From positions 3,527,219-3,591,218 of the forward strand of contig NZ_CP094828.1 of the NCBI RefSeq assembly GCF_022865125.1: a stretch of 64,000 nucleotides of DNA. The letters run 5' to 3'. Below are positions 1-64,000 of this stretch, piece by piece; position 1 is the stretch's first letter, and the number at the start of each line of letters is the position of its first letter. The translations under genes were made by a program, and so were the position numbers. The notes beneath the pieces are model-generated. The model did not search any database. It was not told the origin of the DNA and worked only from the letters and a program-made list of their open reading frames with translations. The DNA is from Acuticoccus sp. I52.16.1. GTDB taxonomy: Bacteria; Pseudomonadota; Alphaproteobacteria; Rhizobiales; Amorphaceae.

Positions 1-1284
1 CTCACCGAGCCGCAGGCCGGCTCGGACCTCGGCACGCTGAAGACGCGCGCCGAGCCGGAGGGCGACCACTACCGCCTGTTCGGGCAGAAGATCTTCATTT
101 CCTACGGCGAGCACGACCTCACCGAGAACATCATCCACCTCGTGCTCGCGCGCCTGCCGGACGCGCCGGAGGGCACGCGCGGCATCTCGCTCTTCCTGGT
201 GCCGAAGTTCCTCGTCGCGGAGGACGGATCGCTGGGCGCGCGCAACGACGTGGCGTGCGTCGGCGTCGAGGACAAGCTCGGCATCCACGCCTCGCCGACC
301 TGCACCATGGCCTATGGCGACAAGGGCGAGGGCGCGATCGGCTACCTCGTCGGCCAACCGGGGCGCGGGCTCAATGCGATGTTCACGATGATGAACCAGG
401 CGCGCGTGTCGGTCGGCATGCAGGGCGCGGCGGTCGCCGAGCGGGCGACGCAGCGCGCCGTGGCGTTCGCGATGGACCGCAAGCAGGGGGCGACGCCGTC
501 CTGGACCGCGGGCGGCCCGGCGCCGATCGCCTATCATCCGGACGTGAAGCGGATGCTTCTGTCGATGCGCGGGCTGACGCGGGCGGCGCGAGCGATCTGC
601 TATGCCTGCGCCGTCGCCATCGACCGTGGACGGCCCGGCAAGCCCGACGCCGCCTTCTGGAAGGCGCGCGCCGACCTGCTGACGCCGATCGCTAAGGCGT
701 TCGCGTCGGACATCGGCGTCGAGGTCTCCTCGCTCGGCATCCAGGTGCACGGCGGCATGGGGTACGTGGAGGAGACCGGCGCGGCGCAGCATTTCCGCGA
801 CGCGCGGATCTTCACCATCTACGAAGGGACCAACGGCATCCAGGCGATCGACCTGGTCCGGCGCAAGATCGTGATGCAGGACGGCGCGGTGCTCGCCGCC
901 TACCTGAAGGAGCTGCGCGGCATCGCCGAGGCCGCCCGCGGCGCCAACGACCTGTCGCTCGGCGAGGCCGGCAAGCAGCTCGAGGGGGCGATCGACGCCG
1001 TGGCGAGCGCAGCGGCGGCGCTGGCGGCCGCGCTCGCCGCCGGCGAGGTCGACAAGGCGCTCGCCGGGGCGACGCCGTTCCTGCGGGCCATCGGCCTGAC
1101 CGCGGGCGGGGCCTATCTGGTGAAGGCGGCGCTGAAGGCGCAGGAGGGGGCGGCACCCTCCCGCGCCGGCCTCGCCCGCTTCTTCGTCGACGGGTTCGTG
1201 ACGTCGGTGCCGGCGCTCGCGGCCAACGCCGTCGGCGGGGCGGACGACATCCTCGCCGCGACGCCGGACATCCTGGCGGCTTGA
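1..1284 (+). CDS. Acyl-CoA dehydrogenase, C-terminal part (5' end outside window)
   Basis: The reading frame is open from base 1, so only the C-terminal ~427 residues are present. It opens with the acyl-CoA dehydrogenase signature LTEPQAGSDLG, at the FAD/substrate-binding middle domain. It continues through the helical C-terminal domain, where IYEGTNGIQA (codons near 820-845) carries the probable catalytic glutamate. A further ~130-residue Ala-rich helical extension follows that motif. Such a tail is typical of the long (~590 aa) DmdC/AcdA-like subgroup rather than ~380-aa mitochondrial-type enzymes. The reaction should be FAD-dependent alpha,beta-desaturation of an acyl-CoA in fatty-acid or methylmercaptopropionyl-CoA-like catabolism. 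The exact substrate cannot be read from sequence. The following rsfS operon is functionally unrelated and separated by ~350 bp. Confidence 0.9.
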   Translation, partial: LTEPQAGSDLGTLKTRAEPEGDHYRLFGQKIFISYGEHDLTENIIHLVLARLPDAPEGTRGISLFLVPKFLVAEDGSLGARNDVACVGVEDKLGIHASPTCTMAYGDKGEGAIGYLVGQPGRGLNAMFTMMNQARVSVGMQGAAVAERATQRAVAFAMDRKQGATPSWTAGGPAPIAYHPDVKRMLLSMRGLTRAARAICYACAVAIDRGRPGKPDAAFWKARADLLTPIAKAFASDIGVEVSSLGIQVHGGMGYVEETGAAQHFRDARIFTIYEGTNGIQAIDLVRRKIVMQDGAVLAAYLKELRGIAEAARGANDLSLGEAGKQLEGAIDAVASAAAALAAALAAGEVDKALAGATPFLRAIGLTAGGAYLVKAALKAQEGAAPSRAGLARFFVDGFVTSVPALAANAVGGADDILAATPDILAA

Positions 1285-1633
1285 CGGACGGCGGCGGACC
1301 GCGACCACGCGATGGCCGCCGCGTCGGGCGGCCTCGCCGGCCTCGTCGCCGGGAGGGTGCACGCCGTCCCGGCGCCCTTTGTCCGCCGGCGCACACAGTA
1401 CGACAACCGTGGCGCGAATGCCGCATAGCCGGCAAAAGAGCGTGTTTTTTGCGGGCCGACCAGTCAGCGCCTCTTGGCGCGGGATGGCAACCCTCCACAG
1501 ATGGGGGACTTTCGACGGTCGAGACGGATTTGTAGTCTTGAAATCGTCATGGACCGAAACCTATCTTTCCCACATGGCCGCTAGATTCGCTGGCCTGTTC
1601 AGGCGACGTTCTAGGAAAGGAACCCGCGCACAC
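1285..1633. other. Intergenic region before rsfS
   Basis: About 350 bp with no convincing gene. A longer in-frame extension of rsfS reads through part of it from 1379, but it shows no family similarity and has no ribosome-binding site. The left half is very GC-rich with short inverted repeats and no T-run. The right half, from about 1435, is less GC-rich and probably holds the rsfS promoter. Confidence 0.6.
1538..1566 (+). promoter_or_regulatory. Possible promoter of the rsfS operon
   Basis: TTGAAA at 1538-1543 lies 17 bp from CTATCT at 1561-1566, in the most AT-rich part of the gap upstream of rsfS. The -10 match is weak, so this is a suggestion only. Confidence 0.3.
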
Positions 1634-2032
1634 ATGGCATTGACGTCAAATGGGGCGATCTCGCCTCATAGTGAGGATGCAGGCGAAATCGCCGTGCCCC
1701 TCGCCGTCGTCCTCGACAGCCTGGAAGATTCCAAGGCCGAGGACATCGTCGCCATCGATGTGACCGGCAAGACCCCGATCGCAGATCACATGATCGTGGC
1801 GTCCGGCCGCTCTCACCGCCACGTCGGCGCCGTGGCCGACCGTCTCCTTCGCGATCTGAAGGACAACGGCGCCAAAGCCGTCAAGGTGGAAGGCCTCAAT
1901 AGCTGCGATTGGGTCCTGATCGACACCGGTGACGTCATTATCCACGTCTTTCGGCCGGAGGTGCGAACCTTCTACAACCTCGAAAAGATGTGGCAGATGG
2001 ATTCGGCGGCACAGGTGGAGCTCGTCGTCTGA
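1634..2032 (+). CDS. rsfS: Ribosomal silencing factor RsfS
   Basis: This 132-residue protein of the RsfS/Iojap family binds uL14 on the 50S subunit and blocks subunit joining under starvation. The family core is clear: DIVAIDVTGKTPIADHMIVASG, then WVLIDTGDVIIHVF and the terminal YNLEKMW block. The frame stays open upstream to 1379. I chose ATG 1634 because AGGAAAGGA sits just before it and the length then fits the family (~105-150 aa). It is the first gene of a compact operon with rlmH, an EnvC-like gene and ctpA, a common alphaproteobacterial order. rlmH begins at or inside the end of this gene, so translation is probably coupled. RsfS and RlmH both act on the 50S or 70S ribosome. Confidence 0.93.
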   Translation: MALTSNGAISPHSEDAGEIAVPLAVVLDSLEDSKAEDIVAIDVTGKTPIADHMIVASGRSHRHVGAVADRLLRDLKDNGAKAVKVEGLNSCDWVLIDTGDVIIHVFRPEVRTFYNLEKMWQMDSAAQVELVV

Positions 2033-2499
2033 ATCTACTGATCCTCGCCGTCGGCAAGGCCGGGCAAAGCCCCGAGGCCGAGCTGTGCGGCCGCTATATG
2101 GAGCGGGCCGAACGCATCGGCCGCTCGATGGGCCTGTCGTCCGTCACCGTTCGCGAGTTCAACGAAGCGACCGGTCCCACGAAGGCTGCGATCGAGGCTG
2201 ACAAGATCCTGGCCGCACGCAAACCCGGCCCCCTCGTCATGCTGGACGAGACCGGAGCGGCCTGGACGAGCACCGAGTTCGCCGCGCGCATCCAGGGCTG
2301 GCTCGACGCCGGTCACGCGAATGTGACCTTCGCCATCGGTGGCGCCGACGGGCACGGTGACGGCGTGAAGCAGGCCGCCGATCAGGCCTTGTCGCTGGGG
2401 CCGATGACGCTGCCGCACCTCCTCGCCCGCGCGGTGCTGCTGGAGCAGCTTTACCGCGCCGTGACCATCCGCCTCGGCCACCCCTATCACCGCGCATGA
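2029..2499 (+). CDS. rlmH: 23S rRNA (pseudouridine-1915-N3)-methyltransferase RlmH
   Basis: RlmH is a small SPOUT methyltransferase that methylates pseudouridine 1915 in helix 69 of 23S rRNA on 70S ribosomes, using SAM. The N-terminal beta strand (LLILAVGKAG), the SAM-binding FAIGGADGHG loop and the C-terminal HPYHRA motif are all present. The only upstream in-frame ATG is at 1990, inside rsfS, and it would add 13 unusual residues. Starting at CTG 2029 gives 156 residues, matching the usual ~155-160. It also places AGGTGGAG (2013-2020) 8 bp upstream and overlaps the rsfS stop as CTGA. I therefore favour CTG, with ATG 1990 as the alternative. The 3' end overlaps the next start as ATGA. Confidence 0.9.
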   Translation: MNLLILAVGKAGQSPEAELCGRYMERAERIGRSMGLSSVTVREFNEATGPTKAAIEADKILAARKPGPLVMLDETGAAWTSTEFAARIQGWLDAGHANVTFAIGGADGHGDGVKQAADQALSLGPMTLPHLLARAVLLEQLYRAVTIRLGHPYHRA

Positions 2500-3740
2500 T
2501 CGCCCGCGCCGTCGCCCTCGCGCTCCTCTTGGTGCTGCCGCTGGCGGCGACGGCCCAGGAGACGCCTTCGGCCGCGGGCGACGGGGGCGCGGACCGTGAA
2601 CGCCAGCAGCTGGTGCAACGCCTGGAGCGGCTGCGCGAAAGTGCGTCGGCGGCCGAAGCGCGCGCGACCGAGCTGAGCGACGAGCTGGTCGACCTCGCCG
2701 GCGACGAGGCCAAGCTGCGCGAGCGCACCGAGGAGACCGCGGCCAAGGTCGCCGGCCTGGAGCAGCAGATCTCCGCCGAGGAGGACAAGCTGGAGCGCCT
2801 GACGGACGATCAGGCCGCGATCCGCCAGGACCTCGCCGCCAAGCGCAGCGAGCTGTCCTCGGTGTTGATGGCGCTGCAGCGCATCGGCCGGCGTCCGCCG
2901 CCCGCCCTGTTCGGCGACACCGGCGACCCCACCGACACCGTACGCGGCGCGATCCTCCTCAACGCGGTCCTGCCGGAGCTGGACAAGAACGCCCGCACCT
3001 TGACCGCGACGCTGACCCGCGCCGCGCGGTTGGAGGCGGACGAGCGGGCGAGCTGGGCCAAATTGCGCGAGGATCTCGAGGAGCTCAACGGCGAGCGCCG
3101 GCGGCTCGACGAGTTGAGCGCCGAGTTGCAGCGGCGGCGCGCCCTCTCGCTCTACGAGCGCGAGCGGGCCTCGGCGGACGCGGCGCGCCTCGCGGAGGAG
3201 GAGCGCACCGTCGCCGGGCTCATCGAGCGCCTTCAGCGCGAGGGCACGGTGACCGCCGCCCCTCCGGCGCAACCCTTCGAGCAGCGGCGCGGCAGCTTGA
3301 CTCTGCCGGTGGCCGGGCGCGTGATCTCGACGTTTGGCGAGACGACGGGGACGGGCGACGTGTCGAACGGCCGCACGATCGCGGCCTTGCCGCAGGCGAC
3401 GGTCTTTGCACCGATGGCGGCGACGGTGTTGTTTTCGGCGCCGTTCAGTGACTACGGCGAAGTCTTGATCCTGGACGCGGGCCAAGGATACCATATGGTC
3501 TTGGCAGGGTTGGAATCGACGTCGGTCGTGATCGGTGACAGGGTCGAACCGGGCGCTCCATTGGGCCGGATGGGTGAGTCCACCCGGCGCTCTGCTGCTG
3601 TCTCCGCCAGCGTCAAAGGGTCCGACCTTCTTGGCTCAAGGCCAGCCCTTTACATAGAGCTCCGCAAGGATCGCATTGCGATCGACAGTCAGGGCTGGTG
3701 GCGTGAGGCCACGGCCGATGCAGGAAGGACAAGTGGATGA
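2496..3740 (+). CDS. EnvC-like murein hydrolase activator with degenerate LytM (M23) domain
   Basis: A 414-residue exported protein. Residues 1-21 form a signal peptide ending at ATAQ. Residues ~28-120 and ~160-245 are Arg/Glu/Ala-rich coiled coils. Residues ~270-400 form an M23/LytM fold ending in ALYIELRKD and QGWW. The usual zinc ligands of active M23 peptidases are missing: there is no HxxxD after the NGR turn, the HxH strand reads YHMVLAG, and the last strand has IELR. This is the EnvC pattern, where the domain activates amidases at the septum rather than cutting peptidoglycan itself. The start overlaps the rlmH stop (ATGA) and the end overlaps the ctpA start (ATGA). A role as amidase activator in division is inferred from the family. 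Confidence 0.88.
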   Translation: MIARAVALALLLVLPLAATAQETPSAAGDGGADRERQQLVQRLERLRESASAAEARATELSDELVDLAGDEAKLRERTEETAAKVAGLEQQISAEEDKLERLTDDQAAIRQDLAAKRSELSSVLMALQRIGRRPPPALFGDTGDPTDTVRGAILLNAVLPELDKNARTLTATLTRAARLEADERASWAKLREDLEELNGERRRLDELSAELQRRRALSLYERERASADAARLAEEERTVAGLIERLQREGTVTAAPPAQPFEQRRGSLTLPVAGRVISTFGETTGTGDVSNGRTIAALPQATVFAPMAATVLFSAPFSDYGEVLILDAGQGYHMVLAGLESTSVVIGDRVEPGAPLGRMGESTRRSAAVSASVKGSDLLGSRPALYIELRKDRIAIDSQGWWREATADAGRTSG

Positions 3741-5074
3741 TCCGTCGAATTGGTTTGTTGATGACGGGTGCGGCGATGGGCGCGGCGGGCGCCGTAGCGC
3801 TCGCGGATCCCGGGGCGATCCTGGCCATCAATGCGAACGCCGCCTCGGCCGACACCTACCGCCAGCTCAACCTCTTCGGCGACGTGTTCGAGCGTGTGCG
3901 CGCCCAGTACGTGGAAGCGCCGGACGAGAAGGCGCTGATCGCCTCGGCCATCAACGGCATGCTCACTTCGCTCGACCCGCACTCCAGCTACATGCCGCCC
4001 GACGATTTCGAGGACATGCAGGTCCAGACGTCCGGGGAGTTCGGCGGCCTCGGCATCGAGGTCACGATGGAAGGCGACCTCATCAAGGTCGTCTCGCCGA
4101 TCGACGATACCCCGGCCTTCAAGGCGGGCGTGCTCGCCGGCGACCTCATCACCCACCTCGACGGTGAGGAGGTCATGGGCCTCAGCCTCGCCGAGGCGGT
4201 CGACCGGATGCGCGGCCCCGTGGACACCGCGATCAAGATCACCGTCCGCCGCGAAGGCGTCGACGATCCGATCGACATCGAGATCACCCGCGCCAAGATC
4301 CAGATCCAGTCGGTCAAGTGGGAGATCATGGGCGACGACATCGGCTACATCCGCGTCTCCTCGTTCAACGAGCGGACGACGACGGGCGTGCGCGAGGGCG
4401 TCAAGAAGCTCACCGAGGAGGCGGGCGACAAGGAGCTGAAGGGCTTCGTGATCGACCTGCGCAACAACCCCGGCGGCCTGCTGAACGAGGCGGTCGACGT
4501 CTCCGACGCGTTCCTGAACCAGGGTGAGATCGTCTCCACCCGCGGGCGGGACGAGGACAAGGCCCAGCGCTATGCCGCCGAGATGGGCGACCTGATCGAC
4601 GGCAAGCCGCTGATCGTGCTGATCAACGGCGGGTCGGCCTCGGCGTCCGAGATCGTCGCCGGCGCGCTGCAGGACCACAAGCGGGCGACGATCGTCGGCA
4701 CGCAATCCTTCGGCAAGGGCTCGGTGCAGACCATTGTGCCGCTGGGAGCCAACGGTGCCATGCGGCTGACGACGGCGCGCTATTACACCCCGTCCGGCCG
4801 TTCCATCCAGGCCCGCGGCATCGACCCCGACATCGAGGTCAAGCAGCCGCTCCCGGAGGAGCTGCAGGGCAAGCTGCAGGCGCGCGGCGAGGCCTCCCTG
4901 CGCGGCCACCTGGTCGCCGAGGACGGCGAGGAGGAGGAGCGCTCCGGCTCGCTCACCTTCGTTCCGACCGAGCGGGACGACGACGAGCAGCTGAAGTTCG
5001 CCCTCGATCTCCTGCACGGCGAGGAGGTGTCGGACGCCTTCCCGCCGAACCCGTCGGACGGCGTGCCGAACTGA
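3737..5074 (+). CDS. ctpA: Carboxy-terminal processing peptidase CtpA (S41, PDZ)
   Basis: This 445-residue periplasmic S41 serine protease has an N-terminal signal/anchor at residues ~1-24 and a PDZ domain at ~95-170 (GGLGIEV to the TVRRE strand). The protease core has catalytic Ser302 in GGSASASEI and Lys327 in SFGKGSVQT, the Ser-Lys dyad of tail-specific proteases. The C-terminal ~60 residues are acidic and probably disordered. Family members cleave periplasmic or lipoprotein targets, and several control peptidoglycan endopeptidases. That suits its place directly after the EnvC-like activator, with an ATGA overlap. It is the last gene before the terminator at 5107. Confidence 0.95.
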   Translation: MIRRIGLLMTGAAMGAAGAVALADPGAILAINANAASADTYRQLNLFGDVFERVRAQYVEAPDEKALIASAINGMLTSLDPHSSYMPPDDFEDMQVQTSGEFGGLGIEVTMEGDLIKVVSPIDDTPAFKAGVLAGDLITHLDGEEVMGLSLAEAVDRMRGPVDTAIKITVRREGVDDPIDIEITRAKIQIQSVKWEIMGDDIGYIRVSSFNERTTTGVREGVKKLTEEAGDKELKGFVIDLRNNPGGLLNEAVDVSDAFLNQGEIVSTRGRDEDKAQRYAAEMGDLIDGKPLIVLINGGSASASEIVAGALQDHKRATIVGTQSFGKGSVQTIVPLGANGAMRLTTARYYTPSGRSIQARGIDPDIEVKQPLPEELQGKLQARGEASLRGHLVAEDGEEEERSGSLTFVPTERDDDEQLKFALDLLHGEEVSDAFPPNPSDGVPN

Positions 5075-5106
5075 TCGGCGACGCGAAAGGCGCAACGTAA
5101 AACGCG

Positions 5107-5131
5107 AAAGGCGGGCCTCGGCCCGCCTTTT
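5107..5131 (+). terminator. Intrinsic terminator of the rsfS-ctpA operon
   Basis: A perfect 10-bp stem (AAAGGCGGGC at 5107-5116, GCCCGCCTTT at 5121-5130) with a CTCG tetraloop, followed by a short T-run. It lies 33 bp after the ctpA stop. The A-tract on the 5' arm could also let it serve the minus-strand cupin gene that ends at 5184. Confidence 0.85.
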
Positions 5132-5183
5132 CTGTTGCTGCATCAGCCGCCGAGGGCGCCGCGGCGGCCCCCTCGGCGCGGGC

Positions 5184-5657
5184 TCATTCGGCTGGGTGGT
5201 TGGGATCCGTCCAGCGCACCGGCTCGGGCGATTCCACCGGGTCGATGTCGAGATTGACCACCACCGGCTCCTGGTCCGATCGCACGAGGACGCACTCCAG
5301 CGTCTCGTCGGTCATGGCATTGATCTCCTGGTGCGGCACGTAGGGCGGCACGAAGATGAAGTCGCCGGGGTCGGCCTCGGCGACATATTGCAGCTTGTCG
5401 CCCCAGCGCATGCGGGCGCGCCCCCGCACGATGTAGATCACCGACTCCAGGTGCCCGTGGTGATGGGCGCCGGTCTTGGCGTCGGGATGGATGGAGACGG
5501 TGCCGGCCCAGAGCTTCTGCGCCCCCGCCTTCGCGAAGTTGATCGCCGCGGCGCGGTCCATGCCCGGAGTCTTGGCGGTGTTCGGGTCCAACTCGTCGGC
5601 CTTCACGATCCGCACGCCGTTCAGGCGCCAGTCGGTCTCGCTCATCTTAAGGTCCAT
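5184..5657 (-). CDS. Cupin-domain protein
   Basis: A 157-residue single-domain cupin. Metal-binding motif 1 is visible as GAHHHGHLESVIYIVRG. Motif 2 is PGDFIFVPPYVPHQEIN. It is the small type often annotated as a cupin of unknown function, and the substrate cannot be inferred. ATG 5657 has GAAGGA just upstream. A second in-frame ATG at 5645 (MSETDW) is a reasonable alternative. It diverges from the homocysteine-methyltransferase-like gene across ~155 bp. Confidence 0.8.
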   Translation of the reverse strand: MDLKMSETDWRLNGVRIVKADELDPNTAKTPGMDRAAAINFAKAGAQKLWAGTVSIHPDAKTGAHHHGHLESVIYIVRGRARMRWGDKLQYVAEADPGDFIFVPPYVPHQEINAMTDETLECVLVRSDQEPVVVNLDIDPVESPEPVRWTDPNHPAE

Positions 5658-5813
5658 GTTCCTTCGTCAAGTGTTCCGCAGCACAGTTCGGCGGCGGCTC
5701 GATCCCGATGTTTGCACTTACGAGGCGCCGCGTCGAACCCTCGCCGGGGCGCGCGCGAAAATCGCTTCAGCATGCGGACCGCGACAGCCGGCCGCCGCAG
5801 AGGGATGAAACCG

Positions 5814-6740
5814 ATGAATGCAACACTGCCGCAATTGTCACAGCCGTTCCTGCAATATACCGGCAACGAGACCGACATCATCTTCAACAAGGGGATCGAT
5901 CTGCCCGGCTTCGCCGCCTATCCGTTGCTGGAGAGCCCGTCCGGGGCGGAGCTTCTCGCCGCCTACTACGACGGCCTCGTCGCCACGGCGCGGGAGGTCG
6001 GCGCCGGCGTCATCCTCGACACGCTGACCTGGACGGCCAACGCCGACCGCAGCGCGGGGATCGGCTACGGCGGCGCGCGGCTCGACGCGGTGAACCGCAG
6101 CTGCGTCGCGTTCGCCGCGGAGGCGCAGGCCCGCGCCGGCGCGGTGCCGACGGTGGTGTCCGGGATGGTCGGCCCGCGCGCGGACGGCTACGCGCCGGAG
6201 CGCCTGATGTCGGCCGAGCAGGCCGAGGCGTACCATGGCCGCCAGATCCGCACTCTGGCAGAGGCGGGGGCCGAGATGATCAACGCCTTCACCATCGGCT
6301 ACGCGGAGGAGGCGATCGGGATCGTCCGGGTGGCGCGGGCGGTGGGGCTGCCGGTGGCGATCTCGTTCACGGTGGAGACCGACGGGCGCCTGCCGACGGG
6401 CGGCACGCTTCGCGAGGCGGTCGAGACGGTGGACCGGGCGAGCGACGGGGCGCCCGCCTACTACCTCGTCAACTGCGCGCACCCGGAACACGCCGAGGGC
6501 GCGTGGCGGGACGAGGCGTGGATGGCGCGGGTGAAAGGGTTCGTCGCCAACGCGTCGCGGTGCAGCCACGCCGAGCTCGACAACGCGACCGAACTCGACG
6601 ACGGCGACCCGGAGGAGCTGGGCGGCCAGCTGGCGGCGCTCGCCCGGCGGTTCGCGCACTTCACCGTCTTCGGCGGCTGCTGCGGGACGGACCTGCGCCA
6701 CATCGCCGCCATCGCGCGGCAACTGCCGATCGCGGCGTAA
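5814..6740 (+). CDS. Homocysteine S-methyltransferase family protein
   Basis: A 308-residue protein with the Hcy-binding TIM barrel fold. The zinc cysteines are intact: Cys221 in VNCAHP and Cys289-Cys290 in GGCCGTD. Family members transfer a methyl group to homocysteine from donors such as S-methylmethionine or betaine, and the donor here cannot be told. The frame is open far upstream of the gene. I chose ATG 5814 because GAGGGA sits 8-9 bp before it; ATG 5805 (MKPM...) is the alternative. It lies just downstream, in convergent orientation, of the Liv importer genes, so a link to amino-acid import is possible but only contextual. Confidence 0.82.
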   Translation: MNATLPQLSQPFLQYTGNETDIIFNKGIDLPGFAAYPLLESPSGAELLAAYYDGLVATAREVGAGVILDTLTWTANADRSAGIGYGGARLDAVNRSCVAFAAEAQARAGAVPTVVSGMVGPRADGYAPERLMSAEQAEAYHGRQIRTLAEAGAEMINAFTIGYAEEAIGIVRVARAVGLPVAISFTVETDGRLPTGGTLREAVETVDRASDGAPAYYLVNCAHPEHAEGAWRDEAWMARVKGFVANASRCSHAELDNATELDDGDPEELGGQLAALARRFAHFTVFGGCCGTDLRHIAAIARQLPIAA

Positions 6741-6782
6741 GCAAGGGAGGAGGCGGCCGCCGGGCCGCCCGCCCGTCCGCTG

Positions 6783-7535
6783 TCAGACGGCGAGGTACTC
6801 TTCGCGCAGCGCCTTGTCGTCCAGCACCTCCTTGGCGGTGCCGGTATAGACGATCTCGCCCATGTCCATGATGATGGCGCGGTCGGCGAGGTGCAGCGCG
6901 GCGATCGCGTTCTGCTCGACCATGATGGTGGTGATGCCGGCGTCCTTGATCTCGGCGACGATCCGCTCGATCTCCTGGACGATCACGGGGGCGAGCCCCT
7001 CGTAGGGCTCGTCGAGCAGCAGGAGCTTCAGCTCGCGGCACAGCGCGCGGGCGACGGCCAGCATCTGTTGCTCGCCGCCCGACATGGTGACGGCCTCCTG
7101 CCGGCGCCGCTCGGCGAGGCGGGGAAAGCGCTGGTACACCTCCTCGATGTCCCAGCCCTTCGGCTCGGCGATCTGCGCCAGCTTCAGGTTCTCCTCCACC
7201 GTCAGTCCGGCGATGATGCGTCGATCCTCGGGCACCAGCTGCAGGCCGGCCTGTGCGGCGCCGACCGCGTTGGTCTTGTGCAGCGCCTTGCCGCCCAGCC
7301 AGATCTCGCCCTTGCGCATCTGCGGCGTGTCGGTCCGGGCGATAGTGCGCAAGGTGGACGTCTTGCCGGCGCCGTTGCGGCCCAGCAGCGCGATCACCTC
7401 GCCCTCGGCGACGTCGAACGACACGCCCTGCACGATGTAGCTCTCGCCGTAGTAGGCGTGCACGTCGCGGCAGGAGAAGAACGGTTCGGCGACCGTGGCC
7501 GGCGCCGGGGCGGCGAGGGTGTCAGCGGCGGACAT
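6783..7535 (-). CDS. livF: Branched-chain amino acid-type ABC transporter ATPase LivF
   Basis: A 250-residue ABC ATPase of the LivF class, the second ATPase of hydrophobic amino-acid/amide (HAAT) importers. Walker A is GRNGAGKT (residues 52-59). The signature is MSGGEQQM, Walker B is LLLLDEPYEGLAP, and the H-loop is TIMVEQN. An open frame reaches 7805, but residues before MSAADT belong to the overlapping livG frame. The ATG at 7535 overlaps the livG stop as TGATG. It is the last gene of livJ-livH-livM-livG-livF on the minus strand. Confidence 0.93.
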   Translation of the reverse strand: MSAADTLAAPAPATVAEPFFSCRDVHAYYGESYIVQGVSFDVAEGEVIALLGRNGAGKTSTLRTIARTDTPQMRKGEIWLGGKALHKTNAVGAAQAGLQLVPEDRRIIAGLTVEENLKLAQIAEPKGWDIEEVYQRFPRLAERRRQEAVTMSGGEQQMLAVARALCRELKLLLLDEPYEGLAPVIVQEIERIVAEIKDAGITTIMVEQNAIAALHLADRAIIMDMGEIVYTGTAKEVLDDKALREEYLAV

Positions 7536-8296
7536 CAGTGGGCTCCTCCGAGGTAGGCTTCCTGCACCTTGGGGTCGCGGCGGACCTCTTCGGGGGTGCC
7601 TTGGGCGATGATCCGTCCGCCGGCCAGCACAGAGACGGTGTCGGCCAGCGAGAAGACGACGTGCATGTCGTGCTCGATGATCACCTTCGTCATCCCGCTC
7701 GCCTTGATCTTCTGCAAAAGGTCGATCGTGCGATTGGTGTCGAGGCGGCTCATGCCGGCGGTCGGCTCGTCGAGCAGCAGGAGCTTGGGCCGCTGGACGA
7801 GGCACATCGCCAGCTCCAGCCGCCGCTTGTCGCCGCGCGACATGGAGCTGGCGTCGTCGTGCCGCTTGTCGGCGAGGCCGAGGTCCTCGAGGATCTCCTC
7901 GGCGGCGAGGCGGATGTCGGTGTCGCCGTCGAGCGGGCTCATGATGTTGAGCCGCAGCGGCCCGTCGCGCTTGGCGTAGGCCGGGACCATCACGTTCTGC
8001 AGCAGCGTCAGGTCGTTGAAGATCTCCGGCGTCTGGAAGACGCGGGCGATGCCGAGCTGGTTGATCTCGTGCGGCTTCTTGCCGGTGATCACCGTTCCGT
8101 CGAACACCACCGCGCCCTCGTCGGGGATGATGCGTCCGACCACCACGTTGAGGAGGGTCGATTTGCCCGCGCCGTTGGGGCCGATGATGGCGTGGGTCTT
8201 CGCCTCGGTAATGGTGAGGTCGATGTCCGACAGCGCCTTCAGCCCGGCGAAGTTCTTCTGCACGTCGGCGACGTGGAGCACCTTGTTGTCGACCAT
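7535..8296 (-). CDS. livG: Branched-chain amino acid-type ABC transporter ATPase LivG
   Basis: A 253-residue ABC ATPase with Walker A GPNGAGKST (residues 39-47) and Walker B LLLLDEPTAGM. The signature is the divergent MSRGDKRRLE instead of LSGGQ, a form I associate with one HAAT subgroup. The partner LivF overlaps it by one base and LivM ends 1 bp upstream, so translation of the three is probably coupled. The two ATPases power the membrane subunits LivH and LivM. Confidence 0.92.
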   Translation of the reverse strand: MVDNKVLHVADVQKNFAGLKALSDIDLTITEAKTHAIIGPNGAGKSTLLNVVVGRIIPDEGAVVFDGTVITGKKPHEINQLGIARVFQTPEIFNDLTLLQNVMVPAYAKRDGPLRLNIMSPLDGDTDIRLAAEEILEDLGLADKRHDDASSMSRGDKRRLELAMCLVQRPKLLLLDEPTAGMSRLDTNRTIDLLQKIKASGMTKVIIEHDMHVVFSLADTVSVLAGGRIIAQGTPEEVRRDPKVQEAYLGGAH

Positions 8297-8297
8297 G

Positions 8298-9530
8298 TCA
8301 GCGCTCCTTGGACCGGAAGAGGCGGCCGATGCGGCGGAACCCTTCCACCAGGCCGCCCGGCAGGAAGATGACGACGATCATGAAGATGACGCCCAGCGTC
8401 AGATGCCAGCCTTCGCCCACGAACGGGGCCACAACGTAGACGACGGCATGGTCGAGCCACTGCGGCAGGAAGGAGAAGGCGTCGACCAGGGTGGAATCGC
8501 CCAGCGAGGAGAAGATGTTCTCGAAGTACTTGATGATCACCGCGCCGATGAACGGGCCGATCAGCGTACCGGCGCCGCCCAGGATGGTCATCAGCACGAC
8601 CTCGCCCGAGGCGGTCCACTGCATGCGCTCGGCGCCGGCGAGCGGGTCGACCACCGCCAGGAGCCCCCCCGCGAGACCGGCATACATGCCCGAAATGATG
8701 AAGGCGACGAGGGTGTAGGGCCGCGTGTTGAAGCCGACATAGGACATGCGCACCTGGTTCGACTTGATGCCGCGCAGCATCATGCCGAAGGGCGAGCGGG
8801 TGATCCGCAGCGCGATGTAGAAGGCGATCATCAGGCAGATGGCGCAGGTCCAGAACCCGGCCATGCCGGTGATCTGCACGCCGAAGATCTCCGCCCGCGG
8901 CACCGCGACGGCGGCGTCCCCGAACGCGGCGTCGATCACGCGCGGGTCGTCGCGCAGGACGCGCAGGCCGGTCTCGCCGTTGGTGATCGGCGTCAGCACC
9001 GAGTAGGCGAGGTTGTAGCACATCTGCGCGAAGGCGAGCGTCAGGATCGAGAAGTAGATGCCCGAGCGCCGCAGCGACACGTAGCCGATGACGACCGCGA
9101 AGACGCCCGCCATCAAGGTGGAGCAGACGATCGCCGGGATGATGTTCAGCGACAAGAGCTTGAACGACCACACCGCGGTGTAGGACCCGACGCCGAGGAA
9201 GGCGGCGTGCCCGAACGAGAGGTAGCCCGTCAGCCCGAACAGGATGTTGAAGCCGATCGCGAAGATCCCGTAGATCGCGAACCGCTGCATCAGGTCCGGG
9301 TAGGCCGCGCCGAACGGTTGCAGCCAGATCGGCATCGTGAAGACGACGATGCCGAAGAGGACCGTCATCACGATGTCGCGCTTGGGCGGCCACAGCGGGG
9401 CCATGTCCGGGCCGAGCGGCGGCAGCTGCGTCGGCACCGCACCGCTGGTCCGGTAGAAGGCCGACTGGCTCTTGGGCTTGTCGACGACGGGGGTGGCGAA
9501 GGGCGATTCGGTGTCGCGTGCCTGATCCAT
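8298..9530 (-). CDS. livM: ABC transporter permease LivM
   Basis: A 410-residue permease with ~10 hydrophobic segments. Residues 1-55 form a hydrophilic, Pro/Lys-containing cytoplasmic extension before the first helix. The LivM motif [16 protein letters not shown] and the later [14 protein letters not shown] region, which couples to the ATPase, are conserved. The final ~20 residues ([13 protein letters not shown]) form a basic cytoplasmic tail. It pairs with LivH to form the channel. The genes abut directly: livH stops at 9531 and livM starts at 9530. Confidence 0.92.
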
Positions 9531-10547
9531 TTACGCCTCCATCACGCCTTTGCGGCCAAGCAGACCGCGCGGTCTGGTGAGCAGCACGACCACGGCGACG
9601 AGGTAGATGATGACTTGGTCGATGCCGGGGAGCAGGGACTTCACCTCGTTGAGGGAGGCGAAGGACTGCAGCATGCCAAGGAGGAACCCGGCGGCGACCG
9701 CGCCGGGGAGGGAGCCCATGCCGCCGACCACGACGACGACGAAGGAGAGCACCAGGAACTCCATGCCGATGTTGTAGTTGGGCGGCTGGATGCCGGTGTA
9801 GAGCGCGCCCGCCAGCCCCGCGACGACCGCGGCGAGCCCGAAGACGATGGTGAACCGGCGCTGGATGTTGATGCCGAGGAGCTGCACCGTCTCGCGGTCG
9901 GCCATGCCGGCGCGCACGACCATGCCGTAGGTGGTGAGATTGAGGAAGGCGAAGACGCCGCCGATGATGAGGACCGACGAGACGAGGTAGATCAGCCGCC
10001 ACCACGGGTAGGAGAGGTTGGCGTCGAGCCCCAGGATGGCGCCGATGTCGGCCGAGCCGCGCACGATCTCGGGCGGCTGCACCGGGATCGGATTGGCACC
10101 GAACCAGGCCTTGATGATCTCCGCCAGCACGATGGCGAGGCCGAAGGTGACGAGGATCTGCTCGGCGTGGGGCCGCTTGTAGAAGAAGCGGATGAGGCCG
10201 CGCTCCATCAGGATGCCGACGAGGAGCATGATCGGGATCGAGACCAGCAGCGAGATCGGGATCACCCAGTCGATGATCGCCGCGCCCGTGTCGCCGAACC
10301 AGGAGACCAGGTGAGGCTGCTCGATATAGGCCTCGAAGAAGGTGATCGATTCGTCGCGGACCCGCTCGGAGATGGTGAGCAGTTGCTGCACGCCGACGAC
10401 GCAGAAGGCGCCGAGCATGAACAGCGCCCCATGCGCGAAGTTGACGACGCCGAGCGTGCCGAACGTCAAGGTCAGGCCCAGCGCGATCAGCGCGTAGGCG
10501 CCGCCTTTGTCGAGCCCGTTGAGGATCTGGAGCAGTATGGCGTCCAT
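9531..10547 (-). CDS. livH: ABC transporter permease LivH
   Basis: A 338-residue polytopic permease of the LivH class. The N-terminal core shows GLDKGGAYALIALGLTLTFGTLGVVNFAHGA. The coupling-helix region is GGMGSLPGAVAAGFLLG. The first methionine of the open frame is at 10574, but ATG 10547 (MDAILLQIL) has GGTGGGAAGG 5 bp upstream and matches family starts. Relative to compact homologues it has extra sequence between the first helices (residues ~50-85). It is separated from the binding-protein gene livJ by a 332-bp gap with a strong hairpin. Confidence 0.92.
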   Translation of the reverse strand: MDAILLQILNGLDKGGAYALIALGLTLTFGTLGVVNFAHGALFMLGAFCVVGVQQLLTISERVRDESITFFEAYIEQPHLVSWFGDTGAAIIDWVIPISLLVSIPIMLLVGILMERGLIRFFYKRPHAEQILVTFGLAIVLAEIIKAWFGANPIPVQPPEIVRGSADIGAILGLDANLSYPWWRLIYLVSSVLIIGGVFAFLNLTTYGMVVRAGMADRETVQLLGINIQRRFTIVFGLAAVVAGLAGALYTGIQPPNYNIGMEFLVLSFVVVVVGGMGSLPGAVAAGFLLGMLQSFASLNEVKSLLPGIDQVIIYLVAVVVLLTRPRGLLGRKGVMEA

Positions 10548-10879
10548 CGAGCCTTCCCACCGTGATAGCCGCATGAATGCACCGGACCGCAGTCCCCTGG
10601 GGCTGCGGTCGCCGGACGTGTCGGTGCTGTCGAAGTCGAAGCGGTCCGGAGCCGCGTGCTCGCGGGGGGCGGGCCGCGCGGCCGCCGGTCCCTGCGGGCG
10701 ATGAGGGGCGGCGCCGTGCGTCGCCCGCTCGTCACGCTGGTGCGAACGCCGGCCGCCGCGCCCCGATCGGGATCGCTGCGGGCCGGCGCCGCCGCCTCGT
10801 GGTGTGGGAGGCGGGCGCCGGGGCCCGCCGTCCGCGTCGTCGAAGCGGGGTGCCCGTCACCGGGCGCCCGCGCCGTGCC
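10548..10879. other. livJ-livH intergenic region
   Basis: 332 bp without a credible gene; the short frames crossing it are very Arg/Ala-rich shadows. It carries the strong palindrome listed at 10585-10610. A second GGCGGGC/GCCCGCC hairpin lies near 10809-10828, close to the livJ stop. Neither has a T-run. Confidence 0.6.
10585..10610 (-). promoter_or_regulatory. Strong inverted repeat between livJ and livH
   Basis: GACCGCAG (10585-10592) pairs with CTGCGGTC (10603-10610), and the inner CCCC and GGGG extend the pairing around a tight loop. It lies ~38 bp upstream of the livH start. Lacking a T-run, it looks more like an mRNA-stabilising or processing stem than a full terminator. Such stems often keep binding-protein mRNA in excess over permease mRNA. 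Confidence 0.45.
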
Positions 10880-12232
10880 TCAGGCCGCGCAGCCGGCGAC
10901 CTCGTAGGGGCCGAGTTCGCCGCCGAAGATCGACGCGTCGTACGTGACGTCGGCGCGCGGGACGATCTTGTAGACCGGCAGCAGGTCGAACTCGGAGGAG
11001 GGCTTCTCGTTGCCGCGCACCACGAGCACGTCCTTGAAGCACTGGTGGTCGGTGTCGCGGTAGAGGGTCGGGCCGTTGCCCATGCCGTCGAACTCGAAGC
11101 CTTCGAGGGCCTTGATGACTTCCGGCGGGGCGAAGGTGCCGGCGGTCTCGACCGCGTTGGCGTAGAGGAGGGTCTGCACGTAGCAGGTGTGGGCCGCCTG
11201 CGAGGGCGGACGCCCGTATTCCTGGCCGAACGACTTGGCGAACGCCTGGCTGCCCGGGTTGTCCAGCATCCAGGACCAGTTGGAGGTGCCGAAGATGCCG
11301 GCGACGTTCTCGCCCGCGCCCTGGGCCATCAGCTCGGAGAACAGCGGCACGACGATCTCGAAGGTCTTGCCGTTGACCTGCTTCTCGCGCATGCCGAACT
11401 GCACCGCCTGCGTCAGCGAGTTCACGAGGTCGCCGCCGTAGTGGTTGAGGATGAGGACGTCCGCGCCGGAATTGAGAACCGGGGTGAGGTACTGCGAGAA
11501 GTCACCCGCGCCGAGCGGGGTGCGGACCGTCTGCGTGGTGCCCCAGCCCTGCTTCTCGGTGGCGTCCTTGATCGATTCTTCCTGCGTCCAGCCCCAGGTA
11601 TAGTCGGCGGTGAGGTGGTAGGCCTGACGGTCCTTGCCGTACGCCTCGGCGACGACCGCGCCCAGCGCCTGGCCGGACTGGTAGGCGTTGAAGAAGTGGC
11701 GGAAGCCGTAGCGGCGCTTGTCCTTGCCGGTGGTGTCGTTGGAGTGGGTGAGGCCGGCCATGAAGACCACGCCCATCTCCTGGCAGAGCGACTGCACGGC
11801 GATGGCGACGCCCGACGACGAGCCGCCGGACACCATGATGACGCCATCCTTCTCGATCATGCGGCGGGCGGAGGCGCGGGCGGCGTCGGACTTGGTCTGC
11901 GTGTCGCCGGTGACGAACTCGACCTTCTTGCCGAGGATACCGTTGCCCTTCAGGTTGGAGGGCTTGAAGGTGGTCATCATCCCGCCGTCGCCCTCGCCGT
12001 TGAGGTGCTTCACGGCGAGCTCGAAGGCGCGCAGCTCATCCTTGCCCTCTTCGGCGTAGGGGCCGGTCTGGGGCACGTTGAAGCCGAGCGTGACGGTGGA
12101 CCCGCTGGGGTTGTTACAGAACTCCTGGGCCCACGCGCCGCGGGTAAAGAAGGTCGGCGCCGCGAGGGCCGCCCCCGCGAGTGCTGTGCCGTGAAGAAAA
12201 CGACGGCGGGACGGCCGGATAATCTTTGTCAT
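10880..12232 (-). CDS. livJ: Liv-type ABC transporter substrate-binding protein with Tat signal
   Basis: A 450-residue periplasmic binding protein of the type I (Leu/Ile/Val, amide, urea) group. Residues 1-36 form a twin-arginine signal with SRRRFLHG and a hydrophobic stretch ending at AWAQ, so export of a folded protein is likely. The mature part begins VTLGFNVPQTGPYAEEGKDELRAFELAV, typical of the fold. ATG 12232 has GGGAGGAAAG just upstream; the frame runs 110 codons further without similarity. The ligand cannot be assigned: it could be a branched-chain amino acid, a short amide or urea. It is the first gene of the livJHMGF cluster and divergent from the unusual regulator at 12611. Confidence 0.88.
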   Translation of the reverse strand: MTKIIRPSRRRFLHGTALAGAALAAPTFFTRGAWAQEFCNNPSGSTVTLGFNVPQTGPYAEEGKDELRAFELAVKHLNGEGDGGMMTTFKPSNLKGNGILGKKVEFVTGDTQTKSDAARASARRMIEKDGVIMVSGGSSSGVAIAVQSLCQEMGVVFMAGLTHSNDTTGKDKRRYGFRHFFNAYQSGQALGAVVAEAYGKDRQAYHLTADYTWGWTQEESIKDATEKQGWGTTQTVRTPLGAGDFSQYLTPVLNSGADVLILNHYGGDLVNSLTQAVQFGMREKQVNGKTFEIVVPLFSELMAQGAGENVAGIFGTSNWSWMLDNPGSQAFAKSFGQEYGRPPSQAAHTCYVQTLLYANAVETAGTFAPPEVIKALEGFEFDGMGNGPTLYRDTDHQCFKDVLVVRGNEKPSSEFDLLPVYKIVPRADVTYDASIFGGELGPYEVAGCAA

Positions 12233-12610
12233 TTCTTTCCTCCCTGGGGGCGGGGCTGTGCCGCCCCTTGTCCACATCGTCCTGTATCGCGGCATTCCCG
12301 GCGCGCCACAACCGAACGGGTCGCGGTTGTCAAACATCTGTAAAGTTGCGCTGCGGCGCGATGCCCGGTTGTAAATTTGTGACCGGACGGTGGCGGGTCC
12401 ACGGCGCATGGCCACCTCGTTCAGGTTGCAAACTCGCTGTAAATCTGCACTGTAAACTTTCAGCGCGTTGACAAGCGGGGCGAGAATCTGGCGCTCGGGC
12501 CGTCGTTCCGGCGCCCGTCGCGCCGGCCGTACGGCGCAAAGCAAGAACCATAAGCCGACCACTCAGATCGCTCGACAAGGGCGGCGGGCCCGGCACCAGG
12601 GGAGACGCGC
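12233..12610. promoter_or_regulatory. Divergent control region between livJ and the HTH/DHp regulator
   Basis: This 378-bp gap separates two divergent transcription units. Its middle (about 12330-12475) is clearly more AT-rich than the flanks and holds five TGYAAA hexamers: 12339 (TGTAAA), 12370 (TGTAAA), 12427 (TGCAAA), 12438 (TGTAAA) and 12451 (TGTAAA). The last three are spaced 11 and 13 bp. Regulators related to RamB/PccR are known to bind TTTGCAAA-like sites, so the array is a plausible operator for the adjacent regulator. No clean -35/-10 pair was found. Confidence 0.55.
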
Positions 12611-14008
12611 ATGGCGACGGTGCAGCGCGTACCGATCGGCGACCGCATCCGGTCGCAGCGGCGCACACGCGGGGTGACGCAGCGCGACCTCGCGTCCTCC
12701 ATCGGCGTTTCGCCGGCCTACCTGTCGCTGATCGAGAGCGACAAGCGTCAGATCGGCGGCCGGCTGCTGAAGCGCATCGCCGAGCGGCTCGGCGTGCCGA
12801 CCGACGCCTTCACCGTCGTCAGCGACGACCGCCTCGCCTCCGATCTGCACGAGGTGGCCCAGCGCATCGAGGCCGCGCCGCCCGGCATGGCCGCGCCGCT
12901 GGTCGCCTTCTCGCCCGAGTGGGCGCGCGTGGTGCTGGAGCTGCACACCCGCGCCATGACCGCCGAGGCCCGCGCCTTCCGCCTCGCCGACCGCTTCGCC
13001 CGTGACCCGCAGTGGACCTCGTTCGCGCACGACATCCTGTCGCGCATCACCTCGATCCGCTCCGCCGCCGAGATCCTCTCCGACGATTCCCCCCTCGACG
13101 ACGCCCAGCGCGAGCGCTTTACCGACACCGTGGTCGCCGAGAGCGCCCGGCTGACGGACGTCGCGCGCGACATGATCGCCGCGTTGCAGTCGGGCACGGC
13201 GGTGGACGCGGCGGGGGCGGACGTGCGCGAGGTGGACGCCTTCCTGCACGACAACAACAACTACTTCGGCATGATCGAGACGCTCCTGGAGGCGCACCCG
13301 TTGCCGCCGCTGGAGGGATCGCCCAGCGTGCGCTTCGCCGCCGCCCGTCGCGCCGTCGAGGAGCGCTTCCCGACGATCGTCGACGACGTCGTCGCCGGCC
13401 ACGAGTTTCGCACCGAGGGGGCGGAGCGGCGCGCGCGCGGTGCCATCTGGCGCTACGCGGCCGGCGCGGCGATGATGCCCTACCGCCCCTTCCTGGAGGC
13501 CGCGCTCGACGCCCGCTACGACCTCGACGAGCTCGCCGCCCGCTTCCGCGCCAGCTTCGAGCAGGTGGCCCACCGCCTCGCGACGCTGCGCCGGCCGGGC
13601 GAGGACGGGGTGCCCTTCGCCTTCCTGCGCGTCGACCCGGCCGGCACCGTCTCCAAGCGCCTGTCGACCGCGGCACTGCGACTGCCCCTCTTCGGCGCCT
13701 GCCCGCTATGGGTGGTGTACGAGACGTTCGCCCAGCCCGGCCGCACGCTGAGCCAGATGGTCGACCTCGACGGCGAGCGGTTCCTGCTGGTGGCGCGCGC
13801 AGTGGAGAAGACGCCGCGCCGCCAGGCCCAGCCACCGACGCGATTCTCGGTCATGCTGGGGGTCGCGGCCGAGCACGCCGGCGACGTCATCTACGGCGAC
13901 ACCTACATCTCGCACCGCGACAGCGTCGTGACCTACGCGGGCTACGAATGCCTATCCTGCAAACGGGCCGGCTGCCAGCAGCGCGCCCATGGCGCCGAGG
14001 TGGTCTGA
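12611..14008 (+). CDS. XRE/short-chain acyl-CoA-type transcriptional regulator with embedded HisKA-like (DHp) segment
   Basis: A 465-residue predicted cytoplasmic regulator. Residues ~8-65 are an XRE-type helix-turn-helix (IRSQRRTRGVTQRDLASSIG, AYLSLIESDKRQIGG). Residues ~215-465 match the IrrE-remnant plus DUF2083 (ScfR) half of RamB/PccR-like regulators. That half has YRPFLEAALDARYDLDELA, FLRVDPAGTVSKR, and the cysteine motif Cys447-x2-Cys450-x4-Cys455. Between them, residues ~130-195 resemble a histidine-kinase dimerisation helix pair. AHDILSRITSIRSAAEIL (His140 in place of the phosphoacceptor) aligns position by position with SHEMRTPVTAVRSFAELL of the kinase encoded 3.6 kb downstream. No ATPase domain is present. 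GGGGAGACGCGC precedes ATG 12611. It starts an operon with a receiver, a small membrane protein and a symporter-kinase. Confidence 0.8.
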   Translation: MATVQRVPIGDRIRSQRRTRGVTQRDLASSIGVSPAYLSLIESDKRQIGGRLLKRIAERLGVPTDAFTVVSDDRLASDLHEVAQRIEAAPPGMAAPLVAFSPEWARVVLELHTRAMTAEARAFRLADRFARDPQWTSFAHDILSRITSIRSAAEILSDDSPLDDAQRERFTDTVVAESARLTDVARDMIAALQSGTAVDAAGADVREVDAFLHDNNNYFGMIETLLEAHPLPPLEGSPSVRFAAARRAVEERFPTIVDDVVAGHEFRTEGAERRARGAIWRYAAGAAMMPYRPFLEAALDARYDLDELAARFRASFEQVAHRLATLRRPGEDGVPFAFLRVDPAGTVSKRLSTAALRLPLFGACPLWVVYETFAQPGRTLSQMVDLDGERFLLVARAVEKTPRRQAQPPTRFSVMLGVAAEHAGDVIYGDTYISHRDSVVTYAGYECLSCKRAGCQQRAHGAEVV

Positions 14009-14009
14009 G

Positions 14010-14360
14010 ATGCGGGTCCTGGTGGTCGAGGACGAGCCCCATATCGCCGAGGCGCTGACCTTCCTGCTCCAGCGCGAGGGGCACGAGGTGACGGTCGTCG
14101 CCAGCGGAGCCGACGCCGGCGAGCGGTTGCGCGGCTGCGACCTCCTGGTGCTCGACATCATGTTGCCGGGCCGCTCCGGGTTCGACATCGCGCGCGACGC
14201 GCTGGCGCTCAGCGAGCGGCCCAAGATCTGCGTGTTGACCGCCAAGGGCCAGCGGGAGGACCGCGAGCGAATGCTCGGCATGGGCGTGGACGCGTTCGTG
14301 TCGAAGCCCTTCTCCAACAGTGAGCTGATGGAGACGGTGCGCGGCCTCGCCGCCTCGTGA
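14010..14360 (+). CDS. Single-domain response regulator (receiver only)
   Basis: A 116-residue CheY-like receiver with no output domain. The acidic pocket is Glu7-Asp8, the phosphoacceptor is Asp49 in LLVLDIMLPG, the switch threonine is Thr77 in VLTAKG, and the lysine is Lys99 in SKPF. ATG 14010 follows the upstream stop by one base. An upstream in-frame ATG at 13989 lies inside the previous gene and is less likely. With no DNA-binding domain it must pass its signal by protein contact or phosphotransfer. The neighbours offer a cognate kinase (14644) and a transcription factor with a phosphoacceptor-like His (12611). Confidence 0.92.
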   Translation: MRVLVVEDEPHIAEALTFLLQREGHEVTVVASGADAGERLRGCDLLVLDIMLPGRSGFDIARDALALSERPKICVLTAKGQREDRERMLGMGVDAFVSKPFSNSELMETVRGLAAS

Positions 14361-14647
14361 GCGCTGGCCATCCTCCTGGGGCCGACGCCCCGTCGCCGGA
14401 CCGCACGCCGCACGAGCCGCCCCCGGTCGAGGCGCTGCCGCCGCCGCGCGCCACACGCTCCGGCGCCCGCGCCGACGCGCGCACGGTCGTCGCGCTCGCG
14501 GGGCCGGTGCTGTTCACGCCGGCCGCGCTGCTGCTGGCCGACCGGCCGATGCGGGTGTTCGATGTGCCGGCGATCCTCGTCTACGTCTTCAGCGTCTGGC
14601 TCGTCGGCATCGGCCTCACCTGGCTCCTGTCGAGGCCGCCGCGATGA
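14357..14647 (+). CDS. Small two-helix membrane protein preceding symporter-kinase
   Basis: A 96-residue protein of unknown function. Residues 1-42 are a Pro/Ala/Arg-rich hydrophilic region. Residues ~43-62 (VVALAGPVLFTPAALLLAD) and ~68-91 (FDVPAILVYVFSVWLVGIGL) are two predicted transmembrane helices, followed by the short tail SRPPR. It starts at GTG 14357, overlapping the receiver stop as GTGA, and its stop overlaps the symporter-kinase start as ATGA. Both overlaps argue for a real, coupled gene. A small membrane ORF (CbrX) overlaps the cbrA symporter-kinase gene of Pseudomonas in a similar way. The analogy is positional, and I cannot claim homology. Confidence 0.72.
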   Translation: MSAGHPPGADAPSPDRTPHEPPPVEALPPPRATRSGARADARTVVALAGPVLFTPAALLLADRPMRVFDVPAILVYVFSVWLVGIGLTWLLSRPPR

Positions 14648-17289
14648 CCCTGAGCGCGCCGCTCGTCATCACGGTGGGCGGGCTCTACCTGGCGCTCCTC
14701 TTCCTGGTGGCCTTCCTCACCGACCGCCTGGCCGAGCAGGGCCGCGCCCGCTTCCTCGCCTCGCCGATCGTCTACACCCTCTCGCTGGCGGTCTACTGCA
14801 CGTCGTGGACCTTCTTCGGCGCGGTGGGCACCGCGTCGCGCTCGGGGATCGAGTTCGTCACCATCTACATCGGCCCCACTCTGGCGCTGATGACCGGGTG
14901 GCTGTTCCTGCCCAAGATGGTGCGCATCGCCAAGGCGCAGCGCGTCACGTCGATCGCCGACTTCATGTCGTCCCGCTACGGCAAGAGCCGTGCGGTGGCG
15001 GTGCTGGTGACGGTGATCGCGCTGGCCTCGATCACGCCGTACATCGCGTTGCAGCTCATCGCCATCCGCCGCTCGTTCGTCGTCCTGTCGGGCGGGGAGG
15101 CGGACGGGACGGGGACGGCGTTCTGGGTCGCGGCGGTGATGGTGTTCTTCGTCATCGTCTTCGGCACGCGGCGGGTGAACGCGGACGAGAGTCAGCCCGG
15201 TATCGTCGCGGCGATCGCGTTCGAATCGATCGTCAAGCTGGCGGCGCTGCTGGCGGTGGCGGCGCTGGCGGCGGTGGTGCTGACGCGCGACCCGGCCGCC
15301 GGTTCGCTCTTCGCCAACGGGGCCACGGCGCTCGACGCGATCAGCGCCTTCAACGCCGGCGACGGCGCGCGGTGGACGACGCTGATGCTGCTGTCGGCCG
15401 CGGCGATCATCTGCCTGCCGCGTCAGTTCCAGGTGGCGGTGGTCGAGAACCGCTCGGAGGGGCACATCACCGTCGCCTCGTGGCTGTTCCCGGCCTACCT
15501 CTTCCTTCTCACGCTGGCGGCGGTGCCGATCGCGGCGGCGGGGCTCGTCGCGCTGCCGGCGGGCGCCGAGCCGGACCTCTACGTTCTCACGCTGCCCCTC
15601 TCGGAGGGCTCGGCGCTGCTGGCGCTGGCGGCGTTCGTCGGCGGCCTGTCGGCGGCGACGTCGATGGTGATCGTCGCCTCGCTGGCGCTGGCGGTGATGA
15701 TCTCCAACCACCTCGTCGCGCCGCTCCTCCTGGGGCGGGTGCACACGCCGGGCGGCGTCGGCGCGGCGGTCATGGTCACGCGCCGCCTCGCCATCGCCGG
15801 CGTCATCGGCCTCGGCACCCTCTATGCCGAGGCGCATGGGGCGGGCGGGGGGCTCGCCTCCATCGGCCTCATCGCCTTCGCGGGGGTGGCGCAGTTCGCG
15901 CCCGCGCTGCTGGCCGGGCTGTTCTGGCGCCGGGCCAACCGGTTCGGCGCCACGGCGGGCCTCGCCACCGGGGCGGCGCTGTGGGTGGCGCTCCTGTTGT
16001 TGCCGAGCTTCGGCGTCGGCCAGGGCCTGGTCTACGAGGTGCGCGCGATCCTCCTGCCGCCGGAGCAACTCTTCGGCGCCGGAGCGGTCGACCCGCTGGT
16101 GTTCGGCGTCGTGGTCTCGATCGCGACCAACGTCATCGTCTACGTTCTCACCTCGCTCGCCACCTCCGGCAGCGTGGTCGACGAACTGCAGGCCACCGTC
16201 TTCGTCGACGCGTTGCGCCGCGGCGGCTCGGAGCCGACCTTGCGCCGCTCGGCCAGCCGGCGCGAGCTGATGCGCCTCGCGCGCCGCATCCTCGGGTCCC
16301 AGCGTGCCGACGAGGTCTTCGCCGCGATGCGCACCACCACCGCCGAGGAGGCCGACTCCACCCTGATCGCCCAAGTCGAGCGCGAACTGGCCTTCGCCGT
16401 CGGCACCTCCTCGGCGCACACGCTGGTCACGCAGATCGCGATCGGCGAGCCGCTGGCGGTGGACGCCGCGATCATGCTCCTGCAGGAAACCCAGGAGGCG
16501 ATCGAGGCCGCCCGCGCGCTGGACATCCGCTCGGTCGAGCTGGAACGCTCGACCGCGGAACTCGCCACCACCAACGCCTCCCTCAAGGCCCTCCTGGCCG
16601 AGAAGGACGACTTCCTCAGCCGCGTCAGCCACGAGATGCGCACACCCGTGACCGCGGTGCGCTCGTTCGCCGAACTGTTGCGGGAAGGTGCCCTCGACCC
16701 GGACCGCGCCGCGCGCTTCGTCGACATCATCCTGGAGGAGAGCCGCCGCCTCAGCCGCCTGCTGGACGACATCCTCGACCTGTCGCGACTGGAGGCGGGG
16801 GTGGCGCCGATCCGGATGGACCGCATCGACGCCGCGGCCGCGATCGCCGAAGCCGCGGCGGTGATGGACGGGTTCGCGCAGCGTCAGGGCGCCTCGATCC
16901 GGGTGGAGGCGAACGGTCCGATCTTCGTGCGGGCGGACGCGGACCGGCTGAAGCAGGTGCTGGTGAACCTCCTCTCCAACGCGATCAAGTTCTGCGGCGG
17001 CGGTCCGGTGCTGATCAGCGTCACCACCGAGCAGAACACGGTGGTCATGCGGGTGCGCGACCAAGGGCCGGGGATCCCGGCGGACGTGCAGCCGCGCCTC
17101 TTCGGCAAGTTCATCAGCGGGGCGGCGCCGCACGGCATCCGCGGCGCGGGCCTGGGCCTCGCCATCTCGCGTCAGATCATGCGGGGGCTGGGCGGTTCGC
17201 TCACTCTCGAGGTCACCGGGCCGACCGGCTCGATCTTCGCCGCCCGCCTGCCGGTCGCGGTCGAGCCTCGCGCCCGCCTCGCCGGTTGA
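14644..17289 (+). CDS. Sodium:solute symporter-histidine kinase fusion (CbrA/CrbS-like)
   Basis: An 881-residue fusion. Residues ~1-500 are a sodium:solute symporter (SLC5) module of about 13 helices, with the conserved YSLAVYCTSWTFFGAVGTA-like start. A ~130-residue helical linker (LMRLARRILGSQRADEVF, then a heptad-rich stretch) leads to HisKA at ~655-720, with His663 in SHEMRTPVTAV. The HATPase domain covers ~760-870: N-box Asn779 in NLLSNAIKF, DQGPGIP, GLGLAISRQI. No receiver is attached, so the separate receiver at 14010 is the obvious partner. Relatives CbrA and CrbS sense amino acids or acetate-type carbon sources. The ligand here is unknown, and transport activity may or may not be retained. 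Confidence 0.92.
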   Translation: MTLSAPLVITVGGLYLALLFLVAFLTDRLAEQGRARFLASPIVYTLSLAVYCTSWTFFGAVGTASRSGIEFVTIYIGPTLALMTGWLFLPKMVRIAKAQRVTSIADFMSSRYGKSRAVAVLVTVIALASITPYIALQLIAIRRSFVVLSGGEADGTGTAFWVAAVMVFFVIVFGTRRVNADESQPGIVAAIAFESIVKLAALLAVAALAAVVLTRDPAAGSLFANGATALDAISAFNAGDGARWTTLMLLSAAAIICLPRQFQVAVVENRSEGHITVASWLFPAYLFLLTLAAVPIAAAGLVALPAGAEPDLYVLTLPLSEGSALLALAAFVGGLSAATSMVIVASLALAVMISNHLVAPLLLGRVHTPGGVGAAVMVTRRLAIAGVIGLGTLYAEAHGAGGGLASIGLIAFAGVAQFAPALLAGLFWRRANRFGATAGLATGAALWVALLLLPSFGVGQGLVYEVRAILLPPEQLFGAGAVDPLVFGVVVSIATNVIVYVLTSLATSGSVVDELQATVFVDALRRGGSEPTLRRSASRRELMRLARRILGSQRADEVFAAMRTTTAEEADSTLIAQVERELAFAVGTSSAHTLVTQIAIGEPLAVDAAIMLLQETQEAIEAARALDIRSVELERSTAELATTNASLKALLAEKDDFLSRVSHEMRTPVTAVRSFAELLREGALDPDRAARFVDIILEESRRLSRLLDDILDLSRLEAGVAPIRMDRIDAAAAIAEAAAVMDGFAQRQGASIRVEANGPIFVRADADRLKQVLVNLLSNAIKFCGGGPVLISVTTEQNTVVMRVRDQGPGIPADVQPRLFGKFISGAAPHGIRGAGLGLAISRQIMRGLGGSLTLEVTGPTGSIFAARLPVAVEPRARLAG

Positions 17290-17349
17290 GCGCACGCGCC
17301 GCCGCCGCGTCGGACTCGCACGTGAAGTCCGCTCCCTCGCGGTACCGCC

Positions 17350-18684
17350 TCACGCGTACGGATTGTCGCCCTTGCGCAGGAGAAGGCGGATCGGCACGCC
17401 CGGCATCTCGAACTGCTCGCGCAGGCTGTTGATGAGATAGCGCTTGTAGGCGTCGGGCAGCGCGTCGGGCCGGGAGCAGAAGGCGATGAACGTCGGCGGC
17501 CGGCTCTTGGCCTGCGTCATGTAGCGGATCTTGATGCGCCGTCCGGAGACGGCGGGCGGCGCGTGACGCTGGGTGGCCATCTCCAGCCAGCGGTTGAGGC
17601 GCCCGGTGGAGATTCGGGTCGACCAGCGGTCCACCGCCTCGGTGACGGTGTCCATCAGCCGGTCGATGCCACGGCCGGAGAGGGCGGAGACGGGCACGAC
17701 GCGGATCCCCGCCGCCTGCGGGATGAGCCGGGAGGCCGCCTCGCGGGCGGCGCGGATCGACTCGTCCGGCGTCGGCACGAGGTCCCATTTGTTGAACGCG
17801 ATCACCAGCGCCCGCCCCTCGCGGGCGACGAGGTCGAGGATGGTCAGGTCCTGCTTCTCGAACGGCATCGTCGCGTCGAGGACGACGATCGCCGCCTCGG
17901 CGTACTTCATGGCGCGGATGGTGTCGCCGGTGGAGGCGCGCTCCAGCGCCTCGACGACGCGGGCGCGGCGGCGCAGACCCGCGGTATCGACCAGACGGAA
18001 GTGCCGGTCGCCGTGGCTGAACTCGACGGTGATGGAATCGCGCGTCAGCCCCGCCTCGGGGCCTGTCAGCATCCGGTCTTCGCCGATGATCTTGTTGAGC
18101 AGCGTCGACTTGCCGACGTTCGGCCGGCCCAGGATGGCCACGCTGATCGGCCGGTCGTGGTCGTCCTCCTCGGCCTCGGGGAGCGGGGTCGCGACCTCGG
18201 CGAAAGCGTCCACCAGGGCGTGGCGCAGGTCGCTCATCCCCTCGCCGTGCTCGGCGGAAAAGGCGATGGGGTCGCCCAGACCCAGGCTGTAGGCCTCGAG
18301 GCTCATCATGTCGCCGGCGCGGCCCTCGGCCTTGTTGGCGATCAGCACCACCGGCTTGCCGCGGCGGCGCACGTCGTTGGCGAGCTGCTCGTCCAGCGGG
18401 GTGACGCCGGCGCGCGCGTCGACGACGAAGAGGTAGACGTCCGCCTCGTCCATCGCGCGGTTCATCTGCTGCCACATGCGGTCTTCGAGCGTGCCGGGAT
18501 CGGCCCCCTCGAAGCCGGCGGTATCGACCAGCGTGAACGTCAGGTCCTGCAGCCGCGCCTCCGCCTCGCGGCGGTCGCGCGTGACGCCGGGCGTATCGTC
18601 GACGATGGCGAGGCGCTTGCCGACGAGACGATTGAACAGCGTCGACTTCCCGACGTTCGCGCGGCCAGCAATGGCGACCTTCAT
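17350..18684 (-). CDS. der: Ribosome-biogenesis GTPase Der (EngA)
   Basis: A 444-residue tandem GTPase needed for 50S assembly. The first G domain has GRANVGKSTLFN (near residue 8), DTAGFEG and NKAEG. The second has GRPNVGKSTLLNK, DTAGLRRRARV and NKWDLVP. A C-terminal KH-like domain (IKIRYMTQAKSRPPTF) follows. Length and domain order are normal for the family. In many proteobacteria der follows yfgM and bamB in one operon. Here the chemotaxis receptor gene at 18781 sits between them on the other strand, so der must have its own promoter in the ~96-bp gap. Confidence 0.96.
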   Translation of the reverse strand: MKVAIAGRANVGKSTLFNRLVGKRLAIVDDTPGVTRDRREAEARLQDLTFTLVDTAGFEGADPGTLEDRMWQQMNRAMDEADVYLFVVDARAGVTPLDEQLANDVRRRGKPVVLIANKAEGRAGDMMSLEAYSLGLGDPIAFSAEHGEGMSDLRHALVDAFAEVATPLPEAEEDDHDRPISVAILGRPNVGKSTLLNKIIGEDRMLTGPEAGLTRDSITVEFSHGDRHFRLVDTAGLRRRARVVEALERASTGDTIRAMKYAEAAIVVLDATMPFEKQDLTILDLVAREGRALVIAFNKWDLVPTPDESIRAAREAASRLIPQAAGIRVVPVSALSGRGIDRLMDTVTEAVDRWSTRISTGRLNRWLEMATQRHAPPAVSGRRIKIRYMTQAKSRPPTFIAFCSRPDALPDAYKRYLINSLREQFEMPGVPIRLLLRKGDNPYA

Positions 18685-18780
18685 CCTAGTCTCACTTCTT
18701 TCAACGGCTGGATCGGCCCAGCGCTGAGCAAGGCGCGGGACTTAGCATAACTTGCGGTCCATACGACCACGGAGAATTTC

Positions 18781-20352
18781 ATGCAGTACGGACGCCGGCC
18801 CGGGATCGTCAATGACCTCGGCTTCGCCGCAAAGCTGATCGGCTTCACGGCGTTCGCCGCTCTCGGTCCGATTGTGGTCGTCATGTCGGGTGCGCCGAGC
18901 CTTCCTGCAACCACCGACGCCGCGGTGCGAGACGCCCTGGCCGCGGCGCAGTCGTCCCGCCTCGCGACCGCGGTGGTCCTCGCCGTCGTCGTCGCGGCGC
19001 TGGGCGGGGCGCTCGCGGTGTTCCAGCGGCGCGGCATGGGGGCGCTGCGGGCCGCAGTGGCGGCGATCGCGGCGCGCAAGCCCGTCGCCATCCGGCCCGA
19101 GAACGCCTCGGACACGCTGGGGGCGATCTGGACCGACCTCGCTCTGATCGCCGGTCACGTCGCCGACGGACGCGCCTACAAGGCGGTTCTCGACGATATC
19201 CCGGTGCCGGTGATGATCGCCGACCCGCACGACGAATTCCGCGTCACCTACATGAACCGCGAGACCGAGAAGGAGCTCGGCGCGCTGGAGGACCACCTGC
19301 CGGTGCGCGCCAGCGAGATCATGGGGCAGTCGATCGACGCCTTCCATGCCGGGCCGGCGCGGATCCGCCGGGTTCTCAGCGATCCGAAGCGGCTGCCGTT
19401 CCGCTCCAAGATCGTGCTCGCCGGCAAGGAGAACCTCGACCTCCACATCGGCGCCTCCTACGACGAGGACGGCAACTACGTCGCCGCCGTCCTCACCTGG
19501 AAGATCATCACCGGCCACGTCCGCTCGGCCGATACGTTCGAGATGAACGTCAAGTCCGCGGTGGAGCAGATCAAGAGTTCGTTCGTGGACATGCGCCAGC
19601 GTGTCGGCGGTATCGCCAGCGCCACCGCGTCGACGCAGACGATGCTGTCGAGCGGGGCCACGGCCGTCAGCGAGGCGACGGCCAACGTGCAGATGGTGGC
19701 GAGCGCGGCCGAGGAGCTGACCGCCACGATCGCCGAGATCAACGACCGCATCTCCTTCTCGACCCAGCGGGCCTCCAACGCGGCGAGCGAGACCAAGACC
19801 GTCGCCAAGCGGGCGGAGGATCTGCTGGCCGCCAGCGACCGGATCGGCGAGGTGATGGGGGCGATCTCCGGCATCGCCTACAAGACCAACCTCCTCGCCC
19901 TCAACGCCACCATCGAGGCGGCGAGCGCCGGCCCCGCCGGCAAGGGTTTCGCCGTCGTCGCGCACGAGGTGAAGATGCTGGCCGACCAGACCGCCAAGGC
20001 GACCGATCAGGTGTCCGAGGAAACCGAGGCGGTGCGCCGGCTCATCATCGAGGTGGCGAAGGGCGTGGGCGAGGTCACCAAGGTGATCGGCGACATTCGC
20101 GAGGCGTTCGAGCAGGTGGCCTCGGCGGTGCGCGAGCAGCAGGCGGCGACACAGTCGATCTCGGCGAGCGCGCATGACGCGGCCAACGGCGTCAGCAACG
20201 CGGCGAAAACGCTGAGCGAGGTGGAGGGCCTCGCCGCGCAGAACCTCGACGCGACGCAGGTGCTGAACGGCCGGGCGGAGGAGATCGCCCTCGCCAACGA
20301 CAACCTGTCGAAGAATTCGGACGATCTGCTGAAGATGATGCGCGCCGGCTGA
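18781..20352 (+). CDS. Methyl-accepting chemotaxis protein with cytoplasmic PAS domain
   Basis: A 523-residue receptor. Two membrane helices (residues ~15-38 and ~61-81) flank only ~22 extracytoplasmic residues, so ligand sensing is not periplasmic. Residues ~130-245 form a PAS-like domain ([30 protein letters not shown]). No HAMP is obvious. The methyl-accepting coiled coil follows, with the signalling tip [19 protein letters not shown] and [16 protein letters not shown]. The receptor probably reports an intracellular cue such as redox or energy state, which is inferred from the PAS domain and topology. It lies inverted between der and bamB, interrupting a widely conserved gene order. Confidence 0.9.
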
Positions 20353-20375
20353 CCCGGCTGACCCGGCGCGCCCCA

Positions 20376-20392
20376 CGCCGCCGAAGGCGGCG
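20376..20392. terminator. Possible bidirectional hairpin between MCP and bamB stops
   Basis: CGCCGCC (20376-20382), loop GAA and GGCGGCG (20386-20392) lie between two convergent stop codons. There is no T-run, so termination may be inefficient or need Rho. Confidence 0.35.
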
Positions 20393-20397
20393 GGCGA

Positions 20398-21705
20398 TCA
20401 GCGCAGGGCGGTGATCTCGCCGGTATCGGACACGAAGATCATCTGCCCGCCGGCGACGATGGGCGCGGTGTAGGCCTTGCCGCCGATCTTGCGGTCGGCG
20501 GTGATCTGGCCCGACTTGGGGTCCACCGTGATCATCCGCCCGTCGTTGGAGATGGCCCACAGCGCGCCACCGGCCAGCACCGGGCCAGCATAAGCCGCAT
20601 CGCGCTTCTTCTCGCGCGGCAGCGGCCGGGCCCACAGGAGCTGCCCGTTCGACTTGTCGAGCGCCACCATGCGCCCGGCGATGTCGACCAGGAAGATCGA
20701 GCTGCCGGACACCACCGGCGTATGCGCCGAGCCGATGTTGGCGCTCCACACCTCGTTGCCGTCCGACAGGCCGACCGCGATGGTCTTGCCGGCCACGCCG
20801 GTGGCGTAGACGACGCTGCCGTCGATCACCGGGCTGCCGGATACGTCGTTCAGGCCGGCGACCGCCAGCGAGCGGCTGGGGCGGGTGACGAAGTTCTGCC
20901 AAACAGGCTCGCCGGAGGCGACGGAGAAGGCCATCACCTCGCCGGAAGAGTACGGAATGACGACCTTGTCGCCCGACACCGCCGGCGACGCGGCCGCCAA
21001 CAGGCCCGACTGCTCGGGAATTCCGTCGTACTCGAACGCCTGGGAGCCGTCCTCCTGGTTGACGGCGAACACCTGGTTCTTCTGCGACACGACGAACACC
21101 TTGCCGCTGCCGGCCGTCGGCGCACCGCGCAGCGGGGTGTCGAACTCGGACGTCCAGATGACGCTGCCGTCGGCGGCGTTGAGGGCGACCACCTGGCCGT
21201 AACCGGTGGCGGCGTAGACGCGGCCGCCTTCCGCCGTCACACCGCCGCCGGCAGCGGAATCGCGCTCGCCTTCCGGCCGCAGCGAGGTCGACCATACGCG
21301 CCCGCCGCCCGCCGCCGACAGCGCGGTGACCGAGCCGTCGGGCGAATAGACGAACACCCGGTCGCCGGAGACGATCGGCCGTGCGGTCAGCCGCAGCGTA
21401 CCGCGCATGGCGGACTTGCCGACACCGCTGATCGATGTCCGCCAGGCCCGTGCGCCACCGCCGGAGAAGGCGACGTGGCCGGGGTCGTTCTGCGCGTTGC
21501 CGCCGGGCTGGGGCCAATCGGAATTGGAGCGGGCGGGGCCGAAGGAGGCCGGCTTGGACTCACCTTCCGCCACCTCGGGCGCGCTGGTGAAGACGGTGGT
21601 GCGTTCGCCGAGGAGATGCTCGTCCTTCGGTCCGAAGACGTTGAGGGAATCGAGGGACCCGCAGCCACCGAGGGCTGCGGCCAGGGCGAAGGCGATCCAG
21701 CGCAT
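20398..21705 (-). CDS. bamB: Outer-membrane protein assembly lipoprotein BamB
   Basis: A 435-residue lipoprotein. The signal peptide ends in a lipobox with Cys15 (AAALGGC). The rest is a beta-propeller of PQQ-like repeats, seen as recurring motifs such as VYAATGYGQVVALNAADGSVIWTSE and VWAISNDGRMITVDPKSG. BamB is the propeller subunit of the BAM complex that folds outer-membrane proteins. Its start overlaps the stop of the upstream yfgM-like gene (TGATG), matching the conserved yfgM-bamB pair. Residues ~20-60 are a low-complexity linker after the lipid anchor. Confidence 0.92.
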   Translation of the reverse strand: MRWIAFALAAALGGCGSLDSLNVFGPKDEHLLGERTTVFTSAPEVAEGESKPASFGPARSNSDWPQPGGNAQNDPGHVAFSGGGARAWRTSISGVGKSAMRGTLRLTARPIVSGDRVFVYSPDGSVTALSAAGGGRVWSTSLRPEGERDSAAGGGVTAEGGRVYAATGYGQVVALNAADGSVIWTSEFDTPLRGAPTAGSGKVFVVSQKNQVFAVNQEDGSQAFEYDGIPEQSGLLAAASPAVSGDKVVIPYSSGEVMAFSVASGEPVWQNFVTRPSRSLAVAGLNDVSGSPVIDGSVVYATGVAGKTIAVGLSDGNEVWSANIGSAHTPVVSGSSIFLVDIAGRMVALDKSNGQLLWARPLPREKKRDAAYAGPVLAGGALWAISNDGRMITVDPKSGQITADRKIGGKAYTAPIVAGGQMIFVSDTGEITALR

Positions 21706-22661
21706 CAGTCGGTTTCCTCTGTGGCATCCTCTATCGCAGGGGCGGCCGGCGTCGCGGCCTCGCCCGGCGCGGCGCCCGCGGCGGCATCCTGCGCGGCAGT
21801 CTCGCCCGCGCCGGAATCCCCGGTCGCGGCCGAAGTGTCGGCCCCGCCGGCGCTCGGCGTGCCAGGTTTCGGGAAGGTGGTCCCCGTGGCGTCGGCGCCG
21901 GGCATCGGGAAGGCCGGTGCGCCGTCACCCGCCTCGGAGGCGGCGCTCCGGGCGGCGGCGTCCGCGGCATCGGCGGCGGCGTCCCGCGCGGCGACCGCGG
22001 CCTCCTGCGCGCTCACGCGCTCGATGAGGCTCAGCATGGTCGTCGCCCGCTGGCGCATCCCCTGGCCGACGGTGGCGCTCGTGCTCAGCTCCGTGAACCA
22101 GCGCTTGGCGTCCTCGAGGTCGTCCTCGGCATAGGCTGCGAGGCCCATCAGCTCGGTGGCGGAGCGGTTGAACGGGTTGGAGATGTTCTCCGCGAGGCCG
22201 ACGAGGACCTCTTGCGCCCCGGCGGTGTCGCCGGTGTCGATCAGGATCTGGCCTTCGCGCACGCGGGCCAGGTCGCGGTAGAGGTTCGGCACGCCGCTGT
22301 CGCCGGAGATGGCACGCAGCGTCTCGGTGGCGGCGGCCGGCTCGCCCGCGGCCACCTCGGCGGTCGCCTTGCGGAACCGGGCGAGGACGGAGAAGCCCGA
22401 GGGCGCGTCCTCGGCGAACTTGGCCAGCGCCGCGGTGTCGGCCGCCGGGCCCTGCGCGTCCACGTCGGCGAGCAGGGCGGCGTATTCCTCGCCCGCGCTC
22501 CGCTCGGAGTTGACGCGCCACCACTCGTAGCCGCGCCAGCCCGCGGTCACGACGACGACGAGGACGGCGACGGTGATGACATAGATGCCGTAGCGGTCCC
22601 ATACTTTGGCGAGCCGCTCGCGTCGCAGGTCCTCTTCAACTTCGTCGAAAATATCGGTCAT
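21705..22661 (-). CDS. YfgM-like membrane-anchored TPR protein
   Basis: A 318-residue protein whose residues ~1-24 are cytoplasmic (MTDIFDEVEEDLRRERLAKVWDR starts there). One transmembrane helix follows at ~25-45 (YVITVAVLVVVVTAG), then the WRGYEWW stretch, a periplasmic TPR-like region to ~215, and a ~100-residue Ala/Pro/Gly-rich tail. YfgM of E. coli works with the SecYEG/PpiD periplasmic chaperone network, and its gene precedes bamB as here. The open frame starts 7 codons earlier, but the ATG at 22661 begins the family motif. The long low-complexity tail is not part of the usual family length (~206 aa in E. coli), though it is frequent in alphaproteobacteria. Confidence 0.82.
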   Translation of the reverse strand: MTDIFDEVEEDLRRERLAKVWDRYGIYVITVAVLVVVVTAGWRGYEWWRVNSERSAGEEYAALLADVDAQGPAADTAALAKFAEDAPSGFSVLARFRKATAEVAAGEPAAATETLRAISGDSGVPNLYRDLARVREGQILIDTGDTAGAQEVLVGLAENISNPFNRSATELMGLAAYAEDDLEDAKRWFTELSTSATVGQGMRQRATTMLSLIERVSAQEAAVAARDAAADAADAAARSAASEAGDGAPAFPMPGADATGTTFPKPGTPSAGGADTSAATGDSGAGETAAQDAAAGAAPGEAATPAAPAIEDATEETD

Positions 22662-22682
22662 TGTCGTCCCGGCAGGGTTCAC

Positions 22683-23279
22683 TCACACCGCTGACGCCAT
22701 GGCCAGCGGCGACACCCCTATCAGCCACAAATGCAGCTTCCAAACAAACAATCCGTAAACGACTAGGCCGATCGCCACAGCCGCCACGTCCGCCTGCCAG
22801 TGCGGGGTGAACGCGGCGGGTGCCGTCAGCCCGGCCCGCTCGCGCTTCTTGACCGAGATCCGGTCCACGACGGCCCACGCCAGGATGGCGCCGAAGAGGA
22901 CCACCGAGGCCAGATCGCCGTTGACCAGGAGGTGTGCCACCGCCCACGTCTTCACCGCCACGAGCATCGGATGCTTCAGTGTTTTCTTGATGTGGCCGGG
23001 GAGGTAGGCGGCCGGCAGGGCGACGAAGGCCAACGCCATGAGCAGCAGCGCCAGGTGCGACAGGCCGGCCGGCGGCGCGTACAGGAGCGGCGGCCCCTCC
23101 AGCCGCCATGCGCCATAGCCGCGCACCATCAGCACCAGCCCGACGAGCGAGACCACACTGTAGACGCCCTTGTACCCGGTCTCGCCCAACGCGCCGACGA
23201 GGCGGGCCCGCGGACCGGGCACGATCTTCAGGGAGTGGGCGCCGAGGAAGAGGGCCAGGCCCACGAACAACAAGGTCAT
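22683..23279 (-). CDS. NnrU family membrane protein
   Basis: A 198-residue polytopic membrane protein with about six hydrophobic segments. The family motif is recognisable at the start (LALFLGAHSLKIVPGPR) and in the centre (LPGHIKKTLKHPMLVAVKTWAVAHLLVNGD). NnrU-family proteins are found near denitrification genes in some species and near carotenoid isomerase-type genes in others. No nitrogen-oxide genes are visible here, so function is open. It ends 21 bp before the yfgM-like start on the same strand, so the two may be cotranscribed. It diverges from the L,D-transpeptidase across 135 bp. Confidence 0.85.
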   Translation of the reverse strand: MTLLFVGLALFLGAHSLKIVPGPRARLVGALGETGYKGVYSVVSLVGLVLMVRGYGAWRLEGPPLLYAPPAGLSHLALLLMALAFVALPAAYLPGHIKKTLKHPMLVAVKTWAVAHLLVNGDLASVVLFGAILAWAVVDRISVKKRERAGLTAPAAFTPHWQADVAAVAIGLVVYGLFVWKLHLWLIGVSPLAMASAV

Positions 23280-23414
23280 GTCGGTCTCGCTTTACTGTGT
23301 CGTCGTGTTGAGGGGTTGTTTGCTAACGTCGTGCTTAGATCGGTTCGAATGCGTTGCCGTCGCATACGCCGGGGAGGCGGGGTGCGGCGCCCGTCTCGTT
23401 GGGAGAAGCTTACG

Positions 23415-23834
23415 ATGATCCGCACGGCCGTTGCCTTCGCTCTCGTCCTGATGACCATGGTCCCCGCCGCGGCGAAGACGCTGGTCGCGGAGGTGGATCT
23501 CTCGGACCAGATTTTAACTGTTATATATAAGGGGCAGCCGCTCGCGCAGTGGAAGGTGTCGACCGGTCGCGCCGGGTTCCGTACGCCGACCGGGACCTTC
23601 CGCCCGATGCGCATGCACCGGGAGTACTTCTCCCGCCAGTACGACGATGCGCCGATGCCCAACGCGATCTTCTACGACCGCGGCTATGCCATCCACGGCT
23701 CGTACGAGACGCGCAGCCTCGGCCGCCCCGCCTCGCACGGCTGCGTGCGGCTGCACCCGGCCGACGCGCAGAAGCTCTTCGATCTGGTGGTGACGGTCGG
23801 GCCGGAGAATACGGCGATCACCGTCCGCCGCTGA
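23415..23834 (+). CDS. L,D-transpeptidase (YkuD family)
   Basis: A 139-residue compact YkuD enzyme. Residues 1-20 are a signal peptide (ending PAAA). The catalytic region has His94 in AIHGSYETRS and the nucleophile motif SHGCVRLH with His108 and Cys110. Such enzymes form 3-3 cross-links in peptidoglycan or attach proteins to it, which is common in Hyphomicrobiales. The open frame extends far upstream, but ATG 23415 has GGGAGAAG before it and gives the right signal sequence. The next gene also has a peptidoglycan-binding domain. Confidence 0.92.
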   Translation: MIRTAVAFALVLMTMVPAAAKTLVAEVDLSDQILTVIYKGQPLAQWKVSTGRAGFRTPTGTFRPMRMHREYFSRQYDDAPMPNAIFYDRGYAIHGSYETRSLGRPASHGCVRLHPADAQKLFDLVVTVGPENTAITVRR

Positions 23835-24150
23835 GCTTCCGCCGCTGAGAGTCTGCCGCGCGTCGCGGACCGCCGCGGACCGCCGCCGCGCCGAGGCGCG
23901 ACAGCGCGTCACACCGCAGGTGGCGCCGGCCGGCGGGTGCGGGATCGACGCATTGCGGGGCCGGTGAGGTTCGGTTAATTGGCCCCCTTGCGGTGCACTC
24001 GGAACGACTTTCACCGCGCGCACCGCGGACAGTCGATCGATTACGGCTCGGCGGGCGGCTCCGGACGCGGGCGCTGGGGCCGGTGGCCCGTGCCTCGGCG
24101 CGGCGGACCGGGTGCCAGCTCGCCGATCCATGCCGCTAGGAGGTGTCCTC
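23835..24150. other. Intergenic region upstream of the peptidoglycan-binding protein gene
   Basis: 316 bp without a credible gene. The left part has a short tandem duplication of GCGGACCGCC (about 23867-23888). Near 23972 a TTAATT patch interrupts the GC-rich sequence and could be part of a promoter, but I could not define a -35/-10 pair. Confidence 0.5.
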
Positions 24151-25767
24151 ATGAGCCGCAGCGCCAGTCCTCGCCGCCGATCCATCCGCCGCGCCGTCCG
24201 CTGGGCTGGCGCCGGGTTGCTCGCGCTCGGTGTCCTGCTGGCCGGCCCGCAGCGTGCGGGCCTCGGCAGCGGCCGCGCCGAGGCCTACTGCGTCGTGGTG
24301 CCGGGCGTCGCCGGGTGCGTGCGCGGCGCGATCATCCGCCGGCGGATCGAGCGTCGCCGCCGGGCCGCGGGCAGCGCCGCGGTCGACACCGGCCGAATCG
24401 CCCCGGCGCCGGTGAGCCCGAGCCGCGTGCGGCCGGGGCGCAGCAGTTCGCCGCGGCTGAAATCGTCCGGCGCGCAGCTGACGCGCATCGACCCGGCGGT
24501 GCAGACCGCGTTGAACACGCTGGGCTTTGCGGTCGGCCGCGCCGACGGGTTGCTGGGGCGCAAGACGCGCGACGGCATCCGCGACTTCCAGCGGGCGATC
24601 GATCACAAGGCGACCGGCACCTTGTCGGTCACGGAGCGCACGTTGCTGATGCGCGCCGAGGACGAGGCACTCGCCCAGAACATCGCCATGCCCGCCGGCG
24701 GCGACCCGGTCTTCCTGCGGAACGTCGCCGCGGCGGCCGCGCCTGCCACGGTCGCCGCGGCGGCGCAGGTCGCCGACGCCGCCGCGCCGTCCGGCGATGC
24801 GCCGCCACCGCCGGCCACCGCCGAGGACGGACCCGGCGAGACCGCCGCCGCGGACGGACCCGGCGAGGATGCCACCTCGCCGCAGGCCGATGCGCCGGAA
24901 CCCGCATCACGGGAGATCGTCGAGGCGGCCGTCTGCCGCGACGTCGAGACCGACGTCGACGCCGCCGAGCTCGCCACGCTGCGGCCCGACGCGGCGATGC
25001 GCAGCGCCTATTGCGGCGTGCGCGCCTATGTCGTCGACATCGTCGACCCCGACACGCTGGGCGCCGACGACGGGCGCGCCGACCTCGCGACGTGCGCCGC
25101 CTGGGCGGATCGCACCGGCCTGGGCGCCGCGCAGGCCGCAGCCCTCGGCCCGGACGACGTGGCGCCGGCCTTTTCCTCCCGCATTCCCGAAGCGCGGGAC
25201 GAGTTGGCCTCCGCCCGCGATGTCGCCAAAACCTGCATCGGCCTCGCGTTCCGCCACGACGACCCCGGCACGGCCCGGTTCTACGCGCTCTATGCGGTGG
25301 CGATGGGCGACACGGGGTACGGCGAGCTGATCGCCGCGCAGCACGGCCTGGGCACCGGCGTCGCGCCGGATCCGGACGCCGCCGCGCAGTGGTACGACTG
25401 GACCGCCGAGGCCCTGCTCGACGGCGCGGACACCGTCACCGGCGACGATGCGCGCCTCCGCTCGCGCCTGCTGCGCGTCTTGGCGGCCAAGGCCGACACG
25501 ATGGCCCCCTTCGAGGCCGACCCGGGGATCGCTCCCGCCGACGCACCTACGCCCGACAACAGCGCGGAGGCGGCGCCGAGCGACCTGCCGCAGCTCGCGC
25601 GGCTCCTCGACGTGTCGCCGGCCGAGCTCACCGCGCTGTGCGAGGATCCGGGCGACGACCCGATCGCGCGGCGTGTGTGCCGCCTCGGCGCCAATGCCAG
25701 TGCCAATGCGGGTTCCGGTGCCGGTGATCGAGGCGGGGACGGGCCCACGCCGCCGGCCGCCGACTGA
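24151..25767 (+). CDS. Exported peptidoglycan-binding-domain protein of unknown function
   Basis: A 538-residue protein. The N-terminus is basic (SRSASPRRRSIRRAVR) followed by one hydrophobic segment (~17-35), a signal peptide or anchor. Residues ~105-165 are a PG_binding_1 domain (VQTALNTLGFAVGRADGLLGRKTRDGIRDFQRAI). An Ala/Pro/Gly/Asp-rich linker (~180-245) leads to a domain with regularly placed cysteines that I do not recognise. A Sel1-like stretch (AVAMGDTGYGELIAAQHGLG) lies around residue 380-400. AGGAGGTG lies 5 bp before ATG 24151; the frame is open from 24112. It follows the L,D-transpeptidase in the same direction. A cell-wall role is inferred. Confidence 0.7.
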   Translation: MSRSASPRRRSIRRAVRWAGAGLLALGVLLAGPQRAGLGSGRAEAYCVVVPGVAGCVRGAIIRRRIERRRRAAGSAAVDTGRIAPAPVSPSRVRPGRSSSPRLKSSGAQLTRIDPAVQTALNTLGFAVGRADGLLGRKTRDGIRDFQRAIDHKATGTLSVTERTLLMRAEDEALAQNIAMPAGGDPVFLRNVAAAAAPATVAAAAQVADAAAPSGDAPPPPATAEDGPGETAAADGPGEDATSPQADAPEPASREIVEAAVCRDVETDVDAAELATLRPDAAMRSAYCGVRAYVVDIVDPDTLGADDGRADLATCAAWADRTGLGAAQAAALGPDDVAPAFSSRIPEARDELASARDVAKTCIGLAFRHDDPGTARFYALYAVAMGDTGYGELIAAQHGLGTGVAPDPDAAAQWYDWTAEALLDGADTVTGDDARLRSRLLRVLAAKADTMAPFEADPGIAPADAPTPDNSAEAAPSDLPQLARLLDVSPAELTALCEDPGDDPIARRVCRLGANASANAGSGAGDRGGDGPTPPAAD

Positions 25768-25773
25768 CGCGCC

Positions 25774-27144
25774 TCAGATCGGCAGGCGGATCCGGGCGCG
25801 CAGGCCCCCCAGCGGGCTGTCACCCAGCGTGATGTCGCCGCCCTGCCGCCGGGCGACGTCCCGCGCGATGGTGAGGCCGAGCCCGGTGCCGGAACGGTCC
25901 TGGTTGCGCGCCGTGTCCAGCCGGAAGAAGGGTTGGAAGACGACCGCGCGCTTGTCCGGCGGGATCCCCGGCCCGTCGTCGTCGACCTGGATGATCAGCC
26001 AGCCGCCCTCGCGGTGCGCCGTCAGGCGGATCGTCTCGGCATGGGCGGCCGCGTTGGCGAGGAGGTTGGCGATCATCCGCAGCGAGGCGGTGGGGCGGAC
26101 CGTCGCCGTCAGGCCGGGGGGAATGGTCGCCTCCACCTCCAGCCCGCGCGCCGCGTCCTCCACCAGATCGGCGATGGAGACGTTCTCGGTCGGCTCGTCG
26201 GTATCGGTGCGGGCGAACTGCAGGTAGTCCTCCAGCATCGCCTGCATCTGGTCGACGTCGGTCACCAGGGCTGCGACGTCCTCGGTCTGCTCCAGCAGCG
26301 CCAGCTCCAGGCGGAAGCGGGTGAGCATGGTGCGCAGGTCGTGGCTGACGCCCGCCAGCATCGACGTGCGCTGCTCGATCTGCAACTCGATGCGGTGCTT
26401 CATCTCCAGGAAGGCGCCGGTCGCCTGGCGCACCTCGGTCGCACCGTGCGGGCGAAGCCGGCCCACCGGACGCCCGCGACCGAACTTCTGCGCCGCCGCC
26501 GCCAGCTCCTGGATCGGCCGCACCTGCCCGCGCAGGAAGAGCACGGCGACGAAGATCAGCACCAGCGACGTGCCCGCCATCCACACCAGCGTGATGTGCG
26601 CGTTGGAGGCGTAGGTGCTCGACCGGCGCGTGACGACGACCAGCGTCCCCACCTTCGTCAGCACCCGGATTTCGACGAAGCGGCCATTGTCGAACGTGTC
26701 GATCGCGAAGGGGCGCCCCACCTCGCGCCGCAGATGTCGCGAGAGGGTATATTCGAGAAGGTTGAAGAATCCGGCGGGGCGGTTTTGCGGCAGGCTCGTC
26801 TCGTCCGTCATCCGCACGCGCTGGAACAGTGTGTTGCGGGCGATCCGCAGCACCTTGGGGCGCTCCTCGGGCGTCGCCGCCTCCAGCATCTGCACCGTCA
26901 CGGCGACCGCCTCGGCCGTCGCCTCCGAGAGGCGCACGGTCATGTTCTCCCAGTGCCGGTCGAGGAAGACGAAGGCGACCACCGATTGCAGCAGGATCAT
27001 CGGCAGGACGATGATGAGGATCGAGCGCGGGAAGAGACGGCGGGGGAGGCGACGCCGCAACCACCGCTCGATCGGCGGCGGCAGGCCGGCCCACCGCAGG
27101 ATCCGCCGCCACAACGGGCGCCGGTAGGGCGTGGTGAGGCTCAC
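25774..27144 (-). CDS. EnvZ-like sensor histidine kinase
   Basis: A 456-residue kinase. Transmembrane helices at ~41-62 and ~185-205 enclose a ~120-residue periplasmic domain. HAMP follows (~205-258), then HisKA with His268 in GVSHDLRTMLTRFRLEL. The HATPase has NLLANAAAHAE, DDGPGIPPDKR and TGLGLTIARDVA. The H-box proline normally found two residues after Arg-Thr is Met273 here. The gene overlaps its response regulator by ATGA. The two form a standard OmpR-type pair controlled upstream by a MarR gene. The stimulus is unknown, and the N-terminal ~40 residues are strongly Arg-rich. Confidence 0.92.
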   Translation of the reverse strand: MSLTTPYRRPLWRRILRWAGLPPPIERWLRRRLPRRLFPRSILIIVLPMILLQSVVAFVFLDRHWENMTVRLSEATAEAVAVTVQMLEAATPEERPKVLRIARNTLFQRVRMTDETSLPQNRPAGFFNLLEYTLSRHLRREVGRPFAIDTFDNGRFVEIRVLTKVGTLVVVTRRSSTYASNAHITLVWMAGTSLVLIFVAVLFLRGQVRPIQELAAAAQKFGRGRPVGRLRPHGATEVRQATGAFLEMKHRIELQIEQRTSMLAGVSHDLRTMLTRFRLELALLEQTEDVAALVTDVDQMQAMLEDYLQFARTDTDEPTENVSIADLVEDAARGLEVEATIPPGLTATVRPTASLRMIANLLANAAAHAETIRLTAHREGGWLIIQVDDDGPGIPPDKRAVVFQPFFRLDTARNQDRSGTGLGLTIARDVARRQGGDITLGDSPLGGLRARIRLPI

Positions 27145-27863
27145 GGCCCGTCCGCGATGTCCGCGACCAGGCGGTAGCCGAGGCCGCGCACCGTCTGGAG
27201 GTAGCGCGGGTCGGCCGGGTTGTCCTCCAGCTTGCGGCGCAGGCGGTTCATCTGCACGTCGATCGCCCGGTCGCCGAGCTGCTCGTCGGCGACGAGGTCC
27301 TGGCGCGGCACCGTGGCGCCGGGCCGCGAGGCGAGCATGCGCAACAGCCGCCGCTCCCGCTCGGTGAGCCGCACGAGGGTCCCGTCGTCGGTCAGCTCCT
27401 CGCGCTTCAGGTCGAACCGGAAGGCGCCGAAGCGCACCACGCGGGCCACCTCCGGCCGCCGCCGCAGCATGTTCTTCAGCCGCAGCGAAAGCTCCTGCGG
27501 CTCGAACGGTTTGCCGAGATAGTCGTCCGCACCCTGCGTGAGGCCCTGCACCCGGTGCTCCGCCTCGGCCAGCGCGGTGAGCATCAGGACGGGCATCTCG
27601 CCGGTCGCCTTCATGTGCGCCAGCAGCGACAGACCGTCCTCACCGGGCATCATGACGTCCACCACCGCGGCGTCGAACACGAGGCCCGAGAGGATGCGTC
27701 GCGCCTCCGTCGCATCCGCCGTCGCCGTCACGCGGAAGCCTTCCTTGCGCAGGAAGCGCTCCAGGAGCGTGCGGATGCGCTGGTCGTCGTCGACCACCAG
27801 CACGTGCGGTGCATCGTCGTCCTGCCGCGGCTCGCCCGCCAGCGAATGGGCCCCTATCGCCAT
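27141..27863 (-). CDS. petR: OmpR/PhoB-type response regulator (PetR-like)
   Basis: A 240-residue regulator. The receiver spans residues ~20-135: Asp25-Asp26, phosphoacceptor Asp69 in AAVVDVMMPGEDG, LTALAEAEH and GKPFEPQEL. A winged-helix DNA-binding domain at ~145-235 (LTERERRLLRMLASRPG, IDVQMNRLRRKLEDNPADPRYLQTVRGLGYRLV) is of the OmpR class. A MarR gene immediately upstream matches the petP-petR arrangement first described in Rhodobacter capsulatus, and I use the symbol in that sense. It overlaps the kinase gene by 4 bp, and only one base separates it from the MarR stop. Confidence 0.85.
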   Translation of the reverse strand: MAIGAHSLAGEPRQDDDAPHVLVVDDDQRIRTLLERFLRKEGFRVTATADATEARRILSGLVFDAAVVDVMMPGEDGLSLLAHMKATGEMPVLMLTALAEAEHRVQGLTQGADDYLGKPFEPQELSLRLKNMLRRRPEVARVVRFGAFRFDLKREELTDDGTLVRLTERERRLLRMLASRPGATVPRQDLVADEQLGDRAIDVQMNRLRRKLEDNPADPRYLQTVRGLGYRLVADIADGP

Positions 27864-27864
27864 C

Positions 27865-28371
27865 CTACCGTCCGCCTTCGATCCGGCGCATCACCGCCGC
27901 CCGGTCGTCATCGTCCACGAGAGCGGCCAGAAACGCAAAGACCGTCTTCGTCGCGCCCGGCCCCGCCGCGTCGATCGCATGGCGGATCCGGGCCGACTGG
28001 ATGTCCACCACCTCGCGCGCGAGCGCGTGACCGGCCGCCGTCGTCGTCAGGCGCTTCTCGCGGCGGTCGTGCCGACCGGGGCGCACCTCGATCAGCCCGT
28101 CATCGACGAGCTGCTTCAGCACGCGCGAGACCCCCTGCTTGGTGACCTTGAGGATCGCCAAGAGCTCGCCGACGGTGAGGTCCGGATGCCGGTCGACGAA
28201 GTGCAGCACCCGGTGGTGGGCACGGCCGTACCCCATCTGCGCGAGGCGCTCGTCGGCGATCCCGACGAAGTCCCGATAGCCGAAGAACATGCCTTCGATC
28301 AGGGCAAGCGCGAGGTCGGGGTCGGTTTGCTCGAGTTTTTTCAGGTCAACCATATTGACGTTTTGCGACAC
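27865..28371 (-). CDS. petP: MarR family transcriptional regulator (PetP-like)
   Basis: A 168-residue MarR protein. The winged helix is clear: LTVGELLAILKVTKQGVSRVLKQLVDDGLIEVRPGRHDRREKRLTTT. Flanking helices form the dimer interface. The open frame starts at GTG 28371, but ATG 28353 (MVDLKKLEQ) is an equally good start. A 14-bp palindrome, TGCGACACTTCGCA at 28364-28377, covers the GTG and would lie just upstream of the ATG, consistent with autoregulation. It is the first gene of the MarR-regulator-kinase unit and diverges from the branched-chain aminotransferase. Ligand unknown. Confidence 0.85.
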   Translation of the reverse strand: MSQNVNMVDLKKLEQTDPDLALALIEGMFFGYRDFVGIADERLAQMGYGRAHHRVLHFVDRHPDLTVGELLAILKVTKQGVSRVLKQLVDDGLIEVRPGRHDRREKRLTTTAAGHALAREVVDIQSARIRHAIDAAGPGATKTVFAFLAALVDDDDRAAVMRRIEGGR

Positions 28372-28377
28372 TTCGCA
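28364..28377. promoter_or_regulatory. Palindrome at the MarR gene start, possible operator
   Basis: TGCGA (28364-28368), CACT, TCGCA (28373-28377) is a perfect inverted repeat in the MarR/ilvE divergent region. Its size is close to MarR-family operators. Binding is not shown. Confidence 0.4.
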
Positions 28378-28507
28378 TACCTAGCGGCTCTCTCAAGCGC
28401 GCTAATCTGTCGTGGAGATAAGGGTTTGAGAAATAATATTGCGCGGACGGGTTGTTTCATGCGCCCGCGCTGCAACAGGCGAAACATGCGCCATCGGAGA
28501 TAAAAAA

Positions 28508-29404
28508 ATGGCAGTTCCTTTCGATCAGCATGAAGGTGACATCTGGCTGGATGGCGCGTTCGTGCCCTGGCAAGACGCAAAGCTGCATGTCCTTTCGCAC
28601 GGTCTGCACTACGCGAGCGCCGTATTCGAGGGGGAACGCGCCTACGGTGGCGAGATTTTCGAGTGCGAGGCGCATACCAACCGTCTCTTCACGTCCGCCG
28701 ACGCCATGGGCATGGTCCTTCCATTTAGCAAGGAAGCCATTAACGCGGCCAAACGTGAAACGCTCGCCCGCATGGGCCTGACCGACGCCTACCTGCGCCC
28801 GATCGCGTGGCGCGGCTCGGAGATGATGGGCGTCTCAGCGCAGAAGAACACCATCCACATGGCGATCGCCTGCTGGGCCTGGCCGTCCTACTTCGACCCC
28901 GCCGCCCGCGAGAAGGGCATCCGCCTCGACATCTCGGACTGGCGCCGGCCCGATCCGCGCACCATCCCGTGCCACGCCAAGGCGGCCGGCCTCTACATGA
29001 TCTGCACGCTGTCCAAGCATGCGGCCGAGTCGAAGGGCTATGCCGACGCGCTGATGTTCGACTGGCGCGGCCACGTCGCCGAGGCGACCGGCGCCAACAT
29101 CTTCTTCGTCAAGGACGGGGCGATCCACACGCCGACGCCGGACTGCTTCCTCGACGGTATCACCCGCCGCACCGTGATCCGCCTCGCCCGCGAGCGCGGC
29201 ATCGAGGTGAACCAGCGCACGATCATGCCGGAGGAGCTGGAGGGCTTCGAGGAGTGCTTCCTCACCGGCACGGCCGCCGAGGTCACGCCGGTCGGCGAGA
29301 TCGGGCCCTACCGGTTCGTCCCCGGCGCGATCACCAAGGCGCTGATCGAGGATTATGCCAAGGCTGTGCAGCCGCCGCACGTCGCCCTGCGCGACGTCGC
29401 CTGA
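28508..29404 (+). CDS. ilvE: Branched-chain amino acid aminotransferase (class IV)
   Basis: A 298-residue PLP enzyme of fold type IV. It should interconvert branched-chain 2-oxo acids and Val/Leu/Ile with glutamate. The PLP lysine is Lys158 in PCHAKAAGLY. The late motifs EATGANIFFVKDGAIHTP and ECFLTGTAAEVTPVGEIG match IlvE well. ATG 28508 has CGGAGAT 6 bp upstream. An upstream in-frame start at 28439 would add 23 unrelated residues. It diverges from the petP-like MarR gene, a frequent alphaproteobacterial neighbourhood, so MarR control is possible. Confidence 0.93.
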   Translation: MAVPFDQHEGDIWLDGAFVPWQDAKLHVLSHGLHYASAVFEGERAYGGEIFECEAHTNRLFTSADAMGMVLPFSKEAINAAKRETLARMGLTDAYLRPIAWRGSEMMGVSAQKNTIHMAIACWAWPSYFDPAAREKGIRLDISDWRRPDPRTIPCHAKAAGLYMICTLSKHAAESKGYADALMFDWRGHVAEATGANIFFVKDGAIHTPTPDCFLDGITRRTVIRLARERGIEVNQRTIMPEELEGFEECFLTGTAAEVTPVGEIGPYRFVPGAITKALIEDYAKAVQPPHVALRDVA

Positions 29405-29520
29405 CACCGGCGGGGGCCGCGGCGTCGCGGCCCTCGCCCTTCGGCGTCACCCGCCGCTTGCCTCTCGGTGCCGACTGAACGGAATATCGGTCGGAGCGAG
29501 GCGAGGCGGGGGCTGCGACG

Positions 29521-30330
29521 ATGAACGAGACGACCGGCGCGGGGCCGGGCGCGGACAGCGGCCCGTGGCGTGAGGCGCGAGGGGTGCCGGCCGTCCGCGC
29601 CGCGACCTTCGCCGACCTGCGCGCCGCGCTCGCGGCTGGGTGGGGCGACTTCCTCGCGGCGCCACTCTTCGGCCTCGGCGTCGGGATCGTCTATGCCGCG
29701 TTCGGCTGGGCGCTGGTCGCCGTCGCCGACTCCGCCACGCTCGACGGGCTGACCTTTCCGCTGCTGGGCGGCTTCGTCATGGTCGCCCCCTTCGCCGCCA
29801 CCATCCTTTACGAGATCAGCCGCCGCCGCAGCCTGGGGCTCCCGTTCGACCTCGTCAACGCGGCCGCCATCGTCGCCGGCACGGCGCGCCGCTCGCTCAT
29901 GATCCTCGGCCTGGTGCTGGTCCTGTGGCTCGGCGTCTGGAGCCGCGCCGCGGTCTTCATCTACGCCATCTACTACGGTTTCGACGCGCCGCCGTTCCTG
30001 GAAATGCTGCCCGAGCTCGTCACCACCGAGCGCGGGCTTCTCTTCCTGTTCTGGGGGCATGTGGTGGGGGCGGGGTTCGGCCTCGTCGCCTATTGCCTTT
30101 CGGCGCTGTCGTTCCCGTTCCTGCTCGACCACGACGCCGACATCGCGACCGCCATCATCACCTCGTTCAAGGCGGTGCTGGGGCGTCCGGTGGTGATGCT
30201 GTCCTGGGCGGCACTCATCGGCATCGTGATGGCGCTCGCCGCGGCGCCGGCCTTCCTGGGCTTCCTCGTCGCGCTGCCGCTCTTCGGGCATGCGACATGG
30301 CACCTCTACCGTCGCCTCGTGCCGGGCTGA
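29521..30330 (+). CDS. DUF2189 integral membrane protein
   Basis: A 269-residue membrane protein of the DUF2189 family. After ~25 hydrophilic residues come six or so hydrophobic helices. Typical motifs are LRAALAAGWGDFLAAPLFGLGVG and FPLLGGFVMVAPFAATILYEISRRR. The C-terminal end reads LPLFGHATWHLYRRLV. No biochemical role is established for the family. In several alphaproteobacteria it sits near cytochrome oxidase genes, but nothing respiratory is seen here. ATG 29521 follows a GGCGGGGG-rich stretch 116 bp downstream of ilvE. Confidence 0.85.
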   Translation: MNETTGAGPGADSGPWREARGVPAVRAATFADLRAALAAGWGDFLAAPLFGLGVGIVYAAFGWALVAVADSATLDGLTFPLLGGFVMVAPFAATILYEISRRRSLGLPFDLVNAAAIVAGTARRSLMILGLVLVLWLGVWSRAAVFIYAIYYGFDAPPFLEMLPELVTTERGLLFLFWGHVVGAGFGLVAYCLSALSFPFLLDHDADIATAIITSFKAVLGRPVVMLSWAALIGIVMALAAAPAFLGFLVALPLFGHATWHLYRRLVPG

Positions 30331-30397
30331 CGCGCCGAGAGCGCGAGGCTCCCGGGGGAAAACAGGTGGTCGGCGGCGCTGGGGCGTGCGGCGCCGC

Positions 30398-31252
30398 TCA
30401 GCGGACGGGGGGCTGCCCGGCGTCGATGCGGGCCATGCCTTCCTTGGCCGGCGCGTAGTTGGGGCGCAGCTGCAGCGCGCGATTGTACGCGGCGCGGGCC
30501 TTGTTGCTGTCGCCCTGGTACTCCAGCGCCAGGCCGCGGTTGCTCCAAGCGTCGGCGTATTGCTTGTCGATCTGGAGCGCCTGGTTGAAGTCCTGCAACG
30601 CCGCCTCGACGTCGCCGGTCGCCAGGTACGACACGCCGCGGCCGTTGTACGGCTCGGGCGCCTGCGGATCGAGGCCGATGGCGATACCGAAGTCTTCGAC
30701 CGCGAAGGCGTGCAGGTCCTGCGACTGATAGACCAGCGCGCGGTTGTGGTACGCGCGCGGATCGCCCGAGTTGGCCCGGATCGCGGCATTGTAGTCTTCC
30801 AACGCGCGATCGCTCTGGTTCTGCAGGCGATAGATGTTGCCGCGACCGACGAGCGCCGTGTCGTAGGTCGGGTTGATGCGCAGCGCGGAATTGTAATCGT
30901 TCAGCGCGGCGTTCAGGTTGTCCATGCGGCGGTACACCAGGGCCCGGTTGGCGTAGGCCTGGTAATACTGCGGATTGATCTCGATCGCGCGATCGAAATC
31001 CTCGAGGGCCTCGCGCAGCTTGTTGCCGCGCCCGAAGGCCGTCCCGCGCATGTTGTAGGCGCTGGCGTCGCCCGGGTTCGATTCGACCACGGCCGTCAGC
31101 GACGCGATGTTCGTCGGCGAGCCGGAGGCCGGGTCGATCAGCCGGCCCGGTGTCGTCATGGCGTCGTCGATGACGCAGCCGCCCAGGAAGGCAGCCACCA
31201 TGACGGAGGCGACCGGTGCCAACGGGATCGTTCGGGAAACTATACGCGCCAT
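30398..31252 (-). CDS. Tetratricopeptide-repeat lipoprotein (NlpI-like)
   Basis: A 284-residue lipoprotein. The signal ends in the lipobox AAFLGGC (Cys near residue 19). The mature part is six to seven TPR motifs, each ~34 residues, with repeated cores such as AYNMRGTAFGRGNKLREALEDFDRAIEINPQYYQAYANRAL. NlpI-type lipoproteins act as adaptors for periplasmic proteases and cell-wall hydrolases, so a link with CtpA or the YkuD enzyme in this window is conceivable. I chose ATG 31252 because GGTGGAG precedes it; an upstream frame to 31348 overlaps rpsU. It begins 40 bp after the rpsU stop on the same strand. Confidence 0.85.
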   Translation of the reverse strand: MARIVSRTIPLAPVASVMVAAFLGGCVIDDAMTTPGRLIDPASGSPTNIASLTAVVESNPGDASAYNMRGTAFGRGNKLREALEDFDRAIEINPQYYQAYANRALVYRRMDNLNAALNDYNSALRINPTYDTALVGRGNIYRLQNQSDRALEDYNAAIRANSGDPRAYHNRALVYQSQDLHAFAVEDFGIAIGLDPQAPEPYNGRGVSYLATGDVEAALQDFNQALQIDKQYADAWSNRGLALEYQGDSNKARAAYNRALQLRPNYAPAKEGMARIDAGQPPVR

Positions 31253-31292
31253 ACTACTCCACCACACGCCGAATCGCGCGGCTGGGCCGAAC

Positions 31293-31517
31293 TCAGCTGC
31301 GCTTCTTGCCCGGGAGGAGACCTTCGCGCTGTGCGCGCTTGCGTGCAAGCTTACGGGCGCGGCGGACCGCCTCGGCCTTCTCGCGCGCCTTGCGCTCGGA
31401 GGGCTTCTCGTAATGATTGCGCATCTTCATTTCACGGAAGATGCCTTCACGCTGCATCTTCTTCTTCAGCGCCTTCAGCGCCTGATCGACGTTGTTGTCC
31501 CGAACCAGAACCTGCAC
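31293..31517 (-). CDS. rpsU: 30S ribosomal protein bS21
   Basis: A 74-residue basic protein. The bS21 sequence is clear: [20 protein letters not shown], then [20 protein letters not shown], and a Lys/Arg-rich tail ending PGKKRS. The open frame extends to 31637, but the family start fits GTG 31517, which has AGAAGGAAGA 7 bp upstream. bS21 sits near the anti-Shine-Dalgarno end of 16S rRNA and helps initiation. The order purE-purK-rpsU is common in this group. Confidence 0.93.
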
Positions 31518-31667
31518 TTGGCCGTCTTCCTTCTGTTGCACGGCGCATTTCGGCTGCACCGTCGTGCCGGGCGATGAGGCCTCTCCCAACGCCAAAGCGC
31601 GCAGATAGCCGGGTCGCTCCCCCAGGAGAGCCACCAACCCAGCATCACGCGCGAAGGCTGTCCGATA

Positions 31668-32756
31668 TCAGCCGCCGAGGCGAAAGTCTACACCGCGGCG
31701 CACCACGTTCACGTGCCCCATCTTGCGACCGGGCCGTGTGTCTCGCTTGCCATAGAGGTGGAGCTTGGCCCCCTCCATGTCCAGATGGGCGCGCCAATCA
31801 TCCGCATCATGGCCGATCAGATTGACCATCGTGGCGTCGGCGGTGCGCGTGGTCGCACCCAGCGGCCAACCGGCGATGGCGCGGATATGATTCTCGAACT
31901 GGCTCGTCAGCGCGGCGTCCTGCGTCCAGTGGCCGGTGTTGTGGACGCGGGGGGCCATCTCGTTGGCGATCAGCGGGCGGGCCGTCTCGCCGGTCACGAA
32001 CCACTCGATCGCCATCACGCCGACATAGCCGAGCGCGGCGGCGACGTCCGCGGTCAGGCGCTGCGCCTCCGCCTCCAGCCCCGCCGCCAGCGGGCCGGGG
32101 ACGGTGGAGCGGCGCAGGATCCCCTCGGCGTGCTCGTTGGCGGGGGCGGCGTACGCGGCGATGCCGCCATCGGCGCCGCGGGCCAAGACGGTCGACGTCT
32201 CGGCCTGGAACGGCACCAGCGCCTCGACGATCGCGGGCACCTCGCCGATGGCGGTGAACGCGGCCGCGACGTCCGCGCCGGGCGTCAGGCGGACCTGACC
32301 CTTGCCGTCGTAGCCCATGCGCCGCGTCTTCAGGATGGCGTGCCCCCCGAGCGCCTCCAGCGCGGCGGCGATGTCACCGGGAGATGCCACGTCGCGGTGG
32401 GGGGCGACGGGCAGGCCGCATTCGGCCAGGAAGGCTTTTTCGGCGAGGCGGTCCTGCGCGACCTCGAGCGCGAGCGGACCGGGGCGGACCTTGTCGCCGA
32501 GGGGGCGGACGGCCGCGACGGGGACATTCTCGAACTCGTAGGTGACGACGTCGACCGCGGCGGCGAAGGCGGCGAGCGCGGCCTCGTCCTCCCAGGCGGC
32601 GATGGTGGTCGCGGCGGCGACGGCGGCCGCGGGCGGGTCCGCGTCGGGGCAGAAGATATGGACCGTGAAGCCGAGTTCGGCGGCGGCGGTGGCGAGCATG
32701 CGCCCCAGCTGCCCGCCGCCGAGAACGCCGATCGTGGCGCCGGGGGTGAGGATCAC
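31668..32756 (-). CDS. purK: N5-carboxyaminoimidazole ribonucleotide synthase PurK
   Basis: A 362-residue ATP-grasp enzyme that converts AIR, ATP and bicarbonate to N5-CAIR in purine synthesis. The N-terminal [13 protein letters not shown] loop, the ATP-grasp region [18 protein letters not shown] and the metal-site region [28 protein letters not shown] are intact. It overlaps purE by ATGA, so the two enzymes of successive steps are made together. Length is normal. Confidence 0.95.
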
Positions 32757-33265
32757 GCGTCGTCCGCCGGATGCTCGGCGACCGAGGCGGTGCGGGCGGC
32801 GCGCCAGGCGGTCAGCCGCTCGGCCAGCGCCGGGTCGTCGAGAGCGAGGACGGACGCGGCGAGGAGGGCGGCGTTGATCGCCCCCGCGCGGCCGATCGCC
32901 AGGGTGCCGACCGGGATGCCGGCGGGCATCTGCACGATCGACAGCAGGCTGTCCCAGCCCGACAGCGCCTTGCTCTCAACCGGCACGCCGAACACCGGAA
33001 GCGGTGTGATCGCCGCGACCATGCCCGGCAGATGCGCCGCCCCGCCCGCGCCGGCGATGACGACACGCACGCCGCGCGCCGCCGCCGTCTCGGCGAAATC
33101 GTAGAGGCGCTTGGGGGTGCGGTGGGCGGAGACGATCAGCGCGTCGTGGTCGATCCCCAGTTCGCCCAGCGTCGAGGCGGCGCCGCGCATGGTCACCCAG
33201 TCCGACTGGGAGCCCATGATGACGGCGACCGGCGCCGCGCGGGCGGTGGCCGACCGATCGGTCAC
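32753..33265 (-). CDS. purE: N5-carboxyaminoimidazole ribonucleotide mutase PurE
   Basis: A 170-residue PurE of the class I (N5-CAIR mutase) type, which fits the presence of purK. Motifs are [25 protein letters not shown], and [15 protein letters not shown] with the GGAAHLP loop. It starts at GTG 33265, overlapping the DUF465 stop as GTGA. It ends in an ATGA overlap with purK. The first ~12 residues are a short non-conserved extension. Confidence 0.94.
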
Positions 33266-33468
33266 GCGATGATGTCCGGGAGGATCTTGTCGGCCACGTG
33301 GCGGATCTCGTCCTTCAACTGGAGCTTGCGCTTCTTCAGGCGCTTGATCTGCAAGAGGTCGGTGGAGCCGGCAGCCTCCAACGCCTCGACCGCAGAGTCG
33401 AGGTCGCGATGCTGCTCTCTCAGCATCTGCAGTCTTGCCAGGAGTTCGGTTTGGTCTTCGTCATCCAT
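33262..33468 (-). CDS. YdcH/DUF465 family small coiled-coil protein
   Basis: A 68-residue helical protein matching DUF465: [15 protein letters not shown] followed by [22 protein letters not shown]. These small proteins are widespread in alphaproteobacteria, and several copies per genome are common. Function is unknown. The frame could also start at ATG 33498, adding 10 residues (MKDRPAVRTP). Neither start has a good ribosome-binding site, and I list the one that fits the family. It is the first gene of the purE-purK unit. Confidence 0.8.
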
Positions 33469-33529
33469 GGGTGTTCGCACCGCGGGCCGATCTTTCAATA
33501 GGTCAACCCGCGGAACGCTGTCGAGACCT

Positions 33530-34834
33530 TTAGCCGGCCGGGGCGCCGACGACGGCGACCGTGGGCTTGCCCTCGCCCAGGATCCGCCCGGCCGCCCGCC
33601 GCACGTCCTGCAGTGTCACCGCCTCGATCATCGCGTTGCGGGTGTCGATGTAGTCGAGGCCGAGGAACTCGAGCTGGATCGCCAGGAGCTGGCGCGCGGT
33701 GGAGTTGGAGGAGCCGAAACGCAGCGCGTAGGAGCCGGTGAGGTAGGCCTTCGCGTCGTCGAGCTCGGCCTCGGTGGGGCCGTCCTCGGCCATGCGCTCG
33801 AGCTGCTGCAGGATGACCTCGACGGCCTCCATCGCCTTCTCGTTGCGCGTCGCCGTGCCGCCGCCGAAGACCGCGGCATGGTCGAACGGAACCACGTAGG
33901 AATAGACCGAGTAGGCGAGACCGCGCTTCTCGCGCACCTCCTCGAACAGCCAGGACGAGAACGCGCCGCCGCCGAGGATGTGGTTCATCACGTAGGCGGG
34001 GACGAAGTCGTCGTCGTGCCGGGGAATGCCGGGGCCGCCGAAGCGGATCGAGGTCTGCGGCGTCGGGATCGCGACGTTGGCGGTCTGGCCGGTCGCGGCC
34101 TCGATGTCGGCCACCGGGGTGATGGCGGCGGTGTCGGGCAGGTCGCCGAAGGCGCGGTCGAGCAGCGGGCCGAGCGTCGCGGCGTCGATGTCGCCGACGA
34201 CGGCGACCATCAGGTTGTCCTTGCCGAAGGTCTGCTGCGCGGCGACGAGATCGTCCCGCGTCATGGTGCCGAGGCTCTCGGGCGTGCCGTTGGCCGGGCG
34301 GCCGTAGGGGTGGCCGGGGAAGGCGGTCTCGGCCCAGAGGCGGCCGGCGATGGTGTCGGGGTCGTTCAGCTCGCGGCGCAGGTTGGCGATCAGCGCCGCC
34401 TTCATGCGGCCGAGCGCCTCCTCGTCGAACCGCGGCTGGGTCACGGCGAGCGACAGGAGGTCGAAGCCGCGCTCCAGGTTGGCCGAGATCACCTGCATGT
34501 CGCCGTAGAAGTGGTCGCGGCTGGGATCGAACGAGATGCGCACGGCGCTGTCGCGCAGGGCGGTCTGGAAGGCGACGCTGTCGTAGTCGGCGGCGCCTTC
34601 GTCGAGCATCGACGACAGGAGGCTGGCGCGGCCGGTCTTGTCCTCCGGGTCCTGCGCGCTGCCGGCGCCGGCGAAGGCGAAGTCGACGGCGACGAGCGGC
34701 ACCGTATCGTCGGAGACGAGCCAGGCTTTGATGCCACCAGGGCTGGTCACTTCTTGAATATCGATGGCGCTCGCGCTCCCAATGGTCGCTGTCAGGAGGC
34801 CGATGGCCGCGAGGGTGCTGGTCAGGATACGCAT
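33530..34834 (-). CDS. M16 family peptidase-like protein, catalytically inactive partner
   Basis: A 434-residue periplasmic protein with signal peptide (residues 1-23, ending SASA). It has the two M16 half-domains (VAVDFAFAGAGSAQDPEDKTG, later VREKRGLAYSVYSY). The HxxEH zinc motif is absent: the equivalent helix reads LLSSMLDEGA. It is therefore the non-catalytic half of an M16B heterodimer whose active half is encoded 12 bp upstream. Substrates of such pairs are unknown in most bacteria. Confidence 0.9.
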   Translation of the reverse strand: MRILTSTLAAIGLLTATIGSASAIDIQEVTSPGGIKAWLVSDDTVPLVAVDFAFAGAGSAQDPEDKTGRASLLSSMLDEGAADYDSVAFQTALRDSAVRISFDPSRDHFYGDMQVISANLERGFDLLSLAVTQPRFDEEALGRMKAALIANLRRELNDPDTIAGRLWAETAFPGHPYGRPANGTPESLGTMTRDDLVAAQQTFGKDNLMVAVVGDIDAATLGPLLDRAFGDLPDTAAITPVADIEAATGQTANVAIPTPQTSIRFGGPGIPRHDDDFVPAYVMNHILGGGAFSSWLFEEVREKRGLAYSVYSYVVPFDHAAVFGGGTATRNEKAMEAVEVILQQLERMAEDGPTEAELDDAKAYLTGSYALRFGSSNSTARQLLAIQLEFLGLDYIDTRNAMIEAVTLQDVRRAAGRILGEGKPTVAVVGAPAG

Positions 34835-34846
34835 CGGATCGTTTCC

Positions 34847-36271
34847 TTACTGCACGACGGCGGCGTCGGCGGGGACGGCGGTGGTGGCTTCGGCCTTTTG
34901 CGAGGCCTCCTCGTCCGGCGCCTCCAGGAGGCGGCCGGTCACGGCGGCCTTACCGTCGATGTAGGTCTGCGCGGCCTTCTGCACGTCGGCCGCGGTCACC
35001 TTGGAGATGTGCGAGGGCCAGGCCTTGATGTCGTCCACGGTGGACCCGGTGGTGATCGCGGCGCCGAAGATGCGGGCCAGCGAGGACTGGTTGTCCTGCG
35101 CGAAGATCACCGAGGAGAGCAGGTTGGTCTTCGCCCGCGACAGCTCCTCCTCGGAGATGCCGTCCCGCGCGATGTCGGCGACGATCGCCTTGGCGCGGTC
35201 CTCGATGGCGGCGAGGTCGGACCCGTCGGTCGGCGTCGCGTAGACGACGAAGCGCGTGTCGTCGTAGGCGCTGGACTGGTACCAGGAGCCGGCGGAGGTC
35301 GCGAGCCCCTCGTTGCGCACCAGTGCGGTGTAGAGGCGGCTGGTGTTGTTGCCGCCCAGCACTTCGGCCAGGACGTCGAGCGCCTCGGCCTCGCCGGGTT
35401 CGGCGGTGTTGTAGCTGGGGACCACCCAGGAGACCTGCGTCGTCTCCTGCGTGACCCGCGGGTCGCGCAGCTCGACCAGACGGTCGGCGCGCAGCTTCTG
35501 CACCGGGGGGCGCGAGCGCACGAACGGGCCGGCATCGTCGGCGATCGCGCCGTAGGTGTCGGCCGCGAGCCGGCGGATCTCGTCCTCCGTCACGTCACCG
35601 GCGATCACCAGGACGGCGGCGCCGGGGCGGTAGAAATCGTGGTAGAAGTTGATCGCGTCCTCGAAGGTGAGGTTCGCGACCTCGTCGGCCCAGCCGATCA
35701 CCGGATCGCCGTAGGGGTGGTTCACGTAGAGCGCCGCATCGACCGCCTCGCCCAGCTCTGCCGAGGGCTGCGTGTCGACGCGCATGCGCCGCTCCTCCAG
35801 CACCACCTGAAGCTCGGGGGCGGAGACCTCCTCGGTCAGCTGCAGGCCGCGCATCCGGTCGGCCTCGAACGCCATCATCTGCGGCAGGTGCTCCTTGGCG
35901 ACCTGCTGGAAGTAGGCGGTATAGTCGTTGGAGGTAAACGCGTTCTCGCGCCCGCCCAGGCGCGACACCGTGGACGAGAAGGCGTTGCCGGGGTGCGCCT
36001 CGGTCCCCTTGAACATCAGGTGTTCGAGGTAGTGGGCGATGCCGGACTTGCCGGGCGCCTCGTCCGCCGAACCGATCCGATACCAGATCATGTGCGTCAC
36101 GATGGGGGCGCGGCGGTCGGGGATCACGACGACCTGGAGGCCGTTGTCGAGCGTGAAGGTCGACGTGTCCGGCGCGATGGCGACGTTGCCGAGATCCACC
36201 GGTTCAGCCCTGGCTGGAAGCGACAACAGCGTCGCGGCGGCGAGGGCGGCGACGGTCGTACGAAGCGTCAT
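34847..36271 (-). CDS. M16 family zinc metallopeptidase, catalytic partner
   Basis: A 474-residue exported peptidase. Signal peptide residues 1-22 (ending ARA). The inverted zinc motif is intact: His80, Glu83, His84 in GIAHYLEHLMFKGT, with the distal Glu in the ELQVVLEERR region. The R/Y substrate loop GLATSAGSWYQSSAYDD is present in the second half. With the inactive partner downstream it should form a periplasmic M16B protease. The Shine-Dalgarno sequence lies inside the hairpin listed at 36281-36303. Confidence 0.93.
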   Translation of the reverse strand: MTLRTTVAALAAATLLSLPARAEPVDLGNVAIAPDTSTFTLDNGLQVVVIPDRRAPIVTHMIWYRIGSADEAPGKSGIAHYLEHLMFKGTEAHPGNAFSSTVSRLGGRENAFTSNDYTAYFQQVAKEHLPQMMAFEADRMRGLQLTEEVSAPELQVVLEERRMRVDTQPSAELGEAVDAALYVNHPYGDPVIGWADEVANLTFEDAINFYHDFYRPGAAVLVIAGDVTEDEIRRLAADTYGAIADDAGPFVRSRPPVQKLRADRLVELRDPRVTQETTQVSWVVPSYNTAEPGEAEALDVLAEVLGGNNTSRLYTALVRNEGLATSAGSWYQSSAYDDTRFVVYATPTDGSDLAAIEDRAKAIVADIARDGISEEELSRAKTNLLSSVIFAQDNQSSLARIFGAAITTGSTVDDIKAWPSHISKVTAADVQKAAQTYIDGKAAVTGRLLEAPDEEASQKAEATTAVPADAAVVQ

Positions 36272-36280
36272 GCGGGGCTA

Positions 36281-36303
36281 CCCTGTCATCAAACATGACA
36301 GGG
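36281..36303 (-). promoter_or_regulatory. Hairpin covering the M16 ribosome-binding site
   Basis: CCCTGTCAT (36281-36289) and ATGACAGGG (36295-36303) form a perfect 9-bp inverted repeat with a 5-nt loop. In the mRNA the 3' arm contains AGGG, the likely Shine-Dalgarno of the M16 gene starting at 36271. It could reduce translation or be a protein-binding site. Confidence 0.45.
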
Positions 36304-36352
36304 AGGTATCCTCCCCGCGGCGCGACCGCCACTGAAGATTTGGTAAGGCGGA

Positions 36353-37048
36353 TCACTGCGGCGCGATGCGGTCCGACGGCTGTCCCTTCGCGTGGGTCTT
36401 GTAGAGCTGCTCGGTCAGCCACTCGGAATTCTCGATTTCCTTCTTGTCCGGCAGCGCCGCGGTCTCGGCCGGGGTGCGGTAGTCGGACGGCGGATGCACC
36501 AGCGACATGCGCGGCGCGGCGGCGCCGTCCTCGGTCAACATGCCGCGGGGCTTGGAGCGGCCCTTGTGGCTGTTCTTCAGCTCCTCGCGCGAGAGGCGGT
36601 TGCCGGCCTCGCGCTCGAGAGAGAGACCGTCGGTCCCGGAGGCGCGCTTGGCTTGCGGACCGTCGGTGATCTCACCGGGCAGGAAGCGGCCGCCGCGCTG
36701 TTCGGCCGCGGCATCGAGCGCGGCGCCGCGGGCATAGAGCTCCTGCTCCTCGCGATATTTGCGGACGTCGTGGTCCTCGGGGAAATTGACGGCGTCCTCG
36801 GCGGCCGAGCCTTTGGTCGGCGCGGGGAGGTCGCTCGTGCCCGGCATCGCCAACGGGGCGCGGGGGGTATAATCTCGCCCGCTGGCCGTCTGCTGCGTGA
36901 TGCCGCCCATGGTCAAGAGCGCGCCGAACGCGGTGGAGTTCTGGACCTGACCCTTCTGCTCCGGCTCTTCCTCAAAGTAGTTGTAGGCGGTGTTGCAGCC
37001 GGACAGGCCGACCGCGAGCGCTGCCGCGATGAGGGCGGTACGAACCAT
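36353..37048 (-). CDS. DUF3035 lipoprotein
   Basis: A 231-residue predicted lipoprotein with a signal and lipobox at AVGLSGC (Cys18). The rest is hydrophilic, rich in Glu/Lys/Pro, and probably extended. It matches the alphaproteobacterial DUF3035 proteins that sit between lspA and the M16 pair, which is exactly its place here. Function unknown. The frame is open to 37162, but ATG 37048 has GGAGAG upstream and starts the signal peptide. LspA, encoded next upstream, is the peptidase that would process it. Confidence 0.82.
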   Translation of the reverse strand: MVRTALIAAALAVGLSGCNTAYNYFEEEPEQKGQVQNSTAFGALLTMGGITQQTASGRDYTPRAPLAMPGTSDLPAPTKGSAAEDAVNFPEDHDVRKYREEQELYARGAALDAAAEQRGGRFLPGEITDGPQAKRASGTDGLSLEREAGNRLSREELKNSHKGRSKPRGMLTEDGAAAPRMSLVHPPSDYRTPAETAALPDKKEIENSEWLTEQLYKTHAKGQPSDRIAPQ

Positions 37049-37179
37049 GGGACTCTCCACATTCTGGTGGATACACCACCAACCCAAAGCCATCGCGAAG
37101 CTATACGCGCAAGTCAACCGCCCACGCACTGCCGGCCCCGGTCTGAGGCTTTGCAGCAACACTGTCAGGTGAATGTTAA

Positions 37180-37698
37180 CTACCCGTCAGCGCGGGGGAC
37201 GAGGCTTTCCAGGATGAGCACCGCCACGCCGACGACGATCGCGGCGTCCGCGATGTTGAAGATGTACCACGACCAGTCGCCCCAGTGCAGGTGCACGAAG
37301 TCGACCACGGCGCCGTAGACCACACGGTCGATCAGGTTGCCGACGGCGCCGCCCAGGATCAGCGCGATCGCGATCCGCGTGACGGTCCGGCGGGCGCGCC
37401 AGAGCCACAGCGCCAACGCGAGGCTGGCGACGATCGTGAACGCCACCAGCAGCCAGCGCCCCATGCCGTCCTGCTGGAAGAGACCGTAGCTGATGCCGCG
37501 GTTCATCACGAGGGTGATGTCGGCGAAGGGGGCGACGCGGATCGGCCCGGCGGCGAAGTCCACCCCCAGGACCAGGAGCTTGGTCGCCTGGTCGGCGATC
37601 AGCACCGCGAGGGCGAGGACGATCGCGGCGAGACGGCCGCGGCCGGGACCGGGCGAGGCGGCGCCGGCGGCCGGCGGCGCGATGTGCGGCTCGCTCAC
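37180..37698 (-). CDS. lspA: Lipoprotein signal peptidase LspA
   Basis: A 172-residue four-helix membrane aspartyl protease that removes lipoprotein signal peptides. The catalytic aspartates lie in [19 protein letters not shown] and [11 protein letters not shown]; the conserved NRGISYGLF turn precedes them. The gene has no ATG at the right place. GTG 37698 overlaps the ileS stop as GTGA and gives the normal length, with a ~22-residue Pro/Ala-rich cytoplasmic lead. The ileS-lspA coupling is widely conserved in bacteria. Confidence 0.94.
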
Positions 37699-40600
37699 GT
37701 GGCGGCGGCGTCGATCTCGGCCATCGCCTCGGCGTCGCGGGGCGAGAGGTCCGGGTAGCGAGGGTCGGAGCCGACCTCGGGCAGCACCTTCCACGAGCGG
37801 GCGCAGCGCCGCCCTTCGGCGAGCCCGACCTTGACCGACACGCCCGGAACCTCGGGCAGCGTGAAGGCGTCCGCCTCCGGTGCGCCGCCACGGATCGTCA
37901 CCGCGGAGGCGATGACGACGTCCGCGAAGTGCACGGCCTCGACCGCGGCGCGCAGCGTGTCGTCCGCGATGGTGACGACGGGGTGGGCCTCCAGCGAGGA
38001 GCCGATCCGCTTCTCGCGCCGCTCCACCTCCAGCGCGCCGGTGACGACGCGGCGGACCTGGCGCACCTTCTCCCAGCGGGCGGCGAGTGCGTCGTTGCGC
38101 CACTCGGGGTCGGCCTGGAAGTAGCCTTCCAGGTGCACCGAGCCATTGTGCCCGCGGGCCATCCAGGATTCCTCCATGGTGAACGGCAGGATCGGCGCCA
38201 GCCACGTCACCAGCGCGTCGAACAGCTTGGCGACGACGGCGAGCGCGGCGCGCCGGCGGGCGGAGGAGGGCGCGTCGCAGTAGAGCGCGTCCTTGCGGAT
38301 GTCGAAGTAGAAGGCCGACAGCTCGACGTTGGCGAAGGTCATCAGCGTGTGGGCGACGTGGCCGTAGTCGAAGTTGCGGTAGGCGTCCTTCACTTCGCCG
38401 TCGAGCACGGCGAGGCGGTGCAGCATCAGCCGCTCCAACTCCGGCGCGGTGGTGAGGTCGACCGGGGCGCCGTCGTCGTGCGCCAGCGTTCCCAGCATCC
38501 AGCGGATGGAGTTGCGCAGCTTGCGGTAGGCGTCGGCGACGCCCTTCATGATCTCGGCGCCGATGCGCTGGTCGTCGGCATAGTCCTGCGAGGCGACCCA
38601 CAGGCGCAGGATGTCGGCGCCGTACTGCTTGATGATGTCCTGCGGGGCGATGGTGTTGCCCAGCGACTTGGACATCTTGCGCCCGTCCTCGGCCATGGTG
38701 AAGCCGTGGGTGACGACCGTCTCGTAGGGAGCGCGGCCGCGGGTGCCGCACGATTCCAGGAGCGAGGAGTGGAACCAGCCGCGGTGCTGGTCGGAGCCTT
38801 CGAGGTAGACGTCGGCCGGCCACTTCAGGTCAGGGCGCTTGGCGAGGCAGAAGGCGTGGGTGGAGCCGGAATCGAACCAGACGTCGAGGATGTCGGTCAC
38901 CATCTCCCACTCGTCCGCCCGGTGGCCGGCGAGGAAGCGCTCCTTGGCGCCCTCGGCGAACCAGGCGTCGGCGCCCTCGGCCTCGAAGGCCTCCGCGATG
39001 GCGGCGTCGACCGCGTCGTCACGCAGGATCTCGCCCGTCTCGGCGTGGACGAAGACGGTGATCGGCACGCCCCAGGCGCGCTGGCGCGAGACCACCCAGT
39101 CGGGCCGGTTCTCGATCATGCCGCGCAGGCGGTTGCGGCCGGCGGGCGGCACGAAGCGGGTCGCGTCGATCGCGCTCACGGCGCGCTCGCGCAGGGTGCC
39201 GCCGGCGGGCGCGTGCTCGGTCGCCGGGATCTCCTGGTCCATGGCGATGAACCACTGCGGCGTGTTGCGGAAGATGACCGGCTTCTTGGAGCGCCAGGAA
39301 TGCGGGTACTGGTGCTTCAGCCGCCCGCGGGCGATCAAGGCGCCGGCGGCGACCAGCGCGTCGATCACCGCCTGGTTGGCCTTGCCCTTGTCACCCTTGT
39401 CGGTGATCACGGCGAGCCCCTCGAACCCCGGCGCGTCCTTGGTGTAGAGGCCGTCGGCGCCCACCGTGTAGGGGATGCCGGACGGGATGCCCGCCGCGTC
39501 GAGGTCGCGCTTGTGCGCGGTCCACACCTCGAAGTCCTCCACGCCGTGGCCCGGCGCGGTGTGGACGAAGCCGGTGCCGGCATCGTCGGTCACATGGTCG
39601 CCCGGCAGCATCGGGACGGGGAAGCGATAGCCGCCGCTCTCGTGCCCGGCGAGCGGGTGGGCGGCGCGGTAACCGGACAGCTCGGCGCCGGTGACGTCGC
39701 GCACCCGCTCCCAGGCGGTGACGCGGGTGGACGTCAGCACCTCGTCGGCGAGCGTGTCGGCCAGCACCAGCCGCGCTCCGGCCTTCAGCCAGTTCTCCTC
39801 GGGCGCCTCGGTCACCGTGTAGAGCCCGTAGGCGATGCCGGGGCCGTAGGCGACCGCGCGATTGCCGGGGATCGTCCAGGGCGTCGTCGTCCAGATGACG
39901 ACCGAGGCCCCCTCCAGGCCGCCGGCGGAATGCGCCTCGGCGTGGGTGACGTCCATCGGCATCTCGTGCGAGATCATGCCGCCTTCGACCTCTGGCGCGA
40001 AGCACACCGGGCTCGACGGCTCGTTGACGTCGGCCGTTTCGATCCGCGTCAGCGGGAACGCCACGGTGATCGTGTCGGACTGGTAGTCGTGATACTCGAC
40101 CTCGGCCTCGGCGAGCGCGGTGCGCTCCACGACCGACCACATCACCGGCTTGGAGCCGCGGTAGAGCTGGCCGGAGGAGGCGAACGTCATCAACTCGCGG
40201 GCGATCTGCGCCTCGGCGGCGTAGCTCATCGTCAGGTACGGGCCCGACAGCGGCACCCCGGCGGAGAAGTTGTCGTCCCAGTCGACCGGGAAGTCGCCCA
40301 CCACGCCCAGCCGCTCGAACTCCTCGCGCTGCACGCCGACCCAGTGGCGCGCATAGTCGCGGCACTCGGACCGGAAGTCGACGATCGGCACGTCGTCCTT
40401 GTTCTTTCCCTTGGCGCGGTACTGCTCCTCGACCTTCCACTCGATCGGCAGGCCGTGGCAGTCCCAGCCGGGGACGTAGTTGGCGTCGTAGCCCAGCATC
40501 TGGTGCGAGCGGACGACGAAGTCCTTGAGGATCTTGTTGAGCGCCGTGCCGATGTGGATGTTGCCGTTGGCGTAGGGCGGGCCGTCGTGCAGGATGAACT

Positions 40601-40769
40601 TCTCGCGCCCGGCCGACACCTCGCGCAGGCGCTTGTAGAGGTCCATCTCCTTCCACTTCGCCAGCCACTCGGGCTCCTTCTTGGGAAGGCCCGCGCGCAT
40701 GGGAAAGTCGGTCTGCGGCAGGAACAGCGTCTTGGAATAGTCGCGGGTCACGGCGGCAGAATCGGACAT
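37695..40769 (-). CDS. ileS: Isoleucyl-tRNA synthetase
   Basis: A 1024-residue class I synthetase. The HIGH-type motif is in [19 protein letters not shown]. The editing (CP1) domain follows, with [13 protein letters not shown] and a [16 protein letters not shown] block. KMSKS is intact in [10 protein letters not shown]. The C-terminal anticodon-binding domain ([17 protein letters not shown]) is complete. No C-terminal zinc-finger cysteines are evident in the final ~80 residues, a shortened end. I chose ATG 40769 ([18 protein letters not shown]) rather than the upstream 40838. The ribosome-binding site is weak. Confidence 0.96.
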
Positions 40770-40932
40770 TTCGGGCGCTTTCTGGACGGGCGCGGCAGAT
40801 CCGCGCCACGGTTGGCGGACGAGCGGGGCGTATCGCACCCGGATCGTTGGCAGAACGGGAATTTGCCCGCTCGTGTCAAGCCCAGGCCGGCCGCTGTCAA
40901 GCCCGCGTCGGCGCCCGGCCCGCCGCCGCCGC

Positions 40933-40953
40933 GCCCCACCGGTGAGGTGGGGC
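40933..40953 (-). terminator. Possible hairpin after the methyltransferase gene
   Basis: GCCCCACC (40933-40940), loop GGTGA, GGTGGGGC (40946-40953) forms a perfect 8-bp stem 2 bp beyond the minus-strand stop at 40956. There is no T-run on that strand, so it may be Rho-assisted or a 3' stabiliser. Confidence 0.4.
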
Positions 40954-40955
40954 CG

Positions 40956-41591
40956 CTACAGGACCTGGAACACGAAGACGATCGCCGACAGGTCGAGGTC
41001 GTTGAGGAGATAGACGCGGAACGGCTCGGACCGCGCCACCTGCCGCCAGCGCCCGGCGTCGGCCAGCGCCGTGATCGCGGCGGGGAAGCCCTGCTCCTCG
41101 AACGTGTCGGCCCGCAGGTTGAAGACGACGTAGCCGCCCGGCGCCGTCACCCGCACCAGCTCGGCAAGGCTCTCGGGCGGCGCATGGCCGGGGCCGAAGG
41201 CGCCGACGCAGGCGGTGTTGGCGAAGTCGGCGTCGGCGAAGGGGAGGGCGGTGAGATCACCCTCCGTCAACGCCGCGTAGATCCCCCGCGCCTCGGCGTG
41301 CGCCAGCATCGCAGGCGACAGGTCGACCCCCGTCAGCGGGCCGTAGCCCAGGAGCGCCAACGCATCGCCGACGACGCCGGTGCCGCACGCCGCGTCGAGC
41401 ACTGGCCCCGCGTCCGGCGCGGCGTACCGGGCGAGGAAAGCGCTCGCCAGGTACGGGATGCGAATGCCCTGGCCGACGGTGTCGATCTCGTAGTCCGCCG
41501 CCCAGGTCTCGTAGTAGTCGCGTGTCTCGGCGGATGAGGCGGGGCCGTAGACCGCCTGCAACGTGCCGGGAGGTGCGGGGCGCCGGCTCAA
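40956..41591 (-). CDS. Class I SAM-dependent methyltransferase
   Basis: A ~211-residue methyltransferase. Motif I is VLDAACGTGVVGDALALLGY, then LTGVDLSPAMLAHAEARG. Motif IV-like ANTACVGAFGPGH follows. The lead AETRDYYETWAADYEIDTVGQG resembles the WBSCR27-like group. Substrate unknown. The frame continues upstream through the peroxiredoxin gene, so the start is uncertain. TTG 41591 overlaps the peroxiredoxin stop as TTGA; a second TTG lies 11 codons on (LQAVYG). Neither has a clear ribosome-binding site, which suggests coupling to the gene upstream. Confidence 0.8.
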   Translation of the reverse strand: MSRRPAPPGTLQAVYGPASSAETRDYYETWAADYEIDTVGQGIRIPYLASAFLARYAAPDAGPVLDAACGTGVVGDALALLGYGPLTGVDLSPAMLAHAEARGIYAALTEGDLTALPFADADFANTACVGAFGPGHAPPESLAELVRVTAPGGYVVFNLRADTFEEQGFPAAITALADAGRWRQVARSEPFRVYLLNDLDLSAIVFVFQVL

Positions 41592-42073
41592 AGGTTCGGC
41601 AGCAGCGCGTCGGCGCTGGAGGCAACGGCCTTGCCCGGCGCGTCCTCGATGTTGAGCACCTTCACCACGCCGTCCTCGACGAGCATCGCGTAGCGCTTGG
41701 AGCGAATGCCCATGCCGAAGCCCGAGGCGTCGATGTCGAGACCGGCGGCGCGGGTGAAGTTGGCCGAACCGTCGGCGAGGAAGGTGATCTTGGTGCCCGC
41801 CTCGGTCGACTTCGACCAGGCGTTCATCACGAAGACGTCGTTGACCGCGACGACGGCGATCTCGTCGATCCCCTTGGCCTTGATGTCGTCGTAGGCGGTG
41901 AGGAAGCCGGGGAGGTGGTTGTTGTGGCAGGTCGGCGTGAAGGCACCCGGCACGCCGAAGATCACCACGCGCCGGCCTTTGGTCAGCTCCTCGGTCGTCA
42001 CGTCGGACGGGCCGTCCGTGGTCATCGTCTTGAAAGTCGCTTCGGGAAGGTTGGAGCCGACATCGATCGTCAT
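41588..42073 (-). CDS. Peroxiredoxin, Prx5/AhpE-like (1-Cys)
   Basis: A 161-residue redoxin of the Prx5 group, which reduces hydrogen peroxide and alkyl hydroperoxides using glutaredoxin or glutathione. The peroxidatic Cys49 is in PGAFTPTCHNNHLPGF. I see no second cysteine, so it is of the 1-Cys type. The NDVFVMNAWSK block and the FTRAAGLDIDASGFGMGIRSKRYA stretch are typical. It diverges from yqgE across ~138 bp. Confidence 0.93.
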   Translation of the reverse strand: MTIDVGSNLPEATFKTMTTDGPSDVTTEELTKGRRVVIFGVPGAFTPTCHNNHLPGFLTAYDDIKAKGIDEIAVVAVNDVFVMNAWSKSTEAGTKITFLADGSANFTRAAGLDIDASGFGMGIRSKRYAMLVEDGVVKVLNIEDAPGKAVASSADALLPNL

Positions 42074-42211
42074 CAGGGTGTCTCCTCGTGATGCGTTTGC
42101 GCAGATGTATAGGTGTCCGCTGCGGCAAACGACACCCCCGGCACGAACCGTGCCTACACGCCTCGAATTGGTGTGCTACGTTGGTGGTGGCGTGGCTCTG
42201 GGAGGCGGCCC

Positions 42212-42802
42212 ATGGATAGGACGGAAGGGTATCTGGAAGGTCAGTGCCTTATTGCGATGCCGCAGATGGGCGACGAGCGGTTCGACCGTGCGGTCGTCTT
42301 CCTCTGCGCCCACTCGGAGGAGGGCGCCATGGGCATCATCGTCAACAAGCCGGCCAAGAACGTCTCGTTCGTCGACCTCCTGACCCAGCTGGGCGTCGTC
42401 GAGGAGGACAGCGCCATCCGCCTGCCGGACACCGCGCGAAACGTCGCAGTCCACAACGGCGGCCCGGTGGAGACCGGCCGCGGCTTCGTCCTCCACACCT
42501 CCGACTTCATGCTGAAGGAGGCGACGCTGGTCGCCGGCGACGACGTCTGCCTCACGGCGACGGTGGAGATCCTGCGCGCGATCGCGCACGGGTCGGGCCC
42601 CAGCCAGGCGCTCCTGGCGCTCGGCTATGCCGGGTGGGCGCCCGGCCAGCTCGAGGCGGAGATCGCCGGCAACGGATGGCTCCACTGCGCCGCCGATCAC
42701 GACCTCCTGTTCGACATGGACGTCGGGAGCAAGTACGAACGGGCCGTGAAGAAGCTCGGCTTCGCGCCGCAGGTGCTCTCCTCGGCCGCCGGTCACGCCT
42801 GA
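42212..42802 (+). CDS. YqgE/AlgH family protein
   Basis: A 196-residue UPF0301 protein. The family motifs are all present: [40 protein letters not shown], then [15 protein letters not shown], and [14 protein letters not shown] followed by NGWL. The function of YqgE/AlgH is unresolved. The frame is open from 42113, but ATG 42212 has GGGAGG 6 bp upstream and matches the family start. Confidence 0.92.
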
Positions 42803-42891
42803 CCCGGCGCCGTCCCGATGACGGGATTGTGTTGACAGAGCGCCGCCTTACGGGCTTCTGAAAACGGCCTTGGCGGGAGGATTGGTTCCGG

Positions 42892-44289
42892 GTGCAGTAC
42901 ATCTCCACGAGAGGCGGCGCCGAGCCGCTGGGCTTTTGCGATGCGACGCTGACGGGCCTCGCCCCGGACGGCGGCCTGTTCGTGCCCGAGCGCTACCCCA
43001 CTCTCGACACAGCGACTCTCTCGTCTCTCGTCGGCGCCCCGTTCGAGACGATGGCCCACACCGTGCTCTCCCGCTTCACCGGCGGTGAGCTGACCGACGC
43101 CGACCTGAAGGCCGACATCGATGCCGCGATGGGCACCTTCGCCCACACCGCGCGCACCCCCTTGGTGCAGATCGGCCCCAGCCACTTCATCCTCGAGCTG
43201 TTCCACGGCCCCACGCTGGCGTTCAAGGACGTCGCGATGCAGACCCTGGCGCGGCTGATGGACCGCATTTTGTCGCAGCGCGGCCGCCGGGCGACCATCG
43301 TCACCGCGACGTCCGGCGACACCGGCGCCGCCGCCGCCGACGCCTTCCGCGGCCGCTCCGCGATCGACCTCTTCATCCTCTATCCGCACGGCCGGGTCTC
43401 GGAGGTGCAGCGCCGGCAGATGACCACGATCGCCGACGACAACGTCCACACCCTCGCCGTCGAGGGCGACTTCGACGACTGCCAGCGCATCGTCAAAGCG
43501 CTCTTCGTCGACCGCGCGTTCAACGAGCGCGTCGCCATGTCGGGCGTGAACTCGATCAACTGGGCCCGCGTCGCGGCGCAGATCACCTATTATCTGTTCG
43601 CCGCGCTGGCGTTGGGCGCGCCGCACCGCAAGATCGCCTTCTCGGTGCCGACCGGCAACTTCGGCGATATCCTCGCCGGCTACGTCGCCCACGAGATGGG
43701 CCTGCCGGTGGCCGAGCTGATCATCGCCACCAACCAGAACGACATTCTCGACCGCACGCTGAAGACCGGCCGCTACATGCCCGGCCGCGTCGCCCCGTCG
43801 ACCTCGCCGTCGATGGACATCCAGGTATCCTCGAACTTCGAGCGCCTGGTGTTCGACCTGTCCGGCCGCGACGCCGCGTCCGTGAAGGGCCGCATGGCGG
43901 ACCTGTCGGACGGCTTCGCGCTGAGCGACGCCGAACTCGGCCGGATGAAGACCCTCTTCACCTCCGGCCGCGCCGACGACGAGGACACCCGCCGGATCAT
44001 CGGCGAGGTCTACGCCGAGACGGGCCTCGTCGTGGACCCGCACACCGCCGTGGGCCTCAAGGCCGCGCGTGAGGCGAGGGTGCCCGCCGGCACCCCGGTC
44101 GTGACCTTGTCGACGGCGCACCCGGCCAAGTTCCCCGACGCGGTGGAGGCCGGCTGCGGCCGCCGCCCCGAGCGGCCGGAGCGCCTCGCCGCGGTGATGA
44201 GCGACCCCGAGCGCTCCACCACCGTCCCGGCCGACGTGAAGGCCGTGGCCGATATCGTCGTCGACCGTTCGCGCGCGGTGGCGGCATGA
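42892..44289 (+). CDS. thrC: Threonine synthase
   Basis: A 465-residue PLP enzyme converting O-phosphohomoserine to threonine. It belongs to the long, yeast/enterobacterial-type branch. It starts MQYISTRGG and has PLP Lys112 in FHGPTLAFKDVAMQ, the phosphate loop TATSGDTGAAAADAF, and SVPTGNFGDILAGYVA. GTG 42892 is the start, with GGGAGG 11 bp before it. It heads a four-gene run (thrC, M16 peptidase, GNAT, GGDEF/EAL) in which each stop overlaps the next start as ATGA. Confidence 0.95.
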   Translation: MQYISTRGGAEPLGFCDATLTGLAPDGGLFVPERYPTLDTATLSSLVGAPFETMAHTVLSRFTGGELTDADLKADIDAAMGTFAHTARTPLVQIGPSHFILELFHGPTLAFKDVAMQTLARLMDRILSQRGRRATIVTATSGDTGAAAADAFRGRSAIDLFILYPHGRVSEVQRRQMTTIADDNVHTLAVEGDFDDCQRIVKALFVDRAFNERVAMSGVNSINWARVAAQITYYLFAALALGAPHRKIAFSVPTGNFGDILAGYVAHEMGLPVAELIIATNQNDILDRTLKTGRYMPGRVAPSTSPSMDIQVSSNFERLVFDLSGRDAASVKGRMADLSDGFALSDAELGRMKTLFTSGRADDEDTRRIIGEVYAETGLVVDPHTAVGLKAAREARVPAGTPVVTLSTAHPAKFPDAVEAGCGRRPERPERLAAVMSDPERSTTVPADVKAVADIVVDRSRAVAA

Positions 44290-45554
44290 CCGAGCTGACC
44301 AAACTCCCGTCCGGCCTCACCGTCGTCTCCGACACGATGGCCCATGTCGACAGTGTCGCCGTCGGCGTTTGGGTCGAGACCGGCACCCGCTCCGAGCTTG
44401 AGGGCGAGCACGGCATCGCCCACTTCATGGAGCACATGGCCTTCAAGGGCACGGCCAACCGGTCCGCCCGTGCCATCTCCGAGGCGATCGAGAGCGTCGG
44501 CGGCGAGATCAACGCCGCCACCAGCGTCGAGACCACGGCCTACCACGCGCGGATGCTGACCGAGGATCTCTCCCTCGCGCTCGGCATCTTCTCGGACATC
44601 CTCACCGTCCCCGCCTTCGATCCGGCCGACGTCGAGCGCGAGCGCCACGTCATCCTGCAGGAGATCGGCGCCGCGGAGGACATCCCCGAGGACCGCGCCT
44701 TCGACGCGCTCCCCGAGGCGGCCTTCGTCGGCCAGCCGCTCGGCCGGCGCATCCTCGGGACCAGAGCCTCGGTCGGCGCCGTCTCGCCGGATGCGCTGCG
44801 CGACTTCTTCGCCGCCAACTACACCGCCCCGGCGATGACCGTCGTCGCCGCCGGACAGGTGGAGCACGCCCGCTTCGTCGACGAGGTCGCCCGCGCCTTC
44901 GAGCGGGTGCCGACGCGTCCCGCCCGCGCCGCCCCCGCCGCCAACTATACCGGCGGCGCCGCGGCCGAGAGCGACGACGCGTCCGAGTGTCAGCTCATCT
45001 TCGGCTTCGAGGGGCGCGCCGCACTCCATGACGACGCCGTCGCCGCGCAGCTCGCCGCGATGGTGCTCGGCGGGGGGCTGTCCTCGCGCCTCTTCCAGGC
45101 TCTGCGCGAAGAGCGCGGCCTCGTCTACGACACGTCCGCCTTCCACTGGGCGTTCTCCGATTCGGGCGTCTTCGCCATCCACCTCGCCACCTCTCCGGGC
45201 GATGTCGCCGAGGCGCGCGCCGTCGTCCTCGACGAGCTGGAGAGCGCCATCGCCACCATCACCGCCGAGGAGCTGAACCGGGCCAAGGCGCAGCTCAAGG
45301 CGGGGCTCCTGATGAGCCGCGAGAGCTGCAATGCGCGCATGGGTCAGGCCGCCCGGCAGGCGATCGTCTTCGGCCGACCGGTCACCAAGGACGAGCGCGT
45401 CGCCGAGATCGAGCAGGTGAGCGACGCGGACGTGCGCCGCATCCTGGGCGAGGTCTCACGCTCGGTGCCGACCGTCGTCACCATCGGTGCGACCGACGCC
45501 ATGGACGCCGCCGCCATCAGCGCCCGGTTCGGGGCGAAGGTCGCCGCCCTATGA
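44286..45554 (+). CDS. M16 family zinc peptidase (processing-peptidase type)
   Basis: A 422-residue M16 enzyme with no signal peptide, so cytoplasmic, unlike the exported pair at 33530-36271. The zinc motif is His46-Phe-Met-Glu49-His50 in HGIAHFMEHMAFKGT. The distal acidic residues follow in ERHVILQEIGAAEDIPED, and the second half has LREERGLVYDTSAFHW. It is the alphaproteobacterial relative of mitochondrial processing peptidase beta. It follows thrC with an ATGA overlap, a conserved pairing in this group without a known functional reason. Confidence 0.94.
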   Translation: MTELTKLPSGLTVVSDTMAHVDSVAVGVWVETGTRSELEGEHGIAHFMEHMAFKGTANRSARAISEAIESVGGEINAATSVETTAYHARMLTEDLSLALGIFSDILTVPAFDPADVERERHVILQEIGAAEDIPEDRAFDALPEAAFVGQPLGRRILGTRASVGAVSPDALRDFFAANYTAPAMTVVAAGQVEHARFVDEVARAFERVPTRPARAAPAANYTGGAAAESDDASECQLIFGFEGRAALHDDAVAAQLAAMVLGGGLSSRLFQALREERGLVYDTSAFHWAFSDSGVFAIHLATSPGDVAEARAVVLDELESAIATITAEELNRAKAQLKAGLLMSRESCNARMGQAARQAIVFGRPVTKDERVAEIEQVSDADVRRILGEVSRSVPTVVTIGATDAMDAAAISARFGAKVAAL

Positions 45555-46177
45555 GTGCGCTGCCGCGTTCTGGTCCCGTGCGCGGCACTGCCGCCCTGAA
45601 CGAGAGCACGGTGATCAGCGGCATCCGCACCCGGCTGAAGATGCCGGTCGCCAACGACTATACCGACTGGAGCAAGCTGCGGGCCGAGAGCCGGCACTTC
45701 CTCAAGCCCTGGGAGCCGACCTGGCCCCGCGACGACCTGACCCGGATGGCCTTCCGCCGCCGCCTGCGCCGCTACCACCGCGAGATCCGTGCCGACGAGG
45801 GCTACGCCGTCTTCGTCTACGAGGCCGACAGCGGGGCGCTCGCCGGCGGGATCACCCTGGCGCACGTCAAGCGCGGCGTGACACAGTCCTGCTCGCTCGG
45901 CTATTGGATGGGCGAGCGGTTCGCCGGGCAGGGGCTCATGGGCGACGCCGTGCGTGCCATCGTCCCCTTCTGCTTCGAGACCCTCGGCCTCAACCGTATC
46001 GAGGCCGCCACCCTGCCGCACAACGAGCGCTCGATCCGTCTTCTGAAGCGCGTCGGCTTCACCGAGGAGGGGTACGCGCGGCGCTTCCTGTGCATCAACG
46101 GCGCCTGGCGCGATCACATCCTGTTCGGCCTGGTCAACGGGGACACCATCGACCCCACGCGAGATACCCCCTCATGA
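45551..46177 (+). CDS. GNAT family N-acetyltransferase (RimJ/RimL-like)
   Basis: A 208-residue acetyltransferase. The acetyl-CoA-binding region is LGYWMGERFAGQGLMGDAVRAIVPFCFETLGLNRIEAATLPHNERSIRLLKRVGFTEEGYARRFL, broken here across motifs A and B. RimJ/RimL-type enzymes acetylate the N-termini of ribosomal proteins or other substrates, and the target here is unknown. It overlaps the M16 gene (ATGA) and the GGDEF/EAL gene (ATGA). Confidence 0.9.
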   Translation: MSALPRSGPVRGTAALNESTVISGIRTRLKMPVANDYTDWSKLRAESRHFLKPWEPTWPRDDLTRMAFRRRLRRYHREIRADEGYAVFVYEADSGALAGGITLAHVKRGVTQSCSLGYWMGERFAGQGLMGDAVRAIVPFCFETLGLNRIEAATLPHNERSIRLLKRVGFTEEGYARRFLCINGAWRDHILFGLVNGDTIDPTRDTPS

Positions 46178-49011
46178 TGCGCTGGCTTCTGGCCGCACTG
46201 ATGGCCCTGACGAGCGTGAACGCGATGGCCGTCGAGGCCGTGCCCGTCGGCAACACGCCGGTGGTCGACCTGCGTCCGCTCGCCGAGATCTACCTGGACG
46301 AGCCGGAGCGCTTGCAGGTTTCCACCGCGCCGGACATCAACGGCGTGGTGCAGCGGATCGAGGTGACGCCGACCCACGAGGGGACGCGGCACTGGGCGGT
46401 CATCGGCCTGCAGAACCCCGGTGACGAGCAGCTCGACCGCCTGCTGGTGGCGCAGCACCATCGCCTCGGCGGCTCGGGCATCGTCAACCCGGACCTCGGC
46501 TCGGTTCGCATCGTCGGCATCACACCGTCGGAAGGGTTCCCGCCGCAGCGCGTCCCCTCGACCGACGCCGACGTCTTCCTCATCACGCTGGATCCCGGTG
46601 CGACGGTGACCTTCGTGCTCGAACTGGGCGACGAGAACCTGCCGATGCTGCGTCTGTGGGACCCCAACGCCTACCGCGACAGCCAGAACGCCTACACCCT
46701 CTTCAAGGGCATCATCGTCGGCATCGCCGGGCTGATGGCGCTGTTCTTCCTGGCGATGTTCGTCATCAAGGGCACGATGATGTTCGCCGCCTCGGCGGTG
46801 CTCGCCTGGGTCGCCTTCGGCTACGTGCTGATCGACTTCTCGTTCCTCGCCGACATCATCGCCACGCGCCTCGCGTCGGAGACGGCGCTGCGCGCCTTCA
46901 GCGAGGCGGTGCTCGTCATCGCGCTGGCGGCGTTCGTCCTGTCCTACCTGCAGATCACCCGCTGGCGGCTGCGCAACACCAGCCTCCTGATCGCCTTCCT
47001 GCCCCTGGCCGCCGTCGCCGGCTGGCTCGCCTTCCAGACGCCGACCCTCGTCGCCCAGCTGTCGCGCCAGGCGCTGCCGGTGGTGGCCTTGCTCGGCCTC
47101 GTCTCGATCATCGTCTCGGCGATCCGCGGCAACGAGCGTGCGGTGATGATCCTGCCGACGTGGGTGCTGCTGATCGCCTGGATCGTCGCCGCGGGCATGA
47201 CCGTCACCGGCGGGGTCGAAAACGACTTCGTCCAGCCCGCGCTCAATGGCGGGCTGGTGCTGCTCGTCCTGTTGATCGGATTCACGGTGATGCAGCACGC
47301 CTTCGCGGGCACCACCATCGCCCCCGCGCTCGCCAAGAACGTCGAGCGGGACGTGCTGGCGCTGGCCGGGGCCGGCGACATCGTCTGGGACTGGGACCTG
47401 CAGCGCGACCACATCACCTGCGGCGCCGAGGTCGAGAGCCGGCTCGGCATGGACAAGGGCGCCCTGCAAGGGCCGCCGCAGGACTGGTTCCCCGCGCTCC
47501 ACCCGCAGGACCGCGACCGCTTCCGCGCCGTGCTCGACGCCACCACCGAGCGCCGCCGCGGCCGCATCAACGACATCTTCCGCTTCCGTGGCGTCGACGG
47601 GCACTTCCGCTGGTTCCGCCTGCGCGCCCGCCCGGTCATCGGCACCGACGGCGAGATCATCCGTTGCGTCGGCACGCTGACCGACGTGACGGAGGCCAAG
47701 ACCGTCGAGGAGCGGCTGCTGCACGACAGCGTCTACGACAATCTGACGGGCCTGCCCAATCAGGCGCTGTTCCTCGATCGGATCGAGATGGCGCGCGCCT
47801 GGTCCAATGAGCAGACCGCGCAGCGTCTCTTCGTGGTCGTCGTCAATCCGGACAACTTCTCGGAGATCAACGACCAGTACGGCCAGTCGGTCGGCGATTC
47901 GGTGCTTCTGACGATGGCCCGCCGCCTCGGCCGTATCCTGCGCCGGCACGACAGTGTCGCCCGCCTCTCCGGCGATTCCTTCGGACTCTTGGTCTACTCC
48001 GACCCCAACAAGCTGGACGATCTCGCCGAGCGGGTGCGCGGCGCGATGGGGACGCCGATCCCGTTCGCGGAGGAGGAGATCGTCGTCATCTGCTCGCTCG
48101 GCATCGCCGGGATCGACCTCAAGGCCGAGAACGCCTCGGAGATCCTCGACAACGCCGAGCTGGCGCTGCGGCGGGCCAAGCGCCAGGGCGGCGACCGGGC
48201 CGAGGTGTTCGATCCGCTGATGCGCCGCCTCAACATGTCCGGCCGCTCCCTCGCCCGCGACCTGAAGCGCGCCATCGCCGAGGACAAGGTCAAGCTGCAG
48301 TTCCGCCCGGTGATGGACTTCGAGACCGGCAAGATCACCGGCTACGAGGCCGTCCCCTCCTGGCAGCACCCGTTGCAGGGGCCGCTCTCCTGGGGCGAAC
48401 TGCTCGACGTCGCCTCGCACGAGAACATGGCGCTGCAGATGGCGCTGGCGACGCTCGACCGCTGCGGCCAGACGCTCGGCGAGTGGCGCTCGGGCGGCAA
48501 CCCGCTGAACCTGATGGTCACGCTCCCCATCGCCGAGGCCTTCCGCTCCGAGCTCGTCGGCGACATGAAGACCATCATCGCCCGCGCCCGCGTCGAGCCC
48601 GGCACGCTGCAGATCGGCATCCCCGAGCGCATCGTCTCCGACAATCCGGAGTTCTGCGTCCAGCTGATCTCCCGCCTCAGGGACGTCGGCGTCTCGGTCT
48701 GGCTGGTCGACTTCGCGCGCCGCACCAGCGCGCCCACCATTCTCTCGCGCCTCGCCATCGACGGTGTGCGCTTCGACGAGGGGCTCACCCGCGTCGGCGA
48801 CCAACCCCGTTCGGAGAAGCTGATCGAGGCGATGTTCCAGGTCGCAGGGGCGCTCGATGCCAAAGTCATGGTCGCGGGGGTGGAGACCGAGGCGCAGGCG
48901 GCTAAGCTGAAGAGCCTGGGCGCGGACTACGGCGTCGGCCCGGTGTTCGGGCGGCCGGTCACGTCGCTCGGCAAATCCAAGAAACTCCAGACACAACAAG
49001 CAGCGGAATAA
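46174..49011 (+). CDS. 7TM-type sensor with PAS and degenerate GGDEF and EAL domains
   Basis: A 945-residue protein. Residues 1-19 form a signal peptide. An extracytoplasmic beta-rich domain (~25-165) and a seven-helix membrane block (~180-385) resemble 7TMR-DISM receptors. A PAS domain follows (~395-520: DIVWDWDLQRDHITCG). GGDEF (~530-690) has SGDSF at residues 599-603 instead of GG(D/E)EF. EAL (~700-935) has EAV at 725-727. The DDFG-type loop reads LVDFARR, and the QG motif near the end reads VG. Both catalytic sites look inactive, so it probably binds rather than makes or breaks cyclic di-GMP. ATG 46174 overlaps the GNAT stop. Confidence 0.88.
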   Translation: MMRWLLAALMALTSVNAMAVEAVPVGNTPVVDLRPLAEIYLDEPERLQVSTAPDINGVVQRIEVTPTHEGTRHWAVIGLQNPGDEQLDRLLVAQHHRLGGSGIVNPDLGSVRIVGITPSEGFPPQRVPSTDADVFLITLDPGATVTFVLELGDENLPMLRLWDPNAYRDSQNAYTLFKGIIVGIAGLMALFFLAMFVIKGTMMFAASAVLAWVAFGYVLIDFSFLADIIATRLASETALRAFSEAVLVIALAAFVLSYLQITRWRLRNTSLLIAFLPLAAVAGWLAFQTPTLVAQLSRQALPVVALLGLVSIIVSAIRGNERAVMILPTWVLLIAWIVAAGMTVTGGVENDFVQPALNGGLVLLVLLIGFTVMQHAFAGTTIAPALAKNVERDVLALAGAGDIVWDWDLQRDHITCGAEVESRLGMDKGALQGPPQDWFPALHPQDRDRFRAVLDATTERRRGRINDIFRFRGVDGHFRWFRLRARPVIGTDGEIIRCVGTLTDVTEAKTVEERLLHDSVYDNLTGLPNQALFLDRIEMARAWSNEQTAQRLFVVVVNPDNFSEINDQYGQSVGDSVLLTMARRLGRILRRHDSVARLSGDSFGLLVYSDPNKLDDLAERVRGAMGTPIPFAEEEIVVICSLGIAGIDLKAENASEILDNAELALRRAKRQGGDRAEVFDPLMRRLNMSGRSLARDLKRAIAEDKVKLQFRPVMDFETGKITGYEAVPSWQHPLQGPLSWGELLDVASHENMALQMALATLDRCGQTLGEWRSGGNPLNLMVTLPIAEAFRSELVGDMKTIIARARVEPGTLQIGIPERIVSDNPEFCVQLISRLRDVGVSVWLVDFARRTSAPTILSRLAIDGVRFDEGLTRVGDQPRSEKLIEAMFQVAGALDAKVMVAGVETEAQAAKLKSLGADYGVGPVFGRPVTSLGKSKKLQTQQAAE

Positions 49012-49014
49012 ACT

Positions 49015-50661
49015 ATGCGGCACGGCGGACAGGTTCTGGTCGAACAGCTCAAGACCGAGGGCGTCGACCGCGTCTTCCAGGTTCCGGGAGAAAGCTTCCT
49101 CGCCGCGCTGGACGGCCTGCACGAGTCGGGCGTCGACGTCATCGGCTGCCGCCAGGAGGGTGGCGCCACGATGATGGCCGAGGCCGACGGCAAGCTCACC
49201 GGCCGCCCCGGCATCGCCTTCGTGACCCGCGGTCCCGGCGCCACCAACGGCTCCTCGGGCGTCCACGTCGCCATGCAGGATTCGACGCCGATGATCCTCT
49301 TCATCGGCCAGGTCGGCGCCGACATGGTCGACCGCGAGGCCTTCCAGGAGGTCGACTACCGGCAGATGTTCGGCCCCCTCGCCAAGTGGGCCGCGCAGAT
49401 CGACACGCCCGACCGCATCCCCGAATACGTCTCCCACGCCTTCCACACCGCGATGTCCGGCCGCCCCGGCCCGGTGGTGCTGGCGCTCCCCGAGACGATG
49501 ATCTCCGCCGAGACGTCGGCCCCCTCGGTGCCCGCGTCCAACCCCGCCTTTCCCGAGGCGAGCCCCGGCATGGTCGCCCGCACGATCGAGATGCTGAAGG
49601 GCGCCGAGCGGCCGCTCGTCATCGTCGGCGGGCCGGGCTGGTCGTCCCAGACATGCGACGCGCTGCGCGCCTTCGCCGAAGCGTCCGACATCCCGGTCGC
49701 CGTCTCGCTGCGCTGCCAGGACTATCTCGATACCCGCTGCCCGCAGGCGGTGGGGGATATGGGCGTCGCCATCGCGCCGGGCCTCAAGAAGGTCGTTACC
49801 GAGGCGGACGTCGTCCTCGTCGTCGGCGCGCGCCTCGGCGAGATGACGACCCAGGGTTACACCCTGTTCGAGGTGCCCGAGCCCAGCCAGACGCTCATCC
49901 ACGTCTACCCGACGGGGGACGAGATCGGCCGCGTCTATCGCCCCGATCTCGGCATCGTCTCCACGCCGACGCCGTTCTTCGAGGCGCTGGCCGCGGGCTG
50001 GCCGAAAGGCGGCCCCGAGCCGTGGGCGACATGGCGCCAGGACGCGCGCGCCGCGTTCGAGGCATGGACGACGCCGAAGGAGACCCCCGGCGCGGTGAAG
50101 ATGGAGGAGGTCGTGTCGCACCTCTCCAAGACGCTGGGCGACAACGCGATCATCACCAACGGCGCCGGCAATTATTCCGGCTGGGTGCACCGTTACTACC
50201 GCTTCCGCGGCTGGCGCACGCAGCTGGCGCCGACCTCCGGGTCGATGGGCTACGGCCTGCCGGCCGCGGTGGCGGCGAAGCTGCGCCATCCCGACGAGAC
50301 GGTGGTCTGCTTCGCCGGCGACGGATGCTTCCAGATGACGTGCCAGGAGTTCGGCACCGCGGCGCAGTATGGTGCCGGGCTCGTCACCATCGTCTCCGAC
50401 AACGGCATGTACGGCACGATCCGCATGCACCAGGAGCGGCACTATCCCGGCCGCCCGTCGGGAACGAGGCTGGTCAACCCCGACTTCGCCAAGCTCGCCG
50501 AGAGTTACGGCGGCTTCGGTGCCACGGTGCGCGAGACCTCCGAGTTCCCCGACGCCTTCGCCGCCGCCGTCGCCTCGGGCCTCCCCTCGATCATCCACCT
50601 CCACACCGACCCCGAGGCCCTCTCCACCGGCCTGCGCCTGTCCTCCTTCGCGACGGCCTGA
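49015..50661 (+). CDS. Thiamine-diphosphate-dependent enzyme (acetolactate synthase-like)
   Basis: A 548-residue ThDP enzyme with the usual three domains. The activating glutamate is in VFQVPGESFLAALDGL. The ThDP/Mg motif is GDGCFQMTCQEFGTAAQYG, ending in VSDNG. It resembles acetolactate synthase large subunits but is distinct from ilvB at 61940, having VGARLGEMTTQGYTLF and HVYPTGDEIGRVYRPDLG. I would call it an ALS-like enzyme, possibly a decarboxylase or lyase of another 2-oxo acid. It starts 3 bp after the GGDEF/EAL stop and is probably cotranscribed. Confidence 0.82.
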   Translation: MRHGGQVLVEQLKTEGVDRVFQVPGESFLAALDGLHESGVDVIGCRQEGGATMMAEADGKLTGRPGIAFVTRGPGATNGSSGVHVAMQDSTPMILFIGQVGADMVDREAFQEVDYRQMFGPLAKWAAQIDTPDRIPEYVSHAFHTAMSGRPGPVVLALPETMISAETSAPSVPASNPAFPEASPGMVARTIEMLKGAERPLVIVGGPGWSSQTCDALRAFAEASDIPVAVSLRCQDYLDTRCPQAVGDMGVAIAPGLKKVVTEADVVLVVGARLGEMTTQGYTLFEVPEPSQTLIHVYPTGDEIGRVYRPDLGIVSTPTPFFEALAAGWPKGGPEPWATWRQDARAAFEAWTTPKETPGAVKMEEVVSHLSKTLGDNAIITNGAGNYSGWVHRYYRFRGWRTQLAPTSGSMGYGLPAAVAAKLRHPDETVVCFAGDGCFQMTCQEFGTAAQYGAGLVTIVSDNGMYGTIRMHQERHYPGRPSGTRLVNPDFAKLAESYGGFGATVRETSEFPDAFAAAVASGLPSIIHLHTDPEALSTGLRLSSFATA

Positions 50662-50942
50662 CCTCCGGAGCCACAGCGCCAGTCCCGCACACCGGCGGTG
50701 GCGCTGTGACGAAGCGCTGCCGATCTGCGCATGGCGCCGCCGATCCGTCCGCAGCGGCGCCGGGGCGGTCGCCCGGACGGGTGCGGCCGTCCCGAGCGCG
50801 GCGAGTGCGGCAGCGGTCGATGAACCTGGGTTAAGTCGGAGCGGATTCTTTCCTCTGTTGGACGAACATGTCCTGTCCGGTGATTTTCAAGGCGGTGGCG
50901 GCCGGGGTGTTCACGCCTATATCGGGACAAACGGAGGGTTGA

Positions 50943-51230
50943 ATGAGTTCACTTGAGCGGCGCTATGGTGCCACGGAGCGGGTGTTGGGCGGCTCGCCGA
51001 TGGGCGTGTTGATCCGGCTCGTCGTGATGTCGTTCGTCGTCGGGCTCATCCTGACGATGCTCGACATCAATCCCAACGATATCATCAACTGGTTCGACCA
51101 GCGGTTCCGCGCGCTGACGAATCTCGGCTTCGAATCCATCGCGCAGTTCTTCAACGTGATGGTCGTCGGCGCGGTGATCGTCGTCCCGATCTGGCTGTTC
51201 GCCCGGGTGATCAAGATCCTGTCCAAATAG
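50943..51230 (+). CDS. Small membrane protein (DUF6460-like)
   Basis: A 95-residue protein with two predicted transmembrane helices: ~20-42 (MGVLIRLVVMSFVVGLILTML) and ~66-90 (FFNVMVVGAVIVVPIWLFARVI). Between them lies an amphipathic loop with DIINWFDQRF. I associate this pattern with a small family in Hyphomicrobiales of unknown function. GGAGGGTTGA lies directly before ATG 50943. The ~280 bp upstream hold no other gene and probably contain its promoter. It converges on the gene at 51245. Confidence 0.72.
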   Translation: MSSLERRYGATERVLGGSPMGVLIRLVVMSFVVGLILTMLDINPNDIINWFDQRFRALTNLGFESIAQFFNVMVVGAVIVVPIWLFARVIKILSK

Positions 51231-51244
51231 GACGGCGGCCCGCC

Positions 51245-51733
51245 TCAGGCTGCGATCTGCAGGCGGGCCGTTTCCAGCAGGGTATAGGCCTCGATCACCT
51301 CGCCGGTGACGTGGCGGCGGATCTCGTTGCCGTTGGCGTCGCGCTTGGGGGCCGCGCCGACGGCATTGCGGATGTGCCAGCTCAGCGACATGTTCAGAAG
51401 AAACTTGCCCGGCAGGTGGGGCGCGTAGGCGTCGCCGCCGATGGCGCGTTCGTATGCGGCGCGCATGCGCGGGGCGGACACGGCGGTGCGGAAGACGCTC
51501 AACGTAAAGTCTTCGTCGAACCGGCCTTCGTCACGCACCCGCAGGGCCAGGAGGACGAACGAGGCGATCAGGTCGGTATGGTCGGCCTCGATGCCGCGCA
51601 CGGGGCGTTCGTGCTGCGCAATCAATTCAGTGAGGTAGAGGTCGAGCCCGAGGCCCAGGTCGCCAGCGCTGTTGGTCATGCCGACGATCAGGGTCGGGTC
51701 GAGATGAAGCGTGATGGGAACGGCTGCGGACAT
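51245..51733 (-). CDS. Hypothetical protein
   Basis: A 162-residue, mostly helical, soluble protein that I do not recognise. It starts MSAAVPITLHLDPTLIVGM. Later it shows HTDLIASFVLLALRVRDEGRF and a conserved-looking GKFLLNMSLSWHIRNAVG stretch. No signal or membrane segment is seen. GAGGAGG lies 7 bp before ATG 51733, so it is very likely expressed; the frame is open to 51904. A palindrome spanning its probable -10 box is listed at 51786-51807. Confidence 0.68.
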   Translation of the reverse strand: MSAAVPITLHLDPTLIVGMTNSAGDLGLGLDLYLTELIAQHERPVRGIEADHTDLIASFVLLALRVRDEGRFDEDFTLSVFRTAVSAPRMRAAYERAIGGDAYAPHLPGKFLLNMSLSWHIRNAVGAAPKRDANGNEIRRHVTGEVIEAYTLLETARLQIAA

Positions 51734-51785
51734 TAAGATGCCTCCTCTGGTTGAGGAAATGTACGCGAACTCGCCGAATGACACA

Positions 51786-51807
51786 ACCTGAAGTATAGAA
51801 ATCAGGT
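51786..51807 (-). promoter_or_regulatory. Palindrome over the -10 box of the 51733 gene
   Basis: ACCTGA (51786-51791), ten bases, then TCAGGT (51802-51807). The spacer holds TATACT on the minus strand (51792-51797), a good -10 box ~50 bp before the start codon. No matching -35 is seen. The half-sites ACCTG/CAGGT equal those of lux boxes, but the spacing is 12 rather than 10 bases. Confidence 0.45.
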
Positions 51808-51861
51808 ATGCACGACATTGCGGTGCCGCATTCCGGCCCGAAAGGCGGCGGCAGCCGCACG

Positions 51862-51895
51862 GAAAACGGCCGCATGCGGGGCATGCGGCCGTTTC
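51862..51895 (-). terminator. Intrinsic terminator downstream of infC
   Basis: A 14-bp perfect stem: AAACGGCCGCATGC (51864-51877) and GCATGCGGCCGTTT (51881-51894), loop GGG. On the minus strand it ends in TTTTCC. It lies ~75 bp after the infC stop. A second hairpin, GCACGGTC-GAC-GACCGTGC at 51901-51919, lies between it and infC. Confidence 0.75.
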
Positions 51896-51966
51896 ATGAG
51901 GCACGGTCGACGACCGTGCGGCGCCGCGTCACGCCCCAGGGGGCGGGCGCAGCGCGCGGGGCGGCG

Positions 51967-52515
51967 TCAGCGCGGGGCGGTGGGCGCCAGGACCATCACC
52001 ATCTGACGGCCCTCGAGCTTCGGCTCGGCTTCCACCTTGGCGATGTCGGACGTATCGACCTTCACCTTGTTGAGAAGCTCCATGCCAAGGTTCTGGTGCG
52101 CCATTTCGCGGCCCCGGAAGCGCAGGGTGACCTTCACCTTGTCGCCTTCGTCAAAGAACTTCTTGATGGCTTTCATCTTCACGTCGTAGTCGTGCGTGTC
52201 GATGTTGGGGCGCATCTTGATCTCTTTGACCTCGAAGGTCTTTTGCTTTTTGCGCGCCTCGGCCGCTTTCTTCTGGGTCTGGAACTTGAAGCGGCCGTAG
52301 TCGAGAATTTTGCAGACCGGCGGGTCGGCGTTCGGCGCGACCTCGACGAGGTCGAGCCCGGCATCCTCGGCGAGCTTAATCGCATCGTCGATTGTCAGTA
52401 TGCCGCGGTTCGTACCTTCATCGTCCACCAGCTGGACGCGGGGCACGCGAATGTCACGATTGGTCCTCGGACCTTGCTTCAGTACCGGAGCGGGGGCGCG
52501 GTGCGGTCGACGAAT
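51967..52515 (-). CDS. infC: Translation initiation factor IF-3 (ATT start)
   Basis: A 182-residue IF-3. The N-domain has [20 protein letters not shown] and [23 protein letters not shown]. The linker is Lys-rich and the C-domain has [23 protein letters not shown] and [12 protein letters not shown]. An in-frame GTG at 52446 would cut off the conserved GPRTNRDIR segment. The family start matches ATT 52515 (Met-Arg-Arg-Pro-His-Arg), preceded by TTGGAGA. AUU initiation is the known autoregulatory device of infC: IF-3 rejects its own start codon when abundant. rpmI and rplT are not adjacent. Confidence 0.94.
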
Positions 52516-52590
52516 GGTGGTGTCTCCAAAAATCGTTGTTCGAGTGACGTCTCAGGAGCCGATAAAGTTCCCGGATGCGAACGTCGACCC

Positions 52591-53772
52591 CTAATATAGC
52601 GTGGTTTTCGCATTCTCCAAAAGGTCATCGTACACCGCGAGCGTCTTTTGGGTCATCGACAGCAATGAAAAGTGGGTGAACGCGTGCGCTTTGCCCCGTT
52701 CGCCGATCTCCCGCAGCGTCTCTCCGGAGGACAGGAGCGCCTGGAAGAGGGCGTCCGCCAGCGGCGCCACCTCGCCCGCCGCCACGCGCCAGCCCGTCCG
52801 CACGTCCCGCGCCACGTCCGGCGGCGACAGCACCGTCTCGCGCACCGCGCCGAGGTCGGAGACGATCACCGGCACCCCCGCGGCCTGCGCCTCCACCGCG
52901 GCCCGGCCGAACGCCTCCGGCTCGATCGACGGCTGCACCGCGATCGACGCGCCCGCCAGCGCCGCCGGCACGTCGCTGACGTGGCCCACCAGGCGCACCC
53001 GCTTCTCGAGACCCAGGAAGCGGATGCGATCCTCCAGCTCGCGGTGGTAGTCGGTCCGCCCCTGGTCGTCCCCCGCCAGCACGCACACCCAGCCCGTCGG
53101 CAGCTTCTCGCGCACCTGCGCCAACGCATCGATCAGGACGAGCTGGCCCTTCCAGGGCGTGAGGCGGGCGAGGTTGAGGATCACCCGGTCGCGCCGGTCG
53201 ACGTTCCACGACCGCCGCAGCGCCTCGGCGCGCTCCGAAGCCGGGGCATCGAAGGCCGACAGGTCGATCCCCCGGTGGATCGTCACGATCCGGTCGCGCG
53301 CGAAGGGGTGGCGCGCCGCCACCAGCCCCGCCGTAAAGGCCGAGTTGGCGATCACCACGTCGCCCCGCGCCATCACCGAATTGTAGTAGTTCTTGAGGAA
53401 CGAGGCCTCGTTGTAGGCGCCGTGATAGGTCGTCACCAGCGGCCGATAGGTCCACGACGCGGCCCAGAGCGCCGACCAGGCCGGCGCGCGCGAGCGGGCA
53501 TGGATGATGTCGACGGCCTCGGCCTCCATGATCGCCGCGAGCCGGGCTGCGTTGCGCCGCATCGTCAGCGGGTTCTTGGACGCCACCGGCATCGTGACGT
53601 GCTCGGCCCCCATCGCCTCCAGCTCGGGCAGCATCCGCCCGCCTTCGGAGACGACGATGGCCCGATCCCCGTCGGCCACCAGCGCCGCGGCGACGTCGAG
53701 CGTCGTGCGTTCCGCGCCCCCCGTCTCCAGCTGTGGCACCACTTGCAGGATCGTCATTGGCCGCGCAGTCAT
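52591..53772 (-). CDS. Glycosyltransferase family 4 protein
   Basis: A 393-residue GT-B glycosyltransferase. The N-domain glycine loop is VVPQLETGGAERTTLDVAAAL. The C-domain has LNLARLTPWKGQLVLIDALAQ, and the nucleotide-sugar site is EPEAFGRAAVEAQAAGVPVIVSDLGAVRE, with the EX7E-type pair Glu-Ala-Phe and Glu-Ala-Gln. It is probably a retaining enzyme acting on lipopolysaccharide or exopolysaccharide; donor and acceptor are unknown. It lies 75 bp upstream of infC in the same direction. Confidence 0.92.
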   Translation of the reverse strand: MTARPMTILQVVPQLETGGAERTTLDVAAALVADGDRAIVVSEGGRMLPELEAMGAEHVTMPVASKNPLTMRRNAARLAAIMEAEAVDIIHARSRAPAWSALWAASWTYRPLVTTYHGAYNEASFLKNYYNSVMARGDVVIANSAFTAGLVAARHPFARDRIVTIHRGIDLSAFDAPASERAEALRRSWNVDRRDRVILNLARLTPWKGQLVLIDALAQVREKLPTGWVCVLAGDDQGRTDYHRELEDRIRFLGLEKRVRLVGHVSDVPAALAGASIAVQPSIEPEAFGRAAVEAQAAGVPVIVSDLGAVRETVLSPPDVARDVRTGWRVAAGEVAPLADALFQALLSSGETLREIGERGKAHAFTHFSLLSMTQKTLAVYDDLLENAKTTLY

Positions 53773-53841
53773 GAACTCACTCTCGTCGCGGCGGCCGTCA
53801 GCCGGCCGCCATGTCCCCTATTAACAAAGAAGCCCCACCTA

Positions 53842-54597
53842 ATGATTGACAAGGCGACACGGATCTCCACCGGCACGGACGAGCTGGCTGTGGACATCAC
53901 CGAGGGCAAGGACCCGACCGTCCTGTGGCTGAGCGGCTTCCGCTCCGACATGACCGGGAGCAAGGCGGTGCACCTCGCCCAGTGGGGCCGGCGCACCGGC
54001 CAGCGCGTCGTGCGGTTCGACTATCGCGGCCACGGCGCCTCCTCCGGCAGGTTCGAGAATTTCGTCCTGTCCGACTGGCTCGCCGATGCGCAGCGCGTCG
54101 CGGACGAGTTCTGCCCCGGACCCACCATCGCGGTCGGCTCGTCGATGGGGGGCTGGATCGCGCTCCTGCTGGCGCGGATCCGCCGGGCCGCGGGCCGGCC
54201 GCTCACCGGTCTCGTCCTGCTGGCGCCCGCCGCGGACTTCACCGAGCGGCTGATGTGGCCCTCGCTGCCGGACACGCTGAAGGAGGCGGTGGAGCGGGAC
54301 GGCGTCGCCCATCTCCCGTCGCCCTACGGCGAGCCGACGCCGATCACCCGCCGGCTGTTCCAGGACGGCCGGCAGCATCTCCTCTACACCGATGCGCCGA
54401 TCGAGACCGGCTGTCCGGTCCACATCCTCCAAGGTGTCGCCGACCCGGACGTGCCCTACGGCCACGCCCTCGAGCTGGTCGACCGCCTGGCCCACGACGA
54501 CGTCGTCGTGACCCTCGTCAAGGACGGGGACCACCGCCTGTCGCGGGACGAGGATCTGGTGCGTTTGATTGCCGCAGTCGAAGGCATTATGGCCTAA
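53842..54597 (+). CDS. Alpha/beta hydrolase
   Basis: A 251-residue hydrolase. The oxyanion strand is VLWLSGFRSDMTGSKA. The nucleophile elbow is AVGSSMGGW. The acid is probably the Asp in GVADPDVPYG and the base the His in KDGDHRLSRDEDL. The pattern resembles ABHD10-type thioesterases and carboxylesterases. ATG 53842 has AAGAAG upstream, while the open frame extends through the antisense of the glycosyltransferase and is ignored there. It is divergent from the glycosyltransferase gene by ~69 bp. Confidence 0.88.
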   Translation: MIDKATRISTGTDELAVDITEGKDPTVLWLSGFRSDMTGSKAVHLAQWGRRTGQRVVRFDYRGHGASSGRFENFVLSDWLADAQRVADEFCPGPTIAVGSSMGGWIALLLARIRRAAGRPLTGLVLLAPAADFTERLMWPSLPDTLKEAVERDGVAHLPSPYGEPTPITRRLFQDGRQHLLYTDAPIETGCPVHILQGVADPDVPYGHALELVDRLAHDDVVVTLVKDGDHRLSRDEDLVRLIAAVEGIMA

Positions 54598-54841
54598 TCG
54601 CGAAGCACTCCCACCGTCCTGATTTCGTTGCTTTATGAAATGCGACGGCACGATACTGCGCGATGTCTGGACGAATAGCCCGCGCGCTCTATGGCGAAGG
54701 GCTCGATCACTCAGTCATTTAAGGGCGGCCTCCAAAAATTGATCGACTTTGTCTAAAACCAAATGGCGTCGGCAACCGTATAGCGTATGAGGTTGCGTAA
54801 AAATTAGGCGCAACAACGGTACGGAACTGGGAGGACTATCG
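54598..54841. other. AT-richer region upstream of the RTX gene
   Basis: 244 bp with no gene, visibly less GC-rich than its surroundings. It contains an inverted repeat GTTGCG (54792-54797) and CGCAAC (54809-54814) around an A/T-rich centre. It probably holds the promoter of the RTX gene, but a -35/-10 pair could not be fixed. Confidence 0.45.
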
Positions 54842-57547
54842 ATGGCTACATTCGTCGTCTCGACAACCACAGACGAATCCGACGGCGACTTCATGGCGGG
54901 CGACCTGTCGCTGCGTGAAGCGGTCGAGCTCGCCAACGCCAACGCCGGTGCGGACAACATCACCTTCGCCGACGGCATCTCCGGCGACACCATCACGCTG
55001 ACGCTGGGCGAGATCGCCGTCACCGATTCGGTCGGCATCTTCGGCGGGGTCGACGCGGACGACCGCATCACGGTCACGACATCGACGATGGACCGGCTCT
55101 TCAGCGTCGCCGCGGACGACGTCACCCTGTCGTCCTTCACGCTCGAGGGCGGCACCGCGGTCGACGGCAACGGCGGCGCCATCAGCCACACGATGGGCAA
55201 CCTCGTCCTCGACGGCATGACGCTGAGCGGCAACACCGCGACCGGCGACGGCGGCGCGGGCGAAGGCTCGGGCGGCGCGGTGTTCTCCTCCGGCGAAAGC
55301 CTCGTCGTCGCGTCGACGACCATGGTCGACAACTCCGCCCAGCGCGCCGGCGGCGCCATCGAGACCAACGGCCTCGCCTCGCTCGACATCGCGTCCTCCA
55401 ACCTGTCACTCAACGAGGCGGGCGGCGCCGACGCCGCGCCCGGCAACGGCGGCGCGATCCATGTCACCGGCGCCGGAACCACCACCACGATCGGCAGCAC
55501 GAGCTTCACCGGCAACACGGCCTCGAGCGAGGGCGGCGCGGTCTGGAACGACGCCGGGTCGACGATGAACGTGTTCGGCGGCCTCTTCGGCTCCAACACC
55601 GCCGAGGGCGACGCGGCCGACAACGGCGGCGGCGCCATCTTCAACAACGGCGGCGACATGTTCGTGCGCGGGGCCAACCTGTTCGGCAACGCGGCGACGG
55701 GCGACGCGGGCTCCGGCGGCGCCGTCTTCTCCACCGACGGCAACGTGACGATCACCGGTTCGATCCTCGGCGGCAACACCGCCAACCGCGCCGGCGGCGG
55801 CATTGAGGTCGTCGACGGGACCTATACGCTCAGCTTCAGCCAGCTCAGCAACAACAGCGCCGGCAGCCCGAACGCGGCTCCCGGCAACGGCGGCGGCCTT
55901 CACATCTCCGGCGCCAGCGACTTCGAGGTGACGAGCACGCTCGTGGAGGGGAACACCGCCGCCTCCGAGGGTGGCGGCCTGTGGAACCAGGCCGGGTCGA
56001 CCATGACGGTCACCGACTCGACCATCCGCGACAACGTCGCCTCCGGTGACGCGGCCGACAACGGCGGCGGCGGCATCTTCAACAACGGCGGCGCCCTCGG
56101 CATCGCGAACACCACCATCAACGGCAACACGGCGGACGGCGCGTCCGGCTCGGGCGGCGGTCTCCACTCGACCGGCGGCAGTGTCGACGTGACCCAATCC
56201 AGCTTCTCCGGCAACACGGCGAGCCGGGCCGGCGGCGGCGCCGAGCTGACCGGCGGCACCAACACGGTCGGCGGGAGCACGACCTTCACCGGTAACTTCG
56301 CATCGGCCGCTCCGGGGAACGGCGGCGGCATCCATGCGGCCGGCATGGGCACGCTGCTGACCGTCTCCGGTGCGCTCTTCGAGGCCAACTTCGCCGCGGC
56401 CGAGGGCGGTGCCCTGTGGACCTCCGCCGACGTCGAGGCCGACGTCTCCGACAGCACCTTCGTGCGCAACGACGCCGGTGTGTCGGGCGGCGCCTACCAC
56501 ATCGTCGACGGCGGGATGGCCACGATCGCCAACACCGTCTTCGCCGAGAACGACTCGCCGGACGGCGACGCCCTCGGTATTAGCGGCGACACGCCGACCG
56601 ATCCGGGATCGGTCACCTTCGTCACCAACACCATCGGCGAGGCCGATGTCCCCGGTGGCTCGGGCGACGATACCCTCCAGGGTGACAGCTCGCCCAACCA
56701 GATCCTGGGCAACGACGGCGACGACAGCCTGCTGGGCTTCACCGGCAACGACTCGCTGTACGGCGGCGACGGCAACGACACGATCGAAGGCCGGCTCGAC
56801 AACGACGTCGTCGACGGTGGCCGGGGCGACGACTACGTCGACGGTGGTTCCGGCGACGACAAGGTGGTCGGCCGTGCGGGTGCCGACACGCTGCTGGGCG
56901 GCTCCGGTGACGATCAGCTCCTCGGCGCGGCGGGCGACGACAGCATGCTCGGCGGCTCGGGCGACGACGAGATCCTCGGCGCGGCCGGCAACGACACCGC
57001 GCTCGGCGGCGGCGGCGACGACACGATCAACGTCTCCCAGGGCGACGACCTCGCCGACGGTGGTGGCGGCGACGACGAGATCGCCGGTGCGGCCGGCGAG
57101 GACACGCTGATCGGCGGGCAGGGCGACGACATCGTCGACGGCGGCAACGGGGCGGACTCCGTGGTCGGCGCGGGCGGCGACGACACGCTGCTCGGCTGGA
57201 ACGGCGACGACCTGATCCGCGGCGGCCAGGGCGACGACGACATCCACGGCGAGAACGGCTGGGACAACCTCTTCGGCGGTGCCGGCAACGACATCCTGTC
57301 CGGTGGAAACGGGTTCGACACGCTGACCGGCGGCTCGGGCTTCGACGACTTCGAGGTCGGCGCGTTCGACAACGGCTACGATGTCATCACCGACTTCACC
57401 TTCGGCGCCGACGCGATCTTCCTGACCGACATCTCGCCCGACGACATCGAGTACGGCGGCGATTCGCTCTATGTCGACGGCGAGCTCTTCCTCGTGGTCG
57501 AGGGGATCGAAACCATCGACCTCATCATCGGCGTGGACATCTTCTGA
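54842..57547 (+). CDS. Beta-helix/RTX secreted protein with internal super-repeat
   Basis: A 901-residue acidic protein with no signal peptide. Residues ~10-110 carry the LREAVELANAN lead seen in right-handed beta-helix surface proteins. Residues ~120-570 are beta-helix coils with GGA(I/V) motifs, arranged in three ~147-residue copies. AAPGNGG recurs at residues 198, 345 and 489. Residues ~610-850 are RTX nonapeptides (GGSGDDxLL-type) that bind calcium. The last ~50 residues (FDVGAFDNGYDVITDF-like onward) form a typical type I secretion end. It is probably a secreted or surface adhesin-like protein. No type I exporter is adjacent. GGGAGGACT lies before ATG 54842. Confidence 0.85.
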   Translation: MATFVVSTTTDESDGDFMAGDLSLREAVELANANAGADNITFADGISGDTITLTLGEIAVTDSVGIFGGVDADDRITVTTSTMDRLFSVAADDVTLSSFTLEGGTAVDGNGGAISHTMGNLVLDGMTLSGNTATGDGGAGEGSGGAVFSSGESLVVASTTMVDNSAQRAGGAIETNGLASLDIASSNLSLNEAGGADAAPGNGGAIHVTGAGTTTTIGSTSFTGNTASSEGGAVWNDAGSTMNVFGGLFGSNTAEGDAADNGGGAIFNNGGDMFVRGANLFGNAATGDAGSGGAVFSTDGNVTITGSILGGNTANRAGGGIEVVDGTYTLSFSQLSNNSAGSPNAAPGNGGGLHISGASDFEVTSTLVEGNTAASEGGGLWNQAGSTMTVTDSTIRDNVASGDAADNGGGGIFNNGGALGIANTTINGNTADGASGSGGGLHSTGGSVDVTQSSFSGNTASRAGGGAELTGGTNTVGGSTTFTGNFASAAPGNGGGIHAAGMGTLLTVSGALFEANFAAAEGGALWTSADVEADVSDSTFVRNDAGVSGGAYHIVDGGMATIANTVFAENDSPDGDALGISGDTPTDPGSVTFVTNTIGEADVPGGSGDDTLQGDSSPNQILGNDGDDSLLGFTGNDSLYGGDGNDTIEGRLDNDVVDGGRGDDYVDGGSGDDKVVGRAGADTLLGGSGDDQLLGAAGDDSMLGGSGDDEILGAAGNDTALGGGGDDTINVSQGDDLADGGGGDDEIAGAAGEDTLIGGQGDDIVDGGNGADSVVGAGGDDTLLGWNGDDLIRGGQGDDDIHGENGWDNLFGGAGNDILSGGNGFDTLTGGSGFDDFEVGAFDNGYDVITDFTFGADAIFLTDISPDDIEYGGDSLYVDGELFLVVEGIETIDLIIGVDIF

Positions 57548-57571
57548 CGTCCTGAACCGAGGCTCGAATCG

Positions 57572-57603
57572 ACGGCCGGCGCTGAAGAGCGCCGGCCGTT
57601 TTC
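57572..57603 (+). terminator. Intrinsic terminator of the RTX gene
   Basis: ACGGCCGGCGCT (57572-57583), loop GAAG, AGCGCCGGCCGT (57588-57599), then TTT. It is a perfect 12-bp stem 25 bp after the stop, and it may also serve the convergent ABC exporter gene. Confidence 0.85.
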
Positions 57604-57615
57604 GTTTGCGGCGCC

Positions 57616-59418
57616 TCAGTCGGCCGCGAGCTGGAGCTTGTGGAACTTGGCGTAGAGGCCGCCCGCGGCGACGAGCGCGTCGTGCGTGCCGACCTCGGCG
57701 ACGCGCCCGGCGTCCATCACGACGATCTTTTCCGCCGCGCGCACCGTCGCCAGGCGGTGGGCGATGACGAGCGTGGTGCGCCCCTCGGTCAACCGGGCGA
57801 GGGCGTCGCGCACGATCTGCTCGGATTCGGCGTCCAGCGCCGACGTCGCCTCGTCCAGGAGGAGGATCGGCGCGTTCTTCAGGAACGCCCGCGCCAGCGC
57901 GATGCGTTGCCGCTCGCCACCGGAGAAGTTGGCGCCCCGCTCACCGGCCGGTGCGTCGTAGCCGAGTGGATCGCGCATGATGAAATCGTGGGCGCCCGCC
58001 AGCCGCGCGGCCTCCTCGATGGCGCTCGCCGGCGCACCCGGTCGCCCCAGCGCGATGTTGGCGCCGACCGTGTCGTTGAAGACGACGACGTCCTGCGACA
58101 CGATCGCGATCCGATCCCGCAGCGAGGCCAGCGTGAGCCCGGCGATGTCCTCGCCGCCGATGACGACGCGGCCGGCGGACGGGTCGTAGAGCCGCGGGAT
58201 GAGGTTGAAGACGGTCGACTTGCCGGCGCCGCTGCGGCCGACGATCGCCGTCGTCTCGCCGGCCGCGGCCTCGAACGAGACGTCGAAGAGGGCGGGGGCG
58301 CTGTCGCCGTAGGAGAAGCTGACCCGTTCGAGCCGCACGGCGTCGGCGCCGAAGTGCGCCGGGGTGGCGGCCGGACGGTCGCGCACGGTGACCGGCTCGT
58401 CGATCACGGCATAATAGCGCTGCAGCGCCGCCATGCCCTCCTGCACGATCGTGCTCAGGTTGCCGAGCGCACGCAGCGGCTGCGAGGCGATCAGCAGCGC
58501 GCCCAGGAAGCCCGAGAACTCGCCGACCGACGATTGGCCGGACATGATCCGCCAGCCCACGAAGGTCAGCACCAGCGCCACCGCGATTCCGCCCAGGCAC
58601 TCCATCAGCGGTTCGATGCGCGCCTTCTGCACCATCGACTTGTAGCGCAGCTTCTTCAGGAGGCCGAACGATTCGTCGGCGCGCGCGCCGAGGTAGGCCT
58701 CCAGGCGGTAGGTCTTGACGACGCGGGCGGCGCCGAAGGTTTCCACCGTCAGGCTGGCCATGTCGCCGGTGCGCTCCTGTGTGCGGCGCGAGACGCGGCG
58801 CAGGCGCTTGCCGATCTGGCTGATCGGCACCAGCGCGAAGGGCAGGATGACGAACACCACCAGCGACAGGACCCAGTCGAGATAGATCATCGTCGCGAAC
58901 AGGGCGATGATGGTGATCCCCTCGCGGATCAGGATGTTGGCCAGCCGCGTCAAGGCGTTGCGCACGAAGACGAGGTCGGTGGTGAAGCGCTGCGTCCAGG
59001 CCGCGGGGCTGTGCTCGGTGATGGTGGTGAGGTCGGCGTCGACGAGATGGCGGTAGAGGCGGGCCTGCATGTCGGCCTCGACCTGGGTCACGGCCTGCTG
59101 GGTCAGCGCGACCTGCGAGTAGGTCGACGCGCCGCGCACCGCCGAGGCGACGAGCACCAGCCAGGGCAGGGTGGAGATGGCCCACGAACTGCGCTGATCG
59201 AGCGCCTGGAATGCCCAATTGATAAGCACGGGGTAGAGGCTGGTGCTCGCCGCGACGAACGCGACGGCCACCAGCGCCAGCAGCAGCTTGGCCCGGTGCT
59301 CCCGGATGTGCTCGCGCCACAGCCGCTCCGCGAGCGGCCAGTTGGGCGCGGTGATCGCCGCGCTTGAGGCCTTGCCGCCGGTGCCGAGCCGCGTGCCGAG
59401 ACGGTGGAGTAGGGTCAT
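57616..59418 (-). CDS. MsbA-like ABC exporter (fused membrane and ATPase domains)
   Basis: A 600-residue half-transporter. Six transmembrane helices lie in residues ~40-330 (LLLALVAVAFVAASTSLYPVLINW at the first). The ATPase domain follows: Walker A VGRSGAGKSTVFN, signature NFSGGERQRIALARAF, Walker B ILLLDEATSALDAES, H-loop VIAHRLATV. It fits the lipid A/multidrug exporter group and would act as a homodimer. The neighbouring RTX gene is convergent, so it is not a dedicated type I exporter by context; no membrane-fusion partner is present. Confidence 0.9.
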   Translation of the reverse strand: MTLLHRLGTRLGTGGKASSAAITAPNWPLAERLWREHIREHRAKLLLALVAVAFVAASTSLYPVLINWAFQALDQRSSWAISTLPWLVLVASAVRGASTYSQVALTQQAVTQVEADMQARLYRHLVDADLTTITEHSPAAWTQRFTTDLVFVRNALTRLANILIREGITIIALFATMIYLDWVLSLVVFVILPFALVPISQIGKRLRRVSRRTQERTGDMASLTVETFGAARVVKTYRLEAYLGARADESFGLLKKLRYKSMVQKARIEPLMECLGGIAVALVLTFVGWRIMSGQSSVGEFSGFLGALLIASQPLRALGNLSTIVQEGMAALQRYYAVIDEPVTVRDRPAATPAHFGADAVRLERVSFSYGDSAPALFDVSFEAAAGETTAIVGRSGAGKSTVFNLIPRLYDPSAGRVVIGGEDIAGLTLASLRDRIAIVSQDVVVFNDTVGANIALGRPGAPASAIEEAARLAGAHDFIMRDPLGYDAPAGERGANFSGGERQRIALARAFLKNAPILLLDEATSALDAESEQIVRDALARLTEGRTTLVIAHRLATVRAAEKIVVMDAGRVAEVGTHDALVAAGGLYAKFHKLQLAAD

Positions 59419-59716
59419 GGTCGAGGCAATCCGTCAGCGGTTCGGGTGGGTTTCCGGCGCATGCGGGGGCGCAGAGGTGCCCGCCGCGCCGGCGCGGCGG
59501 CTCGCGCGGGGCGGGCGGGGAATCGCGGACGCGGGCGGGAGAGGCGCCGCGGGCGCCGCGCGGGAGGAGGCGCCATGGACGGTGCGGCCGGAATTTCCCT
59601 GGAAAGATCGGCGCCTGAGCCGGCCATGTCACTTTCCTGTTGCAAGCTTAGGCACCCCTGCCTATCTTCACGGCCCACGTCAAAAGAATGTCACGAAGAA
59701 CATCTGGGGAGTGGAC
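59419..59716. other. Gap between the ABC exporter and the small membrane peptide
   Basis: 298 bp. The left two-thirds are extremely GC-rich, with Arg/Ala-rich shadow frames only. The right third is less GC-rich and carries the promoter listed at 59640-59668. Confidence 0.6.
59640..59668 (+). promoter_or_regulatory. Promoter of the 34-residue peptide gene
   Basis: TTGCAA (59640-59645), a 17-bp spacer, then TATCTT (59663-59668). It lies 48 bp before the start codon at 59717 and is the best-formed sigma-70-type promoter I found in the window. Confidence 0.55.
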
Positions 59717-59821
59717 ATGTCGAAGTTGCGCGCCCTGGCTCTTTCGAGCCGCAGCACTAGCATCTTGTCTATGACCGCGGCGATGGCGTTCGTCATCGCA
59801 GTCGTTTTCGGACTACTTTAA
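59717..59821 (+). CDS. 34-residue single-helix membrane peptide
   Basis: The peptide begins MSKLRALALSSRSTSIL and ends in a hydrophobic stretch (MAFVIAVVFGLL), so it is a basic N-terminus followed by one transmembrane helix. GGGGAG lies 6 bp before ATG 59717 and a good promoter is upstream. The two signals together make it more than a chance frame. Its stop codon overlaps the convergent serB stop in a TTTAAA palindrome. I do not know a family for it. Confidence 0.62.
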   Translation: MSKLRALALSSRSTSILSMTAAMAFVIAVVFGLL

Positions 59822-60702
59822 ACACCGGACGCGGCGGCGTCGGTATTCGGCGCAATTCCCATCGCATACAGCGCCGCCGTCAGATCGCAGTGGGCGAGGC
59901 ACCCGTCCGCTGCCTTCGCGAGAACGGGTTTCGGCCGGTAGGCGATCCCCAAGCCGGCCGTCTCCACCATCGCCAGATCGTTCGCGCCGTCGCCCAGCGC
60001 GACCGCGGCCGACGGCGCGATCGACAGCGCCTCGCACTCCGCCAGCAGCCTGAGCCGCTTCTCGTCCGAGCCGAGAATGGGGTCCGCCACCGTGCCCGAC
60101 AGCACGCCGTCCACCGCGATCAGCCGGTTGGCGAAGGCGGCGTCGATCCCCAGCCGGGCAGCCACCGGCTCGGCGAAGTGTGTGAACCCGCCGGACACCA
60201 GAACGGTGCGGATCCCGTTGGCCCGCGACACCGCGATCAGCTCCGCAGCGCCCGGATTGGGGGTGATGACCCGCGTGAGAAGGTCGTCGATCGAGGCTTC
60301 GGGGATGCCTTTCAGCAGGGCCACGCGCTCCGTCAGCGCCGCGGCGAAATCGAGTTCGCCGCGCATCGCCCGCTCGGTGATCGCGCCGACGCGGTCCTTC
60401 AGGCCGTGCACGGCGGCCAGCTCGTCGATGCACTCCTGGCCGATCAGGGTGGAGTCCATGTCGCAGATCAGAAGGCGCTTGCTACGCTCCTCGACCGGCT
60501 GCACGATCGCGTCCACCGCCTCGCCCGCGGCGGCGAGGTGGGCGAAGGTGCGCGCGCGGACGGCGCCGCGCTCCCCGTCGACGTAGATGTCGGTGGCGTG
60601 GGCGTCGAGCCGGTCGGCGCGGTGGGCGCCGAGGGCGTGCACCAGCGATGCCGCGAATTGGGGTGAGAGAGGGCCGGGGGCGACGAGCGTGACGACTATC
60701 AT
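59818..60702 (-). CDS. serB: Phosphoserine phosphatase SerB
   Basis: A 294-residue HAD phosphatase that makes serine from phosphoserine. Residues ~1-80 are an ACT-like N-terminal domain. HAD motif I is DMDSTLIGQECIDELA, motif II SGGFTHFAEP, and motifs III/IV lie in GSDEKRLRLL and ALGDGANDLAMVETAGLGIAYRPKP. The open frame reaches 60738, but ATG 60702 (MIVVTLVAPG) fits the family. That ATG overlaps the divergent miaA ATG within a single CATG. Length is normal for the alphaproteobacterial form. Confidence 0.94.
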   Translation of the reverse strand: MIVVTLVAPGPLSPQFAASLVHALGAHRADRLDAHATDIYVDGERGAVRARTFAHLAAAGEAVDAIVQPVEERSKRLLICDMDSTLIGQECIDELAAVHGLKDRVGAITERAMRGELDFAAALTERVALLKGIPEASIDDLLTRVITPNPGAAELIAVSRANGIRTVLVSGGFTHFAEPVAARLGIDAAFANRLIAVDGVLSGTVADPILGSDEKRLRLLAECEALSIAPSAAVALGDGANDLAMVETAGLGIAYRPKPVLAKAADGCLAHCDLTAALYAMGIAPNTDAAASGV

Positions 60703-61588
60703 GGCCGTCCTCATCGCCGGTCCGACGGCCTCGGGCAAGTCTCAACTGGCGCTCACGCTCGCCGAACGGCTCGGCGGCGCGGTGGTGAATGCCGATTCGA
60801 TGCAGGTCTACCGCGACCTGCGCGTCCTCACCGCGCGCCCGGGCGTCGCCGACGAGGCACGGGCGCCCCATCACGTCTACGGCACGCTCGACGCTGCCGA
60901 GCCCGCCTCCGTGGCGCGCTGGCTCGGCGACGCGGCAACGGCGATCGAGGCGGCGCGGCACGCGGGGCGGGTGCCGATCGTCGTCGGCGGCACGGGGCTC
61001 TACCTGGCGGCGCTGACCGAGGGCCTCTCGCCGATGCCCCGGATCCCCGACGCCGTGCGCCGGCATTGGCGCCAGGCCCAGGCGCACGAGCCGCCGCAGG
61101 TGCTGCACGCGATCCTGGCCGAGCGCGACCCGGCCGCCGCCGCCCGGCTGCGCCCGACCGACCCGCAGCGCATCGTGCGCGCGCTGGAGGTGGTCGAGGC
61201 GACCGGCCGCTCTCTCTCCGCCTGGCAGGCCGAGCGAACCCCGCCGGTGCTGCCGCGAGGGCCGGGCGTCGCGGCCTACGTCCTCGCTCCGCCGCGCGAT
61301 CTCCTGCGGGAGCGCATCGCGCAGCGGTTCGAGGCGATGATGGAGGCCGGCGCGGTGGAAGAGGCCGTCGGCCTCACCGCGCGCCGGCTCGATCCCGCGC
61401 TGCCGGCGATGAAGGCGATCGGCGTCGCCCAGCTCTCCGCCTACGCCATGGGCCTCGTCGGCCGGGGGGAGGCGGTGGCCGATGCGGTCACCCGGACGCG
61501 CCAATACGCCAAGCGCCAGGACACCTGGTTCCGCAACCGCTTCGCCGACTGGGAGCGCCTCGCACCGGGCGACGTCCCTACGTTTTAG
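60701..61588 (+). CDS. miaA: tRNA dimethylallyltransferase MiaA
   Basis: A 295-residue enzyme that adds dimethylallyl to A37 of tRNAs reading UNN codons. The P-loop is IAGPTASGKSQLAL. The catalytic region has VNADSMQVYRDLRVLTARP, then VVGGTGLYLAALTEGL and the C-terminal AIGVAQLSAYAMG and RQYAKRQDTWFRNRF. ATG 60701 gives the family start MAVLIAGP. It lies head to head with serB, the two ATGs sharing two bases, so its untranslated leader and promoter lie inside serB. The serB/miaA-ilvB order is common in Hyphomicrobiales. Confidence 0.95.
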   Translation: MAVLIAGPTASGKSQLALTLAERLGGAVVNADSMQVYRDLRVLTARPGVADEARAPHHVYGTLDAAEPASVARWLGDAATAIEAARHAGRVPIVVGGTGLYLAALTEGLSPMPRIPDAVRRHWRQAQAHEPPQVLHAILAERDPAAAARLRPTDPQRIVRALEVVEATGRSLSAWQAERTPPVLPRGPGVAAYVLAPPRDLLRERIAQRFEAMMEAGAVEEAVGLTARRLDPALPAMKAIGVAQLSAYAMGLVGRGEAVADAVTRTRQYAKRQDTWFRNRFADWERLAPGDVPTF

Positions 61589-61710
61589 CATTGCCGGGGG
61601 GGCAATTTTCGGTTCCCTGCCGCAAAAGGCGGCATGGCGCGACCGCGGGCAGCGGCAGGTGCCGGCCTTGCCCTTGGCTTGGCGCCCGATCGAAACACGC
61701 CAAAGCAGCA

Positions 61711-61739
61711 TTGCGCGGCAGCGTGACGCGTGATAGGGC
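61711..61739 (+). promoter_or_regulatory. Possible promoter of the ilvB leader transcript
   Basis: TTGCGC (61711-61716), 17 bp, TAGGGC (61734-61739). The -10 is weak, but the position gives a leader RNA beginning ~20 bp before the leader-peptide ATG. Confidence 0.35.
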
Positions 61740-61765
61740 AACGGCCACGATCAACGGGGAACGGC

Positions 61766-61816
61766 ATGGCCACCACCCTCATCCTTATCGTAGCGGGGCG
61801 CACCACCAGAGTCTGA
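61766..61816 (+). CDS. ilvB leader peptide (attenuator)
   Basis: A 16-residue reading frame, MATTLILIVAGRTTRV, with GGGGAA 5 bp before its ATG. Eleven of 16 residues are Thr, Leu, Ile, Val or Ala, and it holds a run of Leu-Ile-Leu-Ile-Val. This is the hallmark of leader peptides of branched-chain amino acid operons. Its last codons lie in the 5' arm of a 10-bp stem. A terminator follows before ilvB. Ribosome stalling at Leu/Ile/Val (or Thr) codons should set read-through into ilvB. Confidence 0.85.
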   Translation: MATTLILIVAGRTTRV

Positions 61817-61841
61817 CCAAGGCTCGGGAACGGTGGTGCGC
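61798..61841 (+). promoter_or_regulatory. Attenuator stem 1:2
   Basis: GCGCACCACC (61798-61807) pairs perfectly with GGTGGTGCGC (61832-61841). The leader-peptide stop codon lies in the loop. A ribosome finishing or stalling on the leader would disrupt this stem differently, as expected of an attenuator. I could not identify a convincing antiterminator pairing by eye. Confidence 0.7.
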
Positions 61842-61846
61842 GGTTC

Positions 61847-61872
61847 AAGGTCCCTCCAGGGGCCTTTTTTTA
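61847..61872 (+). terminator. Attenuator terminator upstream of ilvB
   Basis: AAGGTCCC (61847-61854) pairs with GGGGCCTT (61859-61866, one G-T pair) around a short loop. It runs into a seven-T tract (61865-61871). It lies 68 bp before the ilvB start and is the regulated terminator of the attenuator. Confidence 0.85.
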
Positions 61873-61939
61873 TTGCCCGCTCTCCACCACCAGACCGAGC
61901 GGGCCCGACGAGCGCCGGCACGGCGGAGCGGAGACTGAA

Positions 61940-63721
61940 ATGGACGAGCGCAATCAAGGCCGCATGAGCGGCGCGCAAATGGTCATCGAGGCGCTGAAGG
62001 ATCACGGCGTCGATACCATCTTCGGCTACCCGGGCGGGGCGGTCCTGCCGATCTACGACGAGATCTTCCAGCAGGAGGACGTCCGCCACATCCTCGTGCG
62101 TCACGAGCAGGGCGCCGGCCACATGGCCGAGGGCTATGCCCGCTCGACCGGTCGTCCCGGCGTCGTGCTCGTGACGTCCGGGCCGGGCGCCACCAACGTC
62201 GTCACCGCGCTGACCGACGCGATGCTGGATTCCATCCCGATGGTCTGCATCACCGGCCAGGTGCCGACGCACCTCATCGGCTCGGACGCCTTCCAGGAGT
62301 GCGACACGGTCGGCATCACGCGGCCGTGCACCAAGCACAACTACCTCGTGCGCCGGGTCGAGGATCTGCCGCGGATCCTGTCCGAGGCGTTCTACGTCGC
62401 GACCTCCGGCCGCCCCGGCCCCGTCGTGATCGACATCCCGAAGGACGTGCAGATCGCGACCGGTGCCTACAATCCGCCGCGCGCCGCCTCGCACAAGACC
62501 TACCAGCCCAAGCTGCGGCCGGAGATGGTCGGCATCCGCCAGGCGATCGCGCTGATGAAGGCGGCCAGCCGGCCGATCTTCTATACCGGCGGCGGCCTCA
62601 TCAACGCCGGCCCCGCCGCCTCGCACCTCCTGCGCGAGCTGGCCGACACGACCGGCTTCCCTGTCACGTCGACGCTGATGGGCCTCGGGGCGATGCCGGC
62701 GAGCCACCCGCAGTGGCTCGGCATGCTGGGCATGCACGGCACCTACGAGGCGAACCTCGCCATGCACGGGTGCGACCTGATGATCTGCATCGGCGCGCGC
62801 TTCGACGACCGGATCACCGGCCGGATCGACGCGTTCTCGCCCGGCAGCCGCAAGATCCACATCGACATCGACCCCTCGTCGATCAACAAGAACATCAAGG
62901 TGGATCTGCCGATCATCGGCGACGCGGCGCACGCGCTGGAGGACATGGTCCGCGTGTGGTCCGAGACCGGCACCCACGACAAGTCGCGGCTGAAGCCCTG
63001 GTGGGACGATATCGCCGGTTGGCGGGCCAAGAAGTCGCTCGCCTACCAGACGCGCTCCGAGGTGATCATGCCGCAGGAGGCGATCGAGCGCCTCTACGAG
63101 CTGACCAAGGACCGCGACTCCTACGTCACCACCGACGTCGGCCAGCACCAGATGTGGGCGGCGCAGTTCTACGGCTTCGAGCAGCCGAACCGCTGGATGA
63201 CGTCCGGCGGCCTCGGCACGATGGGCTACGGACTGCCGGCGGCGATCGGCGCGCAGATCGCGCACCCGGATTCGCTGGTGATGGCGATCGTCGGCGACGC
63301 GTCGATCCAGATGAACATCCAGGAACTGGGGACGGCGACGCAGTACGACCTGCCGGTGAAGGTGTTCATCCTGAACAACCAGCACATGGGCATGGTGCGC
63401 CAGTGGCAGCAGCTCAACCACGGCAACCGCCTGTCGCACTCCTACTCCGATGCGCTGCCCGACTTCGAGATGCTGGCCAAGGCCTACGGCTGGAAGGGGA
63501 TGGCGGTGCAGGATCCGCGCGAGCTGGACGGGGCGATCGAGGAGATGATCGCCCATCCGGGGCCGGTGCTGATGGACTGCCGCGTCGCCAACCTCACCAA
63601 CTGCTTCCCGATGATCCCGTCGGGCAAGGCGCACAACGAGATCCTGCTCGCCTCCCGCGACGACGTGGAGGCCGAGGAGGTCGAGGAGGCGCTGGAGGAC
63701 GTCGGCCGCGCGCTGGTCTGA
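61940..63721 (+). CDS. ilvB: Acetolactate synthase, large (catalytic) subunit
   Basis: A 593-residue ThDP/FAD enzyme making acetolactate and acetohydroxybutyrate for Val, Leu and Ile. The ThDP-activating glutamate region is [18 protein letters not shown] followed by [19 protein letters not shown]. The FAD/middle domain has [12 protein letters not shown] and [20 protein letters not shown]. The ThDP motif is [18 protein letters not shown], ending [19 protein letters not shown] precedes ATG 61940. Expression is probably set by the attenuator just upstream. The regulatory subunit ilvN is not in the 280 bp that remain. Confidence 0.95.
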
Positions 63722-63746
63722 GGCCGCGGGTCCGGGACACGCCGGC

Positions 63747-64000
63747 GTGACGCTGCCGGGCTGGCTGCGGGCGGATGGCGAGGGCGCGATCCTCGCCGTG
63801 CGCGTGACGCCCAAGGCGGCGGCCGACGCGGTCGACGGGCCGGTGACGATGGCCGACGGGGCGACGTGGCTGGCGGTTCGCGTGCGGGCCGCGCCCGACA
63901 AGGGGGCGGCCAACGCGGCGGTGGCGGCGACGATCGCCAGGGCGCTCGGTGTGCGCAAGAGCGGCGTCGCGCTGGTCTCCGGCGGCACCGCGCGGCTGAA
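63747..64000 (+). CDS. DUF167 (YggU) family protein, 3' end outside window
   Basis: The frame from GTG 63747 to the window edge encodes ~84 residues of a DUF167 protein. The typical core is VRVTPKAAADAVDG, then LAVRVRAAPDKGAANAAVAATIARALGVRKSGVALVSGGTARLK, broken here at the conserved Lys-Gly-Ala-Ala-Asn turn. Family members are ~100 residues, so most of it is present. Function unknown. It begins 25 bp after ilvB and is likely cotranscribed. The start has no clear ribosome-binding site. Confidence 0.8.
   Translation, partial: MTLPGWLRADGEGAILAVRVTPKAAADAVDGPVTMADGATWLAVRVRAAPDKGAANAAVAATIARALGVRKSGVALVSGGTARL

Follow-up and report, generated by a model that had tools for sequence, protein, structure and literature searches.

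The window, that is, the whole stretch of 64,000 nucleotides of Acuticoccus sp. I52.16.1 that was analyzed, contains a regulator gene followed on the same strand by genes for a single-domain receiver and a symporter-like histidine kinase, with a possible small open reading frame (ORF) between them, and faced by a divergent ABC transporter (Table 1). The three domains expected of the regulator (HTH, M78-like, and ScfRs) all scored above their Pfam cut-offs, while the NCBIfam RamB model reached 245 bits against a cut-off of 700. The same Pfam profile search gave no HATPase match in the regulator, i.e., no ATPase domain. PrpR (6cyy), RamB, and PccR share with the regulator the HTH, the M78 remnant, the ScfRs domain, and four Fe-S cysteines. 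In the alignment, C364, C447, C450, and C455 of the regulator are the counterparts of the four ligands of Mycobacterium tuberculosis PrpR, given as C363, C447, C450, and C455 for its [4Fe-4S] cluster in the available part of PMC6765138. Each ligand position holds cysteine in 60 of the 61 first-set rows and in 19 to 20 of the 20 later-set loci (both sets of loci are described below). A full-length structural model (built from 9 sequences; mean pLDDT of 62.4, with residues 131 to 190 at 46 to 61) had the PrpR chains of 6cyy as its best fold matches (1.4e-12), which suits the ScfR part. By its domain content, the protein is an ScfR/RamB-type transcription factor, for which binding of acyl-CoA and DNA is predicted.

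Table 1. Features of the locus, in window coordinates
Feature	Position	Strand	Remarks
ABC ATPase (LivG-like)	7535..8296	-	Named by place and look
ABC permease (LivM-like)	8298..9530	-	Named by place and look
ABC permease (LivH/UrtB-like)	9531..10574	-	
Substrate-binding protein (LivK/UrtA-like)	10880..12232	-	Start codon 12230-12232; divergent from regulator
Divergent promoter region	12233..12610	.	TGTAAA at 12339, 12370, 12438, 12451 (sites span 12339-12456)
Regulator (ScfR/RamB-type)	12611..14008	+	HTH_3 13-66, DHp-like insert, M78 remnant 265-323, ScfRs 325-460
DHp-like insert, residues 130-195	12998..13195	+	His140 codon 13028-13030; helices predicted at 133-157 and from 164 onward
Single-domain receiver	13989..14360 (alternative start 14010)	+	Response_reg E=1e-22; complete set of catalytic residues
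Possible small ORF, 96 aa, GTG start	14357..14647	+	Two-segment membrane look, judged by eye
Symporter-like histidine kinase	14644..17289	+	HisKA 654-719, HATPase_c 765-871

The N-terminal 560 residues of the kinase, its symporter-like half (14644 to 16323), matched the solved histidine kinase 10ed_A along almost all of its length (2.8e-68), and Pfam SSF had no match anywhere in the genome, this half included. The divergent binding protein matched branched-chain amino acid-binding proteins (3i09; 5.3e-29), and its UrtA match was far under the cut-off. In Paracoccus ferrooxidans, an 80-aa ORF is annotated at the corresponding spot between receiver and kinase; counterparts of it were matched at 11 loci but not in the window.

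Insert-bearing regulators and the DHp homology of the insert

Within the class, at least 45 of 385 genomes had a match covering the insert region (40 spanning the model, 1 partial, and 4 N-terminal only). A spanning match is in itself no proof of an insert, as shown by L113 to L115, three second matches or rows that span the model and yet are insertless, and five of the 40 spanning cases (G654, G680, G683, G616, and G735) were left out of the alignment. Among the matches listed for 398 genomes of the phylum, none from outside the class started before model position 198, that is, none covers the insert. The locus set left out L004 and L014 (which are the window itself), L013 (where the match is split over two frames), and identical sequences. 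Of the 57 insert-bearing sequences, 45 form set A6 after thinning of close relatives. A later set of 20 loci (18 of family f74 and 2 of f207) was picked from the phylum search afterwards and, as it comes from these two families and has near-copies, does not represent 20 independent cases. Two loci can be named: on plasmid pFER4 of P. ferrooxidans, regulator E3U26_20570 is accompanied by receiver 20565, small ORF 20560, and symporter 20555, and a second locus (the two being L222 and L223) belongs to Neorhizobium sp. SOG26, whose record is unannotated; the phosphoacceptor-type His is present in both. In a plasmid search with the window regulator, three matches among the 25 listed (H1, H13, and H14) were set aside, because they lie beside propionyl-CoA/acyl-CoA carboxylase genes and are hence PccR-like by neighborhood. 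One branch (L116 to L118, L136, and L199 to L216) has diverged C-terminal parts, with the search matching the N-terminal half only; it retains the hairpin and the His, and with few exceptions it has the Fe-S cysteines as well.

Residues 130 to 195 of the regulator read as they had been described in the original prediction. In the alignment with paralogues, an insert of ca. 64 residues (about 129 to 192) stood out, with a gap at its position in eight aligned paralogues, and an HMM of the insert had no match in 44 insertless regulators. Judged by these comparisons, the segment is a true insert. Pfam HisKA matched residues 138 to 188 of the regulator (E=0.0009; 19.7 bits) and, better, the 81-aa segment alone (5.8e-5; 23.5 bits), both below the curated cut-off of 26.9, and the NCBIfam kinase model CreC matched residues 124 to 189 at 1.3e-6, far under its own cut-off. 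An HMM built from the DHps of 47 symporter-kinases of related loci gave 40.7 bits with the window insert (2.3e-10 at Z=25000) and found all 57 inserts (best, 73.1 bits; weakest, 21.6 bits), while 11,400 shuffled inserts reached at most 12.5 bits and the 44 insertless regulators at most 3.2 bits. The profile search thus returned significant matches, and direct alignment of the insert with the kinase DHp, both from the window, gave a score of 81, whereas none of 5,000 shuffles exceeded 51.

With E values up to 10 allowed, Pfam HisKA picked up 48 of the 57 inserts (best, 3.6e-11), and some relatives carry nearly canonical H-boxes missing only the proline (e.g., THELRTFLTSIRSFSEIL in L104 and SHELRTLLTTVRSFSEIL in L138), the former matching a kinase model at 1e-10. 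Against the PDB, the insert profile matched HK853 (1.4e-5) and DivL (6.4e-4); the top row was that of protein A repeats (2.8e-6), in which no single stretch passed alone. Chance resemblance is excluded by the shuffles, by the insertless regulators, and by the ranking within genomes described below. Profile homology identifies the insert as a homologue of DHp (HisKA) domains. It shares with the HisKA/DHp domains of HK853, CreC, and PnpS the profile itself, a phosphoacceptor-type His, a Thr or Ser at +4, and the second helix, but, unlike them, it lies in a transcription factor with no ATPase domain, is relaxed at the Glu(+1) position, and has no Pro(+5). The full-length model and a structural model of the segment from 103 to 209 (6 sequences; pLDDT of 74.1; helices at 104 to 128, 133 to 157, and 164 to 207), both of low to moderate confidence, show a helical hairpin that is compatible with a DHp; a Foldseek search with the hairpin model gave no significant DHp match, its best row being a designed bundle (E=0.1) and HK853 (4jav) appearing at E=1.0.

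To find the kinase closest to the insert, the insert profile (A4) was run against 12 genomes. The regulator ranked first and the symporter-kinase of its own cluster second (1.6e-20 to 1.1e-14) in 11 of them, followed by the next kinase at 1e-7 to 3.5e-4. In the twelfth (G128), there was no regulator-like score, and the best match (1.7e-18) was a 628-aa frame at C210:1171-1353. A likeness to any kinase at all is thereby set aside, as the own-cluster kinase leads by at least 7 orders of magnitude in E value in those 11 genomes; in the genome of the window too, no kinase is closer to the insert than this symporter-kinase with its DHp. In a tree of 87 rows (insert columns excluded, quick method, L138 and L199 left out as short or partial), the insert appeared as one change with a support of 92, for which the midpoint root leaves both directions, gain and loss, possible. 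The near-canonical L104, L106, L107, and L112 clustered with insertless rows. Together, the ranking and the tree suggest that the regulator captured the DHp of its partner kinase once.

Residues kept and lost in the hairpin

Residues were counted in the 57 first-set inserts and in 47 symporter-kinases; these counts, like those on the receivers and the later set, include near-copies (e.g., L128/L133, L084/L087, L201/L202, and L214/L215). The phosphoacceptor position is His in all 47 kinases and in 52 inserts, the remainder having Phe (3), Gln (1), or Tyr (1), and it is His in all 20 loci of the later set. Rather than being randomly replaced, His140, the predicted counterpart of the phosphoacceptor, is therefore conserved at 72 of 77 loci. 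Position +1 is Glu in all 47 kinases, while in the inserts it is Arg (20), Gln (10), Asp (8), Glu (8), Ala (4), Ser (3), Lys (2), or another residue (2). The acid after His140, which had been likened to that of true H-boxes, is present in the window, but as a feature of the family it did not stand (Glu or Asp in 16 of 57 inserts), and the lack of an acid in most relatives speaks against kinase-like chemistry. The kinases are likewise uniform at +3 (Arg), +4 (Thr), and +5 (Pro). At +3, the inserts have Leu (47), Arg (7), Val (2), or Ile (1); at +4, Thr (38), Ser (16), Asn (2), or Asp (1), so that Thr, Ser, or Asn is found in 56 of 57, with Ser144 in the window and Ser (18) or Thr (2) in the later set. 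Proline at +5 is absent from all 57 inserts and all 20 later-set loci, so the loss noted for the window is common to all of them. Further along, +10 is Arg in 50, +11 Ser in 53, +14 Glu in 51, and +15 Ile in all 57 inserts.

The meaning of these positions is known from HisKA kinases. According to the available part of PMC3510030, the acid at +1 is required for kinase but not phosphatase activity, Thr or Asn at +4 is required for phosphatase but not kinase activity, the His aids phosphatase activity while not being strictly required for it, and replacement of Pro(+5) in CrdS lowers phosphatase activity; none of the variants reported in that part has Ser(+4), the residue of the window. With +1 relaxed, +5 lost, and the His and +4 kept, the kinase features of the insert appear relaxed or lost and the receiver-facing ones retained. 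We therefore consider it likely, judging from sequence, that the hairpin is a kinase-dead DHp module acting as the port through which the regulator reads its receiver, whichever of two forms the docking takes.

In the first form, to which we give a little less than an even chance, the phosphorylated receiver would donate its phosphoryl group to His140, making the transcription factor a His-phosphorylated output. The His is among the most conserved positions of the insert although Glu(+1), which serves the ATP step only, is relaxed, and the receivers are intact (see below); however, since the His also aids phosphatase activity in known kinases, its conservation is no proof of transfer. In the second, which we hold possible but well short of even, the receiver would bind the hairpin but transfer nothing covalently, and the regulator would read the occupancy or strip the phosphoryl group from the receiver. 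The Thr, Ser, or Asn at +4 argues for this form, as do the five loci with Phe, Tyr, or Gln in place of the His and the pseudo-kinase DivL, already met as a PDB match, which reads DivK in this way (available part of PMC9430884). On the other hand, those five His-less loci have no adjacent receiver, and Pro(+5) is lost, a kind of change that made CrdS a weaker phosphatase and that argues against a strong phosphatase here. A direct route, in which the catalytic domain of the symporter-kinase pairs with the DHp of the regulator and phosphorylates His140, would draw on the close kinship of the two DHps, but it is very improbable given that Glu(+1), the kinase-step residue, is relaxed and that the kinase half is membrane-bound.

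In the inserts of L105, L108, L109, and L110, Phe or Tyr replaces the His in an otherwise near-canonical hairpin with Arg(+3) and Thr or Asp(+4); they resemble the pseudo-kinase DivL, and no receiver adjoins them.

Linkage to receiver, kinase, and transporter genes

Clustering of neighboring ORFs was swamped by antisense frames, the DNA being GC rich, and named queries were used instead. Counting as adjacent a same-strand gene no more than 700 bp away (a limit chosen after the distances were seen), a cognate-type receiver adjoins the regulator at 45 of 57 first-set and 17 of 20 later-set loci, in total 62 of 77, against none of the 44 insertless controls. In the later set, receiver and symporter-kinase both adjoin the regulator at 17 of 20 loci. 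The controls are ScfR/IsaR relatives and, unlike the window regulator, have no DHp insert, no such receiver, and no symporter-kinase beside them; 40 of the 44 are shorter stretches (6.6 to 11.4 kb, versus 3.6 to 19.8 kb for insert-bearing loci), which has little effect for an adjacent gene. Receiver and symporter-kinase genes are thus linked to the insert. In 70 receivers, chosen by a score of >100 bits, the phosphoacceptor Asp, one Asp of the acidic pocket, and the Lys are invariant (70/70), and the other two sites are Thr (66) or Ser (4) and Glu (67) or Asp (3).

Next to two of the controls (L145 and L148), at distances of 209 and 457 bp, lies a same-strand frame of ca. 350 aa whose receiver match is weaker (58 and 61 bits), possibly a separate tie of this regulator family to two-component genes; weak receiver matches in two others (L140 and L147) lie >3 kb away.

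The five His-less inserts (L103, L105, L108, L109, and L110) all fall within the 12 first-set loci that have no adjacent receiver, but on the tree the losses of His and receiver coincide in two events only, too few for the link to reach significance. Conversely, 10 of the 77 loci have kept the His with no receiver adjacent (L082, L088, L100, L102, L106, L107, L138, L201, L202, and L207, of which L138 stops at a contig end). These ten loci speak for a relic of the capture that serves in dimerization or spacing only and makes no receiver contact. DHps dimerize, this being a general property of the domain, and PrpR, a relative with no insert, is tetrameric (PMC6765138, available part). Yet the His, the Thr or Ser at +4, Arg(+10), and Ser(+11) have been kept while their neighbors drifted, and the receiver is linked to the insert in the comparison given above (62/77 versus 0/44), for which reasons we regard a mere relic as unlikely.

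The divergent transporter is linked to the insert in a similar manner. LivK-like genes were found at 63, LivH at 62, LivM at 62, and LivG at 61 of the 77 insert-bearing loci, each being absent from the 44 controls, and the gap between LivK and the regulator was 269 to 516 bp in all 63 cases. The link persists at the five loci that have lost both His and receiver, so the receiver is not required for it. The regulator of P. ferrooxidans has no such transporter beside it and another two-component pair upstream.

In the 63 intergenic regions, TGTAAA occurs at a mean of 2.14 copies versus 0.15 in shuffles (at least one copy in 61 and at least two in 49), the spacings met most often in direct orientation being 32 bp (19 cases) and 31 bp (8 cases). 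The sites in the window (Table 1) are probably the operator of the regulator, as predicted from this enrichment. The sequence TTTGCAAA, which we take to be the RamB/PccR-type box, was rejected as the operator, having no match in the window and matches in 3 of the 63 intergenic regions, where TGTAAA is enriched instead. The RamB of Paracoccus, a relative, recognizes a pair of nearly identical boxes separated by 18 bp (PMC10370305, in the part available).

Proposed signaling route and relation to known systems

If the hairpin acts as a receiver-reading port, the symporter-kinase would control whether the output-less receiver is phosphorylated, and the receiver would then engage the hairpin around His140 and Ser144, the hairpin surface presumably being a copy of the kinase's own. 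Engagement would alter the action of the regulator at the promoters of the divergent ABC transporter and of its own operon, and the receiver input would add to the ligand sensing by the ScfR part. We infer the docking, the direction of its effect, and the DNA targets in the same way as the capture from the partner kinase. Precedents exist in alphaproteobacteria, where the single-domain receivers DivK and Osp act on the transmitter domains of DivL and CckA, respectively (PMC9430884, available part). Their targets, however, are a kinase or pseudo-kinase, while that in the window is a DNA-binding regulator. Similarly, the SLC5/STAC kinases of CrbS/R and RpuS/R are symporter-type kinases tied to carbon uptake, but they are hybrid kinases that work with LuxR-type regulators (as described in the accessible text of PMC9100948), whereas the kinase in the window has HisKA and HATPase matches only and accompanies a lone receiver and an ScfR factor.

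A case in print is Pden_1785 of Paracoccus denitrificans, an ScfR-network protein clustering with two-component genes; this linkage is already reported in PMC10370305. Pden_1785 itself was not studied in the part of that article available, the text of which contains neither "domain" nor "histidine"; it probably belongs to the family of DHp-insert regulators. The open-access literature, so far as its text was available, yielded no description of a DHp inside an ScfR or other HTH regulator.

If the proposed route is true, it is one way for a receiver with no output of its own to reach DNA, namely, by docking on a piece of a kinase that sits within a transcription factor. The insert would represent a natural split of the DHp, with the residues for kinase work relaxed or lost and those for the receiver kept, and near-canonical insert sequences survive in relatives. 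It would also connect the acyl-CoA regulators of carbon metabolism in alphaproteobacteria with a symporter-type kinase. Tentatively, the order of the two-component output may even be inverted here, running from the kinase His to the receiver Asp and on to His140 of the transcription factor, an arrangement that we rate as not quite an even bet; were it so, one protein would integrate His140 phosphorylation with acyl-CoA and Fe-S sensing.
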